A DNA stretch of 64,000 bases from Arbacia lixula (lineage: Eukaryota; Echinodermata; Echinoidea; Arbacioida; Arbaciidae): assembly GCA_963669155.1 (NCBI GenBank), contig OZ022577.1, positions 30,250,053 through 30,314,052 of the forward strand. The letters are read 5' to 3'. The position numbers and the translations under genes are program-made. This document shows positions 1 through 64,000 of the stretch, in pieces; positions within the stretch are counted from its first letter, which is position 1; every line of letters begins with the position of its first letter. The notes beneath the pieces are model-generated. The model made no database searches. It was not told the origin of the DNA and saw only the letters and a program-made list of their open reading frames with translations.

Positions 1-64
1 TGTCTGTTGAGCAAACAAAGGGTTCATCGCTATCATTCTACATGTTTCTTATCCTCCGTGACAG

Positions 65-258
65 TGACTGCGCTGGGAGGAGGGGGCTTACAGCTGTTTG
101 TGGATGCGGGTCAGCCCGTCGACCCTTCCCTGGTCTCCGCCCTGGTGGAACAGGTGTTGGAAGAGAAGATTGCTCTGTGCCTTGGGCAGCACCAGCGGGA
201 GAGGTCGTCTGTCGCCATGCCAACGGATCAAGACCCCAGGCATCCCACTCCGCAACCT
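65..258 (+). CDS. TALPID3: TALPID3-like exon a (first in window)
   Basis: Acceptor CCGTGACAG ends at 64 and donor CCT|GTAAGC starts at 259. It encodes the FVDAGQPVD and VLEEKIALCLGQ segment, the best folded-looking part of the fragment, and ends in PTPQP in phase 0. The acceptor is the least certain edge because the frame stays open to the left. Confidence 0.7.
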
Positions 259-3200
259 GTAAGCTTTTTCTTTTAATAGATGCCAGTGTTGAAGCTAAAG
301 CTGAAGCCAAGCACTGACATTTAGGGTTGTATTCCATTGGTATTCTAAAACTGATGTAAAGTCAAAAACTGTTCCAACAGACCAATCACTGTTATGGATC
401 ACAAAGAACCTCAGATAAAATGGAAGTTCATCTTCAGAATGTCACCTCAGATATTTGGGCTATGTTTCTTACTTTTGTGTGTGTCAATAGGCTATTTGAG
501 GTCCATTATCATAATGTAATCAGGACTGTTTGTGTTTATGGCACTGAGAGCCTCTGACATGATGCTAACATCAAATTAGTTCAACTTGAATCTAAATATA
601 GAATGCTGATGTTCTGTTTGAATAGCATGGGCATGAAGATCTTTTGCATTGCATAAGCTGACAATGTGTATGTGCAAAAGGATTGATCAATGGAAATGCT
701 CATTATGGCAATTGTCATAGACATTCCCTTGTTTTTAGTAATAGGATAATGTTACTTTATTCAGAAAATGAGGACTTTGTGTGGGAAACTTGGATATATA
801 TTCTACTTGTACCCTCACAGTGATTAAGATTGTACCTTGCAAAACCTTGCGTACTGCCTCTCCCTACTTTCTCTAAATTGTATTTTGTGCATATGAAATA
901 TGCTCTGTGTCATTTAAATACTCTGTACATTTTCCCTAGGTGAACCAGCGCTCTCCTGTACGCACACCTGAGCCCACCCCTCCATCGTCCCCCATCGCCC
1001 CTCCCTCCAGGGACCCCTCCCCCACCCCTAGGGATCGCATCCTCACCCCTGAGCCCAGTGAGGCAGGGGAAGGGGGCGGGGCGACTTCTGGGGAGGCTGA
1101 GTCAGAGACGGAGAGTCTGAAAGATTCCATGATGAAAACTTCTGTAGAAGGTATTTTATATCATTCATTTTTGAAAACAAATGACAATCCACATAATAAA
1201 CAATAACAGAAGAAGAATCAAACAACTTTGACAGAGAATGAGGAGATAGTGAAGAAAGTGTTAGTCTAAGTGGATGCTGTCCAGTGTAAACATAACATAC
1301 ATTTATTAAGAGAAAACAAATCAAAAGAGGGTTGAAAGCAAGGAAAGGAAGTTTAAAAAAGATGACATAGTAATTTAAGAATACAAAAACATGAGAATCA
1401 AATCATGCTAAATTTGTTCCATTTTGTATGCCTTTATATTGAGTTTTATCGGTTTCTTGGTTGAGATGATTTTATCCTCATCGAACAGAAGTGCGTAATA
1501 GGAACTGATGAACAGAATAATTCTGTATTTTTTGTTTGATCCTCTGATTTGTTTCTTTCCCTCCTAGACGCAGCGACCATCTCTGCTCCTGGCCCTGAAG
1601 CCGTCACCACACCTCCCACAACCCCACCCCCTATAGCCTCCACCTCCCCTCCCCGGTTCCCGTCCACTGCTGAAGAGACGCCCCAGCCCTCCCCTAGGAG
1701 CACCCCTACCCCGGTGGTGCAGGCACCCTCTGAGCCCATGGTCACCCCCACACCCACCCCTGAGCCCAGGAGCCCAGTCACGTCTGAACCAGAGGCAGAT
1801 GACTTCCAGCTAACACTTCCATCCCCTAGGTATGCAATCATGTACAGTTACCGTACAGACCATCATATAAGCCACATTCACATATAAGCTGCACCCTGAC
1901 TTTGAGCACGCAATTTAAAAAAAAAAAAAACTGGTAATACCAGAACGTGATCACAGCACTGCCGTCTGGATTGTGTGACAACATTCAACAAAATATCTAC
2001 AACTTACTCCGTTTTTGGGGGCCACCATTGTTTCTTTGATCTGCGGCGTTGAGGGCGTAAACACGAGACTGTAATACGTTTATGCCCTCAACATTCGTTG
2101 GCTGGAATGAACTCTACTGGAGGCCGCAGTAAATCAAAGAAACAATGGCGGCCCCCATCTAACAGAGTGTGCTAGTTTGAGCTGTAGCTTTCTCATTAGC
2201 AGTATTTTTGAGTTGTCTCTGACAAATACTACTCCTGATGCTGGTGATGTGATTGAAATCGTATTACCAGTATGTCAATTGTGTCACACTGGATGCCTAA
2301 CAAAGCCATCTATTTTGTCATTGAATGTTGTCACACAATGCATAGTCCCATACATGTCTAAAAGACCGACTTTTGCTAACGCCGCCTATAACCCGCACCC
2401 AGACTTGCGAATGATTGTTAAGAAAAAAAAACATGCTGCTTATACGCCAGTCAGTACGGTAGTTAACTCTTCCAGTACCATTATTGTAATGTGTAGTAAG
2501 CCAATGGGGCTTCCGAGGCTTGGTAGAGTGAGGGTTAAGCAGTTGCTCATATTTAATTCTACAGCCATGGAACTCCAGTAACTACAACGGTGTAATTTGA
2601 TTACGCCCTATAAGGTTTTTGCAGTTTATTCATGGCCTGTCATCTTTGATTTGTACAGTTGATTACACAGGAGTCATGCTATTCAGTATCTCAGTAGAGA
2701 AAAGTCAGCCTCAGTAGAGAATGGCTTAAAAATGTAACTGAAGACCACTCAATGGAGACAAGAAATGCAGTCTTGATAAACAGTTTGTCTGTAGGGTGTT
2801 TTTTTGTACAGGTCTCACTCAGAAGCGTTATTCAAGGTAAACTAGTATTTATAGACAAAGTACTACAGCTGACAAGTCGAGCCATAACTATGGAAACAGT
2901 CATGTATATTTCTGTCAGTACAGATTTATTTCCACCATCGTCATCTCAAACAAAGTGTTTTGTTTCTCCTGTTTCAGCCCCGAGCCACGCCTTCCATCCC
3001 CTACCCCACTGCCCCCAACCCCTCCTCCTCCCAAGCCTGCCACCCCCGCTCCTCCCAGCATGGACTCTTCCAGCACCACAGTAAGCACACAGCGGGACTC
3101 TACCACTACGTCCTCTACAGGGAGGGACGTGTCTGAGGGAGAGTGGCTTGTCAGTGAGAGGGAGGAGGGACGGATCCCAGATGAGACACTATTTGGTAAG

Positions 3201-3828
3201 TCAGGATCACCCATTTTGGGGCAAAAACAACAATTATGCTGGCCCTGACATGAATTATTATGCCCTTATTTTGGGTGTTTGAGTGTGAATTATACTCATT
3301 TTATGTGATTTTTGGCACTATCATTAAACGGTATGGGTACTAAGTGAATTTTCTGATACCCCTTTACATATCATTGTTGTATTTCTGTAAGCAGCAATGT
3401 ATCAATTCCTGTAGAGTAGCATTCATGAATTTATAAATCCACAAATGAGAACAAATATTCATTTTGGGTTTGGAGATAGATTTATCATACAGACTGACAT
3501 AAATATTAATTGTTCCATTTTTAACATGTAACACAATTTTGACATATTTTTAGTTACATTCTCTTTCCTTGATTATGTTCACCTGCAAAACATTAACTAT
3601 TTGTAAAAGAAGTGGCAGAAAGTTGATTCATAATGACACATTTTGCCTCCAGTTTTAGTCTGAAGTATTTATTTTATAGAGCTGATTTGATGCTAAGGCT
3701 ATTTCTTCTCATTTTTTAGGTGTTCCAGATATGGAGGCATTTGATGAGAGCTCACAAAGCAGCACAGCCAGCACCATCATCAGAGGGCAACCTCAAGATC
3801 AGGTAATCTGAGCATCTCTTTCTCTGTT

Positions 3829-3889
<61 letters not shown>

Positions 3890-5766
3890 GTCCTCTCTCT
3901 TTCTTTCTTCATTTTGATCCCTCATCATCTATCTGTTTTACTTGTTGTGTCATTAGTGGACATCAAGTGGAAATAATTCTTATAACTTTAGATATCAAAT
4001 TTTGATGCATTTTTTCATCTTGATAAACATATATAAAATAAAAGCATCATGATTTTTTTCTGTTTCAGTTGATCAGAAATCTTGTGTCAATATGTACAAT
4101 TTAAGAACTTGGAAATCCTTCTAAGAAATAAATCTTGAATCGGTTTTTTGGTTTGCCCCACATATGTCCTTGGAAGAATTGTGTCTTTTCTGTCTTCTAT
4201 GACACTGTTTTGTTCAGAAGTCTTTTACCTTCAAGTGTACTTGTGTTTCCTATGCATAATTCTGTCACCTCAGGAGGAGCCCCGTAGTGAGGGAGAGGTG
4301 ACTCCCAATCGACTGAAGCTCACCCGAGACCCCGTGGTGGCCCTCCTCTCCCGCCTGGGACACCCCAACCCCTCTTCTGCCTTAGCCTCTGTCCACCCCC
4401 CTGGCCATGGCCCCTTCCACCACCCTCCAGCTGGTCTCCAGCACCCCTCTGCTGCTTCCTCCCCCTCGCTCCGCAGCCACGACAGCAGCAGCGCCGATAG
4501 CAGTGTGGGCGAGGTCAGCGAGGGTCAGCGGCCGAGCCTCCTGCCTCCGGCTGAGCGCCTGTTGTACAAGGAGGCATACCACTCCAAGCCACCCGCTGCC
4601 CATGGGGTGCACCGCCGGTCGGTGGGGGAGGTGGGGAGTGACGCCGAGGATGGGCCACACCTCCCACCGTCTACCACCACCACCGCTGCTGATGGGGTGG
4701 ACAATGCACCACAATCTGAGGGTGTGGTACCGACTGGCACAGTCAGGCTTGTACAGGTGGGAGCAAGACAGGCACCTGTGGTTCCAAGCCCGGTACCAAG
4801 GGTGATCCAAGTGGGACAGGGGCGACACAAGGAGCAAGACGATGAAGAAAAGGAGAAGGATGAGGAAGAAGAAGAGGAGGATGATGGGATGGAACTTATA
4901 GAGGCTGATATGACAGCTGATAGTATCCCCAGGGGAACTCTCAGGGACAACCCTCAGCTATCAAGTAAGATACAGAATTCCTCATTCAGGTTCTATTGTG
5001 GTCTTTACCATAAAATAAGCTATCAAACCCCAACTTTTGTAATGAGAACTTTTATTCCCTATGGAGAACAGCAACATAAGCATTGCTCCTGCTATTCTCC
5101 CAGGCAGTAGGAAGAAACCCAGGTGTGTTCACTGGATTGTACCTACTTACTTTCACCGTTTTGAGTTATCTGTACTTTTTTAGATCATGAGCAAATGCAT
5201 TATTTATTTAATTACGTAGAAACAAATTAAGAAAAAAAGATGTTGTGCGTTCTTGGAATTTCCATCAATCAGAAGTTTTCAGTTTATTCATCTTTCTATG
5301 GTGTGATATGGAAATGTCACCTCTGTTAGTAATATTATTTCTGTTTTTATTTCCAGCCCTGTTTTCCACCATGGGCAGTGACCAAGGCACGCGGACCATG
5401 ACCCCGGATGCCATGAACATGGATGCATTCCTCCAATCAGGCTACCTCAGCCAGTCCTTCAGCCAATCAGAAGGAGGGGGCGGGGCCACAAGTGACTTTG
5501 AATCATCCCGGCTGCTGGGCCAGACCGGTCAGTCCCTGCGGCCTCAGTCATCCAGCCGGCTGGCCACCAGCGGGATGTTCTCTGAGGACTCACTGGAGGT
5601 CGGGGCGACCGCAGGGAAAGGGGGAGGGGGAGGGGAGAGGGGTACCCAGCAGAGGTCTTTCCAGGTGACACTACCCTCCATGGGGGAGGAAGGGGAGGGG
5701 AGTTTGAGTGAAGGGGAGCTACAGGGAGGGGAGACAGTCAGTGATGTCTCAGAGTTGACACTTTAA
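65..5766 (+). CDS. TALPID3: TALPID3 (KIAA0586)-like protein, C-terminal part, seven exons
   Basis: I read a spliced gene with exons 65-258, 940-1150, 1568-1829, 2978-3195, 3720-3802, 4274-4964 and 5357-5766 (stop TAA 5764-5766). All junctions are GT-AG and all phases agree, giving 688 residues that continue from upstream of the window. Resemblance to vertebrate TALPID3 lies in the order of short motifs: an opening segment with FVDAGQPVD and a EKIALCLG-like helix, Pro/Thr-rich stretches (TPEPTPPSSP, TTPPTTPPP), SEGEWLVSEREEG, the VGEVSEGQRP block, and a Ser/Gly-rich tail. TALPID3 family proteins act at the distal centriole and are needed for primary cilium formation and Hedgehog signalling; that role is known for the family, not shown here. 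The coiled-coil region expected earlier in the protein would be left of the window. The region is low-complexity, so exon edges rest mainly on phase and splice consensus. Confidence 0.82.
940..1150 (+). CDS. TALPID3: TALPID3-like exon b
   Basis: Acceptor TTTCCCTAG at 931-939 and donor GTATTT at 1151. The exon begins VNQRSPVRTPEPTPPSSP, a Pro/Thr/Ser-rich segment, and ends SVE plus one base (phase 1). The intron before it (259-939) is AT-rich and shows nothing else. Confidence 0.78.
1568..1829 (+). CDS. TALPID3: TALPID3-like exon c
   Basis: Acceptor TTTCCCTCCTAG ends at 1567; donor AG|GTATGC at 1830. The first two bases complete an Asp codon started in the previous exon. It encodes TTPPTTPPP and ends EADDFQLTLPSPS across the junction, a Pro/Thr-rich pattern matching vertebrate TALPID3. 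Confidence 0.8.
1849..2461. mobile_element. 613-bp palindromic (foldback) MITE in a TALPID3 intron
   Basis: Ends read TACCGTACAGAC (1849-1860) and GTCAGTACGGTA (2450-2461), imperfect inverted repeats. Internally the two halves pair: GTGTGACAACATTCAA near 1976 with TTGAATGTTGTCACAC near 2322, and the block at about 2017-2058 (with GGGGGCCACCATTGTTTCTT) with its complement at about 2084-2157, leaving a short loop near 2060-2083. A repeated ATAAGC(C)/(A)GC motif lies inside both ends. No transposase is present, so it is non-autonomous; the TSD may be TA. An open frame at 2177-2581 is incidental. Confidence 0.75.
2978..3195 (+). CDS. TALPID3: TALPID3-like exon d
   Basis: Acceptor CTCCTGTTTCAG ends at 2977; donor G|GTAAGT at 3196. 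The split codon AG|C gives Ser, giving PSPSPEPRLPSP across the junction. It encodes TPPPPKPATPAPP and DVSEGEWLVSEREEGRIPDE, and ends ETLFG in phase 1. The SEGEW element is one of the more convincing family matches. Confidence 0.82.
3720..3802 (+). CDS. TALPID3: TALPID3-like exon e (83 bp)
   Basis: A short exon between acceptor ATTTTTTAG (ends 3719) and donor CAG|GTAATC (3803). It completes the Gly codon from exon d and reads VPDMEAFDESSQSS then STASTIIRGQPQDQ, ending in phase 0 to match the next exon. An open frame with matching phase on both sides supports it. The intron before it (3196-3719) is AT-rich and featureless. Confidence 0.8.
3830..3886. repeat. (CT)n microsatellite in TALPID3 intron
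   Basis: Nearly pure CT repeats directly downstream of the 83-bp exon's donor, part of a longer pyrimidine-rich stretch to about 3910. The rest of the intron up to 4273 is AT-rich with nothing recognised. Confidence 0.95.
4274..4964 (+). CDS. TALPID3: TALPID3-like exon f (largest)
   Basis: Acceptor TCACCTCAG ends at 4273; donor A|GTAAGA at 4965. It contains DPVVALLSRLGHP, the hallmark SSVGEVSEGQRP motif with AERLLYKEAYHS after it, and an acidic run (KEKDEEEEEEDDGMELIEADM) about 190-210 residues into the exon. Open frames on the minus strand here are shadows of the GC-rich coding sequence. The next intron (4965-5356) is unremarkable. Confidence 0.85.
5357..5766 (+). CDS. TALPID3: TALPID3-like terminal exon and stop
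   Basis: Acceptor TTTATTTCCAG ends at 5356, completing ACC (Thr). It encodes a Ser/Gly-rich tail with MNMDAFLQSGYLSQSFSQSE and ends VSDVSELTL before TAA at 5764-5766. The block at about 5630-5764 reappears twice in decayed form just downstream. Confidence 0.83.
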
Positions 5767-5809
5767 TTCTTTATGTGTCATTTAAAGGAATCATGATATT
5801 AGGGAGAGA

Positions 5810-6090
5810 GGGGGCACAGATTTTTTTTCAAGGCAACACTACCTTCCATTGGGGAGGAAAGGGGAGCTACAGGGAGGGGTGACAGTTAGTGGTGTTTAAG
5901 TTTAAGGGAAAAGAAGGAAAAAGACTCAGTGATGTTCCACTTGTATGTGTGACATGGCAAGGGGCCAGGGCAGGGGTACAGAGGTCTTTCCAAGTGACAC
6001 TACTTTCTATGGTAGAAATCGTCATGGGAGTTTTGAGTCAAGAGGGCTTCCAGGGTGTGCAAAACAAGCAGTGATGTGTCAAACTTAACA
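5810..6090 (+). repeat. Two decayed partial copies of the TALPID3 terminal exon in its 3' flank
   Basis: Copy 1 (about 5830-5900) keeps AAGGGGAGCTACAGGGAGGG and a GTCAGTGATG-like motif from the last exon. Copy 2 (about 5962-6090) keeps AGAGGTCTTTCCA, GTGACACTAC, TTTTGAGT and GTGATGTGTC in the same order as 5653-5764. Both lie after the stop codon and no longer hold the frame. They are best read as old local tandem duplications of the exon end within the 3' UTR or flank. Confidence 0.75.
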
Positions 6091-8511
6091 CTGTCAACAA
6101 AAAAGCAACATCAGCAACTGAGATTCTCAAACACACACAATTGAACAAACACACATGACTGTTTGACGAATCCAGGGGATGTTCCCCCAAGAGAGAATGG
6201 TGTAACCAAATCTCCAGTCAATGTCTCTATTACTGTTGCAACAGTACACATGGTGCACTTTTTCCAGTTGTCAACAAATTAATGCTTTGTATTTATTGAA
6301 GTGTCTTTTTATATTTACTTGAATGCACAGGGGTCAAATAATGTTTAACTGCCGTGGAATATTTGCCAGTCTTTGCTCCATCTTATTACCTGATATAATC
6401 ATATTTATCTCTTGGATCGCTTGAATGCTTGGGTAATGGAGCAATACTCTAATTTGCAGTCTCTGTTTCTCCATAATTCCGAATGTTGTGAGAAGGTAAA
6501 CAGGAATACATGTTATTTGTGTATGACAATGGCATGCATGGGTGCATAGTGTTGTTGTATGAAGCCAGTGCTTTGTGTTAATAGCATTTGTGTTCTTTCA
6601 AATAACTTGAAGTCCATCTTCTTCCCTGTGAGCCGTATGTCTGCATGATCAATCATGTAGTTTCCTCATCAACTAATTGCTTGTTGTTGATCCATTTGTC
6701 ATGACTATTTCAGTGTACAGTGTTTTTGTTTACCGATATTTCAACCTAAGCACTGTTGTACAGCATTGTTTGATGATTTGTGAATCAACCCATGTATTTG
6801 GTTTACGTCTTTTGTTAGGCTGTTTGTCATCACTCTGCCATGTCCTACAACTTTATGTAGTCACGTCAACCAACACTGTCCTTTCTCCTGTCAGTCTGCA
6901 TAAAGCAGTCATACTAAAATCTGGTCTTTATAAGCAGGTGGTCTGTGTGACAAGGCTACTTTCATACAGGTTTAAATGAGAAACATTAGTCAAGCGCCTG
7001 AAACAAAAACGTTGGTCTGTGTGGATAGATGGTTGCTAGAACAGGTTTCATTTAAAAAAGAAAAAAAAAATCTTTTTTTTTCTTTTTTTTTTTGGGGGGG
7101 GGAGTATGAATCTGCTCTGTATGATAAATTATAAAGCCATATTCCAGAACTACATAGGAACTACTTCAACACATAAACTTTACTTTCATATTGTAATGAA
7201 ACTGCATATCAGTATACTGTTGTGTGATGCATGTCCATTTACCACTTCCCCGGCCTTCAAGCCTATTATCCTCTTTCATGACGCACTTAACATAAGCCTT
7301 TATTAACCCTAGAAGTTTATAATCCCAAGCTGACCCTTACTGGAATTCAGGAAGTGTGACGTAGGATCGTCTAGTTTCTGTGGAAATTGTGAATTCTTTA
7401 CAACCAGTCTATGAGTCATTATAACTCCTACAAGATGTCCCTCTCAAGGAAATGTCTATACCTTATACTTGAATTATACCTTATCAAAGAACCAGTATAT
7501 ATGTACGACATATCGGAGAGTTAAGAAGCGGAGAGAATCAGAGAACCAATACACTGTACTGTGTTTTCAATGAGTGTCAGACCAGAGTAACAAATATATG
7601 TACTACAACTTAACACACTCCAAGTCTCTGAGTCCTCCATCGACGTAGAATTTAACAATACATGTATTGAAGTCGAGACAGTTGATCCAGAAACCAACTA
7701 CACAACACGACGATACTTCATGCCCATTGACTATAGGTTTCTACAGTGTCTACCACAAGGATATTCCTCCAGAAATCTTCTTTCCTGACACACGTCTTCC
7801 ATCTCTTCCAGAATTCTTGTGCTACCTGGTATTCAATTGGCTGGTCAATGCCCATGATCATGATGCATGTTTCTTGTGCTGATCTGCCTGAACAATGCAT
7901 TTTTGCGAGATATGTATTTGACATTCATGTTGATATTGTTGCATAAAAATCGAATAGATTACAGGTGGATCATGCAAAAAGAGTACCTCATGGTAATAAT
8001 TATAACATACCAATAAATACAGGTGTGTATGAGTTTTGTATAACAGAATGTGTGGGCATTAAATGCTTGATTTCTATCATTCAGTTTAATCTAATGCAGA
8101 GGATAAAAGAGGAATTTAAAAGAATTGCCAACTAAATACATGACTAGGATATATGGGACTTCCATATATACAGGTTCTATTCTGTGTAGTATGGTTTTGT
8201 AACTGATGTATGCAAAATTGTTTTTTTTTAGGTTCTGGTTCAAGAACCATTCAACAAGCTTGTTATTCATCTTTATGATAGTAATGCACACCTCTTCTTT
8301 CAAGCTTTGATGTCAACATGCATGTTATTGAATCAAATAGTTCTGCTCTGCTGGAGATACTATAAATTGAAATGTGTGGGATTACTGTATATATTGTGTA
8401 TACACTGTATGTATGCATATATTATGTTTTTATATGATACATAACATTCCATATGTATGCAGGTTGGGATACAATGGGTACAGTACTCTACTTGTCTATA
8501 CCTATACAGTT

Positions 8512-8622
8512 GGGCTTGAGATCAACGTCACAGCTGATTGCAATCTATTGCAGTCAGATTGCAGTCAATGTATGGAGCTGATTGCATTTGCTTGCAATCA
8601 CTGTGCATTTGATCTCAGGCTC
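8512..8622. repeat. Short foldback with repeated GATTGCA motifs
   Basis: GCTTGAGATCAA at the left pairs with TTGATCTCAGGC at the right, and between them (T)GATTGCA(AT) or its complement occurs several times. It is about 110 bp with no coding content; a small MITE or hairpin repeat is likely. Confidence 0.5.
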
Positions 8623-9493
8623 CACTGTACATGGTATTTGCCATTGAAGTCCCATTGTTGCTGCTACGTACATGGTTATTATAACCCAGAGTGACACTTT
8701 GCCTTCCTATATTGCCTTCAAAGCTGCTCTCTGAGGCATTGCATTCATGCAAGTTGAACAAATACTAGTAGGTCACATGTTTGCTCCGAAAGATGAGATA
8801 GATATGTGAAAAAGTTAAAAAAAAAAAAAAAACAGTCAATTGGAGGTCATGGCCTACAATAGTACAAAATTATTATTTTTCTGGTGTAGGTATTTGGAAC
8901 AGTATTACAGTATTATCAATTACCTTGATTTTGAGAGTTTCATCTACAAAGATGAACTTAATAGATCTGACATACATTTCATAGAAGCATTTATATTTAC
9001 TTATTGTAAGCAATGTTTTGTGTTTGGGTTAATAATTGCACAAGAAATATGAAAGATTTTGCAAAAAAATATTGTCGAGTCCAGACTCCATTTTGTGGAG
9101 TTTTTTTCAATTTCATGCTGTAATTTTGAGTGAAAAAATGAAGAATACAATTATTAATTTTATAATAAAATTACATATATATTTACATCCAATACCGCTT
9201 CCATTTGGCTCCGTTCTTGACAAGTTTTTCTTTGTTTGTTTCTGAAAGAGGATAGTCCGTATAAAGAAGAAAGGGGAAGGACAGTGGTGTTGAAAGAGAA
9301 TGATTATGATCAGGAGAAAAAGGATGAGGGGATGAGGCATGACAAATTAAAAGAGAAAGAAAAAATTGATATACCTAAATGGAACATGTAAAGTGAATTT
9401 GATATGTGTGTATGTGTGTGCGTGTGCGTGTACATGTGCGTGTATGAATGAATGAATGAATGGGCATGCTTTGTTTATGGTGCAGTATAACTT

Positions 9494-9494
<1 letters not shown>

Positions 9495-9533
<39 letters not shown>

Positions 9534-9583
9534 TGTGTGTGTTTGTGTGTGTGTGAGCGCTCGTGTGTGTGTGTGTGTGTGTT
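9495..9583. repeat. (GT)n microsatellite
   Basis: Long GT run with a few interruptions (CT, TT, AGCGCTC), preceded by looser GT-rich sequence from about 9405. Confidence 0.95.
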
Positions 9584-10212
9584 TTGCCTAAATGTGTACG
9601 TGCTCTCTGTTTGTGCGTGTGAGCGTTAAACCAGAGATGAAGGTGAATAAATGGGTGAGTTCAAGAAGGGGTACGGACTGCTATGAAGACCGAATAATCA
9701 CATCTGAACAGTTTTAAACTCATGAAATATTCCATACCCATCATGAGATGATGAAATGCCGCATCTAACGTAACATTTCTGAAGCCTACAAAAAAAAAAA
9801 ATACGCAGCCATTAGTCGGTCCTATTTTTACACGAAAGAATATATCCGAAAAGGGCCTACTCACGTGGAAAAGTCAGTCGACCGGCTAGAGAGAATAGAC
9901 AACGGAAATCATATACAGAGCCGCTATCCCTAGCTATCCTTGCAACAACAACAAAATGTACAACGATGCATTTTGACCTCTCCTCGCAATCTTGAGAGAA
10001 CTACATCAGTGTCATTAGGCATCTTGGAATAGAATCTATTGTGGGAGTTAGGAATGTTAGCTTGGATAATGACGTATTTCGTTTAGAAGTAGGCTAACTA
10101 TGGTTCACTCTTCCTGATATAATCATAATAATATTCAATTCTTAGAGGAGGATAATACCATTCAAATAATCTCTATGCGTGTGAAGTAAAAATTGATTAA
10201 GTAAGAATTTGA

Positions 10213-10530
10213 AAATAACTAACAATTATCAAACAGATGCGTCTTTAGTCTTGATTAGAATTGATCGAAGTGTGTCAATGATATAATGCCTTGGGGGAGG
10301 TTATTCCATAATTTGGGTGCCGTATTTGCAAAAGCTCTATCACCGAATGTCTCAGATTTTACACGAAGTTCAGAGAGAAGATTTTTTGATTGAGAACGTA
10401 GATTACGACGAGGCTGGTATCGTTTGATGAGTTCAGTAAGATAGACAGGAGCATTTCCACATAGGCATTTGAATACAAGAGTGAGGAATCTAAACTGAAC
10501 ACGAACCCTTATCGGAAGCCAGTGGATATA
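10213..10530 (-). pseudogene. LINE (CR1/L2-like) reverse transcriptase 3'-end remnant
   Basis: On the minus strand the frame reads HWLPIRVRVQFRFLTLVFKC, GNAPVYLTELIKRY, GDRAFANTAPKLWNNLP and, after an in-frame TAA at about 10255-10257, SRLKTHLF. This order (HWLP, APxYLxEL, GDRxFxxxAPKLWNxLP, LKTHLF) is the conserved C-terminal end of non-LTR retrotransposon ORF2 proteins of the CR1/L2 group. Only about 105 codons remain, so it is a 5'-truncated copy with a stop before the last block. The open frame continuing upstream to 10798 is not LINE-related and partly crosses a MITE. Confidence 0.85.
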
Positions 10531-10705
10531 ATATATAGCTTTATATATTCTGTATGAAGTTAGGTGTATTAATGATGGAAAGATACACACATTGAACAGG
10601 CTGTGGCTTATGCAAATTTGTATGATGCACGTTTGTGTGTTTTTTTTTTGTTTTGTTTTATAAATAACATGCCAAAGTGAACAATATCCCATGAGGATAG
10701 ACCAG

Positions 10706-10877
10706 GGGGGCATTTCATGAAAGTTGTCAGCACTGACAAGTTGTCTTTCTGCGACAGTTACCATAGTAACAATCAGAGGCTGATAGTGCCTCTCAGCCAA
10801 TCAAAAACCGAGGATTTCGCTGAAATTGTTGGTACTGACTATTTAGTCAGTGCTGACAACTTTCATGAAATTCCCCC
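10706..10877. mobile_element. 172-bp MITE with GGGGG...CCCCC ends
   Basis: The left end GGGGGCATTTCATGAAAGTT continues GTCAGCACTGAC; the right end carries GTCAGTGCTGACAAC then TTTCATGAAATTCCCCC, a near-perfect inverted repeat of about 30 bp. The short interior has no coding capacity. End architecture resembles the element at 27980-28271. Confidence 0.8.
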
Positions 10878-11026
10878 AGGTCCAAAACTGATATAGACAC
10901 GCGGGCACTATGAAAGAATCAAAATGTCCCAATCAATGGTTCACAATTAAAAGGAATTACACGCGGATCTTAGAATGAGTTAAACTCCTCGAAATGCAAA
11001 ACAGATAGAGCACCTGGAATCATTAA

Positions 11027-11537
11027 AAGGATAGTTCACCCTAAAATTATTATACTTTAATAAAAGCAGACACACCAAAGAAATACATCAGTGAAGGTTT
11101 GATGTAAATCCGTCAAAGGTTAAGAAAGTTATGATCTTTTACAATTTTGATTTTGTGACGTCACGTGCGAGGTACTCTCCCATATGTTGTGTACAATTTT
11201 TGTCGAAAATGTGCATTTTATTAAAAAAAAATACATATATGTATGTATGTATTCTTGTAAATGTGCGTTCGATATTTCATCAGAAATACGTTTTCACACA
11301 CATACCTGTATGAAAAAAAAAATATTCCGTCGTCATAAACAGAAAAAGAGCAATCTATGTAATTATATTACACACAACATATGGGAGAGCACCTCGCACG
11401 TGGCGTCACAAAATTGACATTTCAAAATCGAATAACTTTCTTTTCTTTTGACCGATTTTTGGCAATACTCACTAATTTGTTTCTTTCATGTTTCTGCTTT
11501 GATTGAAACCAACTTATCTTTAGGGTGAACTATCCCT
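11027..11537. mobile_element. TTAA MITE family A, copy 1 (511 bp, full length)
   Basis: Flanked by TTAA at 11023-11026 and 11538-11541. Ends are AAGGATAGTTCACCCTAAA and TTTAGGGTGAACTATCCCT. The arms are long inverted repeats of roughly 180 bp, including CGTCACGTGCGAGGTACTCT with CCATATGTTGTGT, matched by ACAACATATGGGAGAG with CACCTCGCACGTGGCGTCAC. It has no coding capacity. Five further full or partial copies lie in the window. Confidence 0.88.
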
Positions 11538-11715
11538 TTAAACTACCCCCTGTTATGACTGCGAACATTACCTAATGAACATAAGTTGATGGTTTGGTAT
11601 GTTCGTATCATGTTTCATGACATGAGACTTTAAAAGTACCCCTGCTGAATAAGGATGTTCTTGGGTCTTGGATTCAACTCAAGTTAAACCAAAGATGTTC
11701 TTGGATCTCGGTTAA

Positions 11716-11930
11716 AGGGACAGTCTACCCCGAATTTATGTTGGTTCTTGATGAAAGCAGAAACATGAAATATATATTATTTGTAAGGGTTTAAAAAAAA
11801 TCTGTGAAAGGATTATTAAGGTTGTTATTTTTTTTTCAAATTTTGATTTTGTGATGTCACGTGCGAGTTGCTCTCTCATATGTTGTGTGCCAATTTGTTC
11901 TTCGTGTCCCTTTTCTTAAAAGGACTGATT
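11716..11930. mobile_element. TTAA MITE family A, copy 2 (left half)
   Basis: Starts after TTAA at 11712-11715 with AGGGACAGTCTACCCCG and runs through GATGTCACGTGCGAGTTGCT to the CATATGTTGTGTG motif, then loses similarity. The right arm is absent, so this is a truncated or rearranged copy. Confidence 0.75.
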
Positions 11931-12159
11931 CAGACTGATCCTAGACACCTTTCATCAATTTGAAACGTCTTTCATAATGTTCAGCCAAGTGATTTTTGAA
12001 GGATAGTACTGGCAAGAATTTTAGCCGAGTTGGCTACAAATACACATATAATTGCATTCATGTTCAAACGTGCGTTTAAACCGCGAGAAACAAAATACGT
12101 ACTTCATTTCACGTTTGACCAATTTTCATTTCGTTTGATTTATGCTGCAAATTATAAAA

Positions 12160-12906
12160 GTAAGCCCCCCCCCCCCCCCCACCCCTAAGCAAAATAGCAT
12201 TACTTCTCACTCGAGAGGTTTTTGAGCAACATAACTTGGCAGGATTGTACCTTCACTTATTGACTAACTTCCGTGTGAAAATCCCATTAATCCACTCAGT
12301 CATGTATGAGTGAGCAAACATTAAAGGCAAAATTGTCACTTTTCAAAAGTTAGAAGGGTAATTGTCTGTGCGGTTTTAACAGTACATTTGGCTGTGCGAT
12401 TTTTAAAGTGTATTCGCTCAACTATGACATGAAAGTGACTTCTTATGTTCACATAACAGGTCATGATATATCTTTGTCAAAATATCCAAAGTTTTATTTT
12501 TTCACACAAATAAATGTGTTTTTTTAAGTTTCAAACTCAAGAGGGATGAATATTTTTTAAACTGTGCTCAATCAGCACGAACAATGGGTTAAGTGTCGGG
12601 ATAGGTGTTAGTGCGTCGAGAGATGGACGATAAACAATGAAAAGACATAAACTATGCATCAGAAATGGAATTCATTAAAAAGATTACATGACAGAATCCC
12701 CAAATTACCCTTGTGACTTTTGAAAAGTGACACATTTGCCTTTAATGTGTGCTCACTCATGCATGACTGAGTGGATTAATGTGATTTTCGCACGCACGAG
12801 AGTTAGTGAATAAGTGAAGGTACAATCCTGCCGAGTCATGTCGCTTAAAACCTCTTCAATAAAAAGTTATGTTATTTTGCCCCATGGGGGGGGGGGGGGG
12901 GCTTAC
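12160..12906. mobile_element. About 750-bp foldback element with poly-C/poly-G ends
   Basis: Left end GTAAGC followed by a C run, right end a G run followed by GCTTAC. Behind these, about 180 bp is inverted: GGCAGGATTGTACCTTCACT, AATCCACTCAGTCATG and AAAGTGACAATTTTGCC-type motifs at the left pair with GTGAAGGTACAATCCTGCC, CATGACTGAGTGGATTAAT and GTGACACATTTGCC at the right. No transposase frame is present. A similar flanking sequence without the element occurs at 13254-13340. Confidence 0.75.
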
Positions 12907-14454
12907 ATTTTTTTGTTGTGTTCATTTCCTTGAATCTAGACCGCATTAACATTGGATTGTTACGATATTTGATTTGTAATGTATGGGGGGGGCATTATTT
13001 GGTAACGAATTTTACAGCTCGATCTTTATTTTGTGGATAAGCTTTTCAATGCCGAATCACTTCTCCGTTTCTTCAAACTGTTATTACAGTGGATTTTCAA
13101 ACTGTACTGCACCACCAAAGTTGTTTTTATATTTAGAAGAACTAGCCATACCAAGTTGTGAATTGATATAATCGACAACATTTGTACGAAATCTTAAATT
13201 GAAATTGACACGTCATCAACTCAAGGGATGTCAATATTTTCCCAAAGAGGTTTCTTACATTTCGTTTGGTTTAATGCTGCAAATATACTGTGTATATATT
13301 TCCTTAAATCTAGACAGCATTAATGTCCATTGTTGTGTTCTGAATTGATTATCTGCTGCACACAAACTTTTAGATCCAAATTTGTTCAAAAGTAAAATTC
13401 TCATTAGACATTCACATGATTATAACAAAGTAGTAATTGATGAAATATCACAAAACCGGCATTTAAAAAATTGACATCCTTTGACTTTATGATGTGTCAA
13501 CTTCAGCTTGATTCGAGATGTAACTTATTTTAATCATTTTTTCAAAAGTGTCCGAAATATTTTGATTAACACCTAGTATTTGGAAGAAGTTACACTGTGC
13601 AGATCGACAGCGTTGAACTATATGATACTTGAAATAAAGGTGCAGTTTAAGGTTCAGTTTTGCGTTTAGCACCCCAATCTCGACATGGGTTGAATATTCC
13701 ACCTCTGCGGGTTTACTTCGTATGAACCAGGGTTCAATTTCTAGGAAGGTTAAATTTTGAACCTTTTTGTATGGATTCTTAGTCTTGTACAGAAACCTAC
13801 AGAAAAGCGATTATCATATTATTCACATGTTGCAGCCAGTATCTCTTAAAAAAGTAACTTGATACAAAGATTATGGGAAGAAAATGAAGTTGAATTACTA
13901 AATAATCAATATTAATTAATTTGCTTCATATATCCACGCATACGAAACATAAAAGTTATAATTTTCCGTAAAGAAAGTAATCGTACATAAACTAAGCGGC
14001 TAGCCGGTGTTGATCAACCAATCATGCAAGCGGAGACAAGGCATCAAATAGGTACTTCGTACTCAGATGCTAATGAATATTCATGCTGCATTAGGCCTTT
14101 TGACTTGTGTCATTTTTTTTTGTATATTTTAATAGATAAACGGCACGAAACTCGATAGGGGAGTGGTTAAGCATACATTCCGATAAACATTTAGAAATTT
14201 AGACATTAAAACAATAAATGCCACCTAATTGAGTTCAGACAACAATGATTACAACAAAATATTCATCTTTAGTTGTACTAACCAATATTTTTGGAACACA
14301 TTACCGTAGTGCTATATATATGAAAGTGAGCGTGTGAACACGATAGGAGTAGGGTAGGATAAGATAGGATAGGATTAACATAGGATTAGGGCTGTGTCGG
14401 GTAGGTAGGTGGGCAGGCTTAGGAATGTGTGTGCGCGTTTCTATCCATGTATCC
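12907..14454. other. Non-coding, AT-rich
   Basis: Apart from the apparent unoccupied paralogous site at 13254-13340 I see no gene. Around 13618-13775 there are scattered GGTTCAA/TTGAACC motifs like those in the degenerate array at 15165-15470. TAGGATA-type short repeats occur near 14342-14385. Confidence 0.45.
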
Positions 14455-14458
14455 TTAA

Positions 14459-15002
14459 AGGTGATATTCATAGGAAATAAAATCAAGTGAATATAGTTTA
14501 TTTTATAATTGAATGAGTTATTAAAGCAATTTATGCAGCTAACATGCCATGAAAGTGTTCAGTTTTGTGTTAAATGAAAGTCAAATTTCACTAAATTGAC
14601 TCTCTTCCTGACCTACGAAATCGCCTAAGGGAAAGAGGCGTTGTGTGTACGTCACAGCCGGGATATGCTTCACAATGACCATTGTGTATCACACCTGTTA
14701 ATCCACTAGCAACTGCCATCACAGTTTCATTAACAATGCATGATGCTTCTGGCGTAAAAGAAGCTGCGGATTGGCATGTGTGATGCACAATAACGCCTCC
14801 CGTTTCTTACGTCAGACCTAAAGGCCGTTTCGGATGACAGTAGATCAAATTTGTCCCCGAGAATACGGTGATTGTTTTCACGCTAATTTCGCTTTTTGGA
14901 AAGTGATATATTGTTTGAATGTCATCCGTGCTCATTGTATGGCTTACAAGCTTTCTATAGATGAATATCTTCATATTTTTGGATTTTCTATGAATATCAC
15001 CT
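14459..15002. mobile_element. TTAA MITE family C, copy 1 (544 bp)
   Basis: Flanked by TTAA at 14455-14458 and 15003-15006. Ends are AGGTGATATTCATAGGAAAT and ATTTTCTATGAATATCACC followed by T: a clear terminal inverted repeat of about 23 bp. The interior is non-coding; short open frames on both strands are incidental. Its right half recurs inverted at 16313-16431. Confidence 0.82.
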
Positions 15003-15164
15003 TTAATCATGTGAGATCATAAAAAAATGATACTCAGTTTCCAAAAGTTTTTTGTTTATTTTCCACATTCTGACGGCAATAATACGTTTTCACAAAACGT
15101 CCAAAAAACCTACGTTTATTAAAACGTTTTTTTGTTTGTTTTTTGGTTACCTGGGGATGGGGTT

Positions 15165-15470
15165 CAGAAATAAACTCTGAAAGGTTCAATTATGCACCCT
15201 GTAGGGTTGGGTTTGGTAGAAAATGAACCCCCAAAGGTGCAAAAATATACATTTAAGGATGCAAATTTGAACCGTATTGATGTTGAATTGAACCCCCGAC
15301 TACTTGTAAATTGAACCCCTAGGGGTGCAGTTTTGAACCCGCTGGGTGCAAAAATGAACACCATTAGAGGGTTCAAAATTGTACCCTTTACTTGGGTGCA
15401 AATTTTGAACCCCATTGGGGTGCTGCTATTGTATCACGCATGGAGGTTCAATTTTGAACTCTAATTTCTA
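15165..15470. repeat. Degenerate short-period array of TTGAACCCC / GGGTGCAAA motifs
   Basis: About a dozen variants of TTGAACC(C) or its complement GGTTCAA, often joined to GGGGTGCA, recur every 20-30 bp. A minus-strand open frame over the same bases gives a repetitive peptide and is a by-product of the array. Confidence 0.6.
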
Positions 15471-15639
15471 AGTGTGTAAATGTCGAATAGAATCAAAGCA
15501 ATGGCAGCCAAATAAGCTCTCTCTGTGTCAAAGCCAATATAAGCGATGGAAATGGATTAAGGGGAATCCAAATAAAGAGAAAGAGGGCAGGGTGAAGAAA
15601 GATGAGAGGGTGAACTTAGAGAATCGTACACGGTAGGAG

Positions 15640-15651
15640 AGCGAGCGAGAA

Positions 15652-15688
<37 letters not shown>

Positions 15689-15749
15689 CACAGACAGACA
15701 GACAGACACACAGACACAGGGGGAGAGAGAGAGAGACAGACAGACAGAC

Positions 15750-15791
<42 letters not shown>

Positions 15792-16140
15792 AGAAGAAGA
15801 AGAGGAAGAGAGAGAGGGGGAAGGGAGGGTGGGGGAGAGAAAGAGAGACAGACACAGAGACAGACAGACAGACAGACAGACTGAGAGAGGTGGGTGAGGG
15901 GAAGAGAGAGAGAGAGAGAGAGGGGGGGGGGGAGGTGGGTGTGGGGAAGAGAAAGCGCTCGGGAGGGAGGGAGGAAGAGAGAGAGACTGAGTTAATAAGA
16001 GGGAAAGAGAGAAAATGAAATATTGGGAGGGAGAGAGAGTGGTGGGAGATAAAGAGAGTGGGGAAGATATAGAGAGGGAGAGGGAGAGAGAGTGAGAGAG
16101 AGTGAGAGAGAGAGAAAAAGAGAGAGAGAGAGAGAGAGCA
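15640..16140. repeat. Long (GA)n/(GACA)n purine-rich microsatellite cluster
   Basis: Half a kilobase of nearly pure GA, GACA and GAAGAA repeats with short interruptions. The 189- and 215-residue Ser/Leu-rich minus-strand open frames here are translations of the microsatellite, not genes. Confidence 0.95.
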
Positions 16141-16312
16141 AAGAAGGGGATAATAACTGTTTTCCCTTGATGCATGTCTTGTCACTATTCTCCATTAGTG
16201 AATAACACAATGTGTTAGATAATTCCAAGGTAATTAAGAACGATTAATTATTAACAATCAGATTATAACAAATCTTGATTATCGCAAGAAAAGTCTTAGT
16301 TGCCTTTAAAGG

Positions 16313-16431
16313 CGATATTCATAGAAAATCCCTAAATATGAAGATATTCCTAGAAAGCTTATAAGACATACAATGAGCTTGGATCACATTCAAACAGAAT
16401 ATCACTTCCGAAAAAAGCGAAATTAGCGTGA
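16313..16431. mobile_element. TTAA MITE family C, copy 2 (one arm)
   Basis: Begins after a TTAA (16309-16312) with AGGCGATATTCATAGAAAAT and matches the reverse complement of about 14890-15002, including GAAGATATTC and GCGAAATTAGCGTGAA. Similarity stops near 16431, so only one arm remains. Confidence 0.7.
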
Positions 16432-17750
16432 ATTATCTATCAGTGTGTTCTTAAAACGCTTGATATACTTTGTGTATTTATATTCATGGATCAGAAATTA
16501 GAAAATATTTACGTGTTATTCATTGTGGAGGGTTAAGTGTGTGGTATCCCCTCTCCCGGGTAAAGAAATAATGATAATATTATAAAAATAGAATTCCTCT
16601 CGATCTGCATCATTCAGAAATGGATGTTTGGAACCCCATCTCGCACCCCACACACTCCCGCCCACAAGTCTCTAGCCCCCGCTCAAGCTCTCGTGACATT
16701 TCCACGATAACGAACCGTGATGATAGGCCTAAATCATGAGGAGGTGAAACCTGTTACGAGTGCTCAGATGATGAAGTAACGATGATTGGCAGAAAGCATG
16801 GTAAGAAAGCAAGAGTTGATCTAAATACGGAAGGGAGACGTCGTGCCCCCTCTAACTGTATCAAATGTAACTCACTGGAGGCGAAGGACGGCGATGACGG
16901 TGATTGAAAACGACGACGACGAGGAGGAGGAGGATAAGGGACATGGAGGATGGAGGATGAAGAGGAAGAAAATAAGAAGAGGAATATTGAGAAGTACGAA
17001 GCACGAAGCACCAGAAGTAGAAACGGAGGTAAGATAGGACTGCTTAATTCCTTGAAAACATTCAACATTGCTTTAAAATCTGTATGTATATATATAATAT
17101 GTTCAGCGTTCTCGGGTGTCTGATTAGTGTTTCGTCGTGTTAATGTTCAGAATATGGATGTTACCTGTATTCTATAGCTAGCCCATTTCAAGAATAAGGA
17201 GATAGTACATGTGATGTCAATTAAAACATGCGAATTTAAAGCACGATTTTAAGCTCCACAAAAACATCGATTTGTGGATAGTTTTCGGAAAATGAACATT
17301 AATTTCAATTTCCCATTTAAGTCCCCTAAGAATCGTTAGGGTCAGAGAGGGAATATTTATTGTGAAGAGTTGAGACTGAAAACACAAAATATATGAGCTA
17401 TAACAACAGTGCTTATCCAGCTTGTATCCTCCAGATATGAAGGGATAATGCTATTTCGCATGATTTCTGTAGAGGACAACAATTATCCTTTTCGATTATG
17501 TTAACAACTTATTATTTACAATCATCACAGCAAATGGGGATGTGACTTATGAAAATAGAGTACCCGAATGATATCGTTACATAAATTGTTACACAGGTTT
17601 CTGGTTCTAAACAACATCGCTAAAGTAAGGTTTCACTGGTCCGACATTGTCTAGCGGGCCAGTGTCGGACACTCCCAAAGAGAGTCCCCGCTATGATCAC
17701 CAATGTTCGCTCTACTCACACAGTTTAGAACCAGTTGTCTTGAAAACATG
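16432..17750. other. Non-coding; GA/GAC-rich patch
   Basis: No gene recognised. A GACGAC/GAGGAG-rich stretch at about 16905-17000 creates acidic and basic open frames without family features. A small inverted motif (ACTGGTCCGACATTGTC / CCAGTGTCGGAC) lies at 17636-17669. Confidence 0.45.
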
Positions 17751-17930
17751 CTCATATGACGTCACACTCCGGTACCTCCTTGAAATCCAAAACAGACAGC
17801 GCACCTGGAAACATAAAGATACCCCTAGTCATGGAGGATTAACTCATTCACTTAAGTAATAATGCACACTAAGGTTTGGTGCCTACGTTTCCGGTTTCAT
17901 GACAGCTGGCTTGAAAAGTAGCCCTCGCAT
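17751..17930. repeat. Paralogue of the 10.97-11.64 kb region lacking the family A MITE
   Basis: CTCCTTGAAATCCAAAACAG followed by CGCACCTGGAAACATAAA resembles the left flank of MITE A copy 1 (10986-11026), and ATACCCCTAGTCATG, GGTTTGGT, GTTTCATGACA and CTTGAAAAGTAGCCCT resemble its right flank (11538-11643). The 511-bp element is absent between them. Confidence 0.6.
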
Positions 17931-17949
17931 ATAATTTTCTATCTCTCTG

Positions 17950-17986
17950 CCCCCCCCCCACCCCCCCCCCCCCCCCACCCCGTACA
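17950..17986. repeat. Poly-C tract
   Basis: C-rich run broken by two As within otherwise pure C. Confidence 0.9.
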
Positions 17987-18404
17987 ATTTGATGGGTACA
18001 ATTTGACTCGCAACTTGTTTCTGACGCTGTACAAATATGAAACCTTGATGAATTATTCTTGTGCATCATTCAAGCTGATGGTCCAAATCTGACCCTAATA
18101 TCCTTCCGAGAAGAGAGGTGATCTGTCATTATTGTTTTTGACATACGATTATAGCACCGGTGGGATGAGCAGTATAGATTATGAGTTTATTTATCAATTA
18201 ACTCAGAAGTCTGGACAAATATTATCGCAGGAGAACGGTGATTATTATTTTGATCGTCTTTGTCATCGCATACATTCATTTAAAATTTGCATTTTGTTCT
18301 CTTTTTTCTGTTCGTCTCTTTCTCTTTCCTTTTTTATTTATTTAATTCTTCTTTTACTACTTCTTCTACCGTTTCTTTTTCTCCCACACCTTTTTTTTTC
18401 TTCT

Positions 18405-18545
18405 CCCTCCTCATCCTCTTCTTCTTCTTCTTCTTCTTCTTCTTCTTCTTCTTCTTCTTCTTCTTCTTCTTCTTCTTCTTCTTCTTCTTTTTCTTCTTCT
18501 TCTCCTTCTTTTTCTTCTCCTTCTTCTTCTTCTTCCTCTCCTCTT
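18405..18545. repeat. (TTC)n microsatellite
   Basis: Over 100 bp of TTC/CTT triplets. Open frames giving poly-Ser, poly-Phe, poly-Lys and poly-Arg on both strands come only from this. Confidence 0.97.
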
Positions 18546-20120
18546 CATATCCATCTGCGTCTTCTCTTCCTTCTCCTCCTTCAATACCAGTCCACATTCA
18601 CCATTTGCCGGCGGCTTCCCATTATCCCCTCCCTCCATAATACTCACTGTCATGCATTATGTCACATCTCTTTCTATCATGTCCCCTTCGAAATCATTTT
18701 TTTTCTCCTGTTTTCACTCATTTTACGTTCACGTTGTCTCCTCCGGGGATACTGCACGCAAACAACCCATCTCATCTAGTCCCTAGTCCCTTCTCATCCC
18801 ACACAGCTATTATCCCTACCTCATTAATTGTGTGCTTCTTTTTCCCCCTCCCTCGAGGCCTCGTCTAGTTTAAAGGGACAGAAGTGGTGAATATAACGGG
18901 GAAGCGGTAATCACGGCTGGAACCGATCAACGGCTATGACGGGTTTCCAGACACATTAGTTTTCAAAGACGATTCCTATGTGCGATCGGTGATCCTGAAA
19001 TCAAACGACGAGAGGACCCGTTTTCACGGCAGAACGGTTATCACATGGTTATACATGTACATGTATCGTGATTCTGGGCCTCATCTTATAAAGATTTGCG
19101 ATTGGTCTGAATCTATCGCAAGTCCAATCACCAATCTTTGTTGTACAGAATTACGATCTATTTCAATCGCACGTCTAGTTGCAACCAATCTAAAATTACC
19201 AGGACCGGGTCTCGTGATATCCCCTTACTATTCTCTACCTTCACACAGACACCATTCAAGCACGTCTTTTCTTTTGACTGATTCAGCCTCGTAATGTCTC
19301 ATCGGAACCTATAATTCTCCGCACTCTGGATGGCTTTGCTCTCTCTATTATGTCAGTAGATCCCTTCGCAATATTATCCTTTTTTACTTTTCCACGCTTC
19401 ATATCCAACATCTGATTTCCTTTTCGAGCTCCCTGCCCATGCGGACTTAATTTTAGTGCAACCGTGCACAGTCAACCATTATGGTATTTTCATGCGGATA
19501 TGCACAGGTAGAAAGTGAACCGGCATTCCTGTCCGTTAGTCCATATTAATTGTGGTGTGATATATGGACCGAATAACTGAAAATAAGGGTGGTGATGTTT
19601 GCTTAAGCCCCCCCCCCCCCCCCCCTATTAGCGATCATTACTCCAATCCTTTCAAGCTTGATATCAGACACATACACATACACACGCACACACATATGCG
19701 CGCGCGCACGCACACACACACACATGCACACACACGCACACACACATACACATATACAGCACACACATACAGTTACACACATACACATATCATATACTCT
19801 TACCAGGGAGTTGGGAGCACAGCTCTTACACTCTCCTCAACATACTTTTGCACCGTCTCTCTCATTTTCTCCTTCACCATTTCCACATTCGAAGTGTAAT
19901 ATTCATATATTATTTGCGATTTCTTGAGGCAAGAAAAAATAATGTGAATATCATTTCCTATTGATACCTGATCGCTCTGGTCTCCGGGCAACCCCTTCAC
20001 TCCCACATCCCTTCATTCCTTCCTTTCTGCCTTTTCCCATCTTTTGGCATTTTCAGAATGACCTAGCTCATTAAGAATACAATGTACATGGAAAATCACG
20101 AGGGTCCTCACACTACCTCC
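18546..20120. other. Non-coding, microsatellite-containing
   Basis: No gene recognised. Contains a poly-C run (about 19609-19625) and a (CA)n/(CACACG)n microsatellite (19669-19790). Confidence 0.5.
19669..19790. repeat. (CA)n microsatellite
   Basis: CA-rich run with CG and TA interruptions, including an alternating CGCGCGCG stretch. Confidence 0.95.
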
Positions 20121-20124
20121 ACTT

Positions 20125-20301
20125 AATATTCATGACTTGCAGCTGCTCTCAACAATATGATGCATACGCGATTGTGTCACGTTCACCTGGATTTTATAAT
20201 AGGTCATATACATTCATGTACGTGCATACATTTTAGCCTTCGCTGCTGAACTTTTAATTTTGTCACTAAGTGCTTGTTATGTACTATATTTAATGAGAAC
20301 A
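20125..20301. repeat. Partial third copy of the 0.64-kb direct repeat
   Basis: TTAATATTCATGAC, CGTTCACCTGGATTTTATAA, CGCTGCTGAACTTTTAATTT and AAGTGCTTGTTATGTACT recur in the same order at 20355-20536 and at 26316-26490. It lies in tandem with the 20306 copy at a spacing of about 232 bp. Confidence 0.8.
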
Positions 20302-20305
20302 TAAT

Positions 20306-20948
20306 GTTTAAGTACATGGATATCCACCCCTTTGAACAAGGTTTGATTCCGCCATTTAATATTCATGAGTAGCAGCTGCGCTCAACAATGATACATACGC
20401 GATTGCGTCACGTTCACCTGGATTTTATAATAGGTCATACATAGTTCTAAACGTGCATATATTTCAGCTTTCGCTGCTGAACTTTTCATTTTGTCTCTAA
20501 GTGCTTGTTATGTACTGTAGTTAATAAGAACAAGCGAACACGAAGTTTGATCCGTCTTGAGATGAAAATACTAGCTTGGGCGCAGCTGGGCACGTTTTTC
20601 ATTTTACTAGTCTGAAATGAAATATCTTACAGTAACGTTTCATGCAATTTCTTTAATGGAATATGATGCGGGACATTGTGAAATTGAGACTTTTGTACTG
20701 CAACTTGATATCACGTTTAGAGCAATATTGTAACAACATTCATCAATTTCATCTTTATAGATGCATCATAGGTATTACATGTCACAACTGCTCAAGCATA
20801 TGGGGTGAGGATATTTCCAAAAAATTCTTCTGCGCATCCGATTTTATTTATACGTTAAATCCAGGCAATAATCAGCCAGAGAATCGGCAGCATTGAGCAT
20901 ATGAGATCGAAGAGAAAATCTTTGTAAAGCATTCTTGTGTCCCTAGAA
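20306..20948. repeat. 0.64-kb direct repeat, left copy
   Basis: Runs from GTTTAAGTACATGGATATCC to GCATTCTTGTGTCCCTAGAAG and matches 26263-26907 over its whole length with substitutions and small indels. Shared blocks include GATGAAAATACTAGCTTGGG, CACGTTTAGAGC and ATTACATGTCACAACTGC. The small open frames differ between copies, so I infer it is non-coding. No TG...CA ends or internal retroelement genes, so I do not call it an LTR. Confidence 0.85.
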
Positions 20949-20984
20949 GGGGGGAACAATGAATTTGCATTAATTAAACGGCTG

Positions 20985-22933
20985 ATGGTAAACAAATAAT
21001 CAACGTTGGTGAAAATAATGGGATGAACTATCACTTCCGAGGCGATCTGGATGTAGCTATCTTTCCGAAGCGCAGCTGAGGAAAGATAGCGTATACATTC
21101 AGATCGCCGAGGAAGTGATAGTTCGTCTCATTGCCTGAAACCAAAAGTTGATTATTTGATTTATATTCCACATCTGAAACCAACTATCTATACCAAAAAT
21201 GACAATTTGAGGTACAAAAGTAATGAGTACTTCTCTACCTAACCCCGAGCCGCTGCCATGGGGAACACGCGTTAGGATGCGCGTTAATTAGGACGCGCAT
21301 TATGACGCGCGTTTAATTAGGACGCGCATTATGACGCGTGTTTGGACGCGTTAGTGGGAGCTGATAGTCCGAGTGTAACGCACTTTTATTTCGCGCGTGT
21401 AAGCAAATAATCAGCGTTGGTGAGGGTGATGGGACGAACTATCACTTCCGAGGCGATCTGGATGTAGCTATCTTTCCGAAGCGCAGCTGAGGAAAGATAG
21501 CGTATACATTCAGATCACCGAGGAAGTGATAGCTCGTCTCATTGCTTGAAACCAAAAGTTGATTATTTGCTTTATATTCCACATCTGAAACCATGCAACT
21601 ATCTATACCAAAAATGACAATTTGACGTAAAAAGGTAATGTTTACTTATCTCCATAACCCCCAGCCGCTGCCATGGGGAACACGCGTTAGGACGCGCGTT
21701 AATTAGGACGCGCATTATGACGCGCGTTTAATTAGGACGCGCATTATGACGCGCATTAGGATGCGCGTTAGGACGCGCGTTAGGTCGCGTTAAATGTCAA
21801 GTGATAGTCCGAGTGTAACGCACTTTTATTTCGCGCGTACTCAAAATATTAATCACGCATTAGGACTGTGAGGAGTGGAGAGATCAGCGAAACCAAAAAG
21901 TACTATCACCTAGAGTGTAACGAACTTTTATTCTCGGTGATCTGATAGGAAAAACTACGCCTCATCACGTGATCAACTCTTGACCAATCATATAGCAACA
22001 TTCTTAGTATGTGGAATATAATAAGCAAATAATCAACGTCGGTGAAGGTAATGGGACGAACTATCACTTCCGAGGCGATCTGGATGTAGCTATCTTTCCG
22101 AAGCTTTTAGCTGAGGAAAGATAGAGTATACATTCAGGTCGCGGAGGAAGTGATAGTTCGTCTCATTGCCTGAAACCAAAAGTTGATTATTTGCTTTATA
22201 TTCCACATCTGATACCAACAATCTATAAAACAAATGACAATTTAACGTACGAAAGCGTTCGTGTCGGTGCGGCTACATATTCACGCGACGCTCCGAAACC
22301 CGGAAGCAAATTGACTTTGTGCACGTTGCTATATAGACTCTACAAATTCCAACGAACACTATGACATAGTGACGCTAATTTGTAAGATTTTGACGGAAAA
22401 GCAAGAAGTAATCGAAATTCTCTTACCTGTGCGGTATCGGTGAGAACATAGATCCTCCGAGAATACTCTTCATAATTCTAATAAATTACAGGAAAGTGAA
22501 ATTCTACGTCAATTTTGGTACGAGGTGGTAGAGAATTGCACACTTGCTTTGGTGAAATACTGTGTGGGGGAAATGGAAGGCTTGCACTGCTTTGTACGTA
22601 CGCCCGCGGCGCAGCGCGCTATAACCAAAAATTTTAATTTCCGCGCGCGCACCGCGGTGTCGTCTGCGCCGATAGTCCGAGCTACACACTTTTATTTCGC
22701 GCGTACTCAAAATATTGATCACGCGTTAGGACTGTGAGGAGTGAAGAGATCAGCGAAACCAAAAAGTACTATCACCTAGAGTGTAACGAACTTTCCTTCT
22801 CAAAAAAGTACTATCACCTACAGTGTAACGAACTTTTCTTCTCAGGTGATCAGATGGGAAAAACTACGCTTCATCACGTCATCAACTCTTGACCAATCAT
22901 ATAGCAACATTCTTAGTATGTGGAATATAATAC
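20985..22933. repeat. Complex foldback array, CpG-rich in places
   Basis: Three copies of a 165-bp hairpin (20994-21158, 21404-21570, 22026-22193), each with GAACTATCACTTCCGAGGCG at the left pairing with a GAGGAAGTGATAG... arm at the right and AAATAATCA / TTGATTATTT at the ends. Units 1 and 2 are followed by ATTCCACATCTGAAACC and a GACGCGCATTATGACGCGC array. A second module, ATCAGCGAAACCAAAAAGTA to TATGTGGAATATAAT, occurs at about 21880-22022 and 22744-22933. No coding sequence is recognised; probably nested or tandem non-autonomous DNA transposons. Confidence 0.75.
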
Positions 22934-22939
22934 TGCATG

Positions 22940-23250
22940 TACTTAAACATTCTTGGTATTCACAACTGTTCCCTAAATTGCGTGCTCATTACATTCACCT
23001 GTATTTCGTAACTCAGTTTCAATGAGTGGAGTGCACTGTGAATCTATTAGTTGTTGCTACTTAGACAAACCTCAGACAAGCTTTGGGATTACCATTGGGA
23101 ACGTACTGTTTGAACTACGTGAATAAAATGTGCATGCAAAACGAAAATGGCCTACTGTGGCAAGCCAGGTACAATCTCCATGTTCAGCACATTCTATTTC
23201 ATATTTCATTCCGTTCTACCACACACACACAAACACACACGCACACACAA

Positions 23251-23281
<31 letters not shown>

Positions 23282-24570
23282 CCCTCTTCCTCTCTCTCTC
23301 TCTCTCTCACTATCTTTCTTTCTATCCTTTTTCTTCTCTCCTCTCTACTTTGCTCATCCATTATCTGTGGTCTTTGATGGACGAATGTAGGTTTTGCCAA
23401 ATCATAAATTATTGGAGTTTGCGGCCCCTGGTTCTCCATCCTCCGTCTCCAGCCAATGCGTATGTCCCCCTTCCCCCCCCCCCCTTCCCCCCCCCCCCCC
23501 CCCCCTGGACCCCGTCCTCACTTTCCTATTTGTCTTCTTTGTGTTCGTTATATCCGAGAGCTTATGGACAGACACATTAAATAATGATCATTATCGGTAT
23601 AAACCAGGGGCGGCGCAGGAATATTTTTTTTGAAAGGGGGGGGGGGGGGACATTTGGTTGGATGATCCTATATCTGCACTGTAATTTGTGTGTGTGTGTA
23701 TAAGCGGAGTCTACCGCAGCTACTACTACTACTACTACTACTACTACTATCACTATTTATAATGATCGTCGCTATTTGGAAACATTTATTCAACTCGAAA
23801 GAATTGTACATAATTACTTCACAAAATTAAAGTTCATGATGAGGGTTACTTGTGATAATGACTATGTGCCGTTATCATAACACAGAACAGGCGTAATCAT
23901 CGGATCCGGATATCGTTTCATTGTTAGATGATTGCTACCAGGTATCCTGATCTCAAACAAGAGTGAGTCCCATGGCCAAGGCATGCTGAATGGTACTTCA
24001 TTGAATACTTACTGGCCCACTGGTATTTACAACTACTACCCCTTACATGATATGTAGCCTTTTATAAGTAGAGAGGTAATATCATTTAGAGAGTTGTGTC
24101 ATTGTGAGGGTGTACGGAGACAGCGGTACCCCCCCCCCCCCACCAACCCCTTACCCAACTAAATGTTATGCCAAAATGTCAATAGCATTTTCCCCACCGA
24201 CGTATGTATCCCCCTCACACCCCCCCCCCCCCCCCCCAAACACACACACACACACACACACACACCGCCCCAATGGTTATGGCCTTAAATGAATGCATTT
24301 TATGGTGACCCCTTTATGCCGTTTTCTATACGGACGCCCCGCCCAATTTCTCTTACTTCCCCCCCCCCCCCCCCTGCATGCCCAGGGTGTGATGCGCACC
24401 CTCGAGCCTCGAGCTGAGAGATCCGCTTTCCTGTTTGCTTGTCCAACGTGCTCCTAACGATTTCCTTCTCATCATTCATATTGATTACTGATTTGCCTTC
24501 TCTCGGATTTGTAGCAGCAGGTGGAAGGAAAAATCTGTACTCAAATACAAACGCTATTTTCACATGCCTT
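22940..24570. other. Non-coding, rich in simple repeats
   Basis: Contains (CA)n then (TC)n at 23220-23310, poly-C at about 23471-23505, a G run near 23636-23649, (TAC)n at 23719-23749, poly-C at 24129-24141, 24220-24237 and 24359-24374, and (CA)n at 24240-24266. No gene recognised. Confidence 0.6.
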
Positions 24571-24578
24571 AATATTAA

Positions 24579-25015
24579 AGGGGCAGTCTACCATGAAGTT
24601 AAGTTGATTTTAATAAAAGCAGAAACACGAAAAAAAACATTATTAGTGAAGGTTTGCAGAAAAGCCGTAAAAAGAAAAGAAAGTTGTTAGATTTTGACAT
24701 TCTGATTGTGTGACGTTACGTGCGAGGTGCTCTCCTATACATTGTTTAATATTTTGTATTGAAAATGTAAATTTTTCTCTAAAGGTTATTTAGCATTTTA
24801 CATGTGTGTTATTTATGTATGCATTTCTTCATCAAAGAACAGAAAGAAGGCAATATATGGGGAAAAGTAGTACGCAACATACAGGAGGGCACGTTACTTC
24901 ACAAAATCAAAACATTCTTATATTTTGACCAATTTTCGTCAAACCTTCACTAATAAGTTTCTTTTATCTTTCTGCTTTTATCAAAACAAACTTAATTTTA
25001 GGGTGGACTGTCCCT
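24579..25015. mobile_element. TTAA MITE family A, copy 3 (437 bp, full length)
   Basis: Flanked by TTAA at 24575-24578 and 25016-25019. Ends AGGGGCAGTCTACC and GGTGGACTGTCCCT; inside, GTGACGTTACGTGCGAGGTG and CTCCTATACATTGTTT pair with ACATACAGGAGGGCACGTTAC at the right. Diverged from copy 1 but with the same layout. Confidence 0.85.
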
Positions 25016-25099
25016 TTAAAAGTGAATTTGACTTTTTTTAAAATGAAAAGATGAACACCCTTGTATAAAGAACGTACTTTGATAAACTACATGTATCAT

Positions 25100-25400
25100 T
25101 CTTCTTTGTGATTTCAGAATGACAGGGTTATGCCTCGATCACAACCGGCCGTGCACCTCTCTGCGTGTGGATTGCGTCGGGTTTCGCAGAAAATCCTTGC
25201 GTCGGACGCAAGGTGGACGCGCCTTTTTTTCGGGCGCGTTTTTCGGGCACGTACGAGCACGCAGAAAAACGCAGAATTGTTTGACATGTCCAACAGCGTT
25301 CGGTTGCTTTTTTTGCGGCTGGCCACGTTTTCCGATGGACACAGATAACACGTGCATCCATTACAAAGGGTGTACGCTCATCTTGCAGTGTCAGCAAGCT
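25100..25400. other. GC-rich CpG patch without recognisable gene
   Basis: Markedly more GC- and CpG-rich than its surroundings, with GCGTCGGACGCAAGG, GACGCGCC and TCGGGCGCGTTTTTCGGGC. Several overlapping open frames exist on both strands, but none resembles a known family and their products are Arg/Lys-rich, as expected from composition. It may be a transposon fragment. Confidence 0.35.
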
Positions 25401-25840
25401 TTGGCATTTAGCATTGTTAGCAAAGGGCAGGCGTATGTTAGATATTGAAATGTTGCTGTTTACATGATAACTAGTGAAATATTTGACCAAATATCACCAA
25501 CTTGTTAAAATAAAAATATATGACAGAGCTCACTTAATTGCCATGTTATACAAATCGCAAATCTAACGTACCGTATGCGTTAGACGTACAACTACCACAA
25601 ATTACGTCACTCCCTCATTTACGCAAATATGATTTTAGGGCTCTGAAGCCCAAATCAAATAATGATAAATAATCAATCAAAATGTTTCTAAAAAAATCAC
25701 TTTATTGAATCACAATCATAAGAGGGTGTTCTTCATTTTCGAAATTGTTAAAAATATCCATAAAGGATATTTTGCTATATATCTCTACAGCGAAGTGTTA
25801 CTTCTTTGTACTTTTCTAGATATTCATCACTTGTTTACAA

Positions 25841-26231
25841 GTACTTCTTTATGGCCGTTTTCATGTTAACGGACTTACATCTGGATAGTTACATGGTTTC
25901 TAAAGTACGTCCAAAATTATGAATTCTAGTTAAACATTATCAGTAAATGTATCACTTCATGTGTCAAGCAAAATGTTGCTATATAGGAGGTGGTAGTAAA
26001 TGGGTTTCAAAAGTACGCTGTGTCTTATGAATGAATTGTACTTCTTTATAGACGTTTTTATGATGTTAACGGACATGCATCTGCCTAGTTACATGGTTTG
26101 TAAAGTACGTCCAATATTATGAATTATATAGTAAAACAGGATCGACATCACTTTATGTGCCAAGCAAAATGTTGCTATATAGGAGGTGGTAGTAAACGAA
26201 TTTCAAAAGTACGATGTGTCTGATAAATGAA
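25841..26231. repeat. 197-bp tandem duplication (two units)
   Basis: Units start GTACTTCTTTATGG (25841) and GTACTTCTTTATAG (26038). Shared blocks are GTTAACGGAC, TAGTTACATGGTTT, AAAGTACGTCCAA, AGCAAAATGTTGCTATATAG and GAGGTGGTAGTAAA. No coding content; it directly precedes the right copy of the 0.64-kb repeat. Confidence 0.88.
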
Positions 26232-26262
26232 TGTCCAGAGAGGTCTGGCTCTAACCAAGGAT

Positions 26263-26907
26263 GTTTAAGTAAATGGATATCCATCCCTTTGAACAAGGTT
26301 TGATTCCACCACTTAATATTCATGACGAGCAGCTGCTTTTAACAATATGATGCATACGCAATTTATTGCGTCACGTTCACCTGGATTTTATAATAAGTCA
26401 TACACATTCCTATACATGCATACATTTCAGCTCTCGCTGCTGAACCTTTTAGTTTTGTCACTAAGTGCTTGTTATGTAGTTAATAAGGACAAGCGAATAC
26501 AAAATTTGATACCTTTTGAGATGAAAATACTAGCTTGGGCGCAGATGGGCACGTTTCTCATGTTTCTTGTTCGAAAGAAAAATATGTGAAAGTAGCGTTT
26601 CATGCAATGTTTTACTGGAATATGATGCGGAACATTGTGAAATTGAGACTTTTGTATTGCGACTTGATATCACGTTTAGAGCCTTTTGGCCACATTGTAA
26701 CAATATTCCTCGATTGAATCTTTATAGATGCATCGCAGGTATTACATGTCACAACTGCGCAAGTATATGGGGTGAGGACATTTCCCCCAAATTCTTCCGC
26801 GCATCCGATACTTCAAATCCACGCAAAAAATATCCAGAGAATCCGCGGCTTCGAACATGGGAGATAAAGGAGAAAATCTGTGTAAAGCGTTCTTTTGCGA
26901 CTCGAAG
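26263..26907. repeat. 0.64-kb direct repeat, right copy
   Basis: Same orientation as the 20306 copy, from GTTTAAGTAAATGGATATCC to TTCTTTTGCGACTCGAAG. It carries an open frame (26567-26995) that is not preserved in the other copy. Confidence 0.85.
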
Positions 26908-27979
26908 CAGAGTACTGCATTTATTAAATGGCTACTGGCACCCCATGCGCTTAAACATCCTTGCCCTAACGACGTATACATTAACGAGTTCGTAGCATTA
27001 AAGGTCCCCTGTCATCAAAATGTATGTTGACTTCTGTTGATGCAACATAATATATACATAACAAAATCACTAACTGTTCAATGGAAATATGTGTCCTATA
27101 TTTTAAAATATTTTTTCTTTATTTTTTCATTGGTAAGCCCCTGAGACCATTGCTGTTTCCATCTTAGTCACTAAGAACTCATCAGGGTTCATGACTTAAA
27201 TACTAACCGTTAAAATCGACAATAATTGTGAGAAAATTAATACATGTAAGCACACGACGTAAAATGATAGTACGCATCTTAACATATTTAACATAAAAAT
27301 ACAGTAAGACTTTAAACATTTGTCGTAATCATAATCATTCCTTTTTTAGTAGAGAAAGAAACACGCACGCATTCATCCCACACATTGAATTATCTGGTAA
27401 CGACCACGGAAATGATGCAACATGTAGCCTTTCTAGATTGACATTCCTCGTAATTGCACTTGAATCTATCCAAAAAGAAAAACAGTGTTTCAATTCGTTT
27501 CAGTCATTTACCGCATTTCCCGGAACATTGGCTTTATGGAAACTCATGGTTTTGACATCATGTTGATGTAAAGCTTAACGTATTAACTATAGTATACACA
27601 ACTGTTAAATTGAAATATTCGGGCAAATTAAAGTTGAGGTGTGTTGTGAACATAATGGAACATGAGAGTACGTAACATAACTAAAGACCTAAAATTCATA
27701 AAGGTATGACGTAAAAATAATTTTGACCAAATTGGTGCACTTTTACACAGCTTTTTTCTTCTTTTAAATTTATAAATGATGGATGCATGCGCTCAACGAA
27801 ATGAACAATTGTCAGTCCCTGTGAAGGAGATCAAACACGTATTAAACATGTAGCCATGCTTCATGATATCCTTTCTGAGCACTTTTTGTTATGGGGTCTA
27901 CGTGATATTTACAAATTTGTATATATATACTTAAAAGGTTTAAAAAGTACACCAGTCACACTTAATGAATATCCGAACA
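26908..27979. other. Non-coding, AT-rich
   Basis: No gene, repeat family or regulatory site that I can support. Confidence 0.45.
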
Positions 27980-28271
27980 GGGGGTGTTTCACCAAGCTGT
28001 TGGTAAGCTACGAACGACTTTACGAACGACTGGTTACCCCTTTTTGTGCTAAATCACATTCTAAATGATTTTGATTCCCATCATCTTAAGTTCAAATCTG
28101 ATGTTTATAAATGAAAATCTTGTTGTTAACAACTCTCTGAATACAAAGCTCATGATTTTTCAAATTTTATTAGGATTGTTGGAAATTAACTCCCAACAAA
28201 GCACAAGAAGGGATCACCAGTCGTTCGTAAAGTCGTTCGTAGCTTACGAACAGCTTGGTGAAACATCCCCC
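27980..28271. mobile_element. 292-bp MITE with 55-bp terminal inverted repeats
   Basis: The left TIR (27980-28034) begins GGGGGTGTTTCACCAAGCTG and contains TACGAACGACTTTACGAACG; the right TIR (28216-28271) is its near-exact complement, ending CAGCTTGGTGAAACATCCCCC when read to the end. The unpaired AT-rich interior has no coding content. The high arm identity suggests a fairly young insertion. Confidence 0.88.
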
Positions 28272-29631
28272 AGGTCTTCAATGATGTATGTACTTAATTG
28301 CGCACGAAGGACTTTCAGACACATTATGACAAAGCAAAGTAGTCCATAGCCTATAGATATCTGCATAACTAGTTACTTGTGATATAGACCACAGCTTGAT
28401 CCATTTCTAGACTACTAGTTGGTTTTAAACCAATCGTTTCGCACATAAGTGGTGTAGCAAATAGAACAGAATTAGGACACAATTGAACATTTTTATTTTA
28501 TTGAACGTACCATTTAACTTGAACACGTGCAATTAGGACAGATGGAGCTGTGGCCACCGATTCAAATGTTTTTCTTCTTCGCTGCTACTCAGGGACGATT
28601 AAGTAATGAGGACATTGTTTCGAGAAAGTTCTGCCAAGGCTGGTACACACCGCCCGGTCGGCTGACAGCCGGGCACATTGCACAACCTCAAGGTACATAT
28701 ACCTCGAATTACTTTTCATGTTGGACAACTCCTACTCACCCTCCTAGCCAAATTATCACATGTGCTTATCGTACAAAAATAACTGACTCATGCCAGCTGA
28801 AACCATGCAGAGGGAATGAGATATGCTACCAGTCGTTCATAGAGGATAATTTTGTTTGTGGATGTGCCCTGGGTTATTAAGGGGAAGGATGTCAACTTCA
28901 ATGGCGCGTTGGAATGTTTTTTGCGGTCTCGGGTCTGCGCGTTTACAACATGACAGACTTCGCAGAATCTCGCGAGAGCGGCCTAAGCCGCGATGACTAT
29001 TTTCTGCGTAATCAAGCCTACATGGTGTATGATCGTGAGGATGGCTTAATTTACACGGTTAAAAATGGGGAGCTTTATTCAGGGAAGTTAGAAGGAACGT
29101 TTTCAAAAAAAATCGAGAAGTGACTTATTTCTACAAGAACATGGGCGGCAAGGGAGGGGGACTTGCGATAGATTACAACTCCCGAATGCTGTACGTGAGC
29201 CAGCCTAATATAGGGCACATCGATGGCTACCCGCTGCCTGGTCATGACGTTGGTCGAGGAGATGTCACACTCAGTATTATAAGTGACGGTGCATGTGATA
29301 TCCAAATATCCAGTAGACTCAGACTGCTGTATTGGACGGATTTTGTCGGCATTAAGCGAGGAAACATCGACAACTTCGACGGCATCGAAAGTATCATTAC
29401 CTTCAGAAAATCGACACTTTTCCGACATACAAACCGTATGGTGCTGGATGATGTTAGTGAGGACTTGATATGGACTGAACCCCTTTCTTCTCAAAGAAAC
29501 GCGATCTTCAGAGCCAGTTTGAATGGCTCATCTACACGCATGCTGTGGGAGAGTACTCGTTGGGACAGCTTCGATATGGTTGCATACGCTGGATGGTTGG
29601 TGGTCTTTGACTCATTGCGCGCTGAAGCGTG

Positions 29632-29637
29632 GTGTAT
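29632..29637. repeat. 6-bp target-site duplication (left), GTGTAT
   Basis: Abuts the left end of the foldback element and is repeated exactly at 31136-31141. Removing the element and one copy joins the reading frame. Confidence 0.8.
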
Positions 29638-29718
29638 TACGGAAGCTTAAACGTGCAGCGCGAAGGCGAGTTGTTTAACTCGCCAAGTTGCCTTGTTTCG
29701 GCAAAAAAGGCGAGAAGG

Positions 29719-30267
29719 CGACTTGTACAAACTCGCCAAGGCGCCCTTTTTAAGACGAGATGACGAGAAGGCGACTTGTACAAACTCGCCAAGGCGCCTT
29801 GTCTAAGACGAGAAGGCGAGATGGTGACTTGTACAAACTCGCCAAGGCGCCTTGTCTAAGACGAGAAGGCAAGATGGTGACTTATACAAACTCACCTAAG
29901 CGCCTTGTCTAAGACGAGAAGGCGAGAAGGCGACTTATAAAAACGAGCCTAGGCGCCTTGTCTGATACGAGAAGGCGAGAAGGTGACTTGTACAAACTCG
30001 CCTAGGCGCCTTGTCTAAGACGAGAAAGCGAGAAGGCGACTTATACAAACTTGCCAAGGCGCCTTGTCTGAGGCGAGAAGGCGAGAAGGTGACTTGTACA
30101 AACTCGCCTAGGCGCCTTGTCTAAGACGAGAATACAAGATGGTGACTTATACAAACTCGCCTAGGCGCCTTGTCTAAGACGAGAAGACGAGAAGGCGACT
30201 TGTATAAACTCACCTAAGCGCCTTGTCTAAGACGAGAAGGCGAGAAGGCGACTTATAAAAACGAGCC
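29719..30267. repeat. Left arm: 11 tandem 53-bp units
   Basis: CGACTTGTAC or a close variant recurs at 29719, 29772, 29825, 29878, 29931, 29984, 30037, 30090, 30143, 30196 and 30249, i.e. every 53 bp without drift. Confidence 0.92.
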
Positions 30268-30462
30268 TATATATGAAGTTTGAAGTTTGAAGTTTAAAGT
30301 TTATTTATTATTTCTGACGACCCCTTTCGAGGTATGAGAAATACATAGTAACTACCTATACATGTAGACTACCTATATCTCTAGACCATGTACGTAGAGT
30401 ACCTACAGATGAGATCGAGCGCGCGTGCGCAAGTCTAGATCTCGGCCGGCCATGGCCATATA

Positions 30463-31075
30463 CGCAAGTCGCCTTCTCGCCTTCTCTTCTTAAACAAAGC
30501 GCCTTGGTAAGTTTGTACAAGTCGCTTTCTCGCCTTCTCGCCTTAAACAAGGCGCCTTGGCGAGTTTGTACAAGTCGCCTTCTCGCCTTCTCGTCTTAAA
30601 CAAGGCGCTTTGGCGACTTTGTACAAGTCGCCTTCTCGCCTTCTCGTCTTAAACAAGGCGCTTTGGCGAGTTTGTACAAGTCGCCTTCTCGCCTTCTCGT
30701 CTGAAACAAGGCGCCTTGGCGAGTTTGTACAAGTCGCCTAGACGCCTTCTCATCAAAGACAAAGCGCCTAGGCGAGTTTGTACAAGTCGCCTTATTACCT
30801 TCTCGTCTAAAACAAGGCGCCTTGGCGAGTTTGTACAAGTCGCCTTCTCGCCTTCTCGTCTTAAACAAGGCGCCTTGGCGAGTTTGTACAAGTCGCCTAG
30901 ACGCCTTCTCATCAAAGACAAAGCGCCTAGGCGAGTTTGTACAAGTCGCCTTCTCGTCTTCTCGTCTTAAACAAGGCGTCTTGGCGAGTTTGTACAAGTC
31001 GCCTTCTCGTCTTCTCGTCTTAAACAAGGCGTCTTGGCGAGTTTGTACAAGTCGCCTTCTCGCCTTTTTTGCCGA
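30463..31075. repeat. Right arm: 11 tandem 53-bp units, inverted
   Basis: GTACAAGTCG recurs at 30515 and every 53 bp to 31045, with a degenerate extra unit at the inner edge (about 30463). Long minus-strand open frames here are translations of the array. Confidence 0.92.
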
Positions 31076-31229
31076 AACAAGGCGCCTTGGCGAGTTGAAC
31101 AACTCGCCTTCGCGCTGCACGTTTAAGCTTCCGTAGTGTATGCATCTCAAGGCAGGTAACTTCTCCTGGTCAAAGCTGGGTGATGTAAGACAGGACCATG
31201 CGGAACCGGATGTACTTGTCGTAATTTGA

Positions 31230-32220
31230 TCTCCTAGTATTTCACTTGGTGGTTGATATTTATACATTCGAGCACGGAAACCCCTGGCATGCTGGAGGGT
31301 AATTTTGATTGCATAGTCAGGTAGAACTATTAAATGTAAACGATTTAAATATTTTTTTTTTTATGTACAACGATAATGCTTGTTAATAGCTAACAGGTGG
31401 AAGAAATGGAAATATCAATAAAAAGACTAAGGTGCAAGAACTAAACTGCTATGTGTACCCTGATGAACGGAAGTAAGACATAGATATCAAAATCGGTTTT
31501 GAGGAAGAGGATAGAGAGTTTCTTAAAGAAAGATGATGAGGAATTCCTGGACTCATAGAGTAACCTATGAAGATGTTTATCAAAGTGCCAACGTGACATA
31601 GAAGCTAATATGTGTGCATAGAATTTTGGGGGTATATTTTTCGTTAGCATGGTTACGGTGGATTGGACAAGTTTTCGTTAAAGGGTAACATATACAAGAA
31701 AAGAAGAAGAGAAATGAGGAGGATTACTTGATTTAGCAGCCTGACCGAATGGTTGATCAGGGCTGTTTACCATGACGTGGAACGGATGCGAAGAGCTCAA
31801 GTCAGAGCGTTGTGGCATCCCATGATAGCCTGTATCACAGAATATGGCACATAGATAAATAGAGGATAGATTTAATCATTCATTTTTTTCGCAGAAAATC
31901 ATTACCATGACAACTTTGCAGATATTTTTACATGCCCAATGTATACCAAAAGAAACAGTGCAGGTGTCAATTCTGCCAATTCTAATATGAGTCTGAATCC
32001 CGTTAAATTTTGTCGGTCAAAAAACATGTTCACTTACTTTACAAATTCTTTATAACTGTTGATTTCATAAGAGCTCGGGTATTTCTTAATTATTCCATGT
32101 CTTTTAATTTTTTTGTTCCCTTCATAATTGCGTTTTCCTTTAAAAAAAATAATACATTGTCGATCCCTATTATACATATTATGTAATTACGCTTTAAACA
32201 GGCAATACGGTCACTTTATT
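31230..32220. other. Non-coding flank of the broken propeller gene
   Basis: No continuation of the EGF/YWTD frame and no other gene seen. Confidence 0.4.
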
Positions 32221-32341
32221 TACAAATCACATACCAAATGGAAATGGAAATACGGTCACTTTGTTGCTTTTCCTCTGAGTGTAACCGTTCGTTTTGATAT
32301 GCATCATCACCATAACATTTCCATTTGGTATGTGATTTGTA
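32221..32341. repeat. 121-bp foldback repeat
   Basis: TACAAATCACATACCAAATG plus GAAAT at the left pairs with ATTTCCATTTGGTATGTGAT plus TTGTA at the right, about 25 bp perfect or nearly so. Loop non-coding, with a GTCACTTT repeat. Confidence 0.8.
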
Positions 32342-32518
32342 TATAATAAAACGAGTATTGGTTTAAATCATTGTGACAAAAAACATGATTATCGCTAGCT
32401 GACCCATTATAGGGCGAGATTGGATCAATAAGCTGCGATTGTCATTGTCATTGTACAAGTATGATGACGCCAACATTGCAAGGATACTTTCATTCCCGCT
32501 AAATTTGCTACAGATGAT

Positions 32519-32812
32519 CGTGTGCAACTCGTACAAATTCTTCAAGATTCGGAGGATGATCGGCGTAACTCGAACATAATCGTTTCAACTCGAACCACCC
32601 TCGGTTTAACTCGCATTACGCTCGGTATAACTCGTACCAGGCTTGGTATAAATCGTGCCACATTCGGCTAAACGCGTACTATACTCAGTTACCTCGATCA
32701 CTCGCTTAACTCGTACAATATTCGGAACAAACTCGAAGTTGCCTCCTAGGACTCTCTTCCAGCACTCGTACAACAGACGATGTCCCAAAATTTCTACGAG
32801 TTGCACACGAGT
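32519..32812. repeat. Degenerate 21-bp minisatellite bounded by inverted repeats
   Basis: Between about 32560 and 32745 AACTCG(T/A)AC recurs about every 21 bp, followed by variants of CTCGGTTT. It is bracketed by CGTGTGCAACTCGTA (32519-32533) and TACGAGTTGCACACG near 32793-32810, exact complements. Confidence 0.65.
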
Positions 32813-35263
32813 TCCAGCTCGCGTCAATTCACCACAACGTGAGACTGCTAACCCGGCTATGTGGGAGAGTAGCAAGCCTGTACATAGCTGTGAAGATTTT
32901 CAACAAGATCCCTGACGGCAACCAAATTGGGAGCATCTGGGATAAAGCAAACGGAAAGCCAACAAGAAAGTGAAGGACCATATATCTGTAAAGAAAGTCC
33001 AGCGCATTTTGCAGGAGGTCTAAGCCACCTTGGATCAACGATGCATACACACTCTAATAAACAGCATGCTGGAGAGGTGAAGTGATCAAAGCAGATGCTA
33101 GACCTATTAATTAGTGAACACTGCTTTCATGATGTTTATTCAAAGTAAAACATAGAGTGACATGTAATCAGTGAGGCGTGAAAGTTCGGAAACATGGGTG
33201 ATTCTTTTGTTATTCGTGTAGGAGCTGACACAAATTGCAAAAGTGCAAGTGTTCTTTCACATCTTTTTCACATAAAATGCATGATTCCCCACCAGCACTG
33301 CCATCAAATGTCAGACACCTATCCGTCATTATTTATGCAAGGGAATTTTATATCCATTTCTGTTGAATGATCCAAATCGGAAAAAATACCTTTGGGATAT
33401 ATGAAAATATGAGTCCACATGAAAAATGCCGATTTTAGTCGGCAACAACTGTTTTAATACATGTAATATACCAAAAGCTTTGCTTACTCTACGAACAATA
33501 TGGTTAAGTCAGGTGACTAGCTATGCCAACACCCAGGAAATTACGTTAACTTGTACAAAAACTCCTCAGCCTGGATTTATGCATTGAGTGAAGATGTGTC
33601 GGTACACGAAATTCAACTCATTTGGTTTTCTTAATAGTAAGGTAAGTGGTTCGTACGTAAATCTTCCAAGATGTTTGTAAAACATTCATCATTAGTATTT
33701 ATGATTACAAAAAGTTTCTTTTTAGATGAAGCTTTCTTCCTTAGATCAGAGTTCCAATTCTTTCAAAGCATTTTAAACAAATAATTAATGATTAAGTAGT
33801 ATATATATATATATATATATATAGATATATGCATGCAATAATGCAGAAATGGTGAAGAAGAGATTGAACGGTAATCTTAACTTTTTTGTTAAAATAGGTT
33901 AGCTTTCATTTGAACTGGCCCAGAAACAATTTGTGTGCATTCAATTTTGGGCAATTCCACGATAAAGTGGACATGACAATCAAAATTGTAAAACTTCCGA
34001 ACCATAGTAATTTCGGTATCAAATTGAAGCTGGAAATTGAAGTTTTAAAAGATACCTATTCTATTTTTTGATATGCTACTAACAACCAATTAAACAGGCA
34101 TATATAATTAACATAATACAAATTGATACTTTAGAGCTGTCTGTTCCTATATTGCACATTTCTGTATAGTCGTATAATACCAAATTTCACTCTCATAATG
34201 CACGTTCTAGTTCAAAACTGCATTACCATCAGGTTAAAACAACTAAAATACTATGTACTTCAATTTAGACATCAAAGTCCTGGATTTGGAATTCCCGTAG
34301 TTCAAAAGGTATTATGAATTATTTTGAAGCTTAACTTAGAAGTAGACTGCTACATGAATATGTAGAGTAACCTAAGTTAGTCGTCCTCATGACTTGTTAT
34401 CATTGTACATGTATGCATTGTAAAATGTATGTGTGAATGTGGTGATGTATGGCTGTGTTTTTTTGCGAACAATCATGGATTGATTTGGTTGTTTCCTTTT
34501 CATTAATCAGTCATGTTCACTAAATTCGTGTGAACAATTGTGCATCAACGGGTGGTTTTGGGCAGCTGCTATTTTCATTTGCTTTATATCATATATGTGC
34601 AGTTAATGTTTATAAACATTTTGTGATTCTGAAATAAAACCCATTTGAATTGAATTGAGGTAGAAACCTTGGGATGAAAATACAGCACAAATATTGAACA
34701 AAGTATTGAACAAATAATTTGTTTTATTCGAAGCGCTTCCCTTCAATAACCATTTGATTAATGTAAATGTAATTAAAAGAAAAAGGTCACGGTGTTGTAA
34801 TAACAACTGATATGTTTTAAGATATGATTAAAAATGCAAATATCTATGAGTTGATTTTCATGATGCACAATCTACTGCTATAGGTTTGTCATAAACAGAT
34901 AGTATTACAATAATTTGTGTTTTCAATTTATCAAAACCAATTATCATGATGTTACGGTTAGAAGCTGTCAAATAGTCGTATAATATTTGCCAATTTGAAT
35001 GATAACACGTTCATCCATATCCATATGTTCATAAAGATGCATGAGATGTATAAGTATTTTTATCCCTTTCATAGAAAGACTTGATGATATACTCATGCAG
35101 GTGAAATATCAAGCCTATTCAATGTCTGGAAAGAAATTTTCAGTAGGTTTATTGTTAATTAAGTAAGAGGTCACGGCGCACCGTGCACGTTTTTCTTGTC
35201 AGTGACATATTTTCTCAAATGTCGCATTAAAAAAAAAAAAGATTACGCTTGTATCTACTTATC

Positions 35264-35307
<44 letters not shown>

Positions 35308-36165
35308 CAAGAAGGTCGTAAAGTTGAGAAAGTCATCAATGTTCATGCAGGATGAAGGAAAAGTATGTTTCCTTTGGCTTCACGGCGTGTTCCGGTAGTT
35401 AATAATAGGTCATTAATTGTAAGTTTCTTTCCAAATGATTAATTGTGAAGGTTGTAAAAGGTTCGCATCAAAATATGGTTCTAAAGCTTTACACTTTGTT
35501 ATCTGTGCTTACAATATCAGAATTTTCCCAAAAGTACGTGTCACGGTGTTATCGTGACGCTATGGGCATATGTAATAAGTCAATCAAGTCCCGTCGTGAT
35601 TTTGAAACAAAATCAGCCGTCAATGGTGATTTTGTTACAAAACCAATCGTAACTGGTGATTTCGGGCGAGAATTGATTACATTAAAAAATCACGCATTTA
35701 AATTGATTATGTAAAAAGAAAAATGTTTTGGTCACGTCAATTTTATAACTTAAGCAAAATCACTGTAACAAAATCACTGATTGTGTGACATAAGCAGACC
35801 GGGTACACTTGGCGCCAATTTGTTATTATGTAGACTTTACCACACTTGTCAAGAAATTTAATGTTGAATTTAAGTGGCCATACAATCAGTACTTCAATAA
35901 TAATGATTAATGGCCAACTGGAATTTTTAAGAGTTATGGCGAATTGAAAATCAATGTTACAAAAAAAATCAACAGTTATCCAGTTCATACAGTTTATTCA
36001 GTACAATGATTGTCATGCAACTTAAATTAAGCATATGGGCGTCTCATTGGCAGTGCACCGTTTCTTGTTTGACACAAACCTTAAGATTTGTTACACATCT
36101 TTACTCGGTAATTTGTCGTGGAAGACTAGTTATGTTAAATGAAAGGAACTTTATCTCCAGGATAT
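32813..36165. other. Non-coding, AT-rich
   Basis: No gene recognised. Contains (TA)n at 33799-33830 and 35266-35304. Short open frames lack family features. Confidence 0.45.
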
Positions 36166-36169
36166 TTGA

Positions 36170-36649
36170 AGGGATAGTTCATCCTGAAATCATTTTGGTT
36201 TCAATAAAAAGGAGACAAATTAAAGAAATTAATTGGTGGAGGTTCGACGAAAATTGTTCAAATTTGAATGTGAAGTTTTTATTTTGTGACGTCACGTGCG
36301 AGATGCTCTCCCATATTTTGTGTACATTTTTTTTTTCGAAAATATTCTTTAAAAAAAGATATCCATACTTTTACCTGTGCATTTGATACATAATTGGAAA
36401 TACGTTTTTACAAACATGCCTGTACGAAAAAAAATCACTCCGTTATCAAAAACAGGAAAAAAAAATATGGAATTTATTTCTACACAAACATATGGGAGAG
36501 TACCTCCCATGTGACGTCAAAAAATCAAAACTTTAAAATCAAACAACTTTCTTTTCCTTCGACCAATTTTCGTCAAACCTTAACTAATATGTTTCTTTTA
36601 TGTGCCTCCTTTTATTGAAACCAAAATAATTGCAGAGTGACCTATCCTT
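36170..36649. mobile_element. TTAA MITE family A, copy 4 (480 bp)
   Basis: Ends AGGGATAGTTCATCCTGAA and GAGTGACCTATCCT, the right one followed by TTTAAC containing TTAA; the left target reads TTGA, a decayed match. Inside, GACGTCACGTGCGAGATGCT pairs with GTACCTCCCATGTGACGTCA. Confidence 0.82.
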
Positions 36650-37689
36650 TTAACAAGTAATCTTGAAAAGGCAGTCATAATATTTGTTTTCACGATGTGC
36701 ATGATATGGCGCCCACTTGCGGTTAATAAGAACGATTTGAATTGTCATTGCACATTTTAGTCTCCCGCTTATATCATAAAGTGGACGATGGTAAATGATA
36801 CCTGGACATCAGTCTGTTTATTGCTGCAAGATATTTAGTGGAATTTCTTAAGATAGTTTTGATTCCGTCCATTTTTTCAAAACGATACCTGTTAAAATGT
36901 GAACAAATAGGCCATTTATTTGTTCACTTGCTAAAACACCAGTCTGTAGATTGCAAGATAGTGAAAGCATTTTGCAAGTTCTTTCTTGATTTTATAAAAT
37001 GGGTAAGAGATAGAATGTTATAGAATGGATTTAAATATCTCCTATGAATTCTCCCATTACAGTAAGTTTTCCGATAGGGCATTCTGATTTGCGTTATAGC
37101 GAAAATTATGAAGTTTTAATCTGGTCTACTTATTTTGGAGATAAAATCGCAAAAAAAGGTATTGAAACAATTGAACTTGCCAAATGTGCGGTAAATTATT
37201 GCCATGCGTCGCACTTTGTTGCGCCTCGTGTGTTTAAACCGTGACAAGTGACATTGTGCACACAATTCGTACCGACCCAAGCAAAACTGCAGCATTTGTA
37301 TACTTCTGCATGTGTATAAGGTGTATGTATGTGTGTGTACTGTATGAATGTGTGCGTACGTGTGTGTGTGTGTGGATGTGTGTGTGCGTGTACGTGTATA
37401 TGCGCTATATCCCCTTCTCCCTCTTTATGCGTGTATCCACTCCCCCCCCCCCCCCCCCCAACCCTTTCTCTCTTTCTCTGTATTTCTATTTGAACCTGTT
37501 GTTTCAGATAAGGTACATTTTACTTTCAATTGACAATATAGATTAGTTACATTAAGGATGATCATTGGTTATATAAACGTGTACATGGCTGTACATACTA
37601 GAGATGTGTAAACCTTTATGTTGCGTTTACCTCGCGCTTAGCTTGCATAGCTGCACATTCATTTTTGTAATAGCTTTCTTTTTGGTCTT
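36650..37689. other. Non-coding with simple repeats
   Basis: A GT-rich microsatellite (about 37330-37410) and a poly-C run (37442-37458). No gene recognised. Confidence 0.45.
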
Positions 37690-38105
37690 TCGTCTTATCA
37701 AATTCAAATATTAAAACTCATTCAAAACTCAGCACTGCGACTCATAGCACGAACAAAGAAACACGAATCAACATGCCCGGTCTTAGCACATTTACATTGG
37801 CTCTCCATTCCGTCCCGTATCGAGTTTAGAGTCTTTCACTAACTTACCAATGTTTCCACCATTCTGCTCCATCACATCTTACTGAATTGTTAATACGGTA
37901 CAAACCAGAAAGAATACTTCGTTCTAGTAAATTACAAAGTCATTAATCCATGTCCCACAAGTGATTACAAAATCTTACGGGGAAAGGTCATTTTCACTTG
38001 CTGCCACTGTTCAATGGAATAACCTGCCGGATAACCTCTTAAACTTACCAACATACGAACAGTTTAGAACTAATTTGAAAACATATTTGTTTCGTTGTTT
38101 GTAAG
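37690..38105 (+). pseudogene. LINE (CR1/L2-like) 3'-end remnant, heavily decayed
   Basis: Reading across frames gives ILKLIQNSALRLIARTKKH, PVLAHLHWLSIPSRIEFR, HHILLNC-type and finally FENIFVSLF or, in the neighbouring frame, KTYLFRCL before TAA. This order is the usual C-terminal end of CR1/L2-type ORF2 proteins. Several stops and frameshifts show it is inactive. It is followed after about 40 bp by a TTAA MITE. Confidence 0.75.
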
Positions 38106-38149
38106 TATTACAATTATGAACCCAGTGCATCAGTTTTTTTATTCCTTAA

Positions 38150-38669
38150 AGACAGCCCGTCCCTTTTTCAGATCACCACAAAAACATCGAAACATTGGAA
38201 AAACATATAGATAAGTGTTAGCAAGGTGTATATTCATAATTTCAAACTGATACGTAGTGTTAAATTCAAATAATGCACGTAAACTACGTCTGATTAATAA
38301 TCTTTACCTCAGGCTCTTAGCAGTTTGTGTTGAAATATCTGCTCTATTGATTAATCTGTTTATTAAAATATAAAACGCATTATGGAAAACATTGTTCTAT
38401 AGAAGGTATCATCTCCAAAGTTTGGTAATTACTTATAAAATTAGGATTTCACACATGCATAAGAACCACATAGATACTGTAACAAAGACTAATACTTTTT
38501 TCGTAGTACGGAAAAAGTCGGTTTGAAATTAAACAGCTGAATTTTTTTACATATACAGAAAGCTTCAACATGCTATATTCTTAGAAATGGTCTTGAATCA
38601 CACTTTCTTCAATTTTCGATCGTGATAGACGATTTCAAATTTTAAGCTTGCAAAAGGGACGGACAATCT
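38150..38669. mobile_element. TTAA MITE family D, copy 1 (520 bp)
   Basis: Flanked by TTAA at 38146-38149 and 38670-38673. Ends AGACAGCCCGTCCCTTTTTC and GCAAAAGGGACGGACAATCT form an imperfect inverted repeat. The interior, containing GATACGTAGTG, TCTTAGCAG and TTTTTTCGTAGTACG, is not palindromic and not coding. Nearly identical along its whole length to 61646-62165. Confidence 0.88.
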
Positions 38670-38673
38670 TTAA

Positions 38674-39734
38674 GCTTCTGTCTTTGTAAGTGCAAAGAGA
38701 CACGCAATTTTGCCTATACAAAAATGTTAAGTTGCTATTATCATTATAACCATACAAATATACTCTGGAACATGAAGTACTGTGTTTATAAAGGGAATGA
38801 TACATGTATTCTATAGGAGCCTTCTGTGTCGAGCTGCCGATTGCGTGTTTTCAAGCTACAGTGGTTGTAATGACGGGTCGTAAATGAAAAGTCTATGACC
38901 ATACAAAGATTATATAGCATTAGTGCTTTCGTAATAATGATATCGTCATACCTTTAACCAAAATACCATGCACCAGTTCCTGGGAAGTTGCTGACAAAGT
39001 ACGGGCACCCAAAGTAAAAGTCAAACGTTTGATAAATAAGACATTACGTTCCAAGTTTGCATGACCTTAAAAAGAAAAACATATTCAGTGCCTCGGTCCT
39101 GTAGATTTTAGCAGAGAGCAAAGCAAATACGATTCAAACGTTTAATGAATAAAACATCATGCTTCAAGTTTGCGTGTCCTTAACAAACATTCAGTGCTTT
39201 CGTACGCTTTAACAAAACTGTACTCTTTACTCAAATACCAGGTATATTTTTCGTAAGTCATATCATTTCATCAGAGTGCACGGACATGTTCATTTCATTA
39301 ACTAATCATTGACATATTTGCGTGTCACCGTCTCTTATACTATGATGCACTGCATAGCAAAACTTAAGTATCAGTTCATCAGCGAAATATATCCCTATCT
39401 TTTAATAAATGTCGTAATCACATATTACATGTACGTCATATCGTTCAGTGCTCTGGTGGCAATATTGAACCTCACACTTTAGAGGAAGAATCATTACTCG
39501 ACACATCCTTGATAAGACAACAATGAACGTCTCACTTTTCAACAGTATTTTCGCCTACCAAGCCCCTCTTTTAAAATCAAAATTAACCAATTGGGCGCAC
39601 GGAAAGGCTCTAAAGCTCTGAACTTGGTGTGCCACATGGGTATTTCTCTACAACTATTACACAGTAATCTCATACTGCCCAGATGTTTATTGGGTACACC
39701 ATGTACACAGAGAGTTACAAGATCACACACACAC

Positions 39735-39775
<41 letters not shown>

Positions 39776-41480
39776 AACACAAACACACTTATTTATGTAT
39801 AAACACACACACACACACAACACACACACACTCCCTTCCTCTTGGCGGAATGTACTTTGTTGCAGCAATGGCACCAAAACATACATGGCATTCCATCAAT
39901 CATGTATCACCATCTTTACTTTAATAACCCTTAACTTACAAGTTGTGGATTATTTCACCATCAATACACACAAACCCTTTAGATCAGCTGTTGATCTGAT
40001 ATACATAGGGTTAAAAGGAAATTAAATCGTTAAGCTTGTCCCTATGCTGATGTAAACGGCTTGCCCTGAAATGCGGTCGGAGTGCGCAAGTACACACACC
40101 CAGCTCACCTGGTTCTGTACTGTAACCAATGTGTTTACTTAAGCAATGGGGATCATCGAGGGACATCGGCGCCTCAAGAGCTGTGTAAATGGCAGGGGGA
40201 GATGTGACGTACGGTGCAAATATGAAATGATTATGCGAGGTGTGCATTATGTTTAAAGGGCGCAGGTGCGATGTAAGACTCATTAGGTCATCCGTTTTTT
40301 ATAACCTGTGGATTTACAGTATTACATGCGTCATTATGACCGAATAGGATACTTTGTGGGGTTGATAACCACAGAAAACGATGAACTCAAACAAAATCAT
40401 TTTCAGTACAAGTTTTCTCACATTTTGTTTTAGAATCGTAATGACTATCCATAGCTAACTAACAAAATGTTGATATCGCAAGAGAAGAAATTGAGAGGTT
40501 TAATGATGTAAATTGCACTAATTCTAACGTGCAGTGGGGTGGGACGGAGGTTAACTTTGTTATTATCAGGATCCTAATACTGATAAACGAAAGGAATATC
40601 AACCTAGACTTAAGACAAAACAGAGTTAAACAAAGTGAAATAAAGGAGCAAAATAATTTTTCGTGATGATGTATACATTATCAGAATGTAAAAAATGATC
40701 GCAATTAACAATGATGTAGAGTTCCATGCCCCACACTTTAAGCAGCAAGATAAAACAGACACGATCCAAAATGGTCAAGAAATAAAGGAGAATCTGGATT
40801 TGCTCCCTGCTAATGAATGTGCATGGATGCCACGTAGCTTATCACCCTAACAGACGGATTTGACATTGCATGATAATAAAAACACACACTTGACTTTTCA
40901 AGCTGAAGAAAATAAAATTACATACGAGAAGAGCATTAAAAAATAATGTGTTTTCAAAAATGTGGAGAAACGAAGGATGAAAAAATTGTGTGCTTTAATA
41001 ACTCATATTTTTTTTAATTAAAAAATATATGATTTTCACAAATCTGTTCAGACAGGTAGTCAAAAATGCAGGACGACGAGAGCGACGACGACGGATGACA
41101 GACGACCGACATGACGCCATGACATGAGTTCTTCGATCTGGAGTGAGCCCGCGGATGACCACAGCTTAAACTCCTGTGCCAGACAGAGCGATCCTGTATG
41201 GAATACACACGTAAAGCTGGTGCAAGAATGTCTCAATACCGCTTGAAGGAAGGCTCTAGTCAACGCTAGTTAGATAAATTACTGAGGAGAAAGTTAGGAA
41301 GGTTTTAATGATGATAACATTGACATTTTGTCGTAGCAAAATTGGCAACTCGGTGATGCGATGTCCCATAAATTGGTTTTCATTCTGATCTTTTTTTTAT
41401 AGAGGCATGTGTGTAAAAACATTTGTCTAATAGTGCATCAAATACAAAAGTAAAATTGCATGTATCCTTTTGGAAAAATG
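38674..41480. other. Non-coding, AT-rich
   Basis: Contains a (CACATA)n/(CA)n microsatellite at 39725-39830. A GACGAC-rich patch at 41070-41105 produces open frames with no family resemblance. Confidence 0.45.
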
Positions 41481-41499
41481 GACACATAAAAACAGAATA

Positions 41500-41672
41500 G
41501 TACCATATGCGAGAGCAATTCGCACATGACGTCACAACATCAAATACATGTATTACATATCATAACTTTCTTTTCCTTTGACGGATTTTCGTCAAAATTA
41601 ATCTTAACTCACATGTTAGTTCATGTTCCTGTTTTTATGAAAACCAAGTTAAGTTTAGAGTTGATATTCCCT
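41500..41672. mobile_element. TTAA MITE family A, copy 5 (right half)
   Basis: CATATGCGAGAGCAATTCGC, CATGACGTCAC, CTTTCTTTTCCTTTGACGGA and the end GAGTTGATATTCCCT before TTAA (41673-41676) match the right arm of copy 1. The left arm is missing or unrecognisable. Confidence 0.72.
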
Positions 41673-41676
41673 TTAA

Positions 41677-42241
41677 AGGTCGTGAGGGAATGTAGGTAAA
41701 CATTTAGAACAGCTTTTGCAATATGAACTTCACCAAATAACAAACTGTGAAAATAATTCATTTCAATTATTTTTTTTAATGAATGTCTTTTTTTAATGGA
41801 AATAAAAAAACAAAATATTGCGTAAGAAGATGAACAAAAACTAAAATGTTGCTGTATTTTCAAGTGCATATACACAACGTATCACGATTAATGATTTGAT
41901 TTTCTGCATTTTTATTATTTTTTTTATTCAGGGCGAGGAGAGACGAGAGCCTGTCGATTTTCGGCACAACAATTCCAGCAAACAAGTAAATTCTGAGAAT
42001 TCAGATATATTGTACTCTCGTGCATGTGTACAGTACAGTATCCCCTGCATGTAATAGTGTAGCTTCTGTGAAATATGATTGAACGTAAGATGCATTATCA
42101 TATCAAGTGATGTCTTTAATTCACACCCCTCTCTATTCCCCCTCTCTTTCCTCACCCTCTATTTCATTATATATGCCTCCAATGCACATCCATTCTCTTT
42201 ATGTCTCATCCCTCTCTCTTTCTCAATCATTCCGGCCTACC

Positions 42242-42295
<54 letters not shown>

Positions 42296-42630
42296 ATCTC
42301 TCTATGTTTAATGAATACATCTAATATCTAATCATCTATTTAACATTATTGAATGCAGGCAGACCACCCCCCCCCCCACCCCTCCCTACCTTTCCATTGT
42401 ACAGAACAACTCAGACACCAGATTTTTACATTTGTTCATAATTATATTCCTCACAGAAACATTCTTTTCAGTCAATGCAATTTTCTCAAAATAGCAACAT
42501 TTTAGGGGGTTAGGGGGATACGCTTGACTACCAGTACACACAACACAGGGATCAAACATAATGTCTCAATCAGACTATACACTATAATGGAAATCAAGAA
42601 GCCACACTGACGAGATGAACTTTTTTTGTA
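41677..42630. other. Non-coding with poly-C and (CT)n
   Basis: Poly-C plus (CT)n at 42240-42305 and a second C run at 42366-42378. No gene recognised. Confidence 0.45.
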
Positions 42631-42631
42631 C

Positions 42632-42637
42632 TTTATT
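42632..42637 (-). promoter_or_regulatory. Candidate distal polyadenylation signal of the LC3C-like gene
   Basis: AATAAA on the minus strand (TTTATT on plus). It lies 10.4 kb below the stop codon and at the edge of a repeat-poor block. It is only a candidate, since the hexamer is common in AT-rich DNA. Confidence 0.2.
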
Positions 42638-44557
42638 GAAAAAAAAATTGCTTTTTACATAGTTATTTAATGCAATAATAATACATGAAGATATTCACCC
42701 TCTCCGTCACTTTGTTAATGCAATTTTTTGTAGCAACCAATACAAAATATATAATTGTTATACACATACATCCATCATTATGATCAAATATATTAAACAG
42801 ATATTCTTAATCTATGCACTGTACATGCTCTCCATGTATAGTCTACATTTCGTAGATGTATGATTAGTAAGTTAGTTACAAAGACCTTCATGAGAAAGCA
42901 TTGTGTATTAATTTATCTTGGTTATTGCAGACCTTTTACACAAGGACATAGATGAGACCAGACGGCCCTCATGGTTAGATAATGCAAACCAAACATGCAG
43001 TCAAACCAATTGCACATTTGATGCTTGCTGCTCAGTCTAGCCTATAGATCACAAGTTTGAGTTGAATACCCATCGAGATAAATCATCACCTGATACATTT
43101 ATAATTATGTTGTCACATGGACGGTAAACGTCACTTTGAAAAACTCATGTTCTTAATTTACCCTACACTATCGGCATGTTTCTGGAAACTGAATCCATTT
43201 GTAAAGGGATACATCAAACACATAGAAGGAATTTAGAGTAGGATCCTGATCATCTCTATACCAGCACCACATCCATATAGAATATCCCACCGATCCAGGA
43301 TCTTCCACATATTCTATTACACTATCATGTAGTCACAAATGGTAGTGACTGTGTTTATATACACATACATGTAGGAATACACGTACTTATACCATGAACT
43401 ATCCATGCACGCACTGTGTGCATCATGCATATCGGAATATATATATCCCATTTTTAATAGAAAAAAACAGTAGAACAAACCCAAACTTAAACATAAAACA
43501 CTCTTACAACGTCACCATACACAAATACCTAATCACAATGTCACACTCAAATTCACTTCACAAAAACAAACTCAAATTAGGTGAGTGTCACAAAATATTA
43601 ATCGCTGGAACCATAGTCCGGCAACAAATTGTACGGGACTTGTTGAAAAATAATTTGATTGTATTGAGTGGTACAAAGATGGAGTGCACTCTAAACCCCT
43701 ATTTTTTTTTCTTTAGACCAGTAATTTTCATGATGTGTTATCAAGATGAGAAATATATTCCTCTAACACGATCATCCAACTAAAACATAAATAAAATGCA
43801 ATCTTCTAACATAGACATGACATCATACCTTGATTCCACACATTTCTTGCACAACACAAACCAATTTAATTTGAACTCCCTGTCATGCAGGCAATAGTAC
43901 ACATGTACAATAAGTGAACTATATCACCCTTGGTTCATGGACACACTTGTCATAAAAGGAATGCATATCAAAGTGAGATTCTAGATGACCATTCATCTCA
44001 AAATAAACCACAGGAGGCAGGTGAACACTAAAAAATTGCATTTAGGAGACATTTTACACTTTTCCTATGAGACAACATTGACAACACCTGGGGAATGCTC
44101 TCCATTACAAATACCAGTACTGAAGCTTTCTAGGTTGGACTTAAATTGCACAATGTGGCACATTTGCAAAAGGAAAGCACATTTTCACGGTACTTCTGGT
44201 GAGTTCTTGGTTGATTTAAGCAGTAAATGTTACATTTGGTGAAAGGGGGAAATATAATACACACAGTACACAAACAAGACTGTTTTTTTTAATGATGTAC
44301 CAAAGTATGCACTCATGCATATTGTTAAATACTGAAACAATATTTTACTGTTCTACATCACACATATGGTAGTTCAGAATGCTATGAATACTATCATGAT
44401 ACCATACATAAATCATGATCACTTCCTACTCAGTGTATATGGGTGATTTTCAGTTAGTAATATATTTTCCCCATTGATATCGCATTAGTTTACATTCTTG
44501 ACCTAAAAGTTCATGTACACCACTTTTCCTCTTGCACTAGTACAAAAATATTTATTT

Positions 44558-45104
44558 ACAAGTTATATATAAACTACTGCGCCTCTCTGTATCTCTCTCT
44601 ATTTCTTGAGCATTCAAGCCAATTAGTCCATAAATATACATATCTCACAATACCCATAGAGAACGTGATTATTTCTAGATACTATTTGCACCAAATGTAT
44701 TACTCATAATACAGAAATATAAAATAAATGATGATACACAAAACATCAAGAAAATGAATAACAAAAACAAGTTGAAAATATACTGCATAATACAATTGAG
44801 AAGTATAAAAATTTTGTCGGCATATGAGTTGCGAGACACACCCAGTGTATGGCTTACCATGATACATGTACAGGTAGTCAAAATTTAGGGGAAAACAGTA
44901 TTATGCATGCATAGCAGCCCAAAGAATGACATTTTGGCACAAACCATAAGTAGCAGATCAGACAAAAGTGAAAAATGGGTGATGAAAAAGGCGTGACTCT
45001 ATAGAATACATGTTTTCCCCCCTCCCCCACAAGTTATATATAAAATACTGTGCCTCTCTCTGTCTTTATTTCTTGAGCATTCAAGCCAATCATTCCATTT
45101 ATAT
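44558..45104. repeat. Dispersed direct duplication (about 80 bp, 471 bp apart)
   Basis: ACAAGTTATATATAAA, GCCTCTCT and ATTTCTTGAGCATTCAAGCC followed by AAT recur in order at 44558-44640 and 45029-45104. The TAGAATACATGT motif is also doubled around the second copy (45001, 45115), each followed by a C-rich run. Confidence 0.8.
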
Positions 45105-48100
45105 TTGAATCTTTAGAATACATGTACGTCTCTCCGCCCCCCCCCCCCCCCCCCCCTTCCCAAATCTGCCTGCCTACGTGTAAATTGGCCACTGGACCGG
45201 TATCAAAATAGAAACCTTCTAAGCCAGTCATCATATAATTCATTTTTTTACTGTGAGTGCTATATATAAGCATATTACCCAATATATATCCTGGAAGAAG
45301 AATAGACCATTTCGTAATTACACCATGGTTGGACAATGCACTGAATAAATACTACTAGACTGCTGACTGGGATTGTTTCATGAAACTGTGTTGGCTGGTG
45401 CATGTAAAGACATTTTACAGTGTGCCTGGAACAACAATAGGAGCAGATGCACATGGTGGAATGTTCTTTCAATGCCTTCTCAGAGCTGAATAGCTGTTGC
45501 CATATTTGCATGATAATAGATTGAAATGTGGTCGACTATCTAGTGAATTCCCATTTTACTCTGTGAGTTTGGGAATTGACCTGAGGTCATTTACTAAAAG
45601 CAATAATCTGCTCATGCACAAATTGCAATTACGAAATGGCTTATTACACAGAAACTTTGCACGAAAAATACCCAGTCAGAAACAATAAACTTATGATATG
45701 ACCCAGTAAACACAACCATATGGATAACAACAGCTTGCATAAAACCCAATGTGATATGTCTTTCTAGTATGGTTTATAATTTATACTCAAACTTGACAAT
45801 ATTGTCTATTGGTGAAATCAACCATAACATGAAAATGTATGGATGCTTGCATACTGGTACATGCACATTCACATGGACGTGCATTCAATTCATATGAGTA
45901 CTGAGAAGTACTCACCTACAGTGGGAGATGCCCCAGCAATAAAAGCTTCTAAACATAGGAAAAACATGACTGATATGCTCCAGTAACTCAGGCCTAATCC
46001 ATTATGATACCCTCCATGTATGCACTAGTGCAGACTGACTTGTGACAACTAAACAGTGCATCGGCAGCATACACGCTTCATTACAGTTTGGGCAGATCCC
46101 ATTTATATGGGAATTTTAAAGATAATTGTTAATTGGGTTATTTGCATGGTGGTGGTGGTGCCATGGTGGTGGAGGTGGGGGGGGGGGGGCGTATAGCCCC
46201 CTCTACCCCTCTCTACTCAACTGAAACTACATGTACTACACATTTCTGTGGACTTAATTTATGTGTCTATTTTGAATGATCATATGGCAGGAAGAACTGA
46301 ACAAGCTTTAGATTCTGAAATGGCATCATCATCTAAATCAATTCAGCAAATGAACACCATCAAGGTTCTGATGTTAAAATTAAAGTTTGGCAGCCAGTTG
46401 TAGTACCCTATTTAGGCATCAGTTCAACTTTCTTCAAATGTATTATACAAAAGTAGAGCTAAATACACAAATGCATGATCAGATTCTCAACCCCAAACCT
46501 GATACTAATGCAACATACATGTAAATCATCCTACTTTGTAAATACAATGTATGTTGCAGGAGCAACTATTAAGTGTTTAGAAATAAGATATGATGTGCTT
46601 AGATTATGGTATCAAAATGTTTAACAAACCATATCATTCAATATGTGCATCCTTAGCTTTTGATTTTATCAAGAGTCATTCTCAAAACAATTCCCTTGAC
46701 ACTGACTAGTTATGTTTGCAAGAACTATGAAATTCCTTTAAAACGTTTTGACTTCTTGGATTAAGAGCATTTTTTAATAGCAAAGGTCAACATGTAAAAA
46801 GTGTAACATTTATTTTTAACAGTTAATTTGTTATCTGTGTTTAGAGGGGTTTAAATATAAAGTACCTAAAACACAACATTGATCATTCCTTGATTAGACT
46901 TTGAATTTACATGAAGTTGGCTTGTCCACATTGATAACTTCAACAAATAATTTCAAATTCAACCCCGCAAAAAACAAAACACCCTTCAATGTTAATTGAT
47001 TAAAAAAAAAACCTCTCTAATCTCTCTGCAGGTTTGACCTGGAGTACAATGTTCTTGTAACCAAATCTCTGCTCACCTAACCACAACAATCGCACGATTG
47101 ACATTCCATTGTTTGTTCGCTCATTTGTCCATGACCATGTGGTTGTGGTGTCTATCCTGGTTGTCTTGTTCTACTCCAAATCTGTAACTGGTTTTATCTA
47201 GTTTTCAGACAAAGATTGAGAGATCTGGATTGCTCAAATAAATTACGCTGTTAAATCAATATATTGAGATGGATCTAGTATAAAAAAAAATGAGTTGTCT
47301 GCTGTATCTCTGGGATAAAAACATTTGTAACGTTTTTGAGAAAATACAATGTTTGAAGAGAGTTTTCTTGAAATTCAAATAAAGAACATACATGGCATGT
47401 ACAAATAAGACTCAGAATTAGAAAAAAATCAAACTTTTTAGTAACACCAGGTGTTTGTATTCTTCCAGGGTATTTGATGCACTCATGTGGTGAGCAAATC
47501 AACATTGTTTATTATAATGCAAACAAAGTAACAATCCCCAAAGGTCAACTTCAAGCACATTTTTGCATTTTCATTGTTAAAGCACATTTTGGCATTTACA
47601 ATTCACATCTAACTTTCCCAGGCATGCATGCAAGCAATTATCTGATCTACATTATCTGGTGCAATCTAGTTTGTACTTTCCCTATTGCTACTCTAGTGCA
47701 CACCAACAATACACATGGAAAATTCCACTTAGAACGTACCTGTGCTGCATGTATAAGCAAACATCACACAATGAATTTCTGAAAAACTTCACTAATTTCA
47801 CATGAGAGCTTAGGACCTGCACCCATGTAAGTGGATTAGGTTTAAAACATAGCCTGACCATGTGTTAACCTGGAGTGTACTGTGTACACATAGCAGGTTT
47901 AACCATCTCATTACCATGGGCACAAGCAATGATTAGCCATGGATAGCCTCTCAAGCTCGCCTTCACACCTTGGTTACCAAAAGGGCTAAGACCTACACTG
48001 TACATTGCACATCTCCAACCATTGCACCTAATGCAAGGATAAGACCTAACACAGTGTAGATCTGGAGAAAAGAGTATGGTTGAGTGCGGCCACACGAGAC

Positions 48101-51100
48101 AAAGGTTTTGTTCTCAATACAAGGTCTTCTTCTCCATATGGTCGTCAGGTAGTGTTGACTGAACCACTCTCTCAAAACAAAATATGTCTACAGGATAGAC
48201 TACACCTGTCGCACCTTGACAAGTCAGTTGGGTCTCAATGGTAGTGGACATTTAAGCAATACAAGTTAGTCTCTGCATTTCAGACCTATTTATTCAGACT
48301 CACTTGCTGACTGAGTGACTGACAGACAAGGGTCTGCACCTATACAAACTACTTAGACTACACAATGGGGAGTGCTTCACAATAGAGATCGTCTGCAACG
48401 TATCTACATGTACAGGTGCTCAGTGATGTAAAGCTAAAGGCCCATATTCACAACAATGGTTTACTAGTAATTTAATTTGTGTACTAAACCTGGACTAGCT
48501 CCATGGGATGCCAACTACAAAATGAAAAACAATATTATTGATTCAATAATTTATTTTGAGCTCGGAATCACTAGGGTATATTGAGTTTCTCCATATAATG
48601 ATTACAGTGAACAATTGAAATCACCCACTGTTGTGATTCCGTGATGAAAATCACTCAGTTATATGGTGATTGTACTGACAAAATATCATTTTGAGGAGAT
48701 TCTTTCACATACAATATTGGTAAATAAGAAGGGTTTTTTGTAGAATGGATGCAGAATGAAAGAGAAAGCTCTGAAGACAGATGTTTGGCCTTCATGTACC
48801 ACAACTCCCCTCTTACTTTCATGCTTTCAATGCACATCCTGTCACTTAATTTATGATCCAGACGATTAAATCATGGAAATGGCTAAACCATTCATTTAAT
48901 TCGACAGACAGAGGACTCAAATGTAATGTGTTAGTTACAGCTGCAAAACAACACCCGGATATCCCCACTGCTCATTAGGAAGCAACAAACCTGTGATAAA
49001 GACTTTTAACAGGTCTCTCAAAGTCACCTTGATGGAGATTGGGGTGGGAAATTGACATAACATCACTCTGTCACATTGAAAGTCACATGCAGATAGGCTG
49101 TTGTTATTGTTTGAATTTTGTCTTTGCTCTTTGAGTTTCCCAGGACATGGAACTGACTAGTTACAAGCTTTGTTCTACCGTAGACTTGACAAACAAACAA
49201 AACCAAAACAACCAAAATTAAACGGACAAATATTTACCCAGGGAAGTTTATCATCAAAACTGAGAGTAAAGTTTAGGGGTCAGGTTAAAAATACTGTGAC
49301 ATCCCTTTTGCATGACCTGCAAGAACCTTGTAGGGGCTGCCTATACACTGTACATGAAGATCAAGTTTGTAAAATCTGGCAGTTACCAGTGACAGAGTTC
49401 AAAGAATGTTAAAAAAACTTTAAAAACATATTTTTTGTCCTTTGTCTCTCAGGCTCTGCTTTTTGTTCAAATGTAAGAATGTCGAAGCTCACAATGAAAG
49501 CTTTTATTTGATCTTACTTATAATCATATCTTATCACAAACTTGACAAGTCTTCTCTTGGCATACCGCATCAATCTGATTGAGTTCATTGAATCATGTTA
49601 TAAAAAGATTACACTGGCAGTAGAAGGATTGGCATGTATGAGACCATATATTTTAATGACCCACCCAAAATCGTTCTGAAATGTTCAAGGCAATGTAAAA
49701 GTAACTGTTCAATTCTAACCATCTAACGGAAGTATGTTCTTCTACCATGTTATTAGCACAACTTAATCTCCTTGAAAACCCTCAAAAGGTGCCCCCCAAA
49801 TATCAATAATAATAGACCCAACAAAGAAACTACATGTACATGTATAAACTTACAGTGTGTAAAATGTACCGGTAGTCTAACAGTGTACATTGTTCATGTG
49901 ACAATGTTGCCAAATACAATAAAATTTTACTGGAAATACATGGACTACTGTACGGAAGTCGTACATATGTACTATACAGTATTTCTAAAGTTTAATACAC
50001 TTATACATGTTAAGTCGTGTTAATAACAATGGTATGAATCATAGCGGGGCTTAAATAGATACCAGCAACAACCAATAAATTCCTGTTTGTACATATACCG
50101 GTAGACAAAAATGGAGGAATCAACGGCCATTGCATTGTATCCCCCTCCCCCCCCCCCCCCCCCCCATGTACTCCACATACAGCTATATTATCAATTTCAA
50201 TATTATCAATACCTGTCTCTTGTTATTACGGGATGATCTGTTTGTTACATTATCGTGTAAATAACAACTAAATATTTTTTCTAAATCTAGGCCACAGCTC
50301 ATTTGTTACTGGTATTGTGCAGGAGGGAATGTGGGTCAATGCTGCTAAAATATCTAACTGCATTGTAAAAAAGCATCAAGGAGAAAAGGTGACAATGAAT
50401 GTCATAGCTTTGAAATCTCTATGTTGATATTTCATGATTTGCCATCAAAATGCTGAGCAATATGGGTGTTTAATTGTTCCAAAAAATAAATCTACTGTAT
50501 AGATGGATCTGAATTCATAATATAACTACAATGTTTGGCAGTTGCACGAACACATAACATTAGTGGATAATGAATTGTGGCAACATGTAGGGTTCATGCG
50601 AGGGTGTATAAAAAGATTGATTGTGGTCTTAAATGTATTATAACACATGCCCAAAGTTTCACTCACTCTTCCAGCTTCCTTAATGTTCATCCATTTCCTT
50701 TCTTCATTTCCTCTGAGCTCTCCCAATGACGTTGACATTGCCATGCTGCATGTATGGTATGGTAACATAATCTGGTTCCTTTGTCAATCTACAGGTTGTT
50801 CAATTCTCCACTGGAAAGGCAGGAAATGAGAATGTTGGCAGGTGCAACAACAACGAGAGAGATTTCAAGAATTGATATCCTACACTGGTGTGGGTGGACC
50901 ATATACCTACACCTACAGCCAGAACAGGAGCAAAAGAGCATAACAATGCTTATTCATCCAACCCTTACATTGGTCTAGAATTCTGCCAGGTTTGACTACT
51001 AACCAATCTTTAGGCAAGTTGTGTGCTCCACATTTCTGCCTGGTGGATGGAACATGTGCAAAATGAACGAATGAAAACATTGCAAAGATAGGGACAATCA

Positions 51101-52695
51101 ATTTCGGGGCATTTACACAGGTTAAACATCTCAAAATTTCACACTTCAGAGCTGGATGCTTTGAAGGACTTGTTTAGCTGTGATTTTTTTGGGGGTAGTT
51201 GCCTCGCAACTTCCACCCTTCAATGGCAGTTTTAGAAACATGGCTATTTTGTGCAACTATAAATGACCCCACTGATGGGTGCATAGGGGGTAAGAAGGGG
51301 CGAGGGGGAAGGGGTGGTGGTGGTACTGGTACTTTAAATGGGAGTTGGACATCTCCTTTTACTCAAAGATAATAATGTAATGTTTTTATCACACAAAGCT
51401 AGTTCCATACAACAAACACAACACATAGTTCTAATTCATAACAAAACTTTTTTCCACATCACTTTCTCATAAATGGATGTAACACAAATGAAAAGTATAC
51501 TAAGAGCAGCCCAATGAGATAAGCACCATCAAGAACTAAAACAAAAAATGAACACTGCACTGGATATACACAAGAATAAAATTACAACCCAAAACATTCC
51601 AATTTAGTGTACAAGTACAGATTAAGATGTAATATAATTCAGAAATGGCCAAACATACATGTACAACAACACGACCATAATGGCGTATCACTAAAATATA
51701 TATTTTTTTTTTCCCTGTACATTGTATGTCATTCTACAAGTATGTCGTTATACAGCACTTTTTTTGCACGGAAGAAAAAAATACAAAAATCAATAAATAT
51801 ATAAAAAATAACAACAGAAGGTACAATGTATATTGAGACAATTCATTGGCTGCAGTCACACCAAAATCATGATATTTCTCATCACATACTGCATGCATGC
51901 AGTACATATCAGCAAAATGTTAGCATAGACACTTGTAATTACATTTGAAATCAAACCAAACTTGTTTACTATCAAAGTTCAAATTTAAATTATCAAATTC
52001 TGATTTTTTTTTATGGAGCCTTATACATCATAGTTTGATTTCATGTTATGCTCCTCCTTCAAACCATTTTAGTTTGTTTGTTTTTTTATTCAGAAAGGTA
52101 TACATTTATTGGAAAACATGTTGAAAAGCAGTTCAGGTATATTTCCACTTGTTTGTTTGTCCACATGTCAACAGAAAAAGGACTATTTTTGCACTGGAAT
52201 ATATGGCTTTGTTTCTTCAACAAAGAAGATTTTTTTTTGTACCATTGCTGATATTTTCCCCACCAGAAGTGAACAGAAATTCTATGATGAGTAGATAAGG
52301 TTTTAATATTTAAATCACATCATACTACAGCGATTTCATTTCTATTAATTAAGCCAGTAATGTAGGGTAAGGTATTGTTTGTAGCGACATACATCTGGTG
52401 GAATATATGCACATCCAATTAGAATACATCTTTATGTCCTGGTACATGCATGTACAGTACCGGATAGCATTTATGGTTTAACATGACAGCAATTGTGAAT
52501 TTATGATGATAAACACCATCAATCATCAAAACTTGCATCAGAACATTCCAGAAACAGCCATCTCAGTTAACTTCTTCTGCGCTATAAAAACACTATCCAG
52601 CTCTATCAGACGTGTGTATAGATATTATACTAGTGCACAATTATAGCCAGTGGCACAAACTCGCAGACTCCATGCTGTCCATAAATCAAGCAGAG

Positions 52696-52701
52696 TTTAT
52701 T
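52696..52701 (-). promoter_or_regulatory. Candidate proximal polyadenylation signal of the LC3C-like gene
   Basis: AATAAA on the minus strand about 385 bp beyond the stop codon, a normal 3' UTR distance. No transcript evidence. Confidence 0.3.
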
Positions 52702-53083
52702 GTTTGATTGAGAATAACTGTGATGATGCAAATGCACTGATCTAGTATGTCACTCAATGCTGACATGATATGTTTACCAAAATTACAGTGGCAATCAAAA
52801 TCCCCCCTCCCCCCCCCCCCCCCCCCGAAAGGTATTGATTTCCCTTGCGATGGATGTTGAAAGGCAAATATATACATGTAGGATAACATCTGTATTCATA
52901 ATATCCCATCATGCTTTTTGCATCACATGACGGACAGGTATTAGACAAAGAAAACATGATGAGGCCTCTCACTACCAAGCCATTGACTTACTACACATTT
53001 CATGCACCTAAGGTAGTGAGAGGGTTAACTTGTGGTGTGAACGCAGCCGATTCGAATGACTTGATTGAGGATGGCGGGAGGCC

Positions 53084-63710
<10,627 letters not shown>

Positions 63711-63875
63711 TCAATGAAAAGCAAGCTGAGATATCACACTAATTATTCATATTTGTAGATAATCCAGGCACTAGCAATTTTGGGTCACAGTGCTTGGTAC
63801 CTCAATATCAATGTTCAATCAGAGCATCCAGAGGAGCCTGGCTACACTGATATAAAATATTATCTACAGGGACTA

Positions 63876-63993
63876 CTTTTAAAGACAGGGTAGCCCTTTT
63901 GCAGGTCAAAACAATAAAATGTTATTAAAAAAAACAGAAAATGGAAGGAAATTAACTGTTTAAAGATAGGGTAGCTCTTTTGCAGGTAAAAGA
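63876..63993. repeat. Two direct copies of a TTAA MITE end
   Basis: TTTTAAAGACAGGGTAGCCC then TTTTGCAGGTC at about 63876, and GTTTAAAGATAGGGTAGCTC then TTTTGCAGGTA at about 63958. Both resemble the family D end. They run into the window edge, so the element structure is unknown. Confidence 0.6.
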
Positions 63994-64000
63994 AAAACAA

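Follow-up and report, generated by a model that had tools for sequence, protein, structure and literature searches.

A foldback transposon with 53-bp repeat arms in Arbacia lixula, very probably moved by an IS3EU-type transposase

The element and the interrupted open reading frame

The window, i.e. the whole stretch of 64,000 nucleotides of A. lixula DNA analysed here, carries a 1,498-bp element at positions 29638–31135 that reads TACGGAAGCT...AGCTTCCGTA. The outer sequence at its two termini is TACGGAAGCTTAAACGTGCAGCGC...GCGCTGCACGTTTAAGCTTCCGTA. A target site duplication, GTGTAT, directly abuts the element on the left (29632–29637) and on the right (31136–31141), and the ends given in the first-pass annotation are exact to the base. 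The inverted ends noted there are also borne out: the left arm (29638–30262, plus strand) and the right arm (30511–31135, minus strand) are 625 nt each and 88% complementary. The left arm starts with the terminal TACGGAAGCTTAAACGTGCAGCGCGAAGG, after which a tandem array of 53-bp units runs over 29707–30269. The right arm includes part of the 53-bp array at 30465–31115 and ends with CCTTCGCGCTGCACGTTTAAGCTTCCGTA; the two arms show 10.6 and 12.3 tandem copies, respectively. Compared in 53-base steps, arm-versus-arm agreement is 0.94, 0.98, 0.92 and 0.91 near the ends and 0.74–0.89 inside. The single strand of the element folds into one long hairpin with a predicted −662 kcal/mol, a value given without a shuffle control at such a length. 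As described in the first-pass annotation, the frame of a gene-family member contains a transposon of foldback shape with a 6-bp duplication.

The arms enclose a central loop of 248 nt (30263–30510). The loop carries an approximately 82-bp piece of a high-copy dispersed repeat (30272–30353) with a (TGAAGTT)n tail, found in at least 38 other genomic places at 95–99% identity (40 of 273 candidates scored). This piece resembles a retroposon 3′ tail. It sits between possible CCTATA repeats. The adjacent loop segment, 30357–30464, shows 99% identity to the loop side of a half copy at C8:24294470.

The interrupted open reading frame is a gene-family fragment that runs on the plus strand from 29063 to 29637 on the 5′ side of the element and from 31142 to 31229 on the 3′ side, where it begins HLKAGNFSWSKLGD... 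and ends with a TGA at 31227–31229. When the flanks are joined at one GTGTAT, the translation reads AWC|MHLKAGNFSW in a stop-to-stop frame of 220 open codons that starts at 29063. A search of the same genome with the 191-codon left part gives 41 matches, its own place counted; the best 15 of the other matches are 36–51% identical to it and have 399–433 open codons. A paralog at C10:2842000–2842500 keeps the same register through the insertion point (AYAGWLVRFDTDLFDAWYMNV..KLGD.. compared with AYAGWLVVFDSLRAEAWC|MHL..KLGD..), and this colinearity provides independent support for the reconstructed empty site. The frame of this paralog also ends shortly past the insertion point.

Removal of the element had been said to restore an uninterrupted frame. 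This holds locally, for the 220 codons, but not further upstream, where there is an in-frame TAA (28878–28880, plus strand) and the frame shifts around a run of eight A residues (29105–29112, plus strand); the latter change may be a sequencing error. As the frame is also broken upstream, what is restored is 220 codons and not a whole gene. The proposed identity as a YWTD propeller is weakly supported, the Pfam Ldl_recept_b match of the fragment having an E-value of 0.031, below the cut-off. The host copy in the window is a decayed or decaying member of its gene family.

Distribution, ends and duplications of the family

A search of the A. lixula assembly itself (607 Mb, 590 contigs) yields at least 136 matches to the element, each arm being counted on both strands. 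The 29-bp terminus is found at 42 places (20 forward, 22 reverse), of which 40 are exact and two have 1–2 mismatches; the reversed control pattern of this terminus has no occurrence in the same genome. The 42 ends form 18 end pairs and six orphans (C1:35265048, C2:26610151, C7:20949722, C8:24295397, C11:13710180 and C63:95). Other copies agree with the ends and duplication length proposed for the window copy, a perfect 6-bp duplication being present at 16 of the 18 end pairs. For the C12:19824063/19829933 pair only 4 bp (TGTA) are common next to the ends, and the C2:24966677/24970894 pair shows no duplication.

Identical flanking 6-mers are found in 19 of 49 same-contig combinations of left and right ends within 60 kb, compared with 4 of 1541 combinations of ends from different contigs in a control that used 81 ends of all types; the duplications are thus beyond chance. 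Twenty duplications can be read (these 19 and CTGGAC, from the second family described below), and in this small sample T and A are favoured at the two central positions. The 53-bp tandem arrays look like satellite DNA, and the arms could be imagined as a satellite array or an assembly artefact with a coincidental duplication; but a fixed terminus recurs at 18 dispersed end pairs, of which 16 show 6-bp duplications, and the probability of this reading is negligible.

All 15 complete single-locus copies that were compared, 14 with the terminus of the window copy and one with another, carry 53-bp arrays in both arms. The number of recognised units per strand varies from 4 to 16 over these copies. 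The family therefore shows the anatomy of foldback elements, long inverted arms of tandem repeats around a variable middle.

Spacing of the repeat units and history of the copies

Between recognised units of this family, 305 of 321 spacings are exactly 53 bp. There are 363 units, 134 of them distinct, with a mean of 6.2 substitutions each from the consensus over 53 positions. In 21 comparisons, the common middles of the copies display 64 gaps and 214 substitutions, a change shared by several copies being counted each time; as the detection threshold favours intact units, the contrast between unit spacing and gaps in the middles is suggestive only. Arm identity is higher within elements than between them in the first 100 bp (0.929 versus 0.870; ungapped, 17 elements), and further in is 0.815 versus 0.786 and then 0.686 versus 0.683. 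As the excess fades inward, no claim is made for gene conversion between the two arms of an element.

A middle domain of approximately 890 bp is common to seven copies. The middles of four of these, on four contigs (C16, C3b, C5 and C6), are 99.1–99.6% identical with 4–7 substitutions per pair, which points to recent movement, with copy ages taken as relative only, from the divergence of the middle domain. A young amplified subfamily is present, made up of copies that lack the transposase gene described below. The total length of the copies with 99% identical middles ranges from 1893 to 2105 bp, and near-identity of the middles together with this range indicates a fast change in arm length. 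One further copy, C3a (L027, C3:16419588–16421775), has a third type of terminus, AAAAGTGCCACCT (CCACCT), and a middle approximately 97% identical to the middles of copies that carry the terminus of the window copy. The combination of a different terminus with the same middle suggests an exchange of arms between families.

Long copies and their transposase

Two long copies have the same ends. The first, C7:3082548–3091295, is 8,748 bp in length with the duplication ACAACG and contains, between the ends, a stop-free 468-codon transposase frame. The second, C10:21906058–21928482, is 22,425 bp with the duplication GGAAGA; its transposase gene is split over frames and is 99% identical over residues 152–468. 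The interiors of the two copies are colinear arm to arm, with 98.4% identity over 4808 bp and 98.7% over 1340 and 848 bp. Much of the 22.4 kb is absent from C7, and this extra sequence includes an element of the second family with its own 6-bp duplication and reverse-transcriptase frames, one of them 964 codons.

The transposase yields a Pfam match to rva_4 (E = 7.4e-32, above the cut-off) and a lesser one to rve (1.1e-5, below it). Among NCBIfam models the best are IS3 (E = 5.9e-7) and IS481 (E = 2.2e-6), both below the cut-off. D213, D272 and E313 are invariant in an alignment of three sequences and form the putative catalytic triad. A sequence search of the PDB with the transposase gave no matches. 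The nearest longer relative outside the family is at C9:15346823 (L068:3818–5116), with 432 open codons and 60% identity. No matching end pair is found within 9 kb of this relative, with one lone partial end at L068:7430, and it is either an element that has lost its ends or a domesticated gene. More distant relatives, 35% identical over approximately 170 aa, lie at C4:25611506, C21:13528288, C41:81811, C14:440544 and C10:6566063; their equal or near-equal scores suggest that they probably belong to another amplified family.

A 6-bp duplication is also found in Polinton elements (PMC10045372), which carry an integrase, and one copy here is as long as 22.4 kb, so a Polinton/Maverick derivative has to be weighed. 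However, much of that length is the extra sequence absent from C7, and the C7 interior (L046) holds six frames of 100 or more codons, of which the transposase alone has a Pfam match above the cut-off. No DNA polymerase B or packaging gene appears among these frames, the size limit being such that shorter exons could be missed. The enzyme also fits rva_4 far better than rve, and a Polinton origin is very unlikely.

The window copy is not a simple internal deletion of a long copy. In a search of 75 loci, its loop segment 30263–30464 has no match in the long copies and matches only the C8 half copy (two overlapping loci, 108 bp, 99%) and 27 bp of a C19 copy (L028). The shared middle of approximately 890 bp likewise has no match to the long-copy interiors. 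Thus copies with this middle are not simple internal deletions of the long ones either.

A second family with related ends

A second family has the ends TACGGAAGCTTAGAAGTGCCCCCA. Its sequence TACGGAAGCTTANAAGTGCCCCCAGAAGAC, at up to 2 mismatches, gives 197 ends in the same genome (97 and 100 per strand). One copy, C1:26076062–26079001, shows the duplication CTGGAC and holds a 210-codon frame in which a fragment of a transposase has 57% identity to that of the first family. The arms of the second family are likewise built of 53-bp units. The units of the two families are identical at 36 of 53 positions in register, compared with at most 26 of 53 in 500 shuffles with all rotations and both strands, and are homologous.

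In the second family, 68 of 96 spacings are 53 bp and 19 of 96 are 107 bp (53 + 54); strict 53-bp phasing is contradicted by this 54-bp class. At a stricter unit threshold, all 51 spacings under 80 bp are 53. A 10-bp palindrome is found at the same place in the units of both families (AAGGCGCCTT and AAGTCGACTT, respectively). The dyad symmetry does not serve as proof of a dimer site, covariation in the 134 distinct units being weak, and it stays a lead.

Elements of the second family are also nested in the 53-bp arms of the first (L015/L018/L033/L043; e.g. C17:9622897–9624690 and C10:21906760–21909918). Two of the nested copies display the duplications TAGACG and GATAAG. Five nested elements lie 271–279 bp from the outer end of the host element; their like positions may reflect shared ancestry or a preference for the arrays.

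A transposase match lies inside only 2 of the 18 end pairs of the first family, those of C7 and C10, among the 20 matches listed. The 16 pairs left without one would suit a passenger transposase, i.e. one that belongs to a separate element inserted into foldback copies whose own mobility depends on another enzyme, and the C10 copy shows that foreign insertions into the family do occur. However, the two long copies are colinear over the interior, and of 18 candidates for nested inverted ends around it, the 15 listed all fall in the 53-bp arrays, so that no separate end pair encloses the gene among them. The ends and the duplication length suit this class of enzyme. In addition, the second family, with its related ends, holds a diverged relative of the enzyme, which is independent support for a link between enzyme and ends. 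A passenger origin of the transposase is very unlikely.

Relation to known systems

In complete IS3EU families the termini are TA..TA and the duplication is usually one of 6 bp (PMC10045372), and a set of fungal IS3EU elements displays TAYGG..CCRTA with 6 bp (PMC12730594). The TACGG..CCGTA ends of the present family fit the latter pattern, 6-bp duplications occur at 16 of 18 pairs, and the DDE transposase is related to prokaryotic IS3/IS481 by family models, with NCBIfam scores below the cut-off; the likeness is to IS3EU together with GingerRoot. IS3EU membership is a probable assignment from termini, duplication length and family models, and the published tree in PMC10045372 does not separate IS3EU from IS481EU. 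The present family differs from IS3EU in its long arms of 53-bp arrays, which are not described in the available portions of the IS3EU accounts (PMC10045372, PMC12730594), and in its many end pairs lacking a transposase match among the matches listed.

Styx, which is related to IS3EU and comes from a fungus pathogenic on wheat, is approximately 7.9–8.2 kb with four coding sequences; a new insertion of it derived from a parental copy whose integrase frame was non-functional (PMC10853768). It shares the IS3EU-type transposase and the 6-bp duplications, but foldback arms are not mentioned for it in the available part of that report (PMC10853768).

Most foldback elements seem to belong to Mutator, and the P class is also named (PMC4079207). 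On anatomy, the present element could be a Mutator-like (MULE) foldback: Tetris and the Mutator foldbacks are likewise non-autonomous and modular, with tandem repeats in long inverted ends (PMC4079207). But their duplications are 8–10 bp and Tetris is without a known enzyme (PMC4079207), whereas here the 16 perfect duplications are 6 bp and an enzyme gene lies between the ends; this enzyme matches rva_4/IS3, with no Mutator model among the Pfam and NCBIfam hits, and a Mutator assignment is extremely unlikely. Galileo, a P superfamily foldback-like element of Drosophila, also carries tandem repeats inside long inverted ends, and additional binding sites for its transposase lie in these repeats (PMC3688188). 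Its transposase is of another class; no THAP or P-element model is found among the Pfam hits of the enzyme described here.

Proposed mobilization and origin of the arms

The finding of the first-pass annotation is real and its interpretation sound; what is added here is the probable enzyme and its class. The window element is very probably a non-autonomous foldback transposon that depends for its movement on an IS3EU-type DDE transposase supplied in trans by longer members of the same family. The transposase made by the long copies would recognise the fixed terminus TACGGAAGCTTAAACGTGCAGCGC, and the 53-bp repeats are probably extra binding sites for it, as reported for Galileo. The enzyme would pair two ends and insert them with a 6-bp stagger, giving the duplication. 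Interiors would be lost or replaced, with ends and repeat arms retained, and the arms gain and lose whole 53-bp units, possibly by slippage or unequal exchange. The gene-less copies would then be moved in trans by the long-copy enzyme.

The 53-bp period is near five turns of DNA and recurs in the sister family. Tentatively, and with the balance somewhat against it, the foldback anatomy may have had an origin in the IS3EU lineage separate from those in the Mutator and P lineages, and the reading of phased repeats by the enzyme may be what maintains it. If this is true, multimers of a bacterial-type DDE transposase would use the arms as landing strips.

No publication linking foldback anatomy with IS3EU was found in the literature searched, the one paper with both terms having foldback in a reference title only; Repbase may hold such an entry. 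With this assignment, foldback elements would have one more transposase class besides Mutator and P, and hairpin-shaped transposons of this kind would be tied to a group with bacterial-type relatives. Tetris was found without an enzyme (PMC4079207). Here the ends, duplication, candidate enzyme, gene-less derivatives and a sister family occur together in one genome, which makes it directly testable why such arms evolve repeatedly and what the repeats do.

Other repeats in the window

Two other repeat features are present in the window. A 31-nt hairpin (TTATTTACAAATCACATACCAAATGGAAATG) at 32216–32346 shows 97% complementarity with a 69-nt loop and is possibly a small MITE. Positions 21268–21343 and 21683–21789 display two arrays of a 28–29-bp unit (CGCATTATGACGCGCGTTTAATTAGGACG) situated approximately 340 bp apart.
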